Below, in pieces: positions 1 through 59,263 of a DNA stretch of 59,263 nucleotides. A program made the position numbers and the translations under genes. The DNA is taken from positions 1 through 59,263 of the forward strand of contig NZ_MKQD01000072.1 of the NCBI RefSeq assembly GCF_001913705.1, given 5' to 3'. How positions within the stretch are numbered: position 1 is the first letter of the stretch; the number at the start of each line of letters is the position of its first letter. Source of the stretch: Thalassotalea sp. PP2-459 (GTDB taxonomy: Bacteria > Pseudomonadota > Gammaproteobacteria > Enterobacterales > Alteromonadaceae). The notes beneath the pieces were generated by a model, which searched no databases, had not been told where the DNA came from, and was given only the letters and a program-made list of their open reading frames with translations.

Positions 1-47
1 CCCTCGCTGGTAACAGCGTGCCGGTTCAAGTCCGGCCCCGGGTACCA
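1..47 (+). tRNA. tRNA-Leu, 3' part only (probably UAA anticodon)
   Basis: The window opens inside a tRNA. Visible are a long class II variable arm (CGCTG/CAGCG pairing), a T arm with loop TTCAAGT closed by CCGG/CCGG, and a 3' end CCCCGGGTACCA with encoded CCA. The anticodon lies outside the window. The layout matches the 3' half of gammaproteobacterial tRNA-Leu(UAA), so the isoacceptor is an inference and the tRNA-Leu call is fairly sure. Confidence 0.8.
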
Positions 48-643
48 TTTGCATGCTCTTTTTATCATTCTAATTCAATTTTAAAACCCTTGAGCTACCA
101 TGGGTAGACGCATATACAAGTAACGATTTAAAACCCCTTTCTGGAAACGCAAGCGCCCCCAAAAAGGGATTAGATCATTAGTGATGTTAATATCAAGCTT
201 AGACTGTTGTCACTTTATGCGTGATATATTGTTAATTATAAAAAAATTTCCAAGTTTTGATCTTTAATCGTTTATTTCTCAGGGCATGTTTGAATGCATG
301 TTTAACAATAAATCGATACAAGGTAACGTGAAACGTGAAGGAGTGTCATTAAATTTAAAGCAAAATGCTAGGCTTATTTTTGATCGCGCTTTTAGTTTAT
401 CAATCAATTTTTAAAGGTATTTATAACCTTTCTTAAGCTGTAAAATATTGTCAAAAAGTAACAATTAACACAGAAAAAGCATTCGTATGGTGATCAACAG
501 ACCATAGAGAACAGCCCTTCAAATTTACTACTATTAACCCGCGTGATAATGAATATCACTGATTCTATATTAGAGAAATAAACCTAAGTCGTTTAGCTTA
601 AAGGTCATACCACTATGCTTGGTTTAATGATGAGGAAGGCGAA
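48..643. other. Intergenic region, about 600 bp, no gene seen
   Basis: AT-rich leader between tRNA-Leu and the icd-like gene. No convincing ORF or RNA family was recognised. A short imperfect inverted repeat (GTGAT/ATCAC, 543-559) lies about 85 bp before the gene start and could be an operator, but nothing supports that further. The icd-like gene has a good Shine-Dalgarno (GAGGAAGG) just before its ATG. Confidence 0.5.
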
Positions 644-1843
644 ATGACAACAACACAAAATACTCCTAAACATGGGCAAGAAATCACGCTGAATACCAAT
701 GGCAGTTTAAACGTACCTAATGCACCTATTATTCCGTATATCGTCGGTGATGGCATTGGCATTGATATTACACCAGTGATGTTAAAAGTAGTGGATGCTG
801 CCGTAGCAAAGGCATATGGTGGTGATAAACGAATAGTTTGGTTGAAAACCTACGCAGGCGTTAGTGCTACGGAACATTTCAATGATGATATTTGGCTGCC
901 TGATGAAACGGTTCAGGCATTTAAACAATATAAAGTAGGGATTAAAGGCCCGTTAGATGCACCAATAGGTAGTGGCTTACAATCGTTAAGTATTCAACTG
1001 CGTGAACAGTTAAAAGTGAAACATAGTATATTTTCGTTTCAGTGCTTTGATGGATTACCTAAATTCATTAATCATCAACAACAAATAGATATTGAGGTGT
1101 TTCAAGGCCAACCCTCTTTATTTTCGAATAAAGAACTCAATCAACAAACGGATGATGAAAGCTTTACGAGTACCATCGCTATTAATCGTTCTGATGTGGA
1201 ACAATTATTAAAAAAAGCGATTGAGCATGCGGTTGCACAAGATAAAAGAAGTGTTGCCTTAATACATGATGGCGGAAATACCGCAGACTTTACAGATGCG
1301 ATTTGTCGTTGGGGATATCAGTTAGCAAAAACAGAATTTGATGGCAAAGTTATTAATGGTGGTCCTTGGGTGAGTCTTGTTAACCCTAAAACAGGTACTG
1401 AAATCATTATTAAAGACATCAGTGTGGAGTCGATGATAGCACAACTTGTTTTAAACCCTGCTGAATATCAAGTGTTAGTTGCACCGTTTGCTTACGGACC
1501 AAGCTTACAAAGTTTATTATCTACATTAAGCAATACAACAGGTATTACTCCTGCGTGCTATTTAAGTGATGATGCAGCTGTATTCGAAGCAACACATGGT
1601 ACTGCTCAAAAGTATGCTGGATTAAATAAAGTAAACCCAAGCGCTTTATTACTTGCTGCTGTGTTGATGTTGAGACATATGGGATGGCACGAAGCGGCGG
1701 ATAATATTGTAAAAGGAATTCGTGATGCGATCAGGGCTAAAACAGTCACTTATGATCTAGCAAACAAAATAGCAGATAGTACCATGCTAACTAGCTCTGG
1801 CTTTGGTGATTGCATCATTGAACATATGAAAATTACTCAATAA
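644..1843 (+). CDS. Isocitrate dehydrogenase homologue, apparently catalytically dead
   Basis: 399 aa, clearly homologous over its length to dimeric NADP-isocitrate dehydrogenase (E. coli Icd, 416 aa): N-terminal PIIPYIVGDGIGIDITP, IKGPLDAPIG, and C-terminal FEATHGTAQKYAG with LMLRHMGWHEAAD. The nucleotide-binding C-terminus is well kept. Compared by eye with E. coli, most isocitrate/Mg residues are lost: Ser113 and Arg119 remain, but Asn115 is Ser, Arg129 is Phe, Arg153 is Gln, Lys230 is Asp (HDGGN instead of HKGN), Asp283 is Glu, and the Asp307/Asp311 stretch is replaced. The ORF is uninterrupted with a strong ribosome site (GAGGAAGG), so it is not an obvious pseudogene. It occupies the usual icd position opposite cspD-clpS-clpA. 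Inference: a pseudoenzyme or a protein with a new role; a functional, perhaps monomeric, Icd would be expected elsewhere. Confidence 0.85.
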   Translation: MTTTQNTPKHGQEITLNTNGSLNVPNAPIIPYIVGDGIGIDITPVMLKVVDAAVAKAYGGDKRIVWLKTYAGVSATEHFNDDIWLPDETVQAFKQYKVGIKGPLDAPIGSGLQSLSIQLREQLKVKHSIFSFQCFDGLPKFINHQQQIDIEVFQGQPSLFSNKELNQQTDDESFTSTIAINRSDVEQLLKKAIEHAVAQDKRSVALIHDGGNTADFTDAICRWGYQLAKTEFDGKVINGGPWVSLVNPKTGTEIIIKDISVESMIAQLVLNPAEYQVLVAPFAYGPSLQSLLSTLSNTTGITPACYLSDDAAVFEATHGTAQKYAGLNKVNPSALLLAAVLMLRHMGWHEAADNIVKGIRDAIRAKTVTYDLANKIADSTMLTSSGFGDCIIEHMKITQ

Positions 1844-1863
1844 TATTTTTCATATAGCAGACA

Positions 1864-1894
1864 TAAAAAAACACAGCCTCAGCTGTGTTTTTTT
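1864..1894. terminator. Bidirectional rho-independent terminator
   Basis: Hairpin with stem ACACAGC/GCTGTGT around a short loop, flanked by A-run on the left and T-run on the right. It sits between the convergent icd-like gene and cspD and can serve both. Confidence 0.85.
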
Positions 1895-1907
1895 AATATC
1901 GGTATTA

Positions 1908-2132
1908 CTATTCAGTTACATCGTCAAAGTCAGACGGTTTGATCACAGATGCGTGATGGCCTTTTGGCCCCGCATTTAGTTCGTAATCAACATCTTGTCC
2001 TGCTTTTAATGTACGATAGCCGTCCATTTCGATTGTGGAATAGTGCGCGAAAATATCTTCACCACCGTCATCAGGACGGATAAAACCAAAGCCTTTTGCG
2101 TTGTTAAACCACTTCACTTTACCGTGAGCCAT
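1908..2132 (-). CDS. cspD: Cold-shock domain protein CspD
   Basis: 74-aa single cold-shock domain protein that binds single-stranded nucleic acid. RNP1 (KGFGFI) and RNP2 (DIFAHY) are intact, and the acidic C-terminus (PSDFDDVTE) follows the domain. In E. coli CspD is a stationary-phase inhibitor of replication and is encoded divergently beside clpS-clpA, exactly as here, which supports the CspD assignment over other Csp paralogues. A ribosome site AGAAGGAAG precedes the ATG. The 210-bp AT-rich divergent region to clpS should hold both promoters. Confidence 0.93.
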   Translation of the reverse strand: MAHGKVKWFNNAKGFGFIRPDDGGEDIFAHYSTIEMDGYRTLKAGQDVDYELNAGPKGHHASVIKPSDFDDVTE

Positions 2133-2343
2133 ACATCAACTTCCTTCTAAATTCATCGGTAATTCGTTATGCTTCCCCAGAAACATTAAGTTCAGTAAAT
2201 AGTGACTAAAAAATAGTCACTGATTAAATCGTAGATAATAAAATAAATTAGTCAAGTTTTATTCACAACTAATTAACCTATTATTTTTAATTTTTAACAA
2301 AATTGTTAAAGCAAATTTTTCTACCACAGACTAATATAAAAGA

Positions 2344-2664
2344 ATGAGCAATTGGAAAGAAATATTCGACAACCAAGAATTGTTGGAAGATGAGGTTGTT
2401 GATCAACATCAAAAACCGCCTATGTACAATGTAGTGTTGTTAAATGATGATTACACGCCGATGGATTTTGTCATCGACGTTTTAAAAAAGTTTTTTGGTA
2501 TGAACGAAGAAAAAGCAACCGATGTTATGCTTGAAGTTCATTACAAAGGTAAAGGTCGTTGTGGCACATTTACTGCAGATGTAGCTGAAACCAAAGTCAG
2601 TTTAGTATGCGATTATGCGATAGAAAATCAGCATCCTTTAATGTGTACGATGGAAAAAGTATGA
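2344..2664 (+). CDS. clpS: ATP-dependent Clp protease adaptor ClpS
   Basis: 106 aa, the same size as E. coli ClpS. It delivers N-degron substrates to ClpAP and modulates ClpA. The N-degron pocket residues Asn34, Asp35, Asp36 ([10 protein letters not shown]) and His66 (EVHYKGKG) lie at the same positions as in E. coli. The C-terminus [20 protein letters not shown] is typical. Only a weak ribosome site (AAAAGA) precedes the ATG. clpA starts 30 bp downstream, so the two form one transcription unit. Confidence 0.96.
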
Positions 2665-2693
2665 TTTTGCGTAGTGTCGAAGTGGAGTAGCCT

Positions 2694-4949
2694 ATGTTAA
2701 ATAAAGATTTAGAAATTTCGTTAAATATGGCCTTTCGTCAGGCGAAAGAGTCTCGTCATGAATTCATGACGGTAGAACACTTATTGTTAGCGTTGTTAGA
2801 CAATCCGTCTTCAATACAAGCTTTAAAGGCTTGTGGCGCTGATATGATAAAGCTTAGGCAAGAGTTGCTCGACTTTATTGCCGAAACTACACCTGTGATC
2901 CCTGCGGAAGAGGAAGAACGTGAAACTCAACCTACCCTAGGGTTTCAACGAGTATTACAGCGTGCAGTTTTTCATGTGCAATCGTCAGGGAAAAGCGAAG
3001 TTAGTGGTTCAAATGTCTTAGTTGCCATATTCAGTGAGCAAGAATCTCAAGCGGCTTATTTTCTCAAAAAATCTGATATTAACCGTTTAGATATTGTTAA
3101 TTATATTTCCCATGGTATCGCGAAGGCGGAAGGGCAGCCAAGTAATAAAGCACATGAAGAAATAAATCAGCAAGAAGAAGAACCGCGCACAGTGGAAAAT
3201 TTTGCCACAAATTTAAATGAACAAGCAAAAGTCGGCAGAATTGATCCGCTTATTGGTCGTGCAAGTGAGTTAGAAAGAACGTTACAAGTCCTCGGCCGTC
3301 GTCGCAAAAACAACCCCTTATTTGTCGGGGAGGCAGGGGTAGGAAAAACAGCGATTGCTGAAGGTCTGGCAAACCTGATTGTTTCAGAAAAAGTACCTGA
3401 GTTTTTAGCTGACACAATCATATATTCTTTAGATCTAGGCGCATTACTTGCCGGTACTAAATATCGTGGTGATTTCGAAAAACGCTTCAAAGCGTTATTG
3501 AAAGAACTTGAGCAAGAAGGGAATGCCATCTTATTTGTTGATGAAATACATACAATTATTGGCGCTGGTGCAGCTTCTGGCGGTATGATGGACGCCTCAA
3601 ATTTAATTAAGCCATTACTTTCATCAGGTAAATTACGTTGTGTGGGTTCTACCACTTATCAGGAATATCAAAATATTTTTGAGAAAGATCGCGCGTTAGC
3701 AAGAAGGTTCCAAAAAATTGATATTGTTGAACCAAGTATTGATGACACCACAAAAATTTTACAAGGCTTGAAAGAAAAATATGAGTCGCATCACGGTATT
3801 CGCTATACCAATAAAGCATTGCGTGCGGCAGCACAGTTATCGGCTAAATATATCAATGAACGCTTTTTACCTGATAAGGCAATAGATGTTATTGATGAAG
3901 CCGGTGCGAAACAACAATTGCTTGCTAGCTCTAAACGTAAAAAAGTGATTAATGATGGTGATATTGAAATAATAGTGGCGAAAATGGCAAGGATCCCTGA
4001 AAAGTCAGTATCATCGTCAGAGAAAGATAGTTTACATACCTTAGATAGAAACCTTAAATTAGTCGTTTTTGGTCAAGATCACGCGATTGATGAATTAACA
4101 TCAGTGGTACGTTTATCTCGTGCTGGTTTAGGCCAAGAAAACAAACCCGTTGGTTCATTTTTATTCGCAGGTCCTACAGGAGTCGGTAAAACTGAGGTGA
4201 CTCAACAGTTGTCTAAAGTGCTTGGAGTTGAGTTATTACGTTACGATATGTCTGAGTACATGGAAAAGCACGCAGTTAGTCGCTTAATTGGCGCACCTCC
4301 TGGTTATGTCGGTTATGAGCAGGGCGGATTATTAACAGATGCGGTGATCAAACATCCTCATGCCGTTGTGTTATTAGATGAAATAGAAAAAGCACACCCT
4401 GATGTTTACAATATTCTATTGCAAGTGATGGATCACGGTACGCTAACGGATAACAATGGCCGTAAAGCTGATTTTAGAAATATTACGCTAGTACTAACGA
4501 CAAACGCTGGTGTAGCAGAAACAACAAGACAATCAATTGGTTTTAAACAACAAGATCATAGTTTTGATGCACTGAATGAAATCAATAAAATATTTTCACC
4601 TGAATTTAGAAACCGCTTAGACAATATTATTTGGTTTAATCATCTAGATGATAATGTAATACATCAAGTCGTAGATAAATTCATTGTAGAGCTACAAGCT
4701 CAACTTGATGATAAAGGCGTTTCTCTTGAATTAACCAAAGATGCGAAAAAATGGCTTGCCGTTAATGGTTATGATAAAGCGATGGGAGCTAGACCTATGT
4801 CTCGCCTGATTCAAGAGCACTTGAAAAAACCATTGGCTAATGAATTGCTATTTGGGGATTTAGTGCAAGGTGGTGTAGCCAAAGTAGGGGTGAAAAAAGA
4901 TAAGTTAGTGTTAAGTTTTGAATCTAAAAAAGAACTTGTTGAGCATTAA
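2694..4949 (+). CDS. clpA: ATP-dependent Clp protease ATP-binding subunit ClpA
   Basis: 751 aa AAA+ unfoldase (family about 758 aa) that feeds substrates into ClpP. In order: N-terminal Clp-N repeat domain (about 1-145) where ClpS docks; D1 AAA module with Walker A GEAGVGKT at 212-219 and Walker B LFVDEIH; D2 module with Walker A GPTGVGKT at 493-500 and the small D2 C-terminal domain (ARPMSRLIQEHLKKPLANELLFG). An IGL-type ClpP loop is expected around residue 610-620 (QSIGFKQQ). It follows clpS and is closed by a strong terminator. Start chosen for the purine-rich AAGTGGAG upstream and family length. Confidence 0.97.
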   Translation: MLNKDLEISLNMAFRQAKESRHEFMTVEHLLLALLDNPSSIQALKACGADMIKLRQELLDFIAETTPVIPAEEEERETQPTLGFQRVLQRAVFHVQSSGKSEVSGSNVLVAIFSEQESQAAYFLKKSDINRLDIVNYISHGIAKAEGQPSNKAHEEINQQEEEPRTVENFATNLNEQAKVGRIDPLIGRASELERTLQVLGRRRKNNPLFVGEAGVGKTAIAEGLANLIVSEKVPEFLADTIIYSLDLGALLAGTKYRGDFEKRFKALLKELEQEGNAILFVDEIHTIIGAGAASGGMMDASNLIKPLLSSGKLRCVGSTTYQEYQNIFEKDRALARRFQKIDIVEPSIDDTTKILQGLKEKYESHHGIRYTNKALRAAAQLSAKYINERFLPDKAIDVIDEAGAKQQLLASSKRKKVINDGDIEIIVAKMARIPEKSVSSSEKDSLHTLDRNLKLVVFGQDHAIDELTSVVRLSRAGLGQENKPVGSFLFAGPTGVGKTEVTQQLSKVLGVELLRYDMSEYMEKHAVSRLIGAPPGYVGYEQGGLLTDAVIKHPHAVVLLDEIEKAHPDVYNILLQVMDHGTLTDNNGRKADFRNITLVLTTNAGVAETTRQSIGFKQQDHSFDALNEINKIFSPEFRNRLDNIIWFNHLDDNVIHQVVDKFIVELQAQLDDKGVSLELTKDAKKWLAVNGYDKAMGARPMSRLIQEHLKKPLANELLFGDLVQGGVAKVGVKKDKLVLSFESKKELVEH

Positions 4950-4981
4950 AGTTATTATTTATTTTGTAATTTTATCCTAGG

Positions 4982-5009
4982 AAAAACGCCACATGATAGT
5001 GGCGTTTTT
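4982..5009. terminator. Bidirectional terminator between clpA and the metalloprotease gene
   Basis: Perfect stem AAAAACGCCAC / GTGGCGTTTTT with a 6-nt loop; A-run and T-run on both sides serve the convergent genes. Confidence 0.9.
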
Positions 5010-5018
5010 ATTGCTTAT

Positions 5019-8000
5019 TTATTTTTTACGTTTAACAAATGTACTAAAGATAAGTAACGAGATCAGGTACCATATAGCGCCTCCGCCACTGCTGCTGCCA
5101 CCTCCAGTAGTTGGAGGTGGAGTAGTACTGTCATTATCAATAATGGTGACTGTAACAGTATCGTTCTCGCCAAGTAAACTCATGTCATCTGCCGTCAGTG
5201 TCACGGTAAATGTTTCATCGCTTTCATCAAGGGTGTCATTGGTAATATTAACGGTGATCGTTTTTTGTATTTCACCGTCTTCAAAGGTTATTGTACCTTC
5301 GGTTAACTCATAATCACTGCCATTTAATGCGCTAGCATCATGGGTTTGATAGTTAACCGATAACGCTCCATATGAGCCATTTGAACGGGATATTATTAAT
5401 GATACTTCATTATCATTTTCATTTATCGAAGTACTCGCCGTTGTGAATGCAACTTTTCCAACAACGGGTTGTTCATCTTCTAAAATGGTGATTGAAAGGT
5501 TTTTATCCTCATCATTGATTACAGCTCCATTGGCATTTGAAAGTGATAAGTAAAAAACCCGATCGCCGGAATAATCAGAGTTATTGATGATGTTAACAGT
5601 AACCTCTTTCGTGTATTCGCCTTGTGCAAAATTGATCACTTGTTCTTCAAATTGATAATCCACATCATTTACTGCACTTGCATCTATCGCTCCAACCGTT
5701 ATTGATGCTTCGTTAGGTGCTTGATTCGGCCGTTGTAGGGTCACTGTAACACTAGCTTCACTCTCGGAAACTTCTAAATTTTCTGTTAACCAAGAAATAT
5801 TGGCTTGGTCGGTATCTTGTATCGTCACATCAATTTTATCAGGGGTGCCAATATTGCCAGTAGATATATTCTCTAAGGAAAGCTTAAAGGTTTTACCCTG
5901 ATCAAATTCATTATCTCTTACTGAAGATAAATAAAGTACTTTAAAAAACTCATTGTCTGCAAAGGTCAATGTTTGCGATAACTCTACATAGTCATTTCCA
6001 GCGGTAGCTGTTTCAGCATTTGCTTTTAAATCGATACTTATTTCGCCACTTCCACCTTGAGATCGAATCACTTTGAACAAATTAATTTCACTATTTTCTT
6101 CAAGGGTAAAATGAGTCAGTTGAAAGTGAATACTACCTGGCTGAGTATTGTGATAAATAGGGTTGGTATCATTCGCAAGTTCAGCGTCATTACTCACACC
6201 ATCACCATCAAAATCTTGTAAGTCACTGATTGGATCGCACGATGACGCTTTAAAGAAGTTACTGACGTTGATAAAACGTTCAACATAGTTTTGTTGCCAG
6301 CATTGAATATCTATTAATCCTGATGTATTGATAGTTTGCCATTGATTATGAAGCTCAAATATAGCGCTAACATCAGTCACATTCGAGTTACTGATGTCCA
6401 AGTTATTTAACGCTAAGCCATACTGTAAAGCTGAAATATCATTAACCATAGTATTCGTGATATTTAGGGTGGATAACTTCTGTAGGTTGTTTACAAATGC
6501 TAAAGAATTTACTTGAGTATTATCGAGCAGCAACTTGGTTAACTGCGTTAATTCGCCCAAACTTGTTGTATTCACGAACGGGTTATTGCTTAGCGTTAAC
6601 TCTTCCAAATTAGTTAAAGCATTAAGAGCACTGATATTATTTATATTGTTATCTGCTAAATATAATTTTTCCAAAAATGGCATCTGGATAATATTTTCAA
6701 TGCTTTGTAATGAATTGTTGTTAATTTCTAATACGTTCAAACTCGGCATTTGTTCGCCAAGTGGAATCGTAACAATATCATTATGATCTATTTCAAGCGT
6801 TTCTAGTGAAAATAAACTCAAGAGAGGCGAGATGTCAGTAATTTCATTGTGATAAAGTGCTAAAATTTCTAATTTTTTTAAGTTCTCTAATGGCGAAACA
6901 TCTATTACATCATTGTAGCCTATATATAAAAACCGTAAAAAAGAGAGATTTGCTAACGCAGAAATATCACTTATGTTGTTACTTGATAAATACAAGTATT
7001 CAAGTGCATTTAAGTTTTCTAATACCTCAATAGATTGAATGCTATTATTGGTTGCATATAAATAATAAAGTTCGGTTTTACCAGCAAGCGCAGAAAGGTT
7101 TTCAATATTATTATCATTTATCCAAAGTTGTTTCATTCGGTTATTGGCTGAAAGTGCAGATATATCAACAATATTATTAAAATCAAGGTACACATTGGTC
7201 AACTGGCTTGTTTGTGATAACGCACTAATATCGTTAATGTTGTTATCTGATAAGGATAAGTATGAAAGTTTCGTAAGCCCAGAAAGTGGTGATAAGTCGC
7301 TTATGTTATTACTATCTAGCGTTAAGCTAACAATATTTGGAAAATGCTCAATGCCGTTGAGTAAATCAACATTATTAAAACTACAATAAAGATCAGTCAC
7401 TTGGCCAGCATATTTAATATCGCTGTTGTTAATGGTATTACTTAAACATTGTTTTAAATTGTTATCGGTTATATTGGCTAATGCTTCATTAGCAAGAGCT
7501 AAGTTAGGCTCTGCCTGAAATAAGTTTTCTAGCTCAGTATTTACTTGGTTTAATGCGAAACTAGCATCAGCGCCATTTACAGGATCATTTCTATCGATAC
7601 CACAAGGTAACTCTGTACATAAAATATCAGGATTTGAAAATTTATATATTTTACCAGCGTTGTTAACAGAATAAGCCATTACCGATGAAAAACCATTGTC
7701 TACATCTTGTATTCGATGACCTAAAGCGTAAGGAAATGTATAACCTGTATCTCCTTGTGCACGAGAGTGGGCTAGCCCCATGTTATGGCCTAACTCATGG
7801 GCAAGTACATAATCACCACAATCGATACTGGTATGACTAAACATATAATTTGTTGAATTAGCAATGGTTGCATTACCCCACGCTAGACCACAAGCTGTAT
7901 CACCATCAACAAAAGGGCGTAATAGGGCAACCATATCGGCACCTTGTTCAAAACGAATGTTTTCTATATCACTAAATGCTTCATGTTCGTTAAAGGTTAT

Positions 8001-8789
8001 ATCATCAAGTGCAGTATCTGAATCTAATTCGGTTGGGTAATCGACTGACATAATATCAGCCGCTGTTATTTGCATATTGACATTGCTATCAATATAAATT
8101 TGATTAGTTACTTCTATTAGATGTTCAATACGCGTTAACACATCACCATTGTATTCACTGTCGATAAAACTTTGTGGTATGGCATAGACAAATAATACAT
8201 CAACATTTGTATTGTTTGCTGCAGAGTTTCTTGCTTTGGTTGGTGCTGAACGTTTGATATTACCGTGATGTTTAAAATGTTTTTGTTCAGGAGCTGCAAT
8301 ATTCTTGTGCTTTGTTAATATTCGTTTTTTGGGTGTTTTTACGTCATTGACAAGTGGTGCATGATGTTTAAATTTTTCTTCGATTATCCAGCCTGATTGC
8401 TGTTTACCTTGCGCAACCCATGTTTTTTCTGGTGCAACAATTCGCATAAAAAACTGTTTTTCCCCTAGGGTGATCACCAAAGGTAAGTTTCGTTGCTGTT
8501 GATGAATATGAGCAATAATATGTTTTGTATGGGCTTTTTCTTTGATATTGATAATGTTAGCGAGGTAACTTTTACCATCTTTAAGATTTACGGTAAACGT
8601 ATCACCAATATTAAAAGAGGCCAGGGTACTGGAGTTTAGCGTAAATTTATCGCCTTGCTGATATTTAACACCTATACCTGAATTGCTAGTATGTTGTTCT
8701 GCCTGTACGTGACGCCAATTAAATAAATTATCAGCTGCCGATAATTGCGGTGCGATGAGAAAGGTTAAGGCACCTAGAAGATACTTCAT
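5019..8789 (-). CDS. Secreted zinc metalloprotease with LRR, Calx-beta repeats and GlyGly-CTERM
   Basis: 1256-aa modular exoprotein. Signal peptide MKYLLGALTFLIAPQLSA; a pro-region to about 190; a metzincin-type peptidase domain (about 195-430) with zinc motif HELGHNMGLAH (His331, Glu332, His335, His341) and a Met-turn-like SVMAYS about 30 residues later, as in reprolysin-like M12/M72 peptidases; about a dozen 22-residue leucine-rich repeats of internalin/SDS22 type (pattern NNISDISALANL, about 470-830); a short Ca-binding DFDGDGVSNDAEL segment; three Calx-beta domains (about 890-1220); then PPPTTGGGSSSGGG, a hydrophobic helix and the basic tail VKRKK. The tail fits the GlyGly-CTERM sorting signal, which in other bacteria is processed by rhombosortase after type II secretion. 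Target unknown; adhesion plus proteolysis is an inference. Confidence 0.85.
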   Translation of the reverse strand: MKYLLGALTFLIAPQLSAADNLFNWRHVQAEQHTSNSGIGVKYQQGDKFTLNSSTLASFNIGDTFTVNLKDGKSYLANIINIKEKAHTKHIIAHIHQQQRNLPLVITLGEKQFFMRIVAPEKTWVAQGKQQSGWIIEEKFKHHAPLVNDVKTPKKRILTKHKNIAAPEQKHFKHHGNIKRSAPTKARNSAANNTNVDVLFVYAIPQSFIDSEYNGDVLTRIEHLIEVTNQIYIDSNVNMQITAADIMSVDYPTELDSDTALDDITFNEHEAFSDIENIRFEQGADMVALLRPFVDGDTACGLAWGNATIANSTNYMFSHTSIDCGDYVLAHELGHNMGLAHSRAQGDTGYTFPYALGHRIQDVDNGFSSVMAYSVNNAGKIYKFSNPDILCTELPCGIDRNDPVNGADASFALNQVNTELENLFQAEPNLALANEALANITDNNLKQCLSNTINNSDIKYAGQVTDLYCSFNNVDLLNGIEHFPNIVSLTLDSNNISDLSPLSGLTKLSYLSLSDNNINDISALSQTSQLTNVYLDFNNIVDISALSANNRMKQLWINDNNIENLSALAGKTELYYLYATNNSIQSIEVLENLNALEYLYLSSNNISDISALANLSFLRFLYIGYNDVIDVSPLENLKKLEILALYHNEITDISPLLSLFSLETLEIDHNDIVTIPLGEQMPSLNVLEINNNSLQSIENIIQMPFLEKLYLADNNINNISALNALTNLEELTLSNNPFVNTTSLGELTQLTKLLLDNTQVNSLAFVNNLQKLSTLNITNTMVNDISALQYGLALNNLDISNSNVTDVSAIFELHNQWQTINTSGLIDIQCWQQNYVERFINVSNFFKASSCDPISDLQDFDGDGVSNDAELANDTNPIYHNTQPGSIHFQLTHFTLEENSEINLFKVIRSQGGSGEISIDLKANAETATAGNDYVELSQTLTFADNEFFKVLYLSSVRDNEFDQGKTFKLSLENISTGNIGTPDKIDVTIQDTDQANISWLTENLEVSESEASVTVTLQRPNQAPNEASITVGAIDASAVNDVDYQFEEQVINFAQGEYTKEVTVNIINNSDYSGDRVFYLSLSNANGAVINDEDKNLSITILEDEQPVVGKVAFTTASTSINENDNEVSLIISRSNGSYGALSVNYQTHDASALNGSDYELTEGTITFEDGEIQKTITVNITNDTLDESDETFTVTLTADDMSLLGENDTVTVTIIDNDSTTPPPTTGGGSSSGGGAIWYLISLLIFSTFVKRKK

Positions 8790-8899
8790 ATAAACTCCAT
8801 ATTATAAATGATACAACTAAAGTGTATCACATCAAATATGAATACGAAGTTAATATAAACGGCTAAAGAGAGGTGTTTAGCCGTTTATATTATGTATGA

Positions 8900-10600
8900 T
8901 TATTCAAATAGACTTAACACATCACCAATATCAAGCAATGATTTTTCACCAGTGATACGATTTTTTACTTCAACTTTGTTGTCATCTAAATTTCGCTCAC
9001 CAACGATGAGTAACATCGGTGTGCCTATTAGTTCATGATCAGCAAACATCACACCAGGGCGCTCTTTTCGATCATCGAACAATACATCTATCCCGACATT
9101 AGATAACTGTTTGTATAAATTTTCAGCCGTTTCTTTCACTCGTTCTGATTTTGCCATGTTCATTGGAACGATCGCGGCTTGAAATGGCGCAATAGCTTTT
9201 GGCCATTTTATGCCATATTTGTCATGGTTTTGTTCAATAGCCGCAGCGACTATACGAGAAACACCAATGCCATAACAGCCCATGGTTAACGTTTGGTTTT
9301 TACCTGACTCTGTCAGCACACCACAATTCATCGCCTTAGCGTATTTATTGCCTAGTTGAAATATATGTCCAACTTCAATACCACGTTTGATCACGATATT
9401 CCCGTTACCACACGGGCTTGGATCACCTTCAATAACGTTTCGTATATCTGCAACAGTATAACGGGTTATATCTTTATCCCAGTTTACTCCAGTGAAATGA
9501 AAGCCATCTTTATTTGCACCACAAACAAAATCAGCGATATGTACTGCACTTCGGTCAACAATCACAGGAATTGATAAACCTACAGGACCAATTGAACCTA
9601 CACTACAGCTAACCGCTTGCTGTACTTCTTCGTCAGTTGCAAAGGTTAATGGACTACTAATTTGTGGTAGGTTTTCAGCTTTAACTTCATTAAGTTGATG
9701 GTCGCCTCGCACAACAAGTGCTATTACGGGTTGATCTTCTGTCGCACCTTTGACAAGTAACGTTTTGACGGTTTGGTTAGCTGCAATATTTAATGTTGTT
9801 GCCACTGCATCAATTGTTTTAGCATCAGGAGTGGCTATTTCAGTTATTGATTGAGTGCCTTGAGGGCACTCGCCTACTGGGGCTAATGCTTCGGCTTTTT
9901 CGATGTTTGCTGCGTATTCAGAGCTATCAGAAAAAACAATATCATCTTCGCCTGAATCAGCAAGCACATGAAATTCATGCGAGCCTTCACCACCAATTGA
10001 ACCATTGTCAGCAACAACAGGGCGGAAATCTAAACCTAATCTTTCAAATATTCGACAATAAGCATCGAACATGGTTTGGTACGTTTTCTTCAAGCATTCA
10101 TCGGTAATATGAAATGAATAGGCGTCTTTCATCAAAAACTCTCGGCCTCGCATAACACCAAAACGTGGGCGTATTTCATCACGAAATTTAGTTTGAATTT
10201 GAAAAACATTTAACGGTAATTGTTTGTAGCTGTTAACTTCGTTTCGCACAATTGAAGTAATAACTTCTTCATGCGTAGGGCCTAAAACAAAAGAGCGATC
10301 GTGACGATCTTGAAGTCGAAGCAGTTCTGGACCGTAATCTTCCCAGCGCTCTGATTCTTGCCACAAATCAGCAGGCTGTACCATTGGCATCAATGTTTCA
10401 ATAGCACCCGCTTTTGTCATTTCTTCACGAACAATATGTTCTACTTTTCTTAACACACGAAGCCCTGTGGGTAACCATGTATATAAACCTGAGGCAACAT
10501 TGCGAACAAGACCTGCTCGTAGCATTAATTGATGGCTAATTACTTCAGCGTGCGCTGGGGTTTCTTTCAACGTAGAAAGTAAGTATTGGCTAGTACGCAT
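8900..10600 (-). CDS. proS: Prolyl-tRNA synthetase, bacterial type with editing domain
   Basis: 566 aa class II aminoacyl-tRNA synthetase charging tRNA-Pro in the cytosol. The N-terminal [20 protein letters not shown] is diagnostic; motif 2 region contains [25 protein letters not shown]-type residues; motif 3 is [17 protein letters not shown]. Between motifs 2 and 3 the INS editing domain (about 225-400) is present, which clears Ala-tRNA-Pro. The C-terminal anticodon-binding domain contains [22 protein letters not shown]. Length matches the E. coli enzyme (572 aa). It is transcribed alone; about 170 bp separate it from the S4 gene upstream. Confidence 0.97.
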
Positions 10601-10769
10601 GGGGTTTTTTGTTCCGTATGAATCATGAAAATATTATAAATATAGTGCCTTTATTCTAACAGGGGGTGGTATTGTGCAAAAGAGAAAAATGTAGTTAATT
10701 ACCTATTGAAGTAAATACAGTCCAATTATTTAAGATCTTAAAGCATAATCTTGTATATTTACTGTCAAT

Positions 10770-11093
10770 TTACAGTGATATTTTCTTACGACCACCTTTT
10801 ATTTGCATAGAATTAGACGGTTTACTTGTTGAGTGCTCACCAATAAGTTTTTTCTTTTTTTGAGGTGAACTAGGTGCTTGAAAACATATCAATTGGATTT
10901 CTTCACCATTAAATTGCACGATATCTTGGTGGAAAATTTTTTTACGTTTTTGAAACTCCGGCTCACCATTTAAATACACATAACCTTCGGTGATAACAAT
11001 TTTTGCTTCACCGCCACCACTGACAAGATTAGCTATCTTCAATAATTTATATAATTCGATGGGCTGAGAAGAAACTTCTATTTCGATTGTCAT
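10770..11093 (-). CDS. S4-domain RNA-binding protein, YbcJ/RlbA-like
   Basis: 107-aa small basic protein with one S4-like domain (about 12-70): ELYKLLKIANLVSGGGEAKIVI followed by VYLNGEPEFQKRKKI, the pattern of the YbcJ family (E. coli YbcJ, about 70 aa). A lysine-rich tail of some 35 residues (PQKKKKL, GGRKKIS) extends beyond the usual family end and could add RNA affinity. Role in E. coli is only inferred as ribosome- or RNA-linked. It stands between proS and a divergent c-di-GMP riboswitch gene. Confidence 0.8.
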   Translation of the reverse strand: MTIEIEVSSQPIELYKLLKIANLVSGGGEAKIVITEGYVYLNGEPEFQKRKKIFHQDIVQFNGEEIQLICFQAPSSPQKKKKLIGEHSTSKPSNSMQIKGGRKKISL

Positions 11094-11176
11094 GTTAAAC
11101 CTTACACATTTTATTTTTCTAAGACATTTTATCTTTTTGTCGCTTGCCTGAACAGTAAGTTTACATAGTTAAAATA

Positions 11177-11206
11177 TTGCTTGCATCTTTGGTTGATATC
11201 TATACA
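11177..11206 (+). promoter_or_regulatory. Putative promoter of the riboswitch/DUF3718 unit
   Basis: A -35-like TTGCTT and a -10-like TATACA with 18-nt spacing end about 7 nt before the recognisable riboswitch, so transcription would begin at its 5' edge. Confidence 0.45.
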
Positions 11207-11212
11207 ATGCGC

Positions 11213-11298
11213 GCAGCTAGAAACGGCAAGATACTTGAAAGGGTATTACGCAAAGCTACCAGTCTACGGATTTTCTATGACAGTGGAGCTACCTAAGT
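11213..11298 (+). ncRNA. Cyclic di-GMP-I (GEMM) riboswitch
   Basis: The leader contains the GEMM-I hallmarks in order: ACGGCAAG; a P2 hairpin ATACTT/GGGTAT capped by the GNRA tetraloop GAAA; the invariant ACGCAAAGC; then a P3 arm with GTCTACGG and TATGACAG forming the tetraloop receptor; then GCTACC closing. This is the same layout as the Vibrio cholerae Vc2 aptamer. It lies about 70 nt upstream of a small secreted DUF3718 protein. No clear switching terminator could be picked out between 11300 and 11366, so whether c-di-GMP turns the gene on or off is not decided. Confidence 0.9.
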
Positions 11299-11366
11299 GA
11301 TCAAAAAGCTTATCATGCTTGCAGTTTCTATAAAGTTATTAATCTACTTTTTTGGAAAAGGTCATC

Positions 11367-11711
11367 ATGAAAAACTTCGTTATTGTTATTTTAGTTACAT
11401 TCCTTCTTTCTACTATAGCACCTAAAGCTCAAGCCAATAATGTGGCGCAAAATTTATGTGAATTTGTTGCTGCTGATGCAAAATCAAAACTACGTAGTTA
11501 CCTAAAATCACAACGAATTAAAATTCGCCGTGTTTTTGATACGGTAGAATGTAATGGTAAAAACCTTTTGCAATTCGCTGCTTCAGCAAATGCTAATGAA
11601 ACAGGTGCAATGATGATAGGTAAATTACCTAAAAGTGTCGTATCTGAAAATTTAACTGCACTTGCTAATACGGGCTTAAAAGTTGCCGCTGAAAAACGTG
11701 TAAATGGCTAA
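11367..11711 (+). CDS. Small secreted DUF3718-like protein under c-di-GMP riboswitch
   Basis: 114 aa from the ATG at 11367, which has GGAAAAG at a good distance; an in-frame TTG 15 bp upstream is less likely. Signal peptide MKNFVIVILVTFLLSTIAPKAQA. The mature part is about 90 residues with two cysteines (LCEFVAAD and ECNGKNLLQFA), which fits the DUF3718 family of marine gammaproteobacteria. Function is unknown; the two Cys probably form a disulfide in the periplasm. The riboswitch leader links its expression to the motile/sessile second messenger. A terminator follows the stop. Confidence 0.8.
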   Translation: MKNFVIVILVTFLLSTIAPKAQANNVAQNLCEFVAADAKSKLRSYLKSQRIKIRRVFDTVECNGKNLLQFAASANANETGAMMIGKLPKSVVSENLTALANTGLKVAAEKRVNG

Positions 11712-11735
11712 TATTAAACGCTAATGAATACGTAT

Positions 11736-11772
11736 GGGCGCTAATAAGCAAATAGCGCCCGTTATTGTTTTT
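11736..11772 (+). terminator. Rho-independent terminator after the DUF3718 gene
   Basis: Stem GGGCGCTA / TAGCGCCC with a 9-nt loop, followed by a T-rich stretch. Confidence 0.8.
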
Positions 11773-11774
11773 GA

Positions 11775-11812
11775 TGTGGAATAACCACACATTAAAGGCA
11801 TGCTTTGTCTGA
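11775..11812 (+). repeat. Partial copy of the MITE-like repeat (right-hand portion)
   Basis: GTGGAATAACCACACATTA followed by a GCTTTGTCTGAAA-like segment matches the right half of the element at 29783-29955 (GTGGAATAACCGCACATTA) and, more weakly, positions 12041-12080 of the complete element next door. Probably a truncated older copy. Confidence 0.5.
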
Positions 11813-11857
11813 AAGCCAATAAATGTCTAAAAAATAACGCGATAGATCTATAGCCTC

Positions 11858-12126
11858 TAGAGCGTGTTGATCTTTGCTGTTTAAATTTTGTTCAAATTAA
11901 ACGCCTTTTGATCGAGGCACTTGGATTATTGCATAGTCATTCTATGGTTAATTCAAGTAACAAAGAGCAGGAGGCGTTTAGTTGAACCCTTCCGGCTGTA
12001 TCTGTTTGGCATTTCTACTGTGTTAACCCTTGACTGGAGTAGAATAACTACACGGCGCAAGTGTTGCCTTGTATAAATACCAAACAAATTGCGGCAAAAG
12101 TAAACATGAAAGATCAACACGCTCTA
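11858..12126. mobile_element. MITE-like palindromic element, 269 bp
   Basis: Terminal inverted repeats of about 26 bp: TAGAGCGTGTTGATCTTT at the left and its exact complement AAAGATCAACACGCTCTA at the right, with further similarity inside (TGTTTA/TAAACA). The outermost TA on each side looks like a TA target duplication, as in IS630/Tc1-type MITEs. Inside, nested inverted repeats are visible (TTAAACGCC near 11898 with GGCGTTTAGTT near 11974; CTTGGATTATTGCATAG with CTATGGTTAATTCAAG), so the transcript would fold into a long branched hairpin. No ORF. A diverged relative is at 29783-29955. Confidence 0.7.
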
Positions 12127-12362
12127 GTATTTTGCTATAAAAAATGACCTCACTATAAGTATTCAATCTAAAAAAATCACCAGCTTAGATTAACTTTAAA
12201 ATAAATTACTTACCTAATTGCTAACGATGATTTAACAAATTATTCACATAAGCATAATTGAAGCTGGTGTATTTATTCACTATGGTTAAGACATACAAGG
12301 ATTCTTGCTAGTGTGAATGCTATTTCATTTTGGCGAGAAAATAGCGATTAAGAGGTAACGTT

Positions 12363-12689
12363 ATGTATTTCCGTGCGTATAGTCGATTGAAATATGATGT
12401 AGTAAAAGTCGTTTCCGTGTTGTCTTATATGACTATTCTAGGATGGGTAGTTGCATTTTTCATCTATGGTGATCACCGTTCTGCGTTAGCCAAATTTCAT
12501 TTAAGGGATTCACTTGGGTTAATTATCACCGGAGCACTGCTTGCATTAGTCCCTTTTGTTGGTTGGGTATTATGCTTAGGTATTATCGTACTTTGGTGTA
12601 CTGGGTTTTATCATGCATTAACTGGCCAACGTACACATCTTCCGGTTGTTGGTGACTTCTACCAAAAGCATCTAGATTTCATTCGTTAA
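12363..12689 (+). CDS. Small inner-membrane protein (DUF4870-like), function unknown
   Basis: 108 aa with three hydrophobic segments (about 15-37, 51-68, 70-88). The segment YGDHRSALAKFHLRDSLGL between helices one and two and the LWCTGFYHALTGQ end resemble DUF4870/import-component-like small membrane proteins. Start ATG has AAGAGGTAAC upstream. Catalytic residues are not apparent. It precedes recC by 130 bp on the same strand but is probably its own unit. Confidence 0.65.
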   Translation: MYFRAYSRLKYDVVKVVSVLSYMTILGWVVAFFIYGDHRSALAKFHLRDSLGLIITGALLALVPFVGWVLCLGIIVLWCTGFYHALTGQRTHLPVVGDFYQKHLDFIR

Positions 12690-12819
12690 AATAACTCGCA
12701 ATAAACAGAGCTAATGAAATTTAACGTGAAAGGTACGCTATGGATTAAACGGCGCTAGAGTTTCTTTGGTTGATATGATTAAATTCACCGTAAAGTAATA
12801 CGCTTTAGTGGATGTCATT

Positions 12820-15800
12820 TTGATATACCTTTACCCGGCAAATAAAACGGAAAATTTATTGCTGTTAGCTAGTAAAATCCAAGAAGTTTCGCCTTTACCG
12901 TTGTTTTCACAAGACGTTTATATTGTACAAAATGCAGGTATGCAACACTGGTTGAGTATGTCTTTAGCTCAATCATCAGGCATAAGCTTTAATCATCAAT
13001 ATGCATTGCCAGCCCAGTTTTTGTGGAAATTAATGCGTGCTTTGGTATTGCCAAAACATATGATTGATCAAGATCCGTTCACTCGAGAAGCATTAAGTTG
13101 GCGAATTTATCAGTTGTTAGCGTCCAGTGAGATTATCGAAGATAGTGACTTTAGCTCGGTTACAGAATACTGGTTTAGCAATATATCTCAGCAAGATCCG
13201 TTAAAGCGCTATCAACTTTCTTGCCAAGTTGCTGATTTATATGAACAGTATTTAATTTATCGTCCTGATTGGTTAACTCAGTGGCAAAATAACGTAATAC
13301 CTGATGAATTCAATCAAACGAGTACCTTAGCAAAAGATGAATGCTGGCAACGAAAGTTGTGGGCGATGTTAACTCGTACACAATCGTATGATCCAATTGC
13401 ACTTGTTAATCATGCAATTTCTCAATTGCCTGAAAAATCTGACTTACTACCTAAACGTATTAGCTTCTTCGGCATAAATGCTATGGCACCCATTTGGTTA
13501 TCCTTTCTGGAGCAAGTGAGCCAATATACACAAGTACATTTTTATCATCTCAATCCTTGTTTTGACTATTGGGGCGATATTGTTAGTGAAAAACAGGCTA
13601 TCCAACAATTAAATAAATGGACAACTAACCTTGATCAGATGCATGAATCTGTGGGTAACCCTTTACTTGCTAATTTAGGGCAACAAGGACGAGAGTTTCT
13701 TTCCTTAATACAACAATATAGTACAGTTAGCATTGAGGCATTTGACCGAGATGACGCCCAAAATGATCTGACATTAACAGTGTTACAATCTATTCAACAC
13801 GATATTCTAACCTTAACTGATAAACGGCAACAACCTGTAAACCAGCTCGATGACTCTATTGTGATCACTAGCGCTCACAGCGCTCTTCGTGAAGTTCAAG
13901 GTGTTCATGATTGGTTATTACACCAATTTAATAAGGATGATACGTTAACACCGAAAGATGTCTTGGTCATGTGTCCTCAAATTGAAGATTATGCGCCATA
14001 TGTAAATGCTGTATTCGCCCAGGGCTGGCAAGATTATGAGAATGATGTGCCGCCGCTGCCGTGCTCCATTGCAGATCGTGTTGCAAAGAATTCAGACCCT
14101 TTAGTCATCGCTTTTACTGAAATGCTGTCTTTACCTGATAGTCGATTTCAAGTCAGTCAAATAGTTTCTTGGTTGCGATTAGCAGCATTGCAAAGCCGTT
14201 TTAAGTTACAGCCTGCTGATGTAGATAAAATGGCGTTATGGCTGGAAAAAAGTGCCATTCATTGGGGGTTAGATGCGCAACATAAGTCGCAAGTGCTTAA
14301 CGTTGAAAATGCCTCTGCTCAATTTACTTGGCAAAACGGTTTTTCTCGCCTATTACAGGGCTTTGCTTATGGTGACAATGAAGTTATTTTCGATGAGCAT
14401 TTATTGTTACCAGATATAGAAGGTCAAGACGCAGTATTACTCGGTTTGTTAATGGAGTTAATCGAACGGTTACAACAGTTTAGACAGGCGTTAAATCGAA
14501 GTAAAACGCCTGAAAAGTGGCATCTATTGTTGAGCGAGATGTTACTGGAATTTTTTGATGAAAGTCATGATAGTATTGCGCTAATTTCGACAGCCATTGA
14601 TAACTTATTAACGTATACCAAACAAGGAAGTTTTGATGAAGACATTGAACTGAGTATCGTTAGAGAGTTTCTCACGGAACATTTTAGTCAACCTGATCCA
14701 GGTCGCCATTTTATGATAGGGCAAGTGACGTTTTGTTCTATGTTACCGATGCGTAGCATTCCCTTCAAAGTGATATGCATATTAGGGCTTAATGATGGTG
14801 ACTTTCCACGTGTTAGAACACCGTTTGGTTTTGACTTGCTTTCTCAAGCAAAATCGCGAATCGGTGATCGGTCACGTCGGGGAGATGACAGGTATCTATT
14901 TTTAGAAGGGCTGTTATCAGCTAGGCAAGCATTATATTTAAGCTATCAAGGTCGTAGTATAAAAAATAATAAACAAAAACAACCCTCTATTGTACTCAAT
15001 GAACTATGTGAATACTTGCATTTAGGTTACGGCTGGCAATGTTTTGCTGATCAAAACCAACATATTAGGCAGCTAGCTATGCATCCATATAGCCTGGCGA
15101 ATTATGAAAATGAATATGCGAGTTTTGATGCTAATTGGTTTACATTAGGTCAAAAAGTCAGCATTGCTCAAGTAACAGAGCAGCAAGATTCAATGCCATT
15201 TAATATTCCTGAACAACCTGAAAAGTCACTTGAGAGCATTGATGTTAAGCAACTGCTTCGTTTTTTAGCTCATCCAAGTAAATACTTTGCAGAGCAACAA
15301 TTAGGTTTGTTCTTAGCCCAACAAACCGTTGAATTATCAAACAGTGAACCGTTCGTTGCTGATCACATAAGTAAATACTTGCTTAAACAGCATGCGCTTA
15401 TTGATTTATTGCAACACGCAACAAAAGATTTAACATCGGCTGAACAAGCGGTGTTATCTTACTGGCAGCAATACGCAGGGTTATCGGGTAAATTTGCAGA
15501 TTCTTCAACAGGAAAAGAAGATATTGCTAAACTGCTTAATGATAGCGAAGCGCTCTATCATCATATTAATGAGACATTATTAGGTGAAGTTATCGAGCAC
15601 GAGCTTCAAGTACCCGTTACAATAGCGCACTCATCTTTTAATCGCACGATAGATTTAACGCATCATGTGATGTCTAAAAACAATAAATTAATCGTAGTGA
15701 GAGCAAGTACGCCAAAAGCAAAAGATTATCTTCATTTATATTTTTCCTTGGCTTTATTGCAACAAGCACAGCAAACTGCTGAGAGCTCTGATGCTATTAT

Positions 15801-16164
15801 GAATATTGATGCCAGCCAATGTACTGGCTATTTTTTTGATAACAAGGCACAAAAAATTATTACATTATCTTTATCTCATGTTGATTGGCAAACAATCACA
15901 AGGTTAATACTACATTTTATTCAAGGACAAAACGCAGCATATTTAACCAATGCAGATTTAGCATTAGCTATTGAAAATGCTAAAGTATTCGAACAACAGC
16001 AACTAGATAAATTATGGCAAGGTGACGCAAACAATCAAGGATTACACCAAGATCCATATCTACAATATTTTTGGCAGCAGTGCCCGGAACTATCATCATT
16101 CACACAATCAATTTTTGAGGTTTACGGCAATTTATTCTCTTTGTATACCAAGGAGAAAGTGTAA
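12820..16164 (+). CDS. recC: Exodeoxyribonuclease V gamma subunit RecC
   Basis: About 1114 aa. RecC holds the RecBCD complex together and reads Chi during double-strand break repair; its helicase-like fold is inactive. Recognised by N-terminal VQNAGMQHWLSMSLAQ (E. coli VQSTGMAQWLQMTLSQ), LPAQFLWKLM, the central SMLPMRSIPFKVICILGLNDGDFPR and the order recC-recB-recD. The start is uncertain: TTG at 12820 aligns best with the E. coli Met1 (IYLYPANKT against LRVYHSNRL); GTG at 12808 is an in-frame alternative. Its stop overlaps the recB start (TAATG), so the two are translationally coupled. ptrA, which separates recC and recB in E. coli, is absent. Confidence 0.95.
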   Translation: MIYLYPANKTENLLLLASKIQEVSPLPLFSQDVYIVQNAGMQHWLSMSLAQSSGISFNHQYALPAQFLWKLMRALVLPKHMIDQDPFTREALSWRIYQLLASSEIIEDSDFSSVTEYWFSNISQQDPLKRYQLSCQVADLYEQYLIYRPDWLTQWQNNVIPDEFNQTSTLAKDECWQRKLWAMLTRTQSYDPIALVNHAISQLPEKSDLLPKRISFFGINAMAPIWLSFLEQVSQYTQVHFYHLNPCFDYWGDIVSEKQAIQQLNKWTTNLDQMHESVGNPLLANLGQQGREFLSLIQQYSTVSIEAFDRDDAQNDLTLTVLQSIQHDILTLTDKRQQPVNQLDDSIVITSAHSALREVQGVHDWLLHQFNKDDTLTPKDVLVMCPQIEDYAPYVNAVFAQGWQDYENDVPPLPCSIADRVAKNSDPLVIAFTEMLSLPDSRFQVSQIVSWLRLAALQSRFKLQPADVDKMALWLEKSAIHWGLDAQHKSQVLNVENASAQFTWQNGFSRLLQGFAYGDNEVIFDEHLLLPDIEGQDAVLLGLLMELIERLQQFRQALNRSKTPEKWHLLLSEMLLEFFDESHDSIALISTAIDNLLTYTKQGSFDEDIELSIVREFLTEHFSQPDPGRHFMIGQVTFCSMLPMRSIPFKVICILGLNDGDFPRVRTPFGFDLLSQAKSRIGDRSRRGDDRYLFLEGLLSARQALYLSYQGRSIKNNKQKQPSIVLNELCEYLHLGYGWQCFADQNQHIRQLAMHPYSLANYENEYASFDANWFTLGQKVSIAQVTEQQDSMPFNIPEQPEKSLESIDVKQLLRFLAHPSKYFAEQQLGLFLAQQTVELSNSEPFVADHISKYLLKQHALIDLLQHATKDLTSAEQAVLSYWQQYAGLSGKFADSSTGKEDIAKLLNDSEALYHHINETLLGEVIEHELQVPVTIAHSSFNRTIDLTHHVMSKNNKLIVVRASTPKAKDYLHLYFSLALLQQAQQTAESSDAIMNIDASQCTGYFFDNKAQKIITLSLSHVDWQTITRLILHFIQGQNAAYLTNADLALAIENAKVFEQQQLDKLWQGDANNQGLHQDPYLQYFWQQCPELSSFTQSIFEVYGNLFSLYTKEKV

Positions 16165-19100
16165 TGTCAGCTATTGAGTTCTTACCCTTAATGGTGGCGA
16201 ATATGCCCCTGAAAGGCCGTCATTTAATTGAAGCAAGCGCAGGAACAGGGAAAACGTTTAACATTACCCGGATTTATTTACGCTTGTTATTAGAGCGAAA
16301 ACTTACTGTACAGCAAATATTGGTGATGACTTTCACCAAAGACGCAACAGAAGAGCTTCGAGGGAGAATTGATCAGTTTTTACGGACCACGTTAAACGAG
16401 TGGGAAGAGCTAATTTTATCTGATGATTTTTTTACTGAAATTGCCAAAATTACACCATCTAATGAAGTTAAGGCTTTATTAAAAAGGGCTTTATTATTTT
16501 TAGATGAAGCAGCAATCTATACAATACATGGCTTTTGTAAAACAGTGTTATCACAACACGCTTTTGCCACAGGCACTGCGTTTAACGCAAATCTAGAAGC
16601 CCAACAGCATGATATTATCACCTTAGCGATTGAAGATTGGTATCGAACTTTATCTATTAAAGAGCCAGATACGTTTGCATTAGTGAGCGAATTTTGGTTA
16701 ACACCACAGGCGTTTTCACAGCAATTTAGTCGGCTAATAGGGTACCGTGAACCCATTGAAGTAAAAGAGCCTAGCGATGAAATTGCACAGTTTTGTCAAT
16801 TAGCAATGCAAGCTCATAGCGATTTAATCACAGCCCAACCTTTTTTATTTGAACAGCTAGTAGATGCTAAACCCGCAAAAGAACAAGAAAGTAGAACATT
16901 AGAATTTACGCAATTACTTGATTGGTTAAAAGCCTGTAGTGACAATTACGAGTACAGTCAAGAAACAATGCCGACCAGTTTTTTTAACGGACGGCGCTTT
17001 GGGCGCTCAAAAGTTAAAGAGCAACTTGTTGAGATATTTTCAACCGTAAACCTTGTTAAGAAGCGTAAAGATTCGTTACTAAGTGATATTCGAAAACTGT
17101 ATGCTTTAAAGGCAATTACTTCTGGGTTAGCAAACATTAATGAAAATGTTGTTGAGCAAAAAAGACAACAAAAAATGCTAAGTTTTGATGATTTGATCCA
17201 GTCATTAGCAGATACGCTAACAGATAGCAGTGCTGAACCCTTAATTCGTACACTGACGGCACAATATCCTTTTGCCCTTGTGGATGAGTTTCAAGACACT
17301 GATCAAGATCAATATCGTATTTTAAATGCGCTGTATCAAGATCAAGAAAACACCGGATTAGTAATGATCGGTGACCCTAAACAAGCAATATATGGTTTTA
17401 GGGGAGGCGATATTTTTACTTACATGGCGGCGCGTAAGGCAGCAACTTACCGGTGGCGTATGAACACAAACTGGCGTTCAACTAAGGCTATGATCACGGG
17501 TTACAATAGACTTTTTTATGGAAATGCTTTATCCGGCCAAGCTAAAGCTGTTTTTGGTTTTGGTATTGATTACAGTGTCGTAGATGCGTCGCCAAATCCT
17601 CGTTCAAGTATACTTAATTGCGAAAAAGCCTTGAATTTTATTCATTTTCCAACTGAAGATGATAAACCGGTTACTCAGTCTTTCAGACAATCGATGGCGA
17701 ATTGGTGTGCCAATAAAATTATTTCTTTGCTGAAAGAGCAACCTGAATTGCGGGCTCAAGATATTGCTTTGTTAGTCCGTGATGGTGCGGAAGCACAAGA
17801 GATTAAACAGGCGTTGAAGCAGGCTGGATTGTCATCCGTTTACCTAAGTGATCGTACTAACCTTTGGCACAGCGAAGAAACCCAACACCTGATCCCATTA
17901 TTAAAAGGTATATTAAACCCTGAAAGCGACCGTTATTTTTGTAGCGCTATGGCTAATCCATTATTAGCTATATCGCCTAGCGAATATTACAAAATTCGTG
18001 GTGATGACTTGCAATGGCAACAGTATAAACAGCTATTTATTGATTTAAAAGCTATTTGGGTATCACAAGGCTTTGTCACCATGGCATTGAAATTGATGCA
18101 TACGTTAATAGCAATAAAAGGCCATGAAAGTGAACGGAGTTTAACAAATTTATTGCATTTATTTGAATTGTTACAAGCGAAAAGTCAGCAGTTAAGGCAA
18201 CCAGATGAATTATTGCACTGGCTTGAGCAACAGTATCAACAAGAATTACCAGATCAAGAAACAGAACTTAGGTTAGAAAGTGAAGAAAATCTAATCAAAA
18301 TAGTGACACAACATGGTGCTAAGGGATTAGAATATCCTGTTGTATTTATTCCTTTTAGTACTCGAGCTAAGAACCCGCTACGTTTCGGCACTAAAAATAT
18401 ACAAGCAATTACTTACCATGATGAAAATGAACATGCGCGAGTCACCCTGTCTGCAGACGAACAAGCATTAACTGCGATGGCTAATGAAGCTTATGCTGAG
18501 TCGATCCGTTTATTGTATGTGGCGGTTACTAGAGCTGAACAACATTGCTTTGTGCTTACAACATCATTTGATAAATATCATTTGTCACCACTAGGCAAGA
18601 CCTTAATGTTATCCGCCAATGATGACTTATTAAATGCGATTACGCAGTTAGCTCATGAACAGCCTAATGAGATCACCGTGACGGTAGTTGAAGACATTTT
18701 AGTTGAGCACTATCAGCAAAAACAACTCGATGTAAAAAATGCTGAGGTTGCTAAATTCAAAGGCAATATAGAGCGAGATTGGTGGTTAACATCGTTTACC
18801 GCCTTAAATCGAAATTTACGTGATGTAGGGGTTTCGCAACCTGAACGTAATGATGATCCCCTAAATAGCCAAAGTGAATTACCCAATCAAGCACTTAATG
18901 TTGATCATCAAGGTCTATTAAGGTTTGCATTAACTAAAGGCGCAGTTGCAGGTAACCTATTACATGATATTTTAGAGCATGCTTCGTTTAAAGAGCCTAA
19001 TTGGTCTGTTGATTGCCAGTGGCCATTGAATAAATACGGAGCGCTACCAGATGGCTTTGAACAAAACCATTTATATGATTGGCTTGATGATATTGTTGGT

Positions 19101-19694
19101 ACTCCGTTAATTGAACAACAAACTATCGATAATTTTAGTTTATCGACAATAGACAATTCCCGCTGCTTAAAGGAAGTAGAGTTCTACTTCCCATTAGAAA
19201 GAGTCAGCACCAAAGCATTGACGAGTTTTTTGCTAAATCATCGAAAACAACAATGTCAGGTACATCTTATGCCCGAGATTCAACGACAGTTGTACTTACC
19301 AGCATTTAAGTCATTAAAAGGTATGATGCATGGTTTTATTGATTTAGTTTTTGAGCATCAAGGAAAATATTATGTCTGTGATTATAAATCAACGCATTTA
19401 GGGAACGACTTTAGTGACTATCTACCCTCTGCGTTACTTGGTGATATTCAACGTCATCATTATGATTTACAGTATTTGATTTATGCTGTGGCGTTACATA
19501 GGCACTTAAAAAAACAGCTTCCTAATTACCACCCAGATCAACATTTTGGCGGAATTTTGTATTTGTATCTTCGTGGTATGCAGCCCGAACAAGGTACCTC
19601 TGGAGTTTTCTATACATCGATATCTTCATTATTATTGACCCAACTAGATTCGCTTTTTGATAGCCAATTTGTCGAGTTAGGAGTAAACACATAA
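16164..19694 (+). CDS. recB: Exodeoxyribonuclease V beta subunit RecB
   Basis: 1176 aa (E. coli 1180). UvrD-like 3'-5' helicase fused to a C-terminal nuclease; the only nuclease of RecBCD. Walker A ASAGTGKT at 24-31, FTKDATEELRGRI (motif Ia), LVDEFQDTDQDQYRIL (motif II), GDPKQAIYGFRGGDIFTY (motif III), TQHGAKGLEYPVVFIP and LLYVAVTRAEQHC (motifs V and VI). Nuclease triad Asp1060, Asp1073 and Lys1075 (FIDL...CDYKS) has the same 13/15 spacing as Asp1067/Asp1080/Lys1082 in E. coli. Starts 1 nt inside the recC stop and recD follows immediately. Confidence 0.97.
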   Translation: MSAIEFLPLMVANMPLKGRHLIEASAGTGKTFNITRIYLRLLLERKLTVQQILVMTFTKDATEELRGRIDQFLRTTLNEWEELILSDDFFTEIAKITPSNEVKALLKRALLFLDEAAIYTIHGFCKTVLSQHAFATGTAFNANLEAQQHDIITLAIEDWYRTLSIKEPDTFALVSEFWLTPQAFSQQFSRLIGYREPIEVKEPSDEIAQFCQLAMQAHSDLITAQPFLFEQLVDAKPAKEQESRTLEFTQLLDWLKACSDNYEYSQETMPTSFFNGRRFGRSKVKEQLVEIFSTVNLVKKRKDSLLSDIRKLYALKAITSGLANINENVVEQKRQQKMLSFDDLIQSLADTLTDSSAEPLIRTLTAQYPFALVDEFQDTDQDQYRILNALYQDQENTGLVMIGDPKQAIYGFRGGDIFTYMAARKAATYRWRMNTNWRSTKAMITGYNRLFYGNALSGQAKAVFGFGIDYSVVDASPNPRSSILNCEKALNFIHFPTEDDKPVTQSFRQSMANWCANKIISLLKEQPELRAQDIALLVRDGAEAQEIKQALKQAGLSSVYLSDRTNLWHSEETQHLIPLLKGILNPESDRYFCSAMANPLLAISPSEYYKIRGDDLQWQQYKQLFIDLKAIWVSQGFVTMALKLMHTLIAIKGHESERSLTNLLHLFELLQAKSQQLRQPDELLHWLEQQYQQELPDQETELRLESEENLIKIVTQHGAKGLEYPVVFIPFSTRAKNPLRFGTKNIQAITYHDENEHARVTLSADEQALTAMANEAYAESIRLLYVAVTRAEQHCFVLTTSFDKYHLSPLGKTLMLSANDDLLNAITQLAHEQPNEITVTVVEDILVEHYQQKQLDVKNAEVAKFKGNIERDWWLTSFTALNRNLRDVGVSQPERNDDPLNSQSELPNQALNVDHQGLLRFALTKGAVAGNLLHDILEHASFKEPNWSVDCQWPLNKYGALPDGFEQNHLYDWLDDIVGTPLIEQQTIDNFSLSTIDNSRCLKEVEFYFPLERVSTKALTSFLLNHRKQQCQVHLMPEIQRQLYLPAFKSLKGMMHGFIDLVFEHQGKYYVCDYKSTHLGNDFSDYLPSALLGDIQRHHYDLQYLIYAVALHRHLKKQLPNYHPDQHFGGILYLYLRGMQPEQGTSGVFYTSISSLLLTQLDSLFDSQFVELGVNT

Positions 19695-21623
19695 ATGTTG
19701 AGTGTTAACGTTAAGCAGCATACTGACTTTAAAGCACCATATAGTTCGGTAACGCATGCTAAAAATCATTTATATGCGATAGAATCGATAGATTACTTTT
19801 TGGCTGTGCAGTTAACACCTGTGTTAGCAATGAGATTTGATGAAAATAGGCCATTAAGCAATGAAAACATAGCAGAAATATTTCATTTACTTATTGCATT
19901 GAGTCAAGCATTACGTAGTGGCCATACTTGTTTGCCTTTAAACCACGTTGCTACGCGCTTTCTATTTCGTTTTGCAGATAAACAAGGTGTTATTACTCAT
20001 CAAGGGTATCATTTTACTTCAATTACAGCGCTTATTGAGTTGCTAACTCAGTGTAATAATTTAGCCTCAGGCGAATTACCCATTGTGTTAAGTAAAGAAA
20101 ATTTATATTTAAGACGTTATTATTGTTTTGAGCGACAAGTTATTGAATATTTACATTCAGTGAATCGCCAACAAACAGCGTTAAGCGCCAGTAAACTGAA
20201 GATAATAGAAAATACGCTTGCACAATTGTTTGTTGAAAGTCACCAAGGCACTCAAGCGGTAAATACAATAGATTGGCAAGAAGTTGCAGTTGCTAATGCG
20301 TTAACTAAACATTTCAGCATTATTGCTGGAGGACCTGGTACCGGTAAAACTTATACCGTTACTAAATTACTTGCAGCCTTGGTTATGCTAGCTCAGCAAA
20401 TACCTTTAAAAATCGCGCTAACAGCACCTACAGGCAAGGCAGCTCAACGTTTGTCTGAGTCGATTAATAAAGCACTTTCTGGGTTTAGTGAAAGCATATC
20501 TGCGGACATATTAGCTAAAATTCCAACAAAGGCACAAACCCTACATCGTTTATTAGGGGTAATTCCACATTCACCAAACTTTAAACATCATCAACAAAAC
20601 AAACTGTCGGTAGATGTCTTGTTGATTGATGAAGTGTCAATGGTCGATTTACCAATGATGGCTAGGGTCATACGTGCTTTACCTGAAGGTTGCCGTGTAA
20701 TTTTATTGGGTGATGCTCAACAATTACCTTCAGTTGCAGCAGGCAGTCTATTATCCGATTTAGCACCAATCTCTACAGCTGTTTATAGTAAAGAAAATGC
20801 AACGTATTTAATGCAGGTTACAGGTAGTGAAAGTCTATGTAGCCATAAAACACAATTCGTTGATCATGTTACTTACTTAACACATAGTCGCCGCTTCTCT
20901 AGCGAAGGGGGGATTGGACAGTTAGCAGCTCAGGTGATTAATGGGCAAGCAGAACTAAGCTGGCAGTTGATCAATCAACAAGTAGATGAAAAAGCAAGCG
21001 AACTTGTAAGATGTTCGTACCAACATATTCAGTCTATCTTTCAACAAGCTGTCGAGTATTACCGTCAAGTAATGCGAAGTGAATCGGTTGAACAAGCTTT
21101 TAGTGTATTGGCTGATTTTCGTATTTTAACGGCCATGCGTGTGGGTCCGCTAGGTGTTGATGACATCAATGACACGATTGATGAACGACTTCGTGCTGAA
21201 GTGCCAGCGCAGCAGTTATCTGGTGCACTTTATCAAGGTAAACCTATTATGATCACAACCAATGATTACACACTTGGTTTATATAATGGCGATATTGGTA
21301 TTGTTTGGCCTAACGAGCTTAGACAACTTGTTGTATTTTTTGAAAATGAAGAAGGGGGCTTTTCACAATATATACCTTCTCGTTTACCCGCTTTTGATAA
21401 GGTTTATGCGATGACAATTCATAAAACACAAGGTAGCGAGTTTACCAATGTTGTTATGGTATTACCTGAACGGGCTGAAAATCAGTTATTATCCCGTGAG
21501 CTTGTTTATACAGGCATTACACGAGCAAAATCACATCTAACCCTTGTTACCAACAAAGAAAGTTGGTTTAACGCTATTGAAGCAAAGGTAACAAGATTTT
21601 CTGGAATTAAATTAATAGATTAA
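19695..21623 (+). CDS. recD: Exodeoxyribonuclease V alpha subunit RecD
   Basis: 642 aa SF1B 5'-3' helicase, the fast motor of RecBCD. Walker A GGPGTGKT at 212-219, then TAPTGKAAQRL (Ia), LIDEVSMVDLPMM (II), ILLGDAQQLPSV (III), and a C-terminal YAMTIHKTQGSEF (V) with ELVYTGITRAK (VI). The ATG directly follows the recB stop. The sequence between motif III and the SH3-like part contains an extra stretch (TYLMQVTGSESLCSHKTQ) that may be lineage-specific. DUF3087 follows after 1 nt. Confidence 0.96.
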   Translation: MLSVNVKQHTDFKAPYSSVTHAKNHLYAIESIDYFLAVQLTPVLAMRFDENRPLSNENIAEIFHLLIALSQALRSGHTCLPLNHVATRFLFRFADKQGVITHQGYHFTSITALIELLTQCNNLASGELPIVLSKENLYLRRYYCFERQVIEYLHSVNRQQTALSASKLKIIENTLAQLFVESHQGTQAVNTIDWQEVAVANALTKHFSIIAGGPGTGKTYTVTKLLAALVMLAQQIPLKIALTAPTGKAAQRLSESINKALSGFSESISADILAKIPTKAQTLHRLLGVIPHSPNFKHHQQNKLSVDVLLIDEVSMVDLPMMARVIRALPEGCRVILLGDAQQLPSVAAGSLLSDLAPISTAVYSKENATYLMQVTGSESLCSHKTQFVDHVTYLTHSRRFSSEGGIGQLAAQVINGQAELSWQLINQQVDEKASELVRCSYQHIQSIFQQAVEYYRQVMRSESVEQAFSVLADFRILTAMRVGPLGVDDINDTIDERLRAEVPAQQLSGALYQGKPIMITTNDYTLGLYNGDIGIVWPNELRQLVVFFENEEGGFSQYIPSRLPAFDKVYAMTIHKTQGSEFTNVVMVLPERAENQLLSRELVYTGITRAKSHLTLVTNKESWFNAIEAKVTRFSGIKLID

Positions 21624-21624
21624 T

Positions 21625-22185
21625 ATGCAGTTACAAAATATTGACAAAACATTATACCGCCAGCGTTTAAATCGCATTATCATCAGTTTTATTTTAAGCC
21701 TCACATTGTTATCGTTATTGTTCGGCTCACTGTTTATTAGTGTCTTTAGTGATAATAGCATTAACTTTGAAATGGCTAATAATACTGATGCACCAAGTAA
21801 TTTTTCTTATAACTTAGCCGGTGTTATCTGTGCACTAGTAGTATGTGCTGCATTACTGCATCGGTTAAGAAAAACAGCTTATTTTCATCAGGTATACTAT
21901 GTGTGGCAGTTAAAACAACTACATAACAAGATTTATCGTAAACTAAATATTATTAATAACATGGCGATGGAAAATGGTGATCACCAAGCGTTAATAATAC
22001 TCAACTTTTATTATCAAAGTTTAAAACAAGTTTACCAACTTGATGATAATACACTGACCATGTCGTCTGTGAATCAAAAACATCAAGCAGTGAAAGAAAA
22101 GGCAGAACAGCAGCAGTTGCAATTGGATAAAGAACAATTTACTGAAAACATGTTAAAAGACATTACTCAAGGAGAAGAAGAATGA
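21625..22185 (+). CDS. DUF3087-like membrane protein
   Basis: 186 aa. N-terminal LQNIDKTLYRQRLNRIII leads into one hydrophobic helix (about 19-41); a second lies at about 62-82. The C-terminal 100 residues are soluble and helical, rich in Gln/Lys/Glu with coiled-coil character (KHQAVKEKAEQQQLQLDKEQ). The pattern matches DUF3087 proteins of Shewanella and relatives; no function is known. It starts one nucleotide after recD and overlaps the VOC gene by ATGA, so it is co-transcribed with recBCD. Confidence 0.7.
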   Translation: MQLQNIDKTLYRQRLNRIIISFILSLTLLSLLFGSLFISVFSDNSINFEMANNTDAPSNFSYNLAGVICALVVCAALLHRLRKTAYFHQVYYVWQLKQLHNKIYRKLNIINNMAMENGDHQALIILNFYYQSLKQVYQLDDNTLTMSSVNQKHQAVKEKAEQQQLQLDKEQFTENMLKDITQGEEE

Positions 22186-22562
22186 TTGGTTATGTAACTT
22201 TAGGTACGAATGATCTACCGCGCTCAGTGTCGTTTTACGATGAATTATTATCGGTGATAGGTGCAGGGCGTTTTATGGAAACCGACCGGTTTGTTGTTTG
22301 GGCAACAGCGCCAGATAAAGCAGGTTTAAGTGTAACTTTACCTCATGATGAAAAAGCTGCCACTGTTGGTAATGGTGTGATGGTGGCTTTAGAAATGAAT
22401 TCAAATGAGCAAGTTGATGCACTTTACAATAAAGCGATAGCATTGGGTGCTACCTGTGAAGGAGTACCAGGGCCAAGAGAATTTGATGGTTTTTATGCGG
22501 CTTATTTTAGAGATTTAGACGGTAATAAACTGAACGCTTTTCATTTCGTACAACCAAAATAA
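22182..22562 (+). CDS. VOC-family (glyoxalase/dioxygenase fold) protein
   Basis: 126 aa single VOC protein. N-terminal IGYVTLGTNDLPRSVSFYDELLSVIGAGR is the first beta-alpha-beta module; C-terminal GPREFDGFYAAYFRDLDGNKLNAFHF is the typical second module end with a DxDGNKL metal-side motif. Substrate unknown. Start overlaps the upstream stop (ATGA). Its last 34 bp, including the stop codon, are tandemly duplicated directly downstream. Confidence 0.85.
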   Translation: MIGYVTLGTNDLPRSVSFYDELLSVIGAGRFMETDRFVVWATAPDKAGLSVTLPHDEKAATVGNGVMVALEMNSNEQVDALYNKAIALGATCEGVPGPREFDGFYAAYFRDLDGNKLNAFHFVQPK

Positions 22563-22601
22563 ACTGAACGCTTTTCATTTCGTACAACCAAAATAAACTG
22601 A
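22524..22601 (+). repeat. 34-bp tandem duplication across the VOC gene stop codon
   Basis: Unit AATAAACTGAACGCTTTTCA... runs 22524-22557 and repeats without change at 22558-22591, with a 10-bp start of a third copy. The first copy encodes the natural C-terminus and stop; the second is non-coding. Looks like a recent slippage or unequal-exchange event. Confidence 0.9.
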
Positions 22602-22613
22602 TAAACTTCAAAT

Positions 22614-22641
22614 AAAAGAGGTAAAGTTGATTACCTCTTTT
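22614..22641 (+). terminator. Terminator of the recCBD-DUF3087-VOC unit
   Basis: Perfect stem AAAAGAGGTAA / TTACCTCTTTT with loop AGTTGA; the T-run ends the hairpin. It is symmetric and could also act on the other strand. Confidence 0.8.
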
Positions 22642-22731
22642 AAATCTTTGCTACTCGCTGTATTGTTATCTGAACCTTTAAATCGATACGAGTTATTTTT
22701 GTATTGCTAACTACACGATAATAATAAGCTT

Positions 22732-23772
22732 ATGAGAATTTTTACTGCCTTAAATTTAACCACACTGGCAATTTGCCTATCATTAACTCCCCAATCAAAA
22801 GCCGAGGAAGAGGCGAAATTTGCTATTGCTATCCACGGTGGTGCTGGCGCTATCAGTCAAAAGAAAATGACCCCAAAAGTCAGAGCACAGTATGATGCTA
22901 AGCTTACTGAAGCAGTCAATACTGGTTACGCGTTACTTGAAAAGGGTGCTTCTAGCGAGCAAGCCATTATCGCAGCTATTCAAATTATGGAAGAGTCGCC
23001 GCTGTTTAATGCCGGTAAAGGTGCGGTTTATACTTATGATGAACACCATGAGCTTGACGCTTCAATTATGGACGGTAAAACATTAAATGCTGGTGCCGTT
23101 AGCGGCGTTAAAACAGTCAAAAGTCCGATAGCGTTAGCACAATCTGTTATGAACAACTCTGTACATGTCATGTTAAGTGGCGAAGGAGCGGAAGCTTTTG
23201 CTAAACAAGAAAACCTAGCATTAGTAGAGAACCAATACTTTAATACTGAAAGACGTTATAAATCGTTACTACGTGCGAAAAAGAAATTACAACAAAAAGC
23301 ACAGGAACTGAAAGATTATCAAGCTGCACACCAAACATTAGATGTAGAATATAAAGTAGGCACCGTCGGCGCTGTTGCGTTGGATAAAAACGGAAACCTA
23401 GCCGCAGGTACTTCTACTGGCGGTATGACTGCGAAACGATTCGGACGCATTGGTGACGCACCTATTATTGGAGCTGGTACTTATGCCAATAATAACAGTT
23501 GTGCGGTTTCTGCTACAGGCCATGGTGAGTATTTTATTCGCTACCACGTTGCCGCAGATATTTGTGCCCGAATGGAATATCAGAATATTTCAGTTGAACA
23601 AGCTGCCGATACGGTGATTAATAAAGTGCTTGTTAAGGCTGGTGGAACAGGTGGTGTTATTGTTATTGATAAACACGGCAATATTACGATGCCATTTAAT
23701 ACAGAAGGAATGTACCGTGCAAGTCGTTCTTCTACTAGTAAAATTAACGTAGCGATTTTTAGAAATGAATAA
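22732..23772 (+). CDS. Secreted isoaspartyl peptidase/L-asparaginase (Ntn hydrolase, T2 family)
   Basis: 346 aa. Signal peptide-like MRIFTALNLTTLAICLSLTPQSKA, then AIAIHGGAGAIS, the family N-terminus. The precursor self-cleaves before Thr211 in KVGTVGAVALD, giving alpha and beta chains, with Thr211 the nucleophile; GTSTGGMTAKRFGRIGDAPIIGAGTYAN carries the substrate residues. The enzyme splits isoaspartyl dipeptides and asparagine (E. coli IaaA is the cytosolic model); here the leader suggests a periplasmic enzyme. The 8-bp overlap with the creA-like gene implies coupling. Confidence 0.93.
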   Translation: MRIFTALNLTTLAICLSLTPQSKAEEEAKFAIAIHGGAGAISQKKMTPKVRAQYDAKLTEAVNTGYALLEKGASSEQAIIAAIQIMEESPLFNAGKGAVYTYDEHHELDASIMDGKTLNAGAVSGVKTVKSPIALAQSVMNNSVHVMLSGEGAEAFAKQENLALVENQYFNTERRYKSLLRAKKKLQQKAQELKDYQAAHQTLDVEYKVGTVGAVALDKNGNLAAGTSTGGMTAKRFGRIGDAPIIGAGTYANNNSCAVSATGHGEYFIRYHVAADICARMEYQNISVEQAADTVINKVLVKAGGTGGVIVIDKHGNITMPFNTEGMYRASRSSTSKINVAIFRNE

Positions 23773-24241
23773 ACTATTCCTATGCATACCAATGCTTTTA
23801 TTAGCAGGCTGCTCTGACGATGTTGGTAAAGTAAGTTTAGGCTTATTTACCACGAAAGATGTGGTTATTGAAGCTAAAAAAGACCCGAAAATACCTGGCG
23901 TTACTTGCCACATTAGTCATGTTGAAGCTGACTTAGATTTTGCAGATCCCTCCGATATGAGTATTGCTTGTCGGCAAACGGGTGTGATAACGGCAGCGCA
24001 AATTGTGCAAATAGATCGTTCTAAAAATGGTGAAATTGTCTTTAAACAATCTAAAAGTATTTTATTTAAAAGTTTAAAGGTACGTCGTATTTTTGATGAA
24101 GAAAACCAAACATTAATATATTTATCGTACTCAACCAAAGAATCTAGTGGCAGCCATCACCATTCTATTTCGACGGTTCCTTTGTTCGGTAGCCAAGCAT
24201 TGCAAGCTGGGTCATTGCCAAGTAGAACATTGAATAATTAA
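23765..24241 (+). CDS. creA: CreA-family lipoprotein
   Basis: 158 aa. Lipoprotein signal MNKLFLCIPMLLLAGC with Cys16 as the likely lipidated residue. The mature part matches CreA: VSLGLFTTKDVVIEAKKDPKIPGVTCHISH, ISIACRQTGVI-like segment, GEIVFKQSKSILFKSLKVRRIFD and a YLSYSTK block. E. coli CreA is a periplasmic protein of unknown function; the lipobox here suggests membrane anchoring. It begins inside the end of the asparaginase gene. Confidence 0.85.
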   Translation: MNKLFLCIPMLLLAGCSDDVGKVSLGLFTTKDVVIEAKKDPKIPGVTCHISHVEADLDFADPSDMSIACRQTGVITAAQIVQIDRSKNGEIVFKQSKSILFKSLKVRRIFDEENQTLIYLSYSTKESSGSHHHSISTVPLFGSQALQAGSLPSRTLNN

Positions 24242-24244
24242 TGT

Positions 24245-25021
24245 ATGTTTAACTTCATTTTTTCCCGTAAACCACTGATTGATTCAGAGACTCAACAATG
24301 GTTATTTTCGTGTGTTGAATGGGCAATAAGCACTTTTGAACAGCAATACTTTACGGATCACACCGAACTTATATTACCCACGAATAAATTTTACCCCGGT
24401 AGAGTTGCAAGTGTTGAACAGATGGCGCGAACAATTTTTGAAAATACTAAAAGCTATTGTGGCTTATCCAATTGGCCTTTTATGTTGAAGCCTTTTCAAT
24501 ATAAAACGCAACAACAATTACCTCATTTAACTATCACCGGTTCCTTAAGAGGTGAGCAGTGTAAGGTAATAGCCAATGATGAATCATCCCTAATTGAAGT
24601 TGGGTATCTAGCAGCACAAATTAATCAACCGCAAGATATGATTGCCACTTACGTTCAGCAATTTGCTAGTGTCTTGGTGTTATCTGCGAAAGTGTTACCT
24701 CCTGGAGGTAAGCCTATGATACCGCAAGCAATTGATGTATTAGCATGTGTGATGGGCTTTGGTGTTATGTTTACAAATACAGCTTATCAATTTAAAGGGG
24801 GGTGTGGTTCATGTTATAACCCTCGGGCAAATCGTCAAGTAGCGTTACCTGAAAACGATATGCTTTACGCCCTTGCTATATTTTGTGTGCTTAAAAATGA
24901 ACACTATAAGAATGTAACCCCACATTTGAAAAAACATTTACGGTCTTCATACAAAAAAATGTTTAAACAAGTACAACTACTTCAAAGTAGTTCTGAAAAA
25001 AATATTTTGACAATCGCATGA
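24245..25021 (+). CDS. Hypothetical protein with a GGCGSCYNPRA motif
   Basis: 258 aa, no family recognised. No signal peptide or obvious membrane helix, but one hydrophobic stretch (VLACVMGFGVMFTNTAYQF, about 167-185) stands before a cysteine-containing motif KGGCGSCYNPRANRQVALPE, and the next helix is DMLYALAIFCVLK. The C-terminus is basic (HLKKHLRSSYKKMFKQ). It starts 3 nt after creA, so the two share a message. The two spaced Cys could be redox or metal ligands; that is speculation. Confidence 0.6.
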   Translation: MFNFIFSRKPLIDSETQQWLFSCVEWAISTFEQQYFTDHTELILPTNKFYPGRVASVEQMARTIFENTKSYCGLSNWPFMLKPFQYKTQQQLPHLTITGSLRGEQCKVIANDESSLIEVGYLAAQINQPQDMIATYVQQFASVLVLSAKVLPPGGKPMIPQAIDVLACVMGFGVMFTNTAYQFKGGCGSCYNPRANRQVALPENDMLYALAIFCVLKNEHYKNVTPHLKKHLRSSYKKMFKQVQLLQSSSEKNILTIA

Positions 25022-25101
25022 TAATCTTGGGAATTATTACCGATTAGGTCTACGCTTAAAAAGAACAGACAATAATAGCAAAGTAATAAAAAGGCAAATG
25101 C

Positions 25102-25512
25102 ATGGAATCATTACAAGTTAAAGACTATATGAACTATTATCCTGTCACATTTACACCTGACATGGTTATAGAAGAAGCATCACTTAGGTTTTTGAAAACA
25201 AAACAAATAGGTGGTCCAGTTGTTAATGATAAAAATCATTTAGTAGGGTTTCTTTCTGAAAGCGACATCATGCGAAAAATGATGGAGTCGAGTTATTATA
25301 GTGAACATATTGCAGATGTTGCACAACTTATGCGTACTGAAGTGTTATCAGTAAAGCCTTATGACAGTGTGCTTGAGTTAGCACAAAAAATGTTAGGAAA
25401 TAAACCTAAGGTGTATCCAGTAGTTGACGACGATGGTCATTTATTAGGAACAATCTGTCGTAATGATGTATTAATGGCGATGGATAAACACTTACGTATA
25501 AAGTTTAAGTAG
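25102..25512 (+). CDS. CBS-domain pair protein
   Basis: 136 aa made of two CBS motifs (about 6-62 and 72-133): VKDYMNYYPVTFTPDMVIEEASLRFLKTKQIGGPVVND and VAQLMRTEVLSVKPYDSVLELAQKML. Each ends with a VGFLSESDIM or LGTICRNDVLM block. CBS pairs bind adenosyl nucleotides; the partner of this stand-alone copy is not visible. Confidence 0.88.
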   Translation: MESLQVKDYMNYYPVTFTPDMVIEEASLRFLKTKQIGGPVVNDKNHLVGFLSESDIMRKMMESSYYSEHIADVAQLMRTEVLSVKPYDSVLELAQKMLGNKPKVYPVVDDDGHLLGTICRNDVLMAMDKHLRIKFK

Positions 25513-25764
25513 CTAAATAGGTGAGTTGAGCTTCGGCGTGTGTTTTTCTGTATTGTTTCATGACTTACAAAGCTTCCATGGTTATTGTGTAATTGATCTT
25601 CACAAAGCAGGCTAACACGTTAAAAACGAATCAACATGCTGATCAATAAGTTCAACTCAATACTTGTCTACATTAACAAAGTTAAAGGTTCAACGTGTTC
25701 TAGTATTGGTATTGCTACACATAATTGATAAAATAAGCGTTTTAAACGTTGTTTTGAGCCTATT
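25513..25764. other. Intergenic region with faint MITE-like similarity
   Basis: 250 bp between the CBS gene and hrpA. It contains a TTGTCTACATTAACAAA stretch ending in TTCAACGTGTTCTAGTATT, which resembles the right end of the 269-bp element (ATCAACACGCTCTAGTATT). No matching left end could be found, so this may be a decayed copy or chance. No gene seen. Confidence 0.35.
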
Positions 25765-28700
25765 TTGCCTTCCGAAAATTCACACAGTACATTAACTACA
25801 ACTATTAACACTGGCGATGCTCCTACCATAGCAAAATTAAATGCATTACTGTCTGATGTTAGACGGGCCGATATTGGTCTGTTCAAAAAACGATTAGCTG
25901 GTCTTGCTAAAATATCGGATGTGGGAAAAAAGCAAAAAGTCCTTGGCCAAATAGCTGATCAAATTGACAATTCAATTGCAAAAAAACAACATAAACTTAA
26001 TCGTAAACTTTCGATATCTTACCCGGAAGGGTTGCCAGTATCACAAAGTGTTGAACGCATATCTAAAGCAATAGATGAAAACCAAGTGGTAATTATTGCT
26101 GGTGAAACAGGCTCAGGTAAAACCACTCAAATTCCAAAAATTTGTATGGCTTTGGGGCGCGGAATTGAAGGTATGATAGGCCACACACAACCGCGAAGAA
26201 TTGCTGCTCGCACTGTAGCAACGCGAATCGCTGAAGAGTTAAACACACCCTTAGGTGATGTTATTGGCTATAAAGTACGCTTTACTGATCAAGTCAGCGA
26301 TAACAGTTACGTCAAGCTAATGACTGATGGTATCTTGTTAGCTGAAATGCAACGTGATCGTTTATTAAGACAATACGATACAATTATCATCGACGAAGCA
26401 CACGAGCGAAGTCTTAACATTGATTTTTTATTGGGTTACTTACGTCAAATTCTAAATAAACGACCTGATTTAAAAATTATTATTACCTCTGCAACGATTG
26501 ACCCTGAGAGATTCGCTAAGCATTTTCAACAAGATAACAAAAAGCCAGTTCCAATCATCGAAGTATCAGGACGAACATTTCCCGTTGAAATGCGTTACCG
26601 GCCGTTAAATGAGCACAATGAAAGTTCAGATGTGATCACTGGCATTATTCAAGCTGTTGAAGAATTATCAGAACTTCCATTAGGTGATATTTTGGTTTTT
26701 CTTAACGGTGAACGAGAAATACGTGATACAGCAAGCGCTTTAGAAAAAGAACATTTAGCACATACCCAAATTTTGCCACTTTATTCTCGTTTAACGGTGC
26801 AAGAGCAAAACCGAATCTTTCAGCGCCATACCGGCAGAAATATTGTACTTGCAACTAATGTAGCAGAAACATCGCTCACGGTGCCTGGAATTAAGTATGT
26901 TATTGACCCAGGTACGGCGAGAATATCTCGCTATAGCTATCGAACTAAAGTGCAACGACTTCCAATCGAGCCGATTTCACAAGCCAGCGCGAACCAACGA
27001 GCAGGTCGTTGTGGTCGTGTATCTGAAGGGGTTTGTATACGGCTATATGCTGAAGATGATTTTCTTAATCGCGATGAATTCACAGATCCTGAAATATTAC
27101 GTACTAACCTCGCTACTGTTATTTTACAAATGCTAGCGTTAGATCTTGGCCATATTGATCAATTTCCATTTGTTCAATCACCTGATAACCGAACAGTAAA
27201 AGATGGCGTTAGGTTACTTGAAGAACTCGCTGCTATTCAAGTAAACCATGGTAAAACACAGCTGACAATTAGCGGCCGACAACTTGCTAGATTTCCAGTT
27301 GATCCTCGTTTAGCAAAAATGATTTTAACGGCTATTCAATATGGCTGTATTGAAGAGATATTTATTATTGTCAGTGCGTTAAGTATTCAAGATCCACGAG
27401 AACGACCTCATGAAAAGCAGCAAGCAGCAGATGAAAAACATAGTCGTTTTAAAGTGAAAGAATCAGACTTTTTTAGCTTTTTACTACTTTGGCAATATAT
27501 TAATGAACAACAAAAGTTACTCACTAACAATCAGTTTCGTAAACTTTGCCAAAAAGAATATCTTTCATATATCCGTATAAGAGAATGGCAAGACATTTAT
27601 CATCAACTATCGATGACGTTAAAAGAGCAAAAAATTGCTCTGACAACCACTGGTTGGTCAAAGGATAATGACTCATCAGGAGATCTTATTCATCAAGCTA
27701 TATTGTCAGGCTTACTAAGTCACTTAGGTCAACTGGATGAAAACCGAGAATACAAAGGGGCGAGAAACACTCGATTTTATGTTTTTCCTGGCTCTAATTT
27801 AGCTAAGAAAACACCTAAGTGGTTAATGGCAACGGAGTTAGTAGAAACGAGTAGACTTTTTGCCCGAGTTGTTGCAAAAATTGACCCTGCATGGGTTGAA
27901 AGTCTGTCCGAACACCTGGTTAAACGAAATTATAGTGAGCCACATTGGGAGCGTAAGCAAGGCGCTGTGATGGCGTATGAACAAGTTACACTCTATGGTT
28001 TAGTGTTAGTTGCAAAACGTAAAGTTGTGTTCAATAAAATTGAACCAAGTACTTGTCGAGAAATTTTTATTCGGGAGGCATTGGTTAATGGTGACGCCAA
28101 TATTCAGGAACCATTCTTTCAGCGCAATAGAGACTTAATTAAAGATATTGAAAAGTTAGAACAAAAAGCCCGGCGTAAAGACTTTCTCGTAGATGAAGAG
28201 TTACTTTGTCAATTTTATCATGAAAAGTTACCTGAACAGGTGGTTTGTCAACGTAGCTTTCTAGCATGGTGGAAAAACCAAAAACAACAAACGCCTAAAT
28301 TACTCGATTTTACCAAAGCTTTTTTATTAAATGAAAACAGTGAAAAACTGTCAAAAGCGGATTACCCAGACGTATGGCAGCAAGGAAACTTTACCTTACC
28401 GCTAAGTTACCATTTTAAGCCTGGTGATGAAGATGATGGGGTTAGTGTACATATTCCGATAGGGGTATTAAATCAGGTGACCGATCAGGGTTTTGATTGG
28501 CAAATACCTGCGTTGCGATATGAGCTTATCATCTCTCTTATTAAAGCATTACCTAAAAGTGTTCGACGTAATTATGTTCCTGCGCCTAATTATGCTCAGG
28601 CGTGTTTTGATGCACTTTCACCAAGCGAACTTACGTTACAGCAAGCAATGGAAAAGCAGTTATTACGTATGACAGGTGTTCGTATTCCAGAAGATGCGTG

Positions 28701-29724
28701 GGGGAAAATTGAACTACCTGTTCATTTACAAATGAATTTTAAAGTCATCAGTGAAAAAAATAAACTTATTGCTCAAGGCCGTAATCTCATTGCATTACAA
28801 GAACGTTTACAAGGGAAAGTAAAAGCATCTATTAAGAAAGTAGCAGATAAAGGCATTGAACGAGCAGATATTAAAACATGGGATTTTGAATCAATACCAG
28901 AGCATTATGAAAAGAAAGTTGCTAATTTAGCGATAAAGGCATATCCAGCATTAGTGGATCACAATAATACCGTTGCTATTGAACTCTTTGAGCATAAACC
29001 TTTAGCAGATAAAGCGATGCATTTTGGTGTAGCGAGATTGGTATTATTGAATATTCCATCACCCATTAAGTATTTACAAGAGAAGCTGCCAAATAAGTCA
29101 AAGCTAGGTTTGTATTTTAATCCTTTTGGTTCAATTTCAGAGCTTTTAAATGACTGCATTATTGCGTCTTGTCAACAGTTGATCCAACAACAGGGTGATT
29201 ATCCGAGAGATAAAGTAGCGTTTGAACAAGTAAAAGAATTTGTTCGTGCAGAACTAGCTGATTCGGTTTTAGCACTCGCTATTCAAGTTGAGCGGGTATT
29301 GAGTTTAGCACATGAGATCAACAAAAAATTGAAGGGCAATGTCCCTTTAAATATGATTCAAGCGCATGGAGATGTTAAAAGTCATCTTGGATCATTAGTC
29401 TATAAAGGGTTTGTAACAGCGACAGGGTATCAACGGATCTCAGATATTGAAAGATATTTAAAAGCATTAGCGCGTCGTTTAGAAAAACTTGCTATTGATC
29501 CAAACCAAGATAGATTGAAAGTAATCGAAATAGAAAAAATATACGCTTTATATCAAGATGCCCTAAGTAAACATAAACATGATCTTACTCTCATTGAGCA
29601 ATTAGAAGGCGTTAGGTGGATGATAGAAGAATTACGGGTTTCACTTTTCGCTCAAAATTTAGGCACGCCGTACCCTATATCTGCAAAGCGAATTAAAAGC
29701 CACATTAATCAATTGTTAAAATAA
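25765..29724 (+). CDS. hrpA: ATP-dependent RNA helicase HrpA
   Basis: 1319 aa DEAH-box helicase (E. coli 1300). Walker A GETGSGKT at 113-120, DEAH at 210-213, SATIDPERF (motif III), and QRAGRCGRVSEGVCIRLY (motif VI); then winged-helix, ratchet and OB-fold parts and the long HrpA C-terminal extension (DUF3418). HrpA in E. coli rescues collided ribosomes. The frame is open only back to a stop at 25729 and offers TTG at 25765 as the sole usual start; no ATG lies near, so TTG is taken. Transcribed alone. Confidence 0.95.
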   Translation: MPSENSHSTLTTTINTGDAPTIAKLNALLSDVRRADIGLFKKRLAGLAKISDVGKKQKVLGQIADQIDNSIAKKQHKLNRKLSISYPEGLPVSQSVERISKAIDENQVVIIAGETGSGKTTQIPKICMALGRGIEGMIGHTQPRRIAARTVATRIAEELNTPLGDVIGYKVRFTDQVSDNSYVKLMTDGILLAEMQRDRLLRQYDTIIIDEAHERSLNIDFLLGYLRQILNKRPDLKIIITSATIDPERFAKHFQQDNKKPVPIIEVSGRTFPVEMRYRPLNEHNESSDVITGIIQAVEELSELPLGDILVFLNGEREIRDTASALEKEHLAHTQILPLYSRLTVQEQNRIFQRHTGRNIVLATNVAETSLTVPGIKYVIDPGTARISRYSYRTKVQRLPIEPISQASANQRAGRCGRVSEGVCIRLYAEDDFLNRDEFTDPEILRTNLATVILQMLALDLGHIDQFPFVQSPDNRTVKDGVRLLEELAAIQVNHGKTQLTISGRQLARFPVDPRLAKMILTAIQYGCIEEIFIIVSALSIQDPRERPHEKQQAADEKHSRFKVKESDFFSFLLLWQYINEQQKLLTNNQFRKLCQKEYLSYIRIREWQDIYHQLSMTLKEQKIALTTTGWSKDNDSSGDLIHQAILSGLLSHLGQLDENREYKGARNTRFYVFPGSNLAKKTPKWLMATELVETSRLFARVVAKIDPAWVESLSEHLVKRNYSEPHWERKQGAVMAYEQVTLYGLVLVAKRKVVFNKIEPSTCREIFIREALVNGDANIQEPFFQRNRDLIKDIEKLEQKARRKDFLVDEELLCQFYHEKLPEQVVCQRSFLAWWKNQKQQTPKLLDFTKAFLLNENSEKLSKADYPDVWQQGNFTLPLSYHFKPGDEDDGVSVHIPIGVLNQVTDQGFDWQIPALRYELIISLIKALPKSVRRNYVPAPNYAQACFDALSPSELTLQQAMEKQLLRMTGVRIPEDAWGKIELPVHLQMNFKVISEKNKLIAQGRNLIALQERLQGKVKASIKKVADKGIERADIKTWDFESIPEHYEKKVANLAIKAYPALVDHNNTVAIELFEHKPLADKAMHFGVARLVLLNIPSPIKYLQEKLPNKSKLGLYFNPFGSISELLNDCIIASCQQLIQQQGDYPRDKVAFEQVKEFVRAELADSVLALAIQVERVLSLAHEINKKLKGNVPLNMIQAHGDVKSHLGSLVYKGFVTATGYQRISDIERYLKALARRLEKLAIDPNQDRLKVIEIEKIYALYQDALSKHKHDLTLIEQLEGVRWMIEELRVSLFAQNLGTPYPISAKRIKSHINQLLK

Positions 29725-29782
29725 CCTCGCTATTTTGTCATTTGACATGGCTTTTTTGCTTGCGTATAAAGAGTAAAGGATC

Positions 29783-29955
29783 GGGGCTGCTGATCTTTCG
29801 AGATTAAATGTTGTTGGACCCAAAGGGCAGCATATTTGTCATTTAAACGTCGTTATTGCTTTTCTTGTGGAATAACCGCACATTAATCGCAATGCCTTGT
29901 CTAAATACTAGTAAACTGCTGCAAAAATAAATGCGCAAGATCAACAGGCCGTCTA
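29783..29955. mobile_element. Diverged MITE-like element, about 170 bp
   Basis: Imperfect terminal repeats GGCTGCTGATCTTT at the left and AAGATCAACAGGCC at the right. Internal GTGGAATAACCGCACATTA, TGCCTTGTCTAAATAC and GCTGCAAAAATAAA segments match the 269-bp element (GTAGAATAACTACAC, TTGCCTTGTATAAATAC, GCGGCAAAAGTAAA). It lies between hrpA and the pilZ gene; no ORF. Confidence 0.55.
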
Positions 29956-30007
29956 AAAAGAGCGATAGGCAGCAAACTCATAAATGTAGATTTGGTGGAG
30001 CAGTATA

Positions 30008-30310
30008 ATGGTTGTAAGTTACGATGATAAACGTGATTTCTATCGAATGATGCTAAATAGTGATGTAACAGTTACTATTATCGACGATGAAGCAAACAGT
30101 ACTATTTTAGCGACATGTCGAGATTTGAGTGCAACTGGGATGGCAATAGAAATGGCACATCCAATCGAGCTTAATACAGACGTACGCGTTAATATGGAAT
30201 CTTCAGGTAGTAATGTTCAGCCTTTAGATGTTAGTGGTAAAGTTGTTCGTGTAGAGGAAGAGTCCGCTGATAACTACTTAATTGGTATTAATATCTCTGA
30301 AATTGATTAG
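30008..30310 (+). CDS. PilZ-domain cyclic di-GMP-binding protein
   Basis: 100 aa single PilZ domain. The two c-di-GMP motifs are intact: RxxxR as Arg9-Asp-Phe-Tyr-Arg13 and D/NxSxxG as Asp39-Leu-Ser41-Ala-Thr-Gly44. No other domain, so it is a receptor-adaptor. With the c-di-GMP riboswitch at 11.2 kb this is the second c-di-GMP effector in the window. A GGTGGAG ribosome site precedes the ATG. Confidence 0.93.
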   Translation: MVVSYDDKRDFYRMMLNSDVTVTIIDDEANSTILATCRDLSATGMAIEMAHPIELNTDVRVNMESSGSNVQPLDVSGKVVRVEEESADNYLIGINISEID

Positions 30311-30334
30311 AACATATTACGTATAATATGCTCT
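30309..30334. terminator. Inverted repeat between pilZ and rlmI, possible terminator
   Basis: AGAACATATTA pairs with TAATATGCTCT apart from one mismatch, around a 4-nt loop. There is no T-run, so it may be a weak bidirectional terminator or only a 3' stabilising hairpin. Confidence 0.4.
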
Positions 30335-30369
30335 AACGATAAGTTTGACGTTTATACGTTTAATGCAGT

Positions 30370-31560
30370 TCAACTTACTTGGCAAACTAACCCTTTTAAG
30401 TAATAGCCTTCTGGATAATTACTGGCAATAGGGTGATCTGCCGCTTGCATTGTTCGTTCGATAAAATGAACAGTTTTTCCTGCGTCTAAGGCGGCATCAG
30501 CAACAACTTTTTGAAATAACCCCACCTCTAGCAGTCCTGAGCATGAAAAGGTTAACAATAAGCCACCGGGGTTAAGTAATTGCATTGCAATCATATTAAT
30601 GTCTTTATATCCGCGACAAGCTGATGTTAACTGTGCTTTAGAATCAACGAATTTTGGCGGATCTAAAATGATCATATCAAATTTCGTATTTTCTTTTTTA
30701 TATTGACGAAGTAGTTTGAATACATCCTCTTTAACATAATTTACTTTGCAGTCTGATAAACCATTAAGTGCTATATTCTCTTTTGCTAAATCAAGAGCTT
30801 GCTGGGAAACATCAACATTTGTCACTTCTTTAGCGTTATTTGCCGCACAGTGTAGTGCAAATGTTCCGGTGTAAGAAAAGCAATTAAGCACTGTTTTTCC
30901 TGAAGAGTATTTTCCTGCAAGTGCACGCGCATCACGTTGATCTAGATAGAATCCAGTTTTATGGCCTTTAGCAACATCAACATGAATTTTTAATCCGTGT
31001 TCTTCAATTATCGTAGCGGTAGAGTCTTGCGCTTCTGTTAACCAACCCGTGACTGGTGCTAAGCCTTCTTTTTTACGTACATCAACATCTGAACGTTCAT
31101 AAATATGACAATCTGGAAACAATTGTTGTAACACATTAACTAACGTATAACGTTGGGATTCAGCGCCAGCACTTAGTAACTGACAAACGATTAAATTATT
31201 GTACTTGTCAATCGTAATCCCTGGTAAACCATCTGACTCGCCTGCAATTAATCGGTAGCCTGTTAGGCCATCGCGATTAATGAACCATTGACGCCTAGTT
31301 AGCGCATCTTGAATTTTTTTGTAAAAAAATGATTGATCAATATCTTCATTTTCAATAAAAGACCATACTCGAATACTTATTTGTGATTCTGGTGAATATG
31401 CGCCCTTAGCTAACCATTTTCCTTTGTTATCAAGGATATCTACAGTATCGCCTAGCATGGGTTTACCTTTGATTTTGTTTATCGCTTTAGAGAATATCCA
31501 TGGGTGTTTTCTTTTTAATGATTTTTCTCGTCCATCTTTTAAATAAATTCTTGCTGACAT
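30370..31560 (-). CDS. rlmI: 23S rRNA m5C1962 methyltransferase RlmI
   Basis: 396 aa from the ATG at 31560, the same length as E. coli RlmI; the upstream in-frame extension of 15 residues is not conserved. N-terminal PUA domain ([22 protein letters not shown]), then a Rossmann methyltransferase domain with [13 protein letters not shown] (SAM-binding), [13 protein letters not shown] (motif IV) and [10 protein letters not shown] with the catalytic cysteine region. The C-terminus [19 protein letters not shown] is diagnostic. Convergent with pilZ, divergent from the acylphosphatase gene. Confidence 0.95.
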
Positions 31561-31662
31561 TCTATACTTAACCATAGCGATAAAAATTGCGCCGAGTTTA
31601 GTCAATCATTGTATAAGGTGCAATTAAAGAATTTATAATTTCAATAATTGAGGGATGAATTT

Positions 31663-31932
31663 ATGAATGTAAGTTACCTTGCTCATGTAAGCGGATTAGT
31701 GCAGGGCGTTTATTTTCGCGCGTCGAGCCAACAAATGGCAATAGAATATGGGTTAAGCGGTTATGCACATAATTTGGCAGATGGCGAAGTAGAGATTTTA
31801 TTATGTGGAGAAGAAGAAAACGTTGATAAAATGCTAGATTGGTTAAATACAGGTCCGCCACAAGCAAAAGTAATTGCTGTTAAGACCAAAAAAGTACCTT
31901 GGCAGCAGTATAATCATTTTTCGATAGGTTAG
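31663..31932 (+). CDS. Acylphosphatase
   Basis: 89 aa from ATG 31663, which has GAGGGA in front; a TTG 15 bp upstream is not needed. Hydrolyses acylphosphates. Catalytic Arg19 (GLVQGVYFR) and Asn37 (GYAHNLADG) are both present at family positions. Divergent from rlmI. Confidence 0.95.
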   Translation: MNVSYLAHVSGLVQGVYFRASSQQMAIEYGLSGYAHNLADGEVEILLCGEEENVDKMLDWLNTGPPQAKVIAVKTKKVPWQQYNHFSIG

Positions 31933-31949
31933 TAGAAATCTTATAAACA

Positions 31950-31992
31950 AAAGTAATGGAGCACAGTTATTAGCAGTTTACTCCATTACTTT
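31950..31992. terminator. Long-stem hairpin, probable bidirectional terminator
   Basis: Perfect 12-bp stem AAAGTAATGGAG / CTCCATTACTTT with a 19-nt loop, between the convergent acylphosphatase and DUF1653 genes. The T-run is short. Confidence 0.55.
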
Positions 31993-32022
31993 AATTGTAA
32001 ACACTCAACAGATGTAACGCTG

Positions 32023-32247
32023 TTAATTCGTAGATGCTGCTATGTATTGAAAACGCTTCATTGTTACACCATTTCTTTCTATGGTTTCGTCAAACATTGA
32101 TAATGGCCTTATCCAAATACCTTTTTCACCATATTCTGGTTGATATACCACATGCAATTCTTCCGTTTCACTATGTTTTGCAATGTGGAGAACTTGATAA
32201 TAGTTCCCTTTAAAATGTTGGTAACGACCGATAGGAATAGTCATCAT
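32023..32247 (-). CDS. DUF1653 small protein
   Basis: 74 aa. The sequence IPIGRYQHFKGNYYQVLHIAKHSET, VVYQPEYGEKGIWIRPLSMF and ETIERNGVTMKRFQYI matches DUF1653, a short beta-rich domain of unknown function. Two adjacent ATG codons; AAGG precedes the first. Its 5' side faces the tRNA-fMet array. Confidence 0.85.
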   Translation of the reverse strand: MMTIPIGRYQHFKGNYYQVLHIAKHSETEELHVVYQPEYGEKGIWIRPLSMFDETIERNGVTMKRFQYIAASTN

Positions 32248-32757
32248 AGGCCTTATTTAAGTGTGAATAAAATAGAGCTTTATTTTAACAGTGCATAATA
32301 GGGGAGGCGACTAAAATTAACTATTCTTTTAAAAGTGCTTATACCAATTGAAAAATATATTTGGCTACTTTAGGAAAGCCTTTATTTTTTGAAGAGAGTG
32401 AACTGACGACCTAAGGTCGTACATTCCGTTTAAGCTTTATTTTAATTCTAAACTTAGTAAAGAATTGGTTGCGGGAGCCACTATTTTTGAAGAGAGTGAA
32501 CTGACGACCTAAGGTCGCACATCCCGTTTAAGCTTTATTTTAATTCTAAACTTAGTAAAGAATTGGTTGCGGGAGCCACTTTTATGAAGAGAGTGAACTG
32601 ACGACCTAAGGTCGTACATATCGGTTAAGGTCTATTTTAATTTTAAACTGAGTAAAGAATTGGTTGCGGGAGCCACTTTTTTGAAGAGAGTGACTTGACG
32701 ACCTAAGGTCGTACATATCGGTTAAGGTCTATTTTAATTTTAAACTGAGTAAAGAAT

Positions 32758-32834
<77 letters not shown>

Positions 32835-33119
32835 TCCGAATGACTTGATAAGAACTTATCAAGAAAGCCTATAACTGTTTGATTCTGTTATAAAAGAATT
32901 ACATTTTTAAACTTTGTAAAAAGTTGGTTGCGGGAGCCACTATTTTGAAGAGAGTGAACTGACGACCTAAGGTCGTACATCCCATTTAAGCTTTATTTTA
33001 ATTCTAAACTTAATAAAGAATTGGTTGCGGGAGCCACTATTTTTGAAGAGAGTGAACTGACGACCTAAGGTCGTACATCCCGTTTAAGCTTTATTTTAAT
33101 TCTAAACTTAGTAAAGAAT

Positions 33120-33196
<77 letters not shown>

Positions 33197-33418
33197 TCCG
33201 AATGACCTACAAAAAGTAGGAAAGCCAAGTTGTTTTGATTCAAACTTAAGAAAGGAACTGACGACCTAAGGTCGTACATCCCATTTAAGCTTTATTTTAA
33301 TTCTAAACTTAGTAAAGAATTGGTTGCGGGAGCCACTATTTTTGAAGAGAGTGAACTGACGACCTAAGGTCGTACATCCCATTTAAGCTTTATTTTAATT
33401 CTAAACTTAGTAAAGAAT

Positions 33419-33495
<77 letters not shown>

Positions 33496-33529
33496 CCTGT
33501 ATCTTCCAACCTTGTTGAAAGCGAGGCGT

Positions 33530-33558
33530 ATGTTAGTGATACTTGGTTGAGAATGCAA
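33530..33558 (-). promoter_or_regulatory. Putative promoter of the tRNA-fMet operon
   Basis: Minus-strand -35 TTGCAT and -10 TAACAT with 17-nt spacing, a GC-rich start region (ACGCCTCGC) like that of stringently controlled stable-RNA promoters, and an A/T-rich UP-like stretch just upstream. Confidence 0.55.
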
Positions 33559-33706
33559 GGCGTTTTCGTAATTTTTTTTCTGTTCGTACGTTAGTTAAGC
33601 AACTCGTTCTTTTTTTCTTCTTTTATCACCCCCTTTAACTGAAAAGCACTATTCGTATCTATGCTTATTGTTTATAATTGCGCTCTACTCTCATTTGGAA
33701 CCCTGT

Positions 33707-35857
33707 ATGGAAATCAACTCTACACAACAATTTTTAGCATTAACGTCACCTGGTATTGAAATACTATTAGCGCAGGAGCTTAGTTCACTTGGTGCAGAGA
33801 ATGTCGTACAAAAACCTGAGGGTGTTTATTTTTCAACGTCAATTTCGCAGGCTTACCATATATGTTTATGGACTCGATATGCTTCAAGAGTATTATTACA
33901 GTTGTCTTCTAGTGATGCGGATAATAAAGAAACATTGCATCAAGCTGCTAGTGAAGTTGCTTGGTCAGAAGTCTTTGAAAGTGATACAAGTTTTGCGGTT
34001 GATTTTGTCGGTAAAAGTAGTGAAATAAGAAACAGTCAATTTGGTGGTTTAACGGTCAAAGATGCCATTGTAGATCACTTTCGCGATAGTGGCTTAGCTC
34101 GTCCAAATGTTGATAAGTATCAGCCAGAGATAAGAATTCAAGCAAGATTGCTAAAAGGGCAGGTGCGCTTTTATCTTGATTTTTCAGGTCGTTCATTGTT
34201 CCAGCGTGGTTATCGTGAAACTACGGGTGCTGCACCCCTTAAAGAAAATCTTGCCGCTGCAATTATCACGAGAAGTGGTTGGTTAGACAATCAAAACAAA
34301 CCCTTGATTGATCCAATGTGTGGTTCAGGTACGTTATTGATTGAAGCCGTGTCGATGGCCATTGGTTGTGCTGCAAATATTCGTCGTGAAAACTGGGGCT
34401 TTGCGCATTGGTTACAACATAATGAACAATTATGGCAAACACAATACGACCAAGCTTACGAAGCAACAGAAGAAGCACTTAAGCAGTTTAATGGGAAAGT
34501 TTATGGATACGATTCAGACGGGCGTGTTCTAAAAGCAGCAAAACAAAATGCACGTAACGCTGGGTTTTCAGATTTTATCGAGTTTACCGAAGCAGATGCA
34601 AACCACTTAACAAATAAATTTAGTGAAGATGGACATATTGTATTCAATCCACCTTATGGTGAACGGATAGGTGAATTACCCGAGCTTGTTGAAACATTTG
34701 TTCATTTAGGTCAGTCATTTAAAGAAAATTTTGATCAGTGGAAAATAGCAATTTTCACTGCGAATACGGAATTACTAACACTATTAAAGTTGAGTAGTAA
34801 AAAACGCTATAAATTTAAAAATGGACCTTTAGATTGTCAACTTGCTTGTTATGACATCAATGATAAACAACGAGAAAAAGATCAAATAACGCCTCAATCT
34901 GATTTTGATGGTAAAGACTCAGCGTTTGCTAATCGCTTATTAAAAAATCGTAAGAACCTAAAAAGCTGGCTTAAAAAAGAACACGTTGAATGTTATCGCC
35001 TTTATGATGCTGATATTCCAGAATACAATGTAGCTGTTGATGTATATGGTGATTATCTTGTTATCCAAGAATATGCCGCACCTGCAAATATTGATCCTAG
35101 TAAAGCCGCAAAACGGTTGCAAGAAGTGCTTTACTTTGCCCCTAAAACACTCAATGTACCGGCTGATAAAGTCGTTATTAAAACCAGAGCAAAACAAAAG
35201 GGCACTAATCAGTATCAAAAATTAGCACAGAAAAAACAAGCCATTACGTTAACTGAATATGGTGCGAAATTTTCAATTAATCTATGGGATTACCTTGATA
35301 CAGGGCTTTTTCTTGATCACCGAAAAACACGCCAGCTTGTTGCAGAAAAAGCAAAAAATAAATCATTGTTAAACTTGTTTGCTTACACGGGTTCTGTGTC
35401 TGTTCAAGCGGCATTGCATGGTGCTAAATCAATTACAACCGTTGATATGTCAAATACTTACTTATCTTGGGCACAAGAGAACTTTCGCCTTAATAACTTA
35501 TCGGGTGAACAGTACCAGTTTGTTCAAGCAGACTGCTTAGCCTGGCTAAAAGAAAATAAACAATCGTTTGATGTTATTTTTATCGATCCGCCAACATTCT
35601 CAAATTCAAAACGTATGGAAGACAGTTTTGACGTACAACGAGACCATGTAGATGTGATACGCGATGCCCTTAATTGCTTAAGTGAAAATGGTGAAATTAT
35701 TTTTACCAATAATAAACGCAACTTTAAAATAGATCACGAAGGCTTATCGGCATTAGGTTTTACTGCAAAGAATATTTCTGATCAAACACGTGATAAAGAT
35801 TTTCAGCGTAATAAACATATTCATAACAGTTGGCTAATTACGCGAGCATCTAAATAA
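33707..35857 (+). CDS. rlmL: Bifunctional 23S rRNA methyltransferase RlmKL (m2G2445/m7G2069)
   Basis: 716 aa from the ATG at 33707, which aligns with the E. coli start; 13 codons upstream to a TTG are not conserved. Order: THUMP domain (about 45-160), RlmL methyltransferase with DPMCGSGTLLIEA and catalytic FNPPYGER, then the fused RlmK half with GLFLDHRKTR, LLNLFAYTGSVSVQA and IDPPTFSNSKRMEDSFDVQRDH. It modifies G2445 and G2069 of 23S rRNA. A -10-like TATAAT lies about 30 bp before the ATG. The glutaredoxin gene follows with no gap. Confidence 0.96.
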   Translation: MEINSTQQFLALTSPGIEILLAQELSSLGAENVVQKPEGVYFSTSISQAYHICLWTRYASRVLLQLSSSDADNKETLHQAASEVAWSEVFESDTSFAVDFVGKSSEIRNSQFGGLTVKDAIVDHFRDSGLARPNVDKYQPEIRIQARLLKGQVRFYLDFSGRSLFQRGYRETTGAAPLKENLAAAIITRSGWLDNQNKPLIDPMCGSGTLLIEAVSMAIGCAANIRRENWGFAHWLQHNEQLWQTQYDQAYEATEEALKQFNGKVYGYDSDGRVLKAAKQNARNAGFSDFIEFTEADANHLTNKFSEDGHIVFNPPYGERIGELPELVETFVHLGQSFKENFDQWKIAIFTANTELLTLLKLSSKKRYKFKNGPLDCQLACYDINDKQREKDQITPQSDFDGKDSAFANRLLKNRKNLKSWLKKEHVECYRLYDADIPEYNVAVDVYGDYLVIQEYAAPANIDPSKAAKRLQEVLYFAPKTLNVPADKVVIKTRAKQKGTNQYQKLAQKKQAITLTEYGAKFSINLWDYLDTGLFLDHRKTRQLVAEKAKNKSLLNLFAYTGSVSVQAALHGAKSITTVDMSNTYLSWAQENFRLNNLSGEQYQFVQADCLAWLKENKQSFDVIFIDPPTFSNSKRMEDSFDVQRDHVDVIRDALNCLSENGEIIFTNNKRNFKIDHEGLSALGFTAKNISDQTRDKDFQRNKHIHNSWLITRASK

Positions 35858-36100
35858 ATGCAGGCTGAATATTATTTATATAGTAGTGAAGGCTGTCATT
35901 TATGTGAGCAAGCGTTACAGATGTGTAACCCTTTTATTGCAAATGGAAAGCTAAGTGTGATTGATATTGTTGAGCAAGAAGAACTTGTTGAACAGTACGG
36001 GGTTCATATTCCTGTTTTAGAACGATTAGATAACGGCGAAAAACTTTACTGGCCATTTACACCACATCAAATAAATGAATTAATAACAGAATGGAATTAA
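35858..36100 (+). CDS. Glutaredoxin-like thioredoxin-fold protein (DUF836)
   Basis: 80 aa with a redox motif CHLC (SSEGCHLCEQA) at the N-terminus and a cis-Pro region (HIPVLERLDNGEKLYWPF), as in the DUF836 glutaredoxin family that often sits between rlmL and uup. Starts at the rlmL stop and overlaps uup by 10 bp, so one operon. Confidence 0.88.
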   Translation: MQAEYYLYSSEGCHLCEQALQMCNPFIANGKLSVIDIVEQEELVEQYGVHIPVLERLDNGEKLYWPFTPHQINELITEWN

Positions 36101-38007
36101 TAAGAATTACACAAGGCGAATTAGCTTTTGGTACTGATAGCATACTCGATCATGCTGAACTAAGAATAAAGCAAGGTGAACGTGTTTGTTTAGTTGGCCG
36201 CAATGGTGCTGGTAAATCATCATTATTAAAAATTATTAATAAATCGCAATTACTTGATGATGGTGAATTTGTTATATCAAATGATGTTCGTGTCGCCATG
36301 CTTGAGCAAGATCCGCCTGAATCATGTGATATGTCGGTTTTTGACTATGTTGCACAAGGTATTGCCGAAAATGCGGAGCTGATTCAGCAATATCATCACT
36401 TAATTGCGGTTATTGCAGAATCACCATCAGAAGCAAACTTAGAAAAACTTTCTGTCATTCAACAAGCACTTGAACAAGCCAATGCTTGGCAAGATGAGCA
36501 ACGTATTGAGCAAGTATTAACAACGTTAGCTCTTAATGCTGAAAGTAAAGTCAGTGAGCTATCAGGGGGATGGTTACGCAAACTTGCTTTGGCAAAAGCG
36601 TTAGTATCAAATCCTGAAATATTATTACTAGATGAGCCGACCAACCATTTAGACATTAACAGTGTGTTATGGCTAGAGCAATTCTTAAAAGAGTTTAAAG
36701 GTACTATTGTTTTTATTAGCCATGACCGAGCATTTATTCGTCGTTTAGCAACACGAATTGTTGATTTAGATCGTGGTAAACTCACCAGCTACCCAGGGAA
36801 TTATGATGTGTATGTTGAACAAAAACAGCATGATTTACAGGTTGAAGCACAACAAAATGCACTTTTCGATAAAAAATTAGCTGAAGAAGAAGTGTGGATA
36901 AGACAAGGTATAAAAGCGAGAAGAACTCGCAACGAAGGTAGGGTTAGAGCACTAGAAAAGCTTCGAAGCGTTCGAAAGCAGCGCCGAGAATTAACGCATC
37001 AAAGTGATATGAAAATATCAACAGGTGAGCGTTCGGGCAAGTTAGTGTTTGAATCCGAGCAATTAACCATTGCTTTTGACGATAAAGTGATTATTAATCA
37101 GTTAGATTTATTAATTACTCGTGGCGATCGGTTAGCGTTCATTGGTGCTAATGGCACAGGTAAATCAACACTGATCAAGTGTTTAATGGAGCAATTAACG
37201 CCAACTAAAGGAAAAATGCGTAGCGGTGTTAATCTAGACATTGCTTATTTTGATCAGCATCGCGAGGCGTTAGATCCCGATAAAACTGTGCAAGATACCG
37301 TAGCAGACGGTAAGCAAGATGTTACGGTTAACGGTCGAACTCGACATGTTTTAGGTTACCTTCAAGACTTTTTATTTAGTCCTAAGCGGGCAAGAACCCC
37401 CGTTAGAGCTTTATCAGGTGGCGAAAAAAATAGATTATTACTTGCACGGTTATTTTTAAGACCAAGTAATTTGTTGATTTTAGATGAACCAACCAATGAC
37501 TTAGACATAGAAACTTTGGAATTATTGGAAGAAGTCGTTGCAAATTATGCAGGAACCGTTATTTTAGTCAGCCATGATCGCGATTTCGTTGATAATTGTG
37601 TCAATGCTTGTTTGTACTTTGATGGTACCGGCAACATTACCCAGATTGTGGGAGGATATGATGATGTTGAACATTATGTTGCACGTGTTGAAGCTTCTCG
37701 TAAAGCTCATCATGGCAACGAAGATAATACACATCATTCCGTTACAAAAGATAACAGTCAGCAAGAACAACCAAAGCAAGCGGTTAAAAAGAAATTATCG
37801 TATAAAGATTCAAGAGAGCTCGACGCTTTACCCGAGCTTATCGATAATTTAGAAAATGAGATAACAGAATTACAAGCACAAGTGAATAAAGGTGATTTTT
37901 TCACGCAAGAACAAAACGTCACGCAGAAAATATTGAACCAGCTTGAAGAAAATGAGTCGAAACTCGAAGTTGCCTATGCAAGGTGGCAAGAATTAGATGA
38001 AATATAG
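36091..38007 (+). CDS. uup: ABC-F ATPase Uup
   Basis: 638 aa with two ABC domains and no membrane part. First: GRNGAGKSS, LSGGWLRKLALAKAL, LLLDEPTNHLDI; second: GANGTGKST, LSGGEKNRLLLARLF, LILDEPTNDLDI. A linker of about 80 residues between them and a C-terminal coiled coil (about 560-635), which in E. coli Uup binds DNA. ABC-F proteins act at the ribosome and Uup influences transposon excision and replication-fork events. Overlaps the glutaredoxin gene; DUF3466 follows after 24 bp. Confidence 0.95.
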   Translation: MELIRITQGELAFGTDSILDHAELRIKQGERVCLVGRNGAGKSSLLKIINKSQLLDDGEFVISNDVRVAMLEQDPPESCDMSVFDYVAQGIAENAELIQQYHHLIAVIAESPSEANLEKLSVIQQALEQANAWQDEQRIEQVLTTLALNAESKVSELSGGWLRKLALAKALVSNPEILLLDEPTNHLDINSVLWLEQFLKEFKGTIVFISHDRAFIRRLATRIVDLDRGKLTSYPGNYDVYVEQKQHDLQVEAQQNALFDKKLAEEEVWIRQGIKARRTRNEGRVRALEKLRSVRKQRRELTHQSDMKISTGERSGKLVFESEQLTIAFDDKVIINQLDLLITRGDRLAFIGANGTGKSTLIKCLMEQLTPTKGKMRSGVNLDIAYFDQHREALDPDKTVQDTVADGKQDVTVNGRTRHVLGYLQDFLFSPKRARTPVRALSGGEKNRLLLARLFLRPSNLLILDEPTNDLDIETLELLEEVVANYAGTVILVSHDRDFVDNCVNACLYFDGTGNITQIVGGYDDVEHYVARVEASRKAHHGNEDNTHHSVTKDNSQQEQPKQAVKKKLSYKDSRELDALPELIDNLENEITELQAQVNKGDFFTQEQNVTQKILNQLEENESKLEVAYARWQELDEI

Positions 38008-38031
38008 AAATCAAAAGAGTTAAGTAGTTAC

Positions 38032-39780
38032 ATGAAAACATTGGTAAGATCGGTCTTAACACTCAGCATTAGTAGTGCATTAGCCCTAACAACGGCACAA
38101 GCAGCCACTTATAAAATTATTGATAAGGGTGCTGCAGATAAATTTAAATTTACGTATTCTCAACAAGAAAATAATGTTGGCCAAATGGCTATATCAGCAA
38201 CAGATGCTTATAATTTTCCTGTTCAGTTTCAGTATTTTGACGAAAATGATTACGATAACATTGTTCTTTCTGCAGAACGTAGTCATGAATTAGTCAGCGG
38301 TATCAATGATATTGAAGATGAAACTGCTTTACGAAATGGTAACCCAACAGCCAATGATTTGTTTTGGGCGATTTATTACTTAAAAGACACCCAAAAAAGC
38401 AGTTTGTTCTATCAAAAGTACGGCGATATTGTTGCCATGACAAATTCTGGCCAAGAGTCCACAGAGTTTACTGTTTTTGATGTCAACTTTGATGGTACTG
38501 ATACCTTAACGCGATCAACCGTTGATTATATTAATGGCATAACTGATCAAGGTTGGGTGTATGGCAACGGCTCTGCGCCATTCTTACCGGTTGATTTTAC
38601 TGATTCAAATGATAACGAAGTAACGTTATGGTTAAGTGAATTCACTACGCGTGGCTTCTTATCCACTGATGGTGGGAACTCAATTATTCCTATACTACCG
38701 CCAGAAACAACTTATGGTGGCGAGTCTGCAGTGTTAGATATCAGTAATAACGGCATTGCGGTAGGGTACGCAAGTACCAGTATTGTTGAAGATATTGTAG
38801 AATTGATAGAAAGTGAAGATGGAGGTTGTCGCGATCCTGAGGTTTTAGACGATCTACCTTTTGAAGCTTGCGTGCAATTACGTGCCAATGGCATGTATAA
38901 CAACGAAGCGTTTAAATGGAATTTAGATGTCAATGGCGAAGTATCAAAAGAAGCCTTAGGCTTGTTAGTGACCCCACACCCCGATGACACAAGACAACAT
39001 ATCAGTATTGCACAAGCGGTAAATAGCCATGGTGTTGCTGTTGGCTATGCCACGGGTTGGCAAGATGAAACGGAAACCAACCCAAGTGAAAATGAGCGAA
39101 CCAGCTTATATGCGGTGGTTTTTAAAGACGGTGTAGTAAAAGACTTTACTGAAGATCATACGGAATACTTTGACTCAAGAGCTTATGATATTAATGATGC
39201 AGGTATTGCTGTCGGGCATGCAACCACTTTAAGTAATGGCTCTTATCGTAAAAAATTCTATTACGTAGATACTAATCAGGAAAACCCTCAAATGGTACTA
39301 CCACAAGATTTTTTTACCGGTTCTTCTAGTTCAGCTCGAGCAATTAATGAGCATGGCATTGTAGTAGGTCAAGGTGAAGTAGAAACGCACAATGATAGCT
39401 CATCAAACCCTCGCCGAACTCACGGTTTTATGTACGATATTAATACCGATACCTTCACGAATTTAAATGAATTATTATCATGTGACTCTCCATATACCAT
39501 TATTGAAGTGAGAGATATTAATGAAAATAATGAAATTTCGGGCTCTGCTGTAATAAAAGTGGAACGACGAGATGCGAAAGGTAACATAATGTATGATGAA
39601 GATGGTGACGCATTGACAGAAGATGTTGTACGAGCGATTAAAATGCAACCTATTGCTGGTGAAATCGAAGATTGTGCAAAAGTCGTTGAAGATGTTGAAC
39701 GTAAAGGTGCAAGTACAGGCATTATCAGTTTAATGCTGTTAAGTTTATTAGGTTTTGCAAGACGCTTTACTAAAAAGTAA
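38032..39780 (+). CDS. DUF3466 exported protein with C-terminal sorting-like tail
   Basis: 582 aa. Signal peptide MKTLVRSVLTLSISSALALTTAQA. The body contains repeated DINxxGIAVGYA-type segments (DISNNGIAVGYA, AVNSHGVAVGYA, DINDAGIAVGHA, AINEHGIVVGQG) of the HAF/beta-propeller kind seen in DUF3466. The end GASTGIISLMLLSLLGFARRFTKK is a hydrophobic helix followed by basic residues, like a C-terminal surface-sorting tail. Its place behind uup is conserved in Shewanella and Vibrio. Function unknown. Confidence 0.85.
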   Translation: MKTLVRSVLTLSISSALALTTAQAATYKIIDKGAADKFKFTYSQQENNVGQMAISATDAYNFPVQFQYFDENDYDNIVLSAERSHELVSGINDIEDETALRNGNPTANDLFWAIYYLKDTQKSSLFYQKYGDIVAMTNSGQESTEFTVFDVNFDGTDTLTRSTVDYINGITDQGWVYGNGSAPFLPVDFTDSNDNEVTLWLSEFTTRGFLSTDGGNSIIPILPPETTYGGESAVLDISNNGIAVGYASTSIVEDIVELIESEDGGCRDPEVLDDLPFEACVQLRANGMYNNEAFKWNLDVNGEVSKEALGLLVTPHPDDTRQHISIAQAVNSHGVAVGYATGWQDETETNPSENERTSLYAVVFKDGVVKDFTEDHTEYFDSRAYDINDAGIAVGHATTLSNGSYRKKFYYVDTNQENPQMVLPQDFFTGSSSSARAINEHGIVVGQGEVETHNDSSSNPRRTHGFMYDINTDTFTNLNELLSCDSPYTIIEVRDINENNEISGSAVIKVERRDAKGNIMYDEDGDALTEDVVRAIKMQPIAGEIEDCAKVVEDVERKGASTGIISLMLLSLLGFARRFTKK

Positions 39781-39802
39781 TTGTTTGATGTTTAATGTTG
39801 TG

Positions 39803-39833
39803 AAAAGCGCTATATTTAGATAGCGCTTTTTTT
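39803..39833 (+). terminator. Terminator after DUF3466
   Basis: Stem AAAAGCGCTA / TAGCGCTTTT with an 8-nt loop followed by more T; strong and symmetric. Confidence 0.88.
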
Positions 39834-40134
39834 GTCCAAAAATTTAATCATGTGCTCAGTCAAGGTTATCTAGGGTGTTGAAATTACGGGTTGTCATTTA
39901 ATGCATTTAATAGAATTGGTATAAGTAACTCTTTTTGCGTTTATTGTTAATTCTTTTTAACTTCATATCAATTAATGTAGAGCAGTCAGCACTTTTCGCT
40001 TAGCATTGCTGAGCCTTGTTTAAAGTGTTGAACGGTAGGGAAACCTAAAATAGTGCAAGGAAGGAAATATTTACGTTGTATGATGTAGCATTACTACATC
40101 ATACAAAATCATGATATAAGCCGTAAAAGCTTAA
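39834..40134. other. Intergenic region between DUF3466 and gapA
   Basis: About 300 bp without a gene. Its only clear structure is the palindrome at 40076-40106, listed separately. Confidence 0.6.
40076..40106. repeat. Perfect 13-bp inverted repeat downstream of gapA, HexR-like core
   Basis: TTGTATGATGTAG and its exact complement CTACATCATACAA flank CATTA. The core TGTAGCATTACTACA differs at one position from the HexR pattern TGTARTnnnAYTACA. There is no T-run on the minus strand, so it is not a standard gapA terminator, though an RNA hairpin could still stabilise the gapA 3' end. Confidence 0.6.
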
Positions 40135-41220
<1,086 letters not shown>

Positions 41221-41381
41221 TTAACGTGAATTTAATTACAGATAAATAAAAATATACTACATTTTTAAAAAATATCGCTAAATAGGCTAGGAACTATTAA
41301 AAATACCGTGATAAAATGTACTGCAAAGTATAAAAAAATAATGATTCTTAACATTTATATTAGCGACCCTCTGGAAATTAC

Positions 41382-42902
41382 ATGACACAAGAACAACAAC
41401 TTTGCGATATAGGATTTATCGGGCTAGGCGTAATGGGTAAAAACTTAGTGTTAAACCTAGCTGATAATGGTTATAGCATTGCTGCATTTGACCTAGACCA
41501 CGAAAAAGTCAAAGAAGCTATCGCACTTGATAAAGAAGAAAACACCTCTGAAGTGGCACGAGTAACGGGCTGCTTTTCTTATACAGAGCTACTTTCTAAA
41601 CTTAAGGCTCCGCATCTTATTGTGCTATCTGTACCTGCAGGTGAGCCTGTTGATCAAGTCTCAGAAAGCTTAATTGGAGCTGGCATACAGCCAGACGACA
41701 TAGTAATAGATACCGGTAATAGCTTATGGGTAGATACAGTTGCACGTGAAGAAAAGTATAAAAATAATTTTATTTTGTTTTCTTCAGCAGTATCAGGTGG
41801 TGAAGAAGGTGCACGATTTGGTCCATCTTTAATGCCAAGTGGCTCACCATATGCTTGGACACGAATCAAGCCTATTTGGGAAGCTATTGCCGCTAAAGTT
41901 GATCCAAGTACAGGAAAACCTTTAGAAAGAACAAAGCCTGGACAAATTGTTGAGTCAGGCGATCCTTGTACAGCGTATATTGGCCCTGCTGGAGCAGGTC
42001 ATTATGTTAAAATGGTACATAACGGTATTGAATACGCTGACATGCAAATAATTTGTGAGGCATATCACGTGCTTCGTAATGGTTTATCGTTACCTACCGA
42101 AGAAATTGCGGATATTTTTGCAAAATGGAATCAGGGCCCGCTAGATAGCTATTTAATGGAAATATCCGTTGATGTGTTACGTCACAAAGTTGATGGTGAA
42201 CCTTTAGTTAATTTGATTTTGGATACTGCCGGCCAAAAAGGAACAGGACTTTGGACTGCTGTTAGTAGTTTACAAGTAGGAGCACCGGCACCAACAATTT
42301 CACAAGCGGTATATGCACGTTCAATATCTTCTTTCAAATCACTGAGAGAACAGGCAAGTGAAATTTTAACCGGGCCTGTACAAAAACATTATTCTGATGA
42401 AGAAAAAGCAACCTTTATTAATGAACTTCATGACGCAATATATTGTGCTAAAATTTGTGCATATGCGCAGGGTTTTCAATTAATGAAACAAGCTGAGAAA
42501 GAGCACGGTTGGAAGTTAGATTTTGCCAGTATAGCTAAAATATGGCGTGCAGGCTGTATTATTCGAGCAGTATTTTTACAATCTATTACTGATGCATTCG
42601 AGCGCAATGATGACTTAGAGAATTTATTATTAGATGAATTCTTTGCTAAACAACTTAATGAAAATCAGCAGTCTTGGCGTCATGCAATTGCGAATATTAC
42701 CTTAATGGGGATTCCTGCTGGGGCGTTATCTTCTGCGTTGTCTTATTACGATTCAATGCGATCTGACGTATTACCAGCTAATTTACTGCAAGGGCAGCGT
42801 GATTATTTTGGTGCACATACTTTTGAAAGAGTAGATAAACCTAAAGGTAAGAAATATCATGTGCAATGGTCTACTGATACCAAAGAGATGATAAAGGTAT
42901 AA
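41382..42902 (+). CDS. gnd: 6-phosphogluconate dehydrogenase (decarboxylating)
   Basis: 506 aa (classical Gnd about 470-490). Rossmann start [21 protein letters not shown]; substrate loop [43 protein letters not shown] with catalytic Lys; C-terminal [16 protein letters not shown]. Converts 6-phosphogluconate to ribulose-5-phosphate with NADP. About 30 residues longer than E. coli Gnd because of an insert near [23 protein letters not shown]. msrB follows 1 nt after the stop. Confidence 0.95.
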
Positions 42903-42903
42903 T

Positions 42904-43284
42904 ATGAAAACTGACGACGAATATAAAAAGCAGCTATCACCTGAAGCCTTTAACGTTTGTCGTCAAGGGGCGACCGAAATGCCTTTTTCGGGCAAGTATA
43001 ATGATCACTGGCAAAAAGGTGTTTATCATTGTGCTTGCTGCGAACAACCTTTATTTGAGTCAACAGCAAAATTTAATGCCGGTTGCGGCTGGCCGAGCTT
43101 TTTCCAAAGTATTGAAAATCAGGTTAATTATTTGCCTGATCATACACATCATATGGTCAGAACCGAAATTCAATGTAAACATTGCCAGTCACACTTAGGG
43201 CATGTATTTGAAGACGGTCCGCAACCAACGGGCAAACGTTATTGTGTTAATTCATTAAGTTTAAACTTTATTGCTGATCAGTAA
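42904..43284 (+). CDS. msrB: Peptide-methionine (R)-S-oxide reductase MsrB
   Basis: 126 aa. Two CxxC zinc pairs (YHCACCEQ and IQCKHCQSH), GCGWPSFF substrate segment and the catalytic Cys in [10 protein letters not shown]. Repairs oxidised methionine in proteins. It directly follows gnd, which makes NADPH, so co-expression would be sensible, but that link is an inference. Confidence 0.96.
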
Positions 43285-43303
43285 CGATAATTGCCTATTG
43301 TTG

Positions 43304-44110
43304 TTAAAACTTCGGCGCAATAAATTGTAATGATTCAATTTTATTGAGAGTTGCTTCAGCCACTTGATCTAAAAATTCATAATCTAAATCATGGGTTGCA
43401 ATATAATTTTCTAGTGCATTATGATTTAGCACTGGATCTTCAGGGTCATAAAGACTTAGTACCTTTAACCAAATATAGGCTTGCTTAGCTTTATTTTTTT
43501 TCGCAAAAATTGATGATAATGATTTAAATACCTCATCATTAATATCGGTACTATCTTCTAAAAGCTCTAGTGATCTAAACAGTAGTTGTAATGTTTTCGT
43601 CGGATCTCTTTTTATATAATACGTGGCTAATTCATATTGAGACTCTGATGTTTCAAGCGCTTTAGTTCCTTCTAACGCTAAAAATTTTTCAAGTGCTTGT
43701 TCGTCAAGCTCTCTTGTCCAATGATAATATAACAGGCGAGGGTGTTCTGAGCCTTTAGTGCTTTGGGTTAATTCTTCTATTCTTGCTCGCGCCAGTATCA
43801 TATTATTAATGCGGCGTGTTTTCTTTTCTTTTAACTTTATATGTTCAATTTTTGCTGCATGCGAAATACACTTCTCATAACCTTCGTAAGCAATTAGTTG
43901 ATTAAATTTTGGTAAGTCATTATTTGGTGATAGTTTTGCTTCCACGTTAGCGATTCCTACCGCAATTCGCTCACGTTTACACCAAGAATCTTCAGTAAAT
44001 TCTTCACAAATTTCAGGGTTTTCTTTACATAATGCGGCAAAATTAGGGCCAGAATCACAGGCAGAAAGATATAAAAAAGCTGTAAAAACAACTAGGTAAC
44101 GAATTATCAT
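43304..44110 (-). CDS. DUF2989 lipoprotein
   Basis: 268 aa from the ATG at 44110; an in-frame ATG four codons upstream (44122) is possible but would place Asp in the signal region. Lipobox YLSAC; the mature N-terminus has a cysteine-rich motif (LCKENPEICEEFTEDSWCKRERI). The rest is helical with TPR-like repeats (QYELATYYIKRDPTKTLQLL). Matches DUF2989 of Vibrio/Shewanella, which sits near gapA there. Function unknown. Confidence 0.8.
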   Translation of the reverse strand: MIIRYLVVFTAFLYLSACDSGPNFAALCKENPEICEEFTEDSWCKRERIAVGIANVEAKLSPNNDLPKFNQLIAYEGYEKCISHAAKIEHIKLKEKKTRRINNMILARARIEELTQSTKGSEHPRLLYYHWTRELDEQALEKFLALEGTKALETSESQYELATYYIKRDPTKTLQLLFRSLELLEDSTDINDEVFKSLSSIFAKKNKAKQAYIWLKVLSLYDPEDPVLNHNALENYIATHDLDYEFLDQVAEATLNKIESLQFIAPKF

Positions 44111-44193
44111 TGGTAAATCCATTATGTTGCGACAAATATTATGTAATCTATAGAGAAAACTTTCATATTCGATTACAATACGCGCCGCAATTC

Positions 44194-44227
44194 ACTATTA
44201 TTAATTAACACTATAATTAATAATAGT
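44194..44227. promoter_or_regulatory. Perfect 13-bp inverted repeat before the long GAPDH gene
   Basis: ACTATTATTAATT and its complement AATTAATAATAGT flank 8 nt, 38 bp before the start codon, in the divergent region with DUF2989. Either an operator or a leader hairpin; not a HexR match. Confidence 0.5.
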
Positions 44228-44264
44228 ACGTGGTTCAATTGACTGAAATAAAAAGGTTTAAGCA

Positions 44265-45713
44265 ATGACTTCTCATTTAGAGGAACAGTATCAAACAAGT
44301 TGGCTAGAACGCCAAACTTTCGCGGAAAACATGCAACCTATTATAGGGCAGCTATTTCGTAATAAAGGTATAGAAATCACCGTTTATGGTCGTCCTTTGG
44401 TAAATGCTTCTGCTATTGATATTATCAAAGCGCATAAGTCGGTAGCGTTACATGAAGAAAGCAAACTTAGATTGCGTGAAAGCTTTCCTTTTATTGAAGC
44501 ATTAACAAAAATGTCTTTAGCACCTGCCCGCATCGATGTTGGTAAACTTGCTTACCGATATTTATTTAAAGGTGAGGCCAATGGTGTATCAATTGAACAA
44601 TTTCTTGAAAAAGAATTAACTCAGATTTGTAAAAACGTACAAGAAGAAGAGCCACGTGATGTTGTACTTTACGGGTTTGGCCGTATTGGTCGTTTGCTTG
44701 CTCGTTTATTAATAGAACGTACGGGGCCAAGCTCTAAACTACGTTTACGTGCTATTGTTATTCGTCCGGGTAAAGATGGTGATTTAGCAAAGCGTGCAAG
44801 TCTATTACGCCGTGATTCTGTACATGGTGCATTCAACGGCAGTATTACTATCGATGAAGAGCATAATGTAATAAAGGCAAATGGTGCTTTTATACAAGTG
44901 ATTTATGCGAAATCACCCGCCGATATTGACTATACTAAATATGGAATTAATAACGCTTTAGTCGTTGATAACACGGGTATTTGGAGTGACGAAGAAGGTC
45001 TTGGCCAACACTTGCAATCAAAGGGTACTTCAAAAGTATTATTAACAGCCCCTGCAAAAGGTGATATCAAAAATATCGTTTACGGTGTAAACCAAGATAT
45101 GATCTTGGCGAAAGATAAGATTATTTCAGCAGCAAGTTGTACAACCAATGCAATAACTCCTGTTTTAAAAGCACTAAATGATCGTTTCGGTATTAAAAAT
45201 GGCCATGTTGAAACAGTACACTCTTATACTAATGACCAAAACTTAATCGATAACTATCATAAATCACCTCGTCGTGGCCGAAGTGCGCCGTTGAACATGG
45301 TGATCACGTCTACGGGTGCAGCAAAAGCAGTTGCTAAAGCTTTACCAGAATTAAAAGGTTTATTAACAGGTAATGCGATTCGTGTGCCTACGCCGAATGT
45401 TTCAATGGCGATAATGAACCTAAATTTAAAAGAAACAACAACAACTGAAGAGTTAAATGATTATTTACGTAATATTTCTTTAAATTCTGATCTACAAAAC
45501 CAAGTAGATTATACCGCTTCAACTGAAATTGTTTCGACTGATCTCGTGGGCTCTCGTTATGCTGGAGTGGTTGATTCACAAGCAACGATTGTTGAAGATG
45601 ACCGAGCAGTTTTATATGTTTGGTATGATAATGAGTTTGGTTATAGCTGCCAGGTTGTTCGTGTAATGCACGAAATGGCAGGGATCAACGTACCTACATT
45701 ACCGAGTAAATAG
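44265..45713 (+). CDS. Long-form glyceraldehyde-3-phosphate dehydrogenase
   Basis: 482 aa: an N-terminal extension of about 125 residues (helical, EQYQTSWLERQTFAENMQPI) before the GAPDH fold. NAD-binding VVLYGFGRIGRLLARLLIER, catalytic Cys292 in [48 protein letters not shown]. The same long paralogue lies beside gapA in Shewanella and Vibrio. It is a different subfamily from the 331-aa gapA; a gluconeogenic or NADP role is suggested elsewhere but cannot be read here. Confidence 0.9.
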   Translation: MTSHLEEQYQTSWLERQTFAENMQPIIGQLFRNKGIEITVYGRPLVNASAIDIIKAHKSVALHEESKLRLRESFPFIEALTKMSLAPARIDVGKLAYRYLFKGEANGVSIEQFLEKELTQICKNVQEEEPRDVVLYGFGRIGRLLARLLIERTGPSSKLRLRAIVIRPGKDGDLAKRASLLRRDSVHGAFNGSITIDEEHNVIKANGAFIQVIYAKSPADIDYTKYGINNALVVDNTGIWSDEEGLGQHLQSKGTSKVLLTAPAKGDIKNIVYGVNQDMILAKDKIISAASCTTNAITPVLKALNDRFGIKNGHVETVHSYTNDQNLIDNYHKSPRRGRSAPLNMVITSTGAAKAVAKALPELKGLLTGNAIRVPTPNVSMAIMNLNLKETTTTEELNDYLRNISLNSDLQNQVDYTASTEIVSTDLVGSRYAGVVDSQATIVEDDRAVLYVWYDNEFGYSCQVVRVMHEMAGINVPTLPSK

Positions 45714-45736
45714 TTGATTGTTATAGATTTTAAAAT

Positions 45737-45760
45737 AGGCGCTTAATTGCGCCTTTTTTA
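45737..45760 (+). terminator. Terminator after the long GAPDH gene
   Basis: AGGCGC TTAATT GCGCCT stem with A-run before and six T after. Confidence 0.85.
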
Positions 45761-45828
45761 ATCAAGAAAATTAAGTTACAGTCGATAAAGAAGGGGTTAT
45801 TAAACGTAGTCGTTAGAAGAGAGGTTTT

Positions 45829-46026
45829 ATGTCAATAACAATTTCAAACACGGTTGATGCTGTTCAACAAAATACCACTAAAGGCGGTGGTGTTATTGTG
45901 GCTAAGAAAGCAAATGATCAACAAGCGTTAGAAGGACAAATGGCGTTAAAATTAATTGAATCGAGCGTCATCAACACGCAAACTCCAGTAGGAAATAGCG
46001 GCCATAATATCAATATTAAAGCTTAA
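45829..46026 (+). CDS. Small YjfB-like (putative motility) protein
   Basis: 65 aa with a strong AAGAGAGG ribosome site. The middle AKKANDQQALEGQMALKLIESS and the end GNSGHNINIKA are like YjfB/putative motility proteins (K-x-D-x-Q-x-x-x-G... and an NxIN-like tail). Role unknown; the family match is by eye only. It is convergent with tusE. Confidence 0.55.
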   Translation: MSITISNTVDAVQQNTTKGGGVIVAKKANDQQALEGQMALKLIESSVINTQTPVGNSGHNINIKA

Positions 46027-46043
46027 ATAATAAACGTTCTACG

Positions 46044-46376
46044 TTAAATACAGCGTGCAGGTTTAGGTAAGCCTGCATACTTTGTTGCTTGTTTTGCTGG
46101 CCCATCCGGGAATAACCGATACAGATAACGACTATTTGCTTTCTCTTCACCAAACTCAAGCTTCATCGCTTTGGTTAAAGCACGAATTGCTGGTGATGTG
46201 TTGTATGTTAGGTAAAACTCACGTACAAAACGTATGACTTCCCAATGGTTTTCAGACAAATTAACACCATCTTTTGTTGCTAATTGACTTGCGATACTCT
46301 CATTCCAATCATGCACATTTAATAAATACCCTTGTTCATCTAAATCAATTGCTTTGCCGTTGAATTCAATTGTCAT
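46044..46376 (-). CDS. tusE: Sulfurtransferase TusE (DsrC family)
   Basis: 110 aa. C-terminal GLPKPARCI with the penultimate Cys109 that receives sulfur; body [32 protein letters not shown] is the DsrC family signature. TusE takes persulfide sulfur from TusBCD and passes it to MnmA for 2-thiouridine in tRNA. Last gene of the tusDCB-tusE set. Confidence 0.95.
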
Positions 46377-46378
46377 TG

Positions 46379-46657
46379 CTAAGTCCAGGTAATATTATTT
46401 GTATGCTTAAATAGTTGTTTTGGTAGTTGTTTAGCGGTTATTTCCATTACGCCTTCTGGTACGGTTAACCCTCTTGCTTGCATGTGCTCTGTCACCACGA
46501 AAATACGGTTTGTTGAAAGAGTGGCTAACCATAGGATATTAACGTTGTAACAGCCATCATCCATTAAAATAACGTCATCATCTACACTAACGAGTGATTG
46601 ATAATGATCAAAATTGTTATTTAACGCAGATCCTCTAATTAAATGTAATGTCGACAT
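46379..46657 (-). CDS. tusB: Sulfur relay protein TusB
   Basis: 92 aa DsrH-family subunit of the TusBCD complex. [18 protein letters not shown] start and [12 protein letters not shown] segment are typical. TusBCD relays sulfur from TusA to TusE. Located 4 bp after tusC and 2 bp before tusE. Confidence 0.88.
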
Positions 46658-46661
46658 AAGA

Positions 46662-47024
46662 TTAAAAATTCAAAATAAAGTGGTGTTGTTTTAAAGAAGC
46701 GGCAAATTCTGCTTCATCTAATAGTGTTATACCCGCTAAGCTTTTTACCGCTTTTAATCCACGCTGTACTAAACTTTGTTGGCAGACATAAATGTGTTCG
46801 ATATCGTAAAAAGCAAACGCCTCAAACGTTTTTAAAAAATTCTTAATGCCAAGTATCTCGGGTTGAGTGCCATCAACTAACTGCCAAACACCATCTCCAT
46901 GAAAATATAAACAGGTAGGTTGTTCATAACTTCCCATAATCAATGCAATATCTAACGAGTCTTTTGCCGAAGAGTCGCTAAATGGTGCAGTTTGGTTAAG
47001 GATTGCTAATGTTTTATTTGTCAT
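46662..47024 (-). CDS. tusC: Sulfur relay protein TusC
   Basis: 120 aa DsrF-family subunit: TLAILNQTAPFSDSSAKDSLDIALIMGSYEQPTCLYF and VYVCQQSLVQRGL-like block. Its start overlaps the tusD stop by 4 bp. Confidence 0.9.
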   Translation of the reverse strand: MTNKTLAILNQTAPFSDSSAKDSLDIALIMGSYEQPTCLYFHGDGVWQLVDGTQPEILGIKNFLKTFEAFAFYDIEHIYVCQQSLVQRGLKAVKSLAGITLLDEAEFAASLKQHHFILNF

Positions 47025-47398
47025 AATTGCACTACTTTATCAGCGTTATTCATTAACGAAACTAATTCACCGAGCCCAGAAGGTTGGAAGCCATCTTGTA
47101 GGGTATCTTTTGCAGGTTGGCCATTTTGAAGGTAACAGGTTAAACCAAAACGCTCAGCGGCGGTGCTACATAAATGCATGGGAATTTTACTTTCTTGAGC
47201 AAATGTACTCCAGCTAACTGCTATATTAACCTCATCACTGGCAATGTCGATATTACGAGCAGCATTAAGCACTCCAGATTGATAAAAAAATACACCTATC
47301 ACGTTAAACTGTTCTTCAGCATCTTTGACAAACTGCAATGCAGTTTTAGTTAAATGACTAGTTGGTGGAGTAGTAATTATAACCGCAATTTTTTTCAC
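47021..47398 (-). CDS. tusD: Sulfur relay protein TusD
   Basis: 125 aa DsrE-family subunit with catalytic Cys77 (KIPMHLCSTAAERFGL; E. coli Cys78). The start is GTG, with GAGG 5 nt upstream. That ribosome site begins directly after the T-run of the terminator at 47413-47437, so transcription that escapes the terminator goes straight into tusD. Confidence 0.92.
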   Translation of the reverse strand: MKKIAVIITTPPTSHLTKTALQFVKDAEEQFNVIGVFFYQSGVLNAARNIDIASDEVNIAVSWSTFAQESKIPMHLCSTAAERFGLTCYLQNGQPAKDTLQDGFQPSGLGELVSLMNNADKVVQL

Positions 47399-47412
47399 AT
47401 TAACCTCATAAA

Positions 47413-47437
47413 AAAAGCCTCGTTAAACGAGGCTTTT
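47413..47437. terminator. Hairpin terminator between yccA-like gene and tusD
   Basis: AAAAGCCTCG / CGAGGCTTTT with a 5-nt loop and, on the minus strand, a T-run of seven. It ends the yccA-like gene, yet lies inside the tusD leader, so it may also act as a partial read-through control. Confidence 0.8.
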
Positions 47438-47463
47438 CATTATAAACAAATTTTCAGACAAAT

Positions 47464-48132
47464 TTAATCGTCGCCGCCAAATGCACCTAATAAATGTAAT
47501 AGGCTAGTGAAAATATTGTAGATATTAAGGTATAAACCTACGGTTGCACGAATATAGTTAGTTTCGCCACCGTGAATAATTCTACTGGTATCAAATAAAA
47601 TCAAACCAGACATTATCATAATAATGGCTGCACTTAATGCTAATGACAATGCAGGAATTGCAAAGAAGATATTTGCAATGGCTGCAACAATAACAACAAG
47701 TAGGCCAACCATTAAGAAGCCGCCCATGAATGAGAAGTCTTTCTTACTTGTTAATGCATAACCAGATAAAGCAAAGAAGATCAGGGCTGTACCACCAAGT
47801 GCTTGCATTATCATGCTACCGCCATTTGCCATTGACAGGTAGTAGTTAAGAATAGGGCCTAAAGAGGCACCCATTAAACCTGTAAAAGCAAATATCCAAA
47901 AGATACCGCTTGCTTTGTCAGCTTGTTTATTAACAACAAACAGTAAACCGAATGCAACTAATGTCATGACTAAGCCAGCCATATGAGACAAGCCCATGGC
48001 CATAGAAACACCGGCAGTAACGGCACTAAAAGCTAAGGTCATTGACAATAACAAGTAGGTGTTCTTCAACACTTTGTTGATTTCAATCGCAGAGCTTCTG
48101 CTCGCCGTTTGAAAACTCATATCAGGTCTCAT
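47464..48132 (-). CDS. yccA: Bax inhibitor-1 family membrane protein, YccA-like
   Basis: 222 aa, seven hydrophobic segments spread from about 25 to 215. N-terminal soluble part EINKVLKNTYLLLSMTLAFSAVTA and C-terminal RATVGLYLNIYNIFTSLLHLLGAFGGDD are typical of BI-1/YccA proteins. E. coli YccA modulates the membrane protease FtsH and is also next to tusE. Here the gene is upstream of tusD. Confidence 0.92.
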   Translation of the reverse strand: MRPDMSFQTASRSSAIEINKVLKNTYLLLSMTLAFSAVTAGVSMAMGLSHMAGLVMTLVAFGLLFVVNKQADKASGIFWIFAFTGLMGASLGPILNYYLSMANGGSMIMQALGGTALIFFALSGYALTSKKDFSFMGGFLMVGLLVVIVAAIANIFFAIPALSLALSAAIIMIMSGLILFDTSRIIHGGETNYIRATVGLYLNIYNIFTSLLHLLGAFGGDD

Positions 48133-48264
48133 ATATATTCCTCTAAGAACTTTTACGTTGTAATTTTAAGATAAGGCCAAATTTAAGAAGTTCAAGTTAA
48201 ATATCTTCTTATTAACACCTTGTGACATATTATGACATACGAATTATAAATTGCTATCGCTTTT

Positions 48265-48861
48265 TTACTGATCAAAGCTATCTATTATTTGTTGCTTTCG
48301 ATAACAGTTCACACTGTGGTCGTTAATCATGCCGCATGCCTGCATATGAGCATAACATATTGTTGAACCAACAAATTTAAACCCTCGTTTTTTTAAATCT
48401 TTACTAAAAGCATCAGACTCTGCTGTTGTTGCGGCATAATCTTGTAATGTAATAGGGCAGTTAACAATGGTTTTATGATTCACAAATTGCCATTGATATT
48501 GACTAAAGCTACCAAACTCGCCTTGAATCTCAATAAATCGTTGAGCATTATTAATAGTCGCTTCGATTTTTTTTCTGTGTCGAATAATGCTTGTATCTTG
48601 CACCAATCGATCAACATCGTCTTCGCTCATTTTAGCGACAAGCACCACATCGAAATTGTGAAATGCTTTTCGATAACCCTCTCTGCGTTTTAAAATAGTG
48701 TACCAACTAAGCCCTGCTTGTGCTGACTCAAGTGTTAGGTATTCAAATAACTTAACGTCATCATAAACAGGTACACCCCATTCTTTATCATGATATTCAA
48801 CGTAATCAGGTTTGGTTTCATCGAGCCAAGGGCATCGACATTGTGGTTGTGTTTCAGACAT
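48265..48861 (-). CDS. tag: DNA-3-methyladenine glycosylase I
   Basis: 198 aa from the ATG at 48861; a TTG five codons upstream is less likely. Base excision repair of 3-methyladenine. CRCPWLDETKPDYVEYHDKEWGVPVYDD is the family N-terminus with Cys and His zinc ligands; FVGSTICYAHMQACGMINDH provides the helix-hairpin region and the C-terminal ligands. Confidence 0.95.
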   Translation of the reverse strand: MSETQPQCRCPWLDETKPDYVEYHDKEWGVPVYDDVKLFEYLTLESAQAGLSWYTILKRREGYRKAFHNFDVVLVAKMSEDDVDRLVQDTSIIRHRKKIEATINNAQRFIEIQGEFGSFSQYQWQFVNHKTIVNCPITLQDYAATTAESDAFSKDLKKRGFKFVGSTICYAHMQACGMINDHSVNCYRKQQIIDSFDQ

Positions 48862-48950
48862 TATTATTATCTTCAATTGTGTATTGTGGTTGAATGCTAT
48901 GCAAAATGATTAAATTTTTAGCAAACAAGCAACCTTAGTGAAATTAACCC

Positions 48951-48979
48951 TTTACAAGCGGGTAGGGACACTTTAATAT
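48951..48979 (+). promoter_or_regulatory. Promoter of tRNA-Ser copy 1
   Basis: -35 TTTACA, 17-nt spacer, -10 TAATAT, then a GC-rich start TCGCCCCGTC, about 33 bp before the tRNA. The same design is repeated before copy 2. Confidence 0.6.
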
Positions 48980-49011
48980 TCGCCCCGTCTTTAAGCAAGA
49001 CATGTTTTTCA

Positions 49012-49102
49012 GGTGAGATGGCTGAGTGGTCGAAAGCACCGGTCTTGAAAACCGGCAAGGGTTTGTAGCCCTTCTAGGGTTCAAATCCCTATCTCACCGC
49101 CA
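49012..49102 (+). tRNA. tRNA-Ser (UGA), copy 1
   Basis: 91 nt class II tRNA with a long variable arm (AAGGGTTTGTAGCCCTT), anticodon TGA in GGTCTTGAAAACC, acceptor GGTGAGA/TCTCACC, discriminator G and encoded CCA. Confidence 0.97.
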
Positions 49103-49107
49103 TATAT

Positions 49108-49134
49108 AAAAGCCTCGCGAAATCGAGGCTTTTT
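49108..49134 (+). terminator. Terminator after tRNA-Ser copy 1
   Basis: AAAAGCCTCG / CGAGGCTTTTT with a 6-nt loop. Confidence 0.88.
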
Positions 49135-49159
49135 ACTTTAAAAAAACATGTAAAAATGC

Positions 49160-49188
49160 TTTACAACAGACGAGCGAATTATTACTAT
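49160..49188 (+). promoter_or_regulatory. Promoter of tRNA-Ser copy 2
   Basis: -35 TTTACA, 17-nt spacer, -10 TACTAT, GC-rich start TCGCACCGC, ending about 30 bp before the tRNA. Confidence 0.6.
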
Positions 49189-49217
49189 TCGCACCGCTTT
49201 TATAAAAGCGAATATTT

Positions 49218-49308
49218 GGTGAGATGGCTGAGTGGTCGAAAGCACCGGTCTTGAAAACCGGCAAGGGTTTGTAGCCCTTCTAGGGTTCAAATCCCTATCT
49301 CACCGCCA
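49218..49308 (+). tRNA. tRNA-Ser (UGA), copy 2, island attachment side
   Basis: 91 nt, identical to copy 1. The accessory island starts at its 3' end: the recombinase stop codon (complement of 49300-49302) lies in the acceptor stem, so the recombinase gene overlaps the last 9 nt of the tRNA on the opposite strand. Confidence 0.97.
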
Positions 49309-50907
49309 TATTGATATGAGGCTGGGCACTCCTTCGGGGTTCCCAGCCTTATTGTTTGCAACGTTTGCTAGTAGCGGCAAATGTCCGCCTCTTATCTCAA
49401 CGTTATCTTTGTAGACTGTTATATCTTTTACCAAAGCTAACAATAATGCCTTTGTTGCTTCTGTATTGCCGCCTAATAAAACTTTATTGCAAGAACTAAC
49501 AAAGTTTTCTATATGGTTACGACCAAAGCGCATGATCGGTAAGGACGTTTTTTTGTCTAGTGCATCAATAGAGGCTTCAATATCACTAAGCTTTTCCTCG
49601 TAGACTTTTAAGTGACGTTGAATCATTGTTGACGTACCTAGTTTCTGGTTTGCTATTTCACTGATTAATGACGAAACCTGACTATCTACGTTGTTCCACT
49701 TACGTTGCAAATTTGCTTTTTTCAGAGCGTTCTTATTTTTCTCTGCTGCAAGAAGGGATTTAAGCTCCTGATAGTTATCCTCAATGAAATCTGCTGTAAA
49801 TATGTTTTCAGTTAAAGCACTAAGCACTGCTTTTTCTATTTTTGCTCTAGGCAAATTTGGGGTGTTACATACATCTACCGAATGCTTAATTTTATCTCGG
49901 CATTTATAGTAGTCGTATCGACCTCCTTTCCCAGTGTTAATGACCATGTTACAGCCACAGCAGCCACATTTAATTATGCTGGTCAGTAATTTGGGCGATT
50001 CAACTGCTTTGTTTGAAGAGTCAGACTTATTTGGGGCACGACTTTTTAGTAACTTGTTGACTGCTAAGTACGTATCTTTCTCAATGATTTTCGGTACAGG
50101 TATAATAACTACATCTTTATTCAAATCCTTTCTTGTTCTATTTTTGCCATAACGTCTTTCACCATAATAAGTAGTATCGGTTAATATCGTATGTATAGCG
50201 TTTGGGGTCCATCTAGCTCCGTTCTTGAATATCTTTTTCTTATTTAAGTACGCTGCAATTTTCTTTACGCCGTAAGAGCAGCCTGATTCACCATTCTCAG
50301 CCAAAGAAAATATCTTTTTTACAACTTCGGCATTTTCGGGGTGCAAAGCATATACTTTACGCTTTTTGCTGCCTTCAAAGTCAGGTGCATCTATTGTCTG
50401 GTAGCCAAAAGGTGGTATAGCTCCTGTAGCATAGCCTTGCTCTGCTACGCTATTTAATTTTACTGCTGATTTTTTACTATTTTTTCTACTGAAGGTTTCG
50501 GCAAAAATGCCATTTATCCCTTTCATGATAAAAGCATCATCTGCGTCCTCAGGAATTGATTCCATAAAGTAAAATAGTTTTACGCCATTTCGTTCAAGTA
50601 TCTTTTCTGCGTTATATCTTGTCGCTTCGTTACGACTGAATCGCGTTGAATCATAAACAGCAACCAAATCAACATCTATTGCTTTGGAATCTATATCATT
50701 CAACATCATATCAAATTGCTGTCTTTTACCTTTGAATGCAGATACTCCAGCGTCTTGATAGACTTTTATAACTTCGTGACCATTTTCTTCTGCCCACTTT
50801 AATAGGGTGGCGAGTTGGTCATCTAGAGACATATTTTCTTTTACTTGAGTAAGCGTACTAACTCGTATGTAAATAACAATCTTCAAAAACGTTTGTAAAA
50901 ATGCCAT
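49300..50907 (-). CDS. Large serine recombinase (integrase)
   Basis: 535 aa. Resolvase domain (about 8-155) with IYIRVST: Arg15 and nucleophile Ser17; DSTRFSRNEATRY carries the other active-site arginines. Then a Recombinase domain (about 170-290, ALHPENAEVVKKIFSLAENG), a zinc ribbon (IKCGCCGCNMVIN, YKCRDK, CNTPN, about 328-375) and a coiled coil (about 395-465). This is the phiC31-type architecture that integrates elements at specific sites. Ribosome site GAGGAG lies on the stop of the 71-aa gene upstream. The last residues are read from the tRNA-Ser terminator and tRNA end. Confidence 0.92.
   Translation of the reverse strand: MAFLQTFLKIVIYIRVSTLTQVKENMSLDDQLATLLKWAEENGHEVIKVYQDAGVSAFKGKRQQFDMMLNDIDSKAIDVDLVAVYDSTRFSRNEATRYNAEKILERNGVKLFYFMESIPEDADDAFIMKGINGIFAETFSRKNSKKSAVKLNSVAEQGYATGAIPPFGYQTIDAPDFEGSKKRKVYALHPENAEVVKKIFSLAENGESGCSYGVKKIAAYLNKKKIFKNGARWTPNAIHTILTDTTYYGERRYGKNRTRKDLNKDVVIIPVPKIIEKDTYLAVNKLLKSRAPNKSDSSNKAVESPKLLTSIIKCGCCGCNMVINTGKGGRYDYYKCRDKIKHSVDVCNTPNLPRAKIEKAVLSALTENIFTADFIEDNYQELKSLLAAEKNKNALKKANLQRKWNNVDSQVSSLISEIANQKLGTSTMIQRHLKVYEEKLSDIEASIDALDKKTSLPIMRFGRNHIENFVSSCNKVLLGGNTEATKALLLALVKDITVYKDNVEIRGGHLPLLANVANNKAGNPEGVPSLISIWR
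49319..49349 (+). terminator. tRNA-Ser terminator hairpin inside the recombinase 3' end
   Basis: AGGCTGGG / CCCAGCCT stem with a 15-nt loop and TATTGTTT after it. It would end tRNA-Ser copy 2, and on the other strand encodes the last residues of the recombinase (KAGNPEGVPSL). Confidence 0.65.
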
Positions 50908-50910
50908 TAT

Positions 50911-51126
50911 TTACTCCTCAGTTTTTCCGTTTAAGTGCTGTTTGTATTTTGTTTGGTTTTGAGCCAAGTTTTTCGAACTTTCAATTTGTTCAAAACAATC
51001 AGTAGTTATTTCGGCAATGTTTTGCTCAACGAGCCGCCACCTCAATTTAGTAAAATCTTTTAGCGGAATGTTTTTAAAGCGTATGACTGCTTTATGTTTT
51101 CCTATACTTATTGTTAATTTCTTCAT
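50911..51126 (-). CDS. Small basic protein in the recombinase operon
   Basis: 71 aa, no family recognised. MKKLTISIGKHKAVIRFKNIPLKDFTKLRWRLVEQNI is a beta-rich, basic N-terminal half; the C-terminus is polar (NQTKYKQHLNGKTEE). It lies 3 nt before the recombinase start and could be a DNA-binding accessory or a directionality factor; this is inference from position and size only. Confidence 0.65.
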   Translation of the reverse strand: MKKLTISIGKHKAVIRFKNIPLKDFTKLRWRLVEQNIAEITTDCFEQIESSKNLAQNQTKYKQHLNGKTEE

Positions 51127-51169
51127 AATGAGTCCTCTAAACCAACGTAAGAGCAGAGCGCTCTATATC

Positions 51170-51613
51170 TCAGTGCTTATTTTTTTGAAGACCTTGCCAT
51201 AAGCAGCTAAAACAAATGGTTTTTTCTTTGGAAATTGGTACGCCTGACCAAGAATCACTCAAAGAAATAGTTTCTATATCAATAGTGTCAGTCATACATT
51301 TGTACCAGTCATAAACAACTAGGTTTCTAGTAATTCTGGTGGTGCTACAAACAACAATGTATCTAGCAAACAATTCAAAACGATCTAAAGTGTCAATCAT
51401 TTCCGTTAAGCCGGGAGGTCGCTCATGTGTGCCAGATACAGCAGCATCTTGGTATCTGCCCACGACTTCGCAGTCGTTATATCTAGCCCAATAGTTGATA
51501 GCTTCAAATTGCTGCTCAATAGAGCCGCACAAAGAGTTGGTTGTATCTAAGCTGTTAGTTCTTGCGTAGGCCAAAATTGGTATTGGTAAAGATGTGTTTT
51601 TTGATTTTTTCAT
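51170..51613 (-). CDS. Resolvase-domain-only protein, catalytic Ser replaced
   Basis: 147 aa from ATG 51613 (GGTGA upstream); the open frame extends to 51676. Matches only the resolvase N-terminal domain: ILAYARTNSLDTTNS, SIEQQFEAINYWARYNDCEVVGRYQDAAVSG, IVVCSTTRITRN. In the motif R-x-S the residue two after Arg18 is Asn20, with Ser21 next, so the normal nucleophile position is not Ser. No Recombinase domain or zinc ribbon. Operon with the 71-aa gene and the full recombinase; a regulatory partner is a fair guess. Confidence 0.7.
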   Translation of the reverse strand: MKKSKNTSLPIPILAYARTNSLDTTNSLCGSIEQQFEAINYWARYNDCEVVGRYQDAAVSGTHERPPGLTEMIDTLDRFELFARYIVVCSTTRITRNLVVYDWYKCMTDTIDIETISLSDSWSGVPISKEKTICFSCLWQGLQKNKH

Positions 51614-52141
51614 TTGAGTCACCATTCTGATATGAAAGTTAGAACTTACATTTAAGTTAAGAGTAATAATTTTCAAAAATCAACGGGCAATAAGGCGGTA
51701 ACTCTATGATTAATAATCATTAAAATATATGTCTGTTAATTTTTAATTAAATAAATCTGGATACATACAGCGTTGTAAATATTAATAAATATCGTCAGTA
51801 AATATTTTTATAAAAATTATCTAATGTTAGTTTTAAGAGGTTTTTTAATACTATGAGTGATAAGAGGGGACTTTTTTAATATCAAAAGGTTTGTGGTTTG
51901 TTACACTTTTATTCTAAATTACTAATTTATAATTATTTATTGCTTTATTATTTATTTTTGTCTTCCTTTTTACTTAAAGTTTTAACCTAATCAAATGGTT
52001 AAATATGAAATAAAGACTACTTAAAACAACAGGTTCATTAAGTTTTTTAAGCTAGGTCATTAAAACCATAAGAGAGAGTGATTTGATTTTTTGCTGAACA
52101 TGGTTAAACGTTAATGGATAAATGTTTACTGAGGAAAGTTT
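51614..52141. other. AT-rich intergenic region in the island
   Basis: About 530 bp between the divergent recombinase operon and a small gene. A perfect palindrome ATGATTAATAATCAT (51706-51720) lies about 95 bp upstream of the resolvase-like start and may be an operator for the recombinase operon. The rest is AT-rich with no ORF of note. Confidence 0.5.
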
Positions 52142-52444
52142 ATGAGCAAGTCAAATTACCTAACACCACATGAAGAAAGATTCGAATATTGGCTAAAAGA
52201 TAACATGCCATACCTTTCAAAATTATGGGACTTTACAGAGGCTAGATATGAAAAAGAACTGGTTGATAACTTTCTTGGCGTTTGCTCTTCTAGTGAAGCC
52301 ATAATGTGCTGTTTTGCAATTCAGGTGTGGACAGGTGGTTTAAATATAGAATATGAATTCAACCTGTTTCGAGCAATGCGTGTGCTTGGCGACAAAGAAA
52401 TCAAGGTTATTCAAAAGTGGGTAGCAGAGCCTTGGTTCTGCTAA
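52142..52444 (+). CDS. Hypothetical small protein
   Basis: 100 aa, no family recognised; soluble, aromatic- and acid-rich (ERFEYWLKDNMPYLSKLWDF), with VCSSSEAIMCCFAIQVW in the middle. A good ribosome site (GAGGAAAG) precedes the ATG. It meets the next gene tail to tail with a 4-bp overlap. Confidence 0.6.
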   Translation: MSKSNYLTPHEERFEYWLKDNMPYLSKLWDFTEARYEKELVDNFLGVCSSSEAIMCCFAIQVWTGGLNIEYEFNLFRAMRVLGDKEIKVIQKWVAEPWFC

Positions 52445-52755
52445 TGTAGTGTTGTTGGCGATTGGTTCAGTATTTCAATCTCTTGGGGGCTAAACCCATT
52501 TCTAAGCAGTTCAAAATTAGAAAAAGCCACCTTACTTTTAATGCCTTCTCCAACTAGCTTATAAATGCTTTTAGAAGCGGTAATAACAACATGATTTACA
52601 ATATCAACTCTGGTTATTTTTGAACTACAAACATAATCACCTGTGTAGAACCGATAAGTTTGGTCATCTTCTACAATACCCCAAAGAACATCACCTATAA
52701 CTGTTTCTGCGTCAAAAACTTCTACGATTTGCCAATCTTTTACGTATGTTTCCAT
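52441..52755 (-). CDS. Hypothetical small protein, convergent
   Basis: 104 aa, no family recognised. VKDWQIVEVFDAETVIGDVLWGIVEDDQTYRFYTGDYVCSSKI is beta-rich and suggests a small barrel-like fold. GTGAGTAA lies before the ATG. Its stop overlaps that of the 100-aa gene. Function unknown. Confidence 0.6.
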   Translation of the reverse strand: METYVKDWQIVEVFDAETVIGDVLWGIVEDDQTYRFYTGDYVCSSKITRVDIVNHVVITASKSIYKLVGEGIKSKVAFSNFELLRNGFSPQEIEILNQSPTTLH

Positions 52756-52978
52756 AAGTTACTCACTGTCTTTAGTTTTTGTTTAGATTAGCTATAACCG
52801 GGTTAAAAACATAGCGAAAGCGTGGATCTAATCCCAGCTTTTTTGCAGTTTAGTGTTAAGAAGTAGTTAACACAGTTTAAAACATGAGAAAACCGATTGA
52901 TTTTATTGGAAATAGTTTTAAAAGAATGTCAGTTTGTGGCATAAAGATAAGGTGGAAAATTGATAAAAGGACGTATAG

Positions 52979-53698
52979 TTGAAAGAAAAGGAAAAAATAG
53001 CACTATTTATTGATGCTGATAATGCGCCAGCTAAGAAAATCGATGTGATACTTTCTGAGTTAGCTCGTTATGGCGTTGTTAATATAGGTAAAGCTTATGG
53101 TAATTGGAAAAGTCCATGTATTCAGTCATGGGAAGAAGTTCTTCATGAATACGCAATTCAACCTATACAACAATTTGATCTGACCAAAGGTAAAAATGCC
53201 ACAGATATAGCGCTTGTTATAGATGTAATGGACACTCTTTATACAAAAGACGTAGATATTATTTGTTTAGTTTCTTCCGACTGTGATTTCACACCTTTAG
53301 TAACTCGTGCTTTGGCTGACGGTAAATTCGTGATCGGTTTTGGTGAGCGTAAAGCTCCAACTCCTTTTGTTAATAGTTGCTCTAAGTTTCTATTCGTTGA
53401 CGAAGTAAATAGTAACTCTAAAGTTGAACCAATCACTGGTCAAAAGTTAAAAAGGGATACAAAGCTGATTACATTAATAAGACAAGCTATTGAGTCGGTG
53501 GAAAACGATGATGGATGGGCGCAGCTAGGAACCATAGGGCAACATATTTCTAATCAGGCATCATTTGATCAGCGAAATTATGGTTATAAAAAGCTGAGTG
53601 ATTTAATCTCAGCGATTGATTTATTTGAAATGAAACAAACGCATGGTTCATCTACGTGGGTAAAAGATAAAAGAAGAGCGGTAGATGTCAGTGAATAG
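52979..53698 (+). CDS. NYN-domain nuclease with C-terminal LOTUS/OST-HTH domain
   Basis: 239 aa. NYN (PIN-like) domain at 1-140: FIDADNAP with Asp12 and Asp14, TKGKNATDIALVIDVMD with Asp76 and Asp82, VSSDCDFTPLV with Asp101 and Asp103, the acidic set of LabA-like RNases. Then a LOTUS/OST-HTH domain (about 160-232): TLIRQAIESVENDDGWAQLGTIGQHISNQ and GYKKLSDLISAIDLFEM. The likely substrate is RNA. The start is TTG with AAAGGA upstream; no ATG is in reach. It overlaps the HEPN gene by 14 bp. Role in defence or toxin control is inferred from the island and partner. Confidence 0.88.
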   Translation: MKEKEKIALFIDADNAPAKKIDVILSELARYGVVNIGKAYGNWKSPCIQSWEEVLHEYAIQPIQQFDLTKGKNATDIALVIDVMDTLYTKDVDIICLVSSDCDFTPLVTRALADGKFVIGFGERKAPTPFVNSCSKFLFVDEVNSNSKVEPITGQKLKRDTKLITLIRQAIESVENDDGWAQLGTIGQHISNQASFDQRNYGYKKLSDLISAIDLFEMKQTHGSSTWVKDKRRAVDVSE

Positions 53699-54290
53699 AT
53701 TAATGAAAGAAATTGAATTACCAATCACTCAAACCGTTTCAGCAACATTAGAAATTGATAGCGAAGGAAATATCGTTAACGAGATTGGTTATATCGTTAA
53801 TGATGAAATTTCTAAAAACATGCTTATTTGTAGGTCTAATGGCGGTAAAGTTTTGTACGCAACTACATCTTTAGAGCAAGAAATTGAAAACTTTCTTTTG
53901 AATTACTTCATGGGGCCATTCATTGAAGAAGATCCAAGAAGAACCATACTTGAAAACGAGCTTTTAAAGTCTAATAAGTTGACGTTATCAAATAAGAAAG
54001 AATTGCTTTTTAATATCTTAAATTCCAGAAGCTTTATTAAAGGAAAAGAAAAAGACCAATTAAATCAGCAGTTAAAAGCGATTATAGATTGGAGGAACGC
54101 ATTTGCTCATGGAAAAGTAACTCATAATACTAAAGCAGGGTGCTTGTTAAAGTATTACTCTGGAGGTCAAAAGGAATATGAGCTTAATGACAAGTTTTGG
54201 CATACATTGGTAAGTGTTTTCGAAAGCTCAAATTTACTCATTAAGAAAGCAAAAGAGAATATGCTTAATAAGTTATATTCGTCTAATTAA
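53685..54290 (+). CDS. HEPN-type protein with Rx4H motif
   Basis: 201 aa helical protein. The motif Arg137-Asn-Ala-Phe-Ala-His142 (IIDWRNAFAHGKV) is the HEPN RNase/toxin signature Rx4-6H. The N-terminal part (LPITQTVSATLEIDSEGNIVNEIGYI) has no known match. Start ATG 53685 with AGAAGAG upstream; a second ATG at 53703 is possible. Overlaps the NYN-LOTUS gene, so the two are coupled and may form an RNA-cleaving pair or toxin-antitoxin-like module. Confidence 0.7.
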   Translation: MSVNRLMKEIELPITQTVSATLEIDSEGNIVNEIGYIVNDEISKNMLICRSNGGKVLYATTSLEQEIENFLLNYFMGPFIEEDPRRTILENELLKSNKLTLSNKKELLFNILNSRSFIKGKEKDQLNQQLKAIIDWRNAFAHGKVTHNTKAGCLLKYYSGGQKEYELNDKFWHTLVSVFESSNLLIKKAKENMLNKLYSSN

Positions 54291-54305
54291 AAGCGAAAAC
54301 AATAA

Positions 54306-55250
54306 ATGGAACTTACTTATTTAATATTGGGCATTGTATTTACAGCAGTAATATTCGGTCAAATTGCTCATTTTAGTAGTGTCAGTAAAATTAAAGCTCT
54401 TAGAAAGTTTTTCATGTCGATTACTGCTGGAGATATAGCGGCTAATATCATGTGGCTTTGTATATTGCTGCTGAGCATATCTTATGGATTTCAGAAAGTT
54501 TTTAATGATGAGGTAAGTGAAACTAGTATATTAATTCAGCCATTATTTTTATTGATAATGTTAACCGTAATCATACTTGTTTTAACCCAATACAATTTAC
54601 ACGAATTTGTAAAAAATAAATGGAAAATTATTACTCCGATAGCAACTTTTGTAGGCATTGCTTTTAGTATCTATGTTAATGTATATGTTGACGCAGAAAT
54701 TTTCAGATACACTCAACTAAACGCCAATAACTTTCCGAACGCTCAAAAATTAATTTTCTTTTGCTTAGCACCGTTTTTCGCAATCATATTTTCATTATAT
54801 GGAATATTAACGTTCTATTTTTTTCATGCTTTTCATATTTTTATCAAACAGATAAGAAATTTTAATTACTTGAATAGTCTGATTAGAAATATTGTTTATG
54901 TAATAAGGGGAGAAAAAATTAATAAGGAGCAAAACAACGATGAAAAGGTTGATGTCGCACTTCTCATTGGGCTTATTGTTCTAATATTTGTCTTACCTAA
55001 TATGTTGAGTAGCTTTGTTAGTGAAAAGCATATTGATCTTGACAAAATTATTGCAGATACATTGGTTTTCAGTTCCTATCATGTAAAGGGTTATGAGAGT
55101 TGTGACAATATTATTGATGAAACAATTATTATCTCTTTCATTAAAAATAATCAAATATCTGCTGTTAAACCTATTGAAAAAAAGGGATACAGATTCTTTG
55201 TTGACAATTGTGAAAGAAAAGACACATTTAAGTTGCCTAATAATAACTAA
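54306..55250 (+). CDS. Multi-span membrane protein, unknown
   Basis: 314 aa with about six hydrophobic segments (3-22, 44-62, 78-97, 108-128, 150-180, 221-238) and a soluble C-terminal part of about 70 residues with two Cys (GYESCDN, VDNCERK). No family recognised. It starts 15 bp after the HEPN gene, so it may be the membrane part of the same operon; a 180-bp AT-rich gap then separates it from the putAbiC gene. Confidence 0.7.
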   Translation: MELTYLILGIVFTAVIFGQIAHFSSVSKIKALRKFFMSITAGDIAANIMWLCILLLSISYGFQKVFNDEVSETSILIQPLFLLIMLTVIILVLTQYNLHEFVKNKWKIITPIATFVGIAFSIYVNVYVDAEIFRYTQLNANNFPNAQKLIFFCLAPFFAIIFSLYGILTFYFFHAFHIFIKQIRNFNYLNSLIRNIVYVIRGEKINKEQNNDEKVDVALLIGLIVLIFVLPNMLSSFVSEKHIDLDKIIADTLVFSSYHVKGYESCDNIIDETIIISFIKNNQISAVKPIEKKGYRFFVDNCERKDTFKLPNNN

Positions 55251-55433
55251 TCACTAATAAAACCTAATGTATTAAAATTTTAGCTTGGTGCCTTATAGTT
55301 TTCATAACTAAAGGAGTAGATATCACTTAAAGTTGTTAACGTAATGTTGATTTAATTTTAAAATATTTAATGAATAAGAATATTTTTCTTTTTATTAATT
55401 AATAAGTTGCATTTCTTTTTTAGAAAGGGGTTA

Positions 55434-56708
55434 ATGCTACATATAAGTACAAGGATGGAAGATGGAAGCAATACAACGATGAATATGCTAGCTATTCTAA
55501 AAAAAGAAACCGTCATCTCAACTGTAATAATTACGGGGTTATTAACTGCATTTACAATTATTATAGCGTTTGCATGGAATGAAAGCTTTTTTAACACCGA
55601 AGAAGTTATTAATTCAGAAAAGTTTGCACAATTAGGAGATTTTATAGGTGGTGTAGTAGGCTCTCTTTGGGCACTGGCAGGGGTCTTTTTGTTTTATAAA
55701 GCTCTAACTGAACAAAGAGTGGACTTTAAAAACAATAAAGATACATTGCAGTTGCAAGTCTCTGCTTTAAATCAACAAATCGAAGAGTTCAAGCTAAATC
55801 GTGAAGAGCAAAGGTTAAGCCGAAAGGTTTACGAAGAACAAAGTAAGACTGCAAAAATTCAACAGTTTGATTCAAGTTTTTATTCATTATTGAATGTATA
55901 CCTAACTATTAAAAATACCCTAAGTCACCAGAACCCTGAGTATTTTAAGCAGCTCACAGATAAATTGGAGTCTTTCTATGACGAAAATGAACTTTGCTTA
56001 ATTAAAAGACATGTGTCATTAGTTTCTGGTTTTATAGATATTTACAATAATGAAAGAGAGGCACTGTCTCGCTATTTTAGAGCTTTTTATAGGTTGATAA
56101 TCATAATTGATTCATCTAAGGCTCTGACGGAAGAGGAAAAGTACTTTTATGCTAAAATTTTACGCGCACAGTTATCTGATTATGAACTTGTGATTTTATT
56201 TTATAATTCATTTACTTTCTTAGGTAAGAAAACTCAAAATTTCGCGTTAAAGTACAATATTTTTAAACACCTACCTCTTTTAAACTTGCCGTCATTAAAA
56301 GAATATCAATCTAAACAAGACGATCATGTTCTAATGGTTTTGGTAGATATTTTATGCAAATTTATGATGAAAAATATCCCACTTTTCTATGATGTTACAT
56401 TTGAAGAAAGCAAGATTGAAGAGGAATTTAATGAGCTGGGTATAATCCTTGGGGTGTACTTTAATGACGGAATCGAAATTAAGATTTATACAAATTTAGA
56501 TATAAAGGAAAATAAAATAAATCTTAGTGAAGATGAATTAATTAGGTTCATAAAACTATTTTTTTATGAATTTGTTATTTTTAAAACTTATTTAGTTGAG
56601 AAAGTCATAGTTATTGAAGAATCCAAAATAGAATTTGCAGATAAAAAAGCGTTTTGCATAGCCATAAATACAGAAGAGTTAATTAGTTTAAATGAGGACA
56701 AGTTTTAA
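55434..56708 (+). CDS. Putative abortive-infection protein (putAbiC-like)
   Basis: 424 aa from ATG 55434, with AAAGGGG just upstream (spacing is tight); later ATGs at 55455 and 55479 are alternatives and the frame is open back to a TTG at 55407. Two N-terminal membrane helices (about 26-48 and 70-91), the second starting FAQLGDFIGGVVGSLWALAG, then a coiled coil and a cytosolic body with SRYFRAFYRLIIIIDSS and KILRAQLSDYELVILFYN (Arg244 onward). This combination matches the putative phage abortive infection family (PF16872) as I remember it. Its stop overlaps the DUF262 start by 1 nt, so they are coupled. Confidence 0.75.
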   Translation: MLHISTRMEDGSNTTMNMLAILKKETVISTVIITGLLTAFTIIIAFAWNESFFNTEEVINSEKFAQLGDFIGGVVGSLWALAGVFLFYKALTEQRVDFKNNKDTLQLQVSALNQQIEEFKLNREEQRLSRKVYEEQSKTAKIQQFDSSFYSLLNVYLTIKNTLSHQNPEYFKQLTDKLESFYDENELCLIKRHVSLVSGFIDIYNNEREALSRYFRAFYRLIIIIDSSKALTEEEKYFYAKILRAQLSDYELVILFYNSFTFLGKKTQNFALKYNIFKHLPLLNLPSLKEYQSKQDDHVLMVLVDILCKFMMKNIPLFYDVTFEESKIEEEFNELGIILGVYFNDGIEIKIYTNLDIKENKINLSEDELIRFIKLFFYEFVIFKTYLVEKVIVIEESKIEFADKKAFCIAINTEELISLNEDKF

Positions 56709-59020
56709 TGGATAAAACAACCAAAGCAGATCAATTTAGGGATGTATTTCAAGACTCTCTTAAAATTACTTCCAGAAGTCTATCTGTTAAAACTCTTTTA
56801 AGCGAGAGGAATTTAAGGAGAATTAATTACAGTCCTTATTATCAAAGAAACTATGTATGGGATAATGAAAAACAGTCTTTCTTTATAGAGAGTGTAATCT
56901 TGGGAACTGAAGTTCCGCCTTTAATTCTATTTAAAACGGGTACAAAAATAGAAGTTATTGATGGGCGTCAACGTTTTGAAACTTTAAAAAAGTTTAAGGA
57001 AGGTGATTTTTCCCTTTCTTCCAAAGGACTTAAAGAGCTTGAAAACCTTTCTCGAAATAATTTCATAAAGTTACCAGAATTTTATTCAAGAACTTTTCTT
57101 GACTCTAATATTCGAGTTTTTGAGTTTGAAGTTATCAATCATCCAAATTTAAGTGATGACATAATAGATAAAGTAAAGAAAGAAATATTTAGGCGATATA
57201 ATACTGGCATTACACCTCTTACAAGAGATGAGCTAGACAATGCTAGATATGATACTGATGAATTCTCAGATTTGTTTAAAAGTAAACTGCAAAATGATAA
57301 CTCTTTTTATGAGAGTTTTAACAATTGTTTTTTCCCTAAAGCTAAGTTAGATAATAATCGTGCGTCAATAATATCCCAAAATTTAGATATTATCCGAAAA
57401 TACAGAATTCTTAACCAATTTCCAATAGCTACGTATGCTAGTGCTACTGATAGGGCCGCTATTACAAATATTTTATATGATTTCACCAATAACAGTTCGC
57501 AAGATATTAATGAAGAGTTTCAAAACTTTAGTAGACTAATTTTAAATGTTATTGATATCCATAAATCAAAAGCGATGGAGGAGTATCGTAGTAACAAGCT
57601 AATATTCGAAACAATTTTATGGGCAATGTCAATTTTAGAGTTAGAGCAACTAAGTTATACATTCAATACTGAAAAGTTTTCCATTTTTCTAAAAGAAAAT
57701 ATTTCGCGATACTCTGCCGAATTTTCACACTATTACGGAAATACTATTGCGAGGTATGAATCTACAGCTAACTTTATTTCCAAAGAATTGGACTTTGACT
57801 TTACAAGGTATATTAGATCTTCTGATTTCAAGAAAGACCTCAAAGAAAAGAGACAAACAGCAGAAGAAACTGAAAAATCTATAGCTGAGTTGTCTAATCT
57901 TCGACTACATAAGCCTAATCCAACATCTATTGATATTGATGAGATTAGAGGTGATTTAAAACATAGTAACTATTTATTACGCCCAACATATCAGCGTCAG
58001 GAAAAAATCAGTCATTTAAAAGCCTCTTCTATTATTGAAAGTATATTGCTAGGTATAAACTTACCTCCTATTTTTGTTTTTAAGCGTAAAACAGGTATCA
58101 AGGAAGTCGTTGACGGGCAGCAACGACTTTTATCTATACTAGGCTATTTGGGAGAACCATATACTGATGAAAATGGTAAGTTATCATTCTCCAAAAACAA
58201 TAACTTTAAATTGAAAGGTCTGAAGGTTTTAGAAAACCTAGAGGGGAAAAGGTTTAGTGACTTAGAAGAACATTTGCAGGATAAGATCCTAGACTTTGTG
58301 ATTGATCTAATAATTATTGACGAGTTAAAAAATGAGTCATTTGATCCAATAGATTTATTTATCAGGCTAAATTATAAACCTTACCCGATTAAACCAAACT
58401 CATTTGAAATGTGGAATTCCATAATAAGTATGGACGTAATAAAAGGGATTAAGGAAATTGCTAATTCTAAACATTCTTCATGGTTTTTCCTAAGAGAAAT
58501 AAAAGAAGGAAAGCCTGATCGCATGTTAAATGAAGAGTTAATTATTTCTTTAGTCTATATGTACTTTAATAAAGATAAAGAACGAGTCATTGGTTTCTTC
58601 CCTAGGCAAAAGACTATTACATGTCGATTAAAGGATAAAAAAGGCTTTAGTGAATTTCTTTTTAATCTTGAGTCAACAGCAGTTGAAAAATATGATTTTC
58701 TTAGAGCAATTTCCATAACAAAGAAATTAATTGAACTATTGAATGAAGTATTTGATGGGGCGACCAAGCAGTCATTCAATCAATATTTAAATATTAGTGG
58801 TAGTAATTACTTCCGTAGATCACTTCAAGATTTTTACGTTATTTGGTTAATTCTAATACATGCATCAGAAGATAAAGTTAGGCAAAATAAGGATAATTTT
58901 AAAGCTGATATTAGAGAATTGTTGACAGAAAGACTCAATCCTGAAGATAAAGATATTACTGATGATTATATAGCTGGATTTTTTGCTCATATTGATGAGA
59001 TAAAAAATAAGTATGAATAA
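56708..59020 (+). CDS. Tandem DUF262 protein
   Basis: 770 aa with two DUF262 (ParB-like NTPase) domains. First: SPYYQRNYVWD, then EVIDGRQRFETL (Asp85-Arg89). Second: RPTYQRQEKIS, then EVVDGQQRLLSIL (Asp469-Arg473). Each has the DG(Q/R)QR signature. No DUF1524 or HNH nuclease motif is visible, so it differs from the fused GmrSD type IV restriction enzymes. Coupled to the putAbiC gene (TAATG). Possible roles: nucleotide-dependent sensing of modified phage DNA; inference. Confidence 0.85.
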   Translation: MDKTTKADQFRDVFQDSLKITSRSLSVKTLLSERNLRRINYSPYYQRNYVWDNEKQSFFIESVILGTEVPPLILFKTGTKIEVIDGRQRFETLKKFKEGDFSLSSKGLKELENLSRNNFIKLPEFYSRTFLDSNIRVFEFEVINHPNLSDDIIDKVKKEIFRRYNTGITPLTRDELDNARYDTDEFSDLFKSKLQNDNSFYESFNNCFFPKAKLDNNRASIISQNLDIIRKYRILNQFPIATYASATDRAAITNILYDFTNNSSQDINEEFQNFSRLILNVIDIHKSKAMEEYRSNKLIFETILWAMSILELEQLSYTFNTEKFSIFLKENISRYSAEFSHYYGNTIARYESTANFISKELDFDFTRYIRSSDFKKDLKEKRQTAEETEKSIAELSNLRLHKPNPTSIDIDEIRGDLKHSNYLLRPTYQRQEKISHLKASSIIESILLGINLPPIFVFKRKTGIKEVVDGQQRLLSILGYLGEPYTDENGKLSFSKNNNFKLKGLKVLENLEGKRFSDLEEHLQDKILDFVIDLIIIDELKNESFDPIDLFIRLNYKPYPIKPNSFEMWNSIISMDVIKGIKEIANSKHSSWFFLREIKEGKPDRMLNEELIISLVYMYFNKDKERVIGFFPRQKTITCRLKDKKGFSEFLFNLESTAVEKYDFLRAISITKKLIELLNEVFDGATKQSFNQYLNISGSNYFRRSLQDFYVIWLILIHASEDKVRQNKDNFKADIRELLTERLNPEDKDITDDYIAGFFAHIDEIKNKYE

Positions 59021-59045
59021 GTCAATTTTAATTAATTCGTAAATT

Positions 59046-59099
59046 TTGTACGCCATCACATGCTTAGTGCTTTATGTAGGCACTAAGCATGTTGTACAA
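59046..59099. terminator. Long palindrome after the DUF262 gene, possible terminator
   Basis: ACATGCTTAGTGC / GCACTAAGCATGT with a 9-nt loop; the outer TTGTAC / GTACAA also pair. There is no T-run, so termination is uncertain; it may instead belong to a mobile-element end. Confidence 0.45.
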
Positions 59100-59170
59100 C
59101 TACGGACTTAAATTAATCTAATGGCAATTTTATTGAATAAAACCAGTGCCCATACTCATCCCATTCCTCC

Positions 59171-59263
59171 TGTCCACTTCCCTTAAACTGAGACAGACAT
59201 AATTAGAGTTTTCTGTAATGATTAATGCAGGAGACAACTATGAAAAAATCACGCTATACAGAA
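59171..59263 (+). mobile_element. Left end of an IS3-like insertion sequence (cut by the window)
   Basis: TGTCCACTTCCC begins what looks like the left end, followed by about 70 bp of leader and a transposase start. Only the start of the element lies in the window; the exact boundary is a guess. Confidence 0.55.
59240..59263 (+). CDS. IS3-family transposase OrfA, first 8 codons only
   Basis: ATG with GGAGAC upstream, reading MKKSRYTE up to the end of the window. This is the usual beginning of IS3/IS407-group OrfA proteins (MKKSRFTE...). The gene is truncated by the window edge. Confidence 0.6.

Follow-up and report, generated by a model that had tools for sequence, protein, structure and literature searches.

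The window analysed here, the whole stretch of 59,263 nucleotides from Thalassotalea sp. PP2-459 (a genus placed by NCBI in the Colwelliaceae, Alteromonadales), carries near its beginning a gene for a catalytically degenerate homologue of dimeric NADP-type isocitrate dehydrogenase (Icd), hereafter pseudo-Icd, followed by three genes that we take to be cspD-like, clpS and clpA, synteny agreeing with the latter two names (Table 1). The roughly 90 bases leading up to the ATG are well conserved in three species. Within them, the Shine-Dalgarno-like site is identical in the complete genome of the same species (G001) and in the congeneric genome G004, and reads GAGGAAAG in a third, G003. A pattern scan for promoters and terminators gave no clear excess over shuffled sequence; it missed the hairpin between icd and cspD, probably because the T run falls within the stem. 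Window positions 1-643, upstream of icd, are unlike G001, where a block of sigma-factor, anti-sigma, TonB-receptor and hexosaminidase-like genes (named by eye) directly precedes icd. The first 148 bases of the window match G004 DNA about 10 kb further upstream, and the difference from G001 may reflect a deletion, a rearrangement or the contig end.

Table 1. Features of the icd locus, in window coordinates.
Feature	Position	Strand	Basis or remark
Leader element TATCAC-N8-TATTAG, also present in icd leaders of related genera	554..573	+	Motif comparison
Shine-Dalgarno-like GAGGAAGG, ATG 4 bases further on	632..639	+	Read from sequence
Pseudo-Icd gene	644..1843	+	399 aa, ATG start, frame without stops
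Former phosphorylation loop, window residues 105-115 (T104D, T105A; Ser113 equivalent S114 kept)	956..988	+	Alignment
Shortened clasp, 25 residues from the Tyr160 position to the next helix	1124..1198	+	Alignment
Asp209 codon where catalytic Lys230 would stand	1268..1270	+	Alignment
Window residues 223-254, equivalent to E. coli 244-275 (AceK recognition segment region)	1310..1405	+	Alignment, no indel
NADP loop HGTAQKYAGLNKVNP, window residues 318-332	1595..1639	+	Alignment
Terminator-like hairpin separating icd from cspD, present also in G003 and G004	1865..1894	+	Read from sequence
cspD-like cold-shock-domain gene (presumed), 74 aa	1908..2132	-	
clpS homologue (presumed)	2344..2664	+	
clpA homologue (presumed)	2694..4949	+	

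Over its whole length, in sequence as well as in predicted fold, pseudo-Icd is homologous to the dimeric NADP-dependent Icds of subfamily I. The two NCBIfam models for NADP-Icd nevertheless score it at 366.6 and 372.5 bits, under their curated cut-offs of 567.3 and 490, so that it falls short of the equivalog threshold for the enzyme. E. coli-type Icd ranked first in both a PDB sequence search and a fold comparison (TM 0.86). The predicted fold had a mean pLDDT of 84 and a pTM of 0.86, with values below 50 at residues 107-112, in the former phosphorylation loop, and at 159-170 and 172-175, in the clasp; part of its resemblance to Icd stems from the underlying alignment, which contains canonical Icds.

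Alignment to E. coli K-12 Icd (whose numbering is used below unless stated) bore out the first-pass annotation for all seven residues that it had named as lost: N115S, R129F, K230D, D283E, D307P, D311S and R153, the equivalent of which is deleted or Q depending on the alignment. D283E is a conservative substitution. T104D, T105A, Y160F and R395N extend the list. For counting, Asp311 was placed with the catalytic and metal sites, and the NADP set includes further pocket positions besides the 2'-phosphate contacts. The isocitrate, metal and catalytic set (T105, S113, N115, R119, R129, R153, Y160, K230, D283, D307 and D311) is otherwise modelled on table 2 in the accessible part of PMC3521221, and the 2'-phosphate contacts follow the accessible part of PMC6313988. 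Only Ser113 and Arg119 are kept in the first set (2/11), against ten of the 11 adenosine and 2'-phosphate positions of the NADP site (Fisher p 0.002). The ten are H339, G340, T341, A342, K344, Y345, G347, V351, N352 and Y391, in agreement with the earlier claim that the C-terminal nucleotide-binding part is retained, and the single loss, R395, is a 2'-phosphate contact. Retention of the NADP site may be regional, since its 10/11 does not differ significantly from the 30/42 kept in the rest of the C-terminal region (p 0.26). Twenty-two positions are deleted relative to E. coli Icd, 21 of them within the clasp, which shrinks from 46 to 25 residues, a feature absent from the first-pass annotation. 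Intact catalytic residues at other places, which would have spoken against the loss of the active site, appeared in none of the alignments. A compensated frameshift was ruled out, as the window, G003 and G004 genes can each be aligned over their full length with three canonical Icds in a single frame.

Orthologues with open frames were found in three further genomes, at 99% (G001), 94% (G004) and 74% (G003) amino-acid identity, and the changes are common to them, which rules out a sequencing error. A 94% identical orthologue in Thalassotalea sp. 1_MG-2023 is probably the same record as G004. In the fifth genome of the genus, G002, we found neither an orthologue nor any dimeric Icd; both flanks of the locus, clpS-clpA and sigma-factor/receptor, are present there and are separated by ABC-transporter-like genes (names by eye).

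Outside the genus, all 34 comparison loci (the 26 best family matches, seven divergent Icds from genus g19 and one Bacillota record) keep T104, T105, S113, N115, R119, R129, R153, Y160, K230, D283, D307 and D311. A canonical dimeric Icd was counted in 76 genomes of the family, and this residue check covers 33 of them; the relatives were chosen as members of the family and not by the names Colwellia and Shewanella that had been proposed. The divergent g19 Icds, 34-40% identical to the window's protein, were thereby ruled out as pseudoenzymes for the seven examined, and the Bacillota Icd (L048) also has intact catalytic residues. Of 394 genomes sampled from the order, 145 gave a hit at E 1e-60 and 143 of these passed the cut-off; the two below it were the window's own gene and one match covering positions 10-340 of 417. 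G003 lies inside this sample and was counted without a hit, which its own, likewise degenerate copy presumably explains. In this sample, a 512-bit Icd match in G500 that ends at position 340 of 417, in an open frame of 350 aa, is possibly a truncated or frameshifted icd. Among 369 genomes of the class, 113 matched at E 1e-100, the next best scoring 408 bits against 909, and among 295 genomes of the family no match exceeded 52% identity outside the genus. The class and family searches are blind to pseudo-Icds that arose independently, which are covered by the residue check (33 family genomes) and by the order-wide cut-off check. Within the family, order and class samples, pseudo-Icd was found in only four genomes, all of one genus, and listings of the open-licence literature turned up no bacterial pseudoenzyme of the subfamily I Icds.

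The gene stands at the normal icd locus, as the first reading of the sequence had it: the same icd-cspD-clpS-clpA neighbourhood occurs at 24 of the 26 canonical family loci (L021-L046), the other two having icd alone in the available stretch. The leader element TATCAC-N8-TATTAG was exact in eight of these 26 icd leaders, present with at most one mismatch in 13 and without a match within three mismatches in four, and it was present with at most one mismatch at all four pseudo-icd loci. The whole window holds three such matches against 0.44 expected, the leader copy being the sole exact one. In a first tree, which included the divergent Icds and the Bacillota record, the pseudo-Icds fell outside all others; their branch measured 3.06 and drew long-branch warnings. 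After these eight rows had been dropped, a second tree placed them within the family's Icds, together with L023, L036, L027 and L040 (96/97) and then L032 (99/97), on a saturated stem of length 10. A topology that groups the other 26 Icds of the family was not rejected by an AU test (p 0.058); given this and the saturated stem, the exact sister of the pseudo-Icds is unsure. Of the loci compared, L023, L036, L027 and L040 are also the four whose clpS is most similar to that of the window, at 75-80% identity. Vertical inheritance of pseudo-Icd is thus strongly suggested by locus, leader and tree, and a horizontal origin is unsupported. Taken together, these three lines of sequence comparison point to a native icd that most likely changed in a burst and later came under constraint.

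That constraint can be read from the orthologues, for which a dN/dS test had been proposed. Between the window and G004 (94.5% amino-acid identity), dN was 0.026 and dS 0.41, a ratio of about 0.06 that depends on this one species pair, because dS against G003 is saturated or not computable and yields no ratio; against G001 the ratio was 0.55 at a dS of 0.004, too close a pair to be informative. Differences between the window and G004 numbered 13, 6 and 87 at codon positions 1, 2 and 3. The first-pass annotation had argued that a neutral pseudogene should carry stops or frameshifts; all four genomes are free of them, and neither these marks nor a near-neutral dN/dS, by which a pseudogene would be recognised, were seen. 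When we simulated neutral change at 0.41 changes per site, none of 1000 runs kept the frame open, the mean outcome being 11.6 stops and 43% amino-acid identity.

Searches for other isocitrate enzymes, also suggested at the outset, found a monomeric Icd in all five genomes of the genus (1361-1388 bits, cut-off 950) and, in this genome, no second dimeric Icd at E 0.001 beyond a 335-aa NAD-Icd and one partial match, a 374-aa frame (L003, 26%) that is probably leuB. The genus's NAD-Icd keeps the serine loop and has a gap at the region of the recognition segment. AceK, the Icd kinase/phosphatase, is encoded in 5/5 genomes of the genus, including G002, where it must do something else since that genome has no dimeric Icd. 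Ten AceK active-site positions, taken from the accessible part of PMC3747045, are conserved in the four aligned loci. Across the 295 genomes of the family sample, AceK accompanied every canonical dimeric Icd (76/76 genomes) and was also present in 155 of 215 genomes without any dimeric Icd, among which we counted G087 and G123, whose sole match is NAD-Icd-like.

Pseudo-Icd itself retains the sequence features of an AceK substrate, namely a nine-residue loop that holds Ser113 and a recognition segment of unchanged length. According to the accessible part of PMC3521221, the AceK recognition region spans residues 239-275. Within 244-275, a range picked after the alignment had been seen, all ten canonical invariants are kept, against 113/214 elsewhere (p 0.002); over the published range the figure is 11/14. 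The loop region, E. coli 96-123, is about average in this respect (13/22 invariants kept, whole protein 123/224), and among the pseudo-Icds themselves the 244-275 region shows no special constraint (20/32 positions identical, whole protein 289/416). Window residues 96-123 form the longest run identical to the G003 orthologue, 28 residues (p 0.017 by shuffling).

Compared with E. coli Icd (TIGR00183 / PRK07006), pseudo-Icd is alike in ancestry, locus, leader element, predicted fold, NADP loop, Ser113, Arg119 and the AceK recognition-segment region; it is unlike that enzyme in its clasp, in its scores under the curated cut-offs and in the loss of catalytic, metal and isocitrate residues. The residue losses, the dN/dS ratio, the monomeric Icd in every genome of the genus, the failure to find a second dimeric Icd in this one and the lack of intact catalytic residues elsewhere support the pseudoenzyme reading put forward by the first-pass annotation, and we have very little doubt that pseudo-Icd is a pseudoenzyme under selection. 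Somewhat less firmly, we favour the view that the lineage's ancestral gene for dimeric NADP-Icd was converted, at its native locus, into one for a non-catalytic regulatory pseudoenzyme that probably binds NADP(H). The protein would be made from the old icd promoter and would fold like Icd; its retained adenosine and 2'-phosphate pocket probably accommodates NADP(H), and, to judge from its residues, it should be unable to oxidise isocitrate and have no isocitrate dehydrogenase activity. With lower confidence, it may work as a binding partner of some other isocitrate branch-point protein. AceK would be the first candidate: pseudo-Icd keeps the serine that accepts the phosphate, the length of the loop and the recognition-segment region of AceK's usual target, Icd phosphorylated at Ser113, and an intact AceK is present; unlike that target, pseudo-Icd would have no activity to switch off. 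It could then serve as an NADP(H)-loaded decoy or phospho-switch, although AceK is a tentative choice of partner, and its ranking ahead of NAD-Icd, the second candidate, is one that we infer weakly. Rather doubtful is the fuller picture in which the dead Icd would be an NADP(H)-sensing pseudosubstrate of AceK, controlling its former controller at the branch between the TCA cycle and the glyoxylate shunt.

Other explanations start from the same observations. One is a slowly decaying pseudogene, or a product left with only a residual structural role: pseudo-Icd changes faster than ClpA (94% against 99% identity to G004, 74% against 96% to G003) and is absent from G002 in the same genus. Its dN/dS also exceeds those of clpA (0.013), NAD-Icd (0.015), monomeric Icd (0.031) and aceK (0.040) for the same species pair, clpS giving 0 (dS 0.04). 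Further ratios were 0.056 for a fecI-like gene, 0.125 for the receptor, 0.158 for the hexosaminidase-like gene, 0.162 for a fecR-like gene and 0.163 for a peptidase-like ORF, where G001 replaces the window for the fec, receptor and hexosaminidase genes that the window lacks; pseudo-Icd therefore ranks higher than the core enzymes and lower than most of its neighbours. A ratio of about 0.06, four genomes without stops, the conserved leader and a neutral simulation that never left the frame open weigh against decay, which is largely refuted by the dN/dS and the simulation and which we regard as very improbable. A new enzyme, catalysing another NADP-dependent or different reaction in a rebuilt cleft, would fit both the retained NADP pocket and 60 positions at which 27 canonical Icds are invariant and the three pseudo-Icds share a different residue, in many cases a polar one (for example T104D, N115S, K230D, N305Y, A326C and N327Y). 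These changed invariants are, however, no more constrained than average (60/82 against 289/394 aligned positions). Beta-decarboxylating dehydrogenases rely on Lys230, Tyr160, Asp307 and Asp311 for their chemistry; with these gone, the known chemistry of that family cannot remain, and we consider neofunctionalisation unlikely.

Regulation of another isocitrate enzyme by direct pairing offers a further alternative, in which pseudo-Icd would be a regulatory subunit tuning the genome's 335-aa NAD-Icd through the shortened clasp. Lys230 completes the partner's active site in Icd dimers, and its replacement by Asp in all three species argues against such a subunit, as does the low identity between the two proteins (31%). 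The lengths of their clasps agree, at 25 residues each against 46 in E. coli Icd, NAD-Icd is present in 5/5 genomes of the genus, and two short strands are predicted in the clasp, though the model is weak there. The clasp is, on the other hand, both poorly modelled (residues 159-170 and 172-175 under pLDDT 50) and the fastest-changing part among the pseudo-Icds: in the stretch equivalent to E. coli 157-203, 21 positions are missing, and of the 26 that remain eight are identical in all three. The idea draws by analogy on yeast IDH1 and human IDH3 gamma, Icd-fold proteins that, according to the accessible part of PMC5241874, have likewise lost metal-binding Asps; a short clasp may be a further likeness. 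Those regulatory subunits belong to subfamily III, whereas pseudo-Icd derives from a bacterial subfamily I enzyme, and a heteromer containing it would be hypothetical. We judge the subunit improbable and retain a selected, NADP(H)-binding regulatory pseudoenzyme as the preferred reading. An apparently dead copy that selection has kept in its native place, and that can be compared with intact Icds of related genera, makes a clean case of a core enzyme turned pseudoenzyme and suggests that an enzyme of energy metabolism was recycled for a non-enzymatic job. It raises two testable questions: what keeps pseudo-Icd, and which role AceK plays in the numerous relatives that have no dimeric Icd.

Several minor observations were made along the way. 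Five g19 genomes (G254, G217, G276, G287 and G128) carry divergent dimeric Icds with altered cofactor residues (K344R/S, Y345I/L). These Icd genes lie at most about 3 kb from an AceK gene, in genomes that have two AceKs, and Icd and AceK are possibly a pair travelling together there. Elsewhere in the window, a 1256-aa ORF on the minus strand (5019-8789) contains a zinc-peptidase-like HELGH motif followed by leucine-rich-repeat-like and Calx-beta-like stretches (assigned by eye) and is fast-evolving, with identities of 83% and 57%. Three consecutive tRNA-Met genes lie at 32758-33495 on the minus strand, and two consecutive tRNA-Ser(tga) genes at 49012-49308 on the plus strand.
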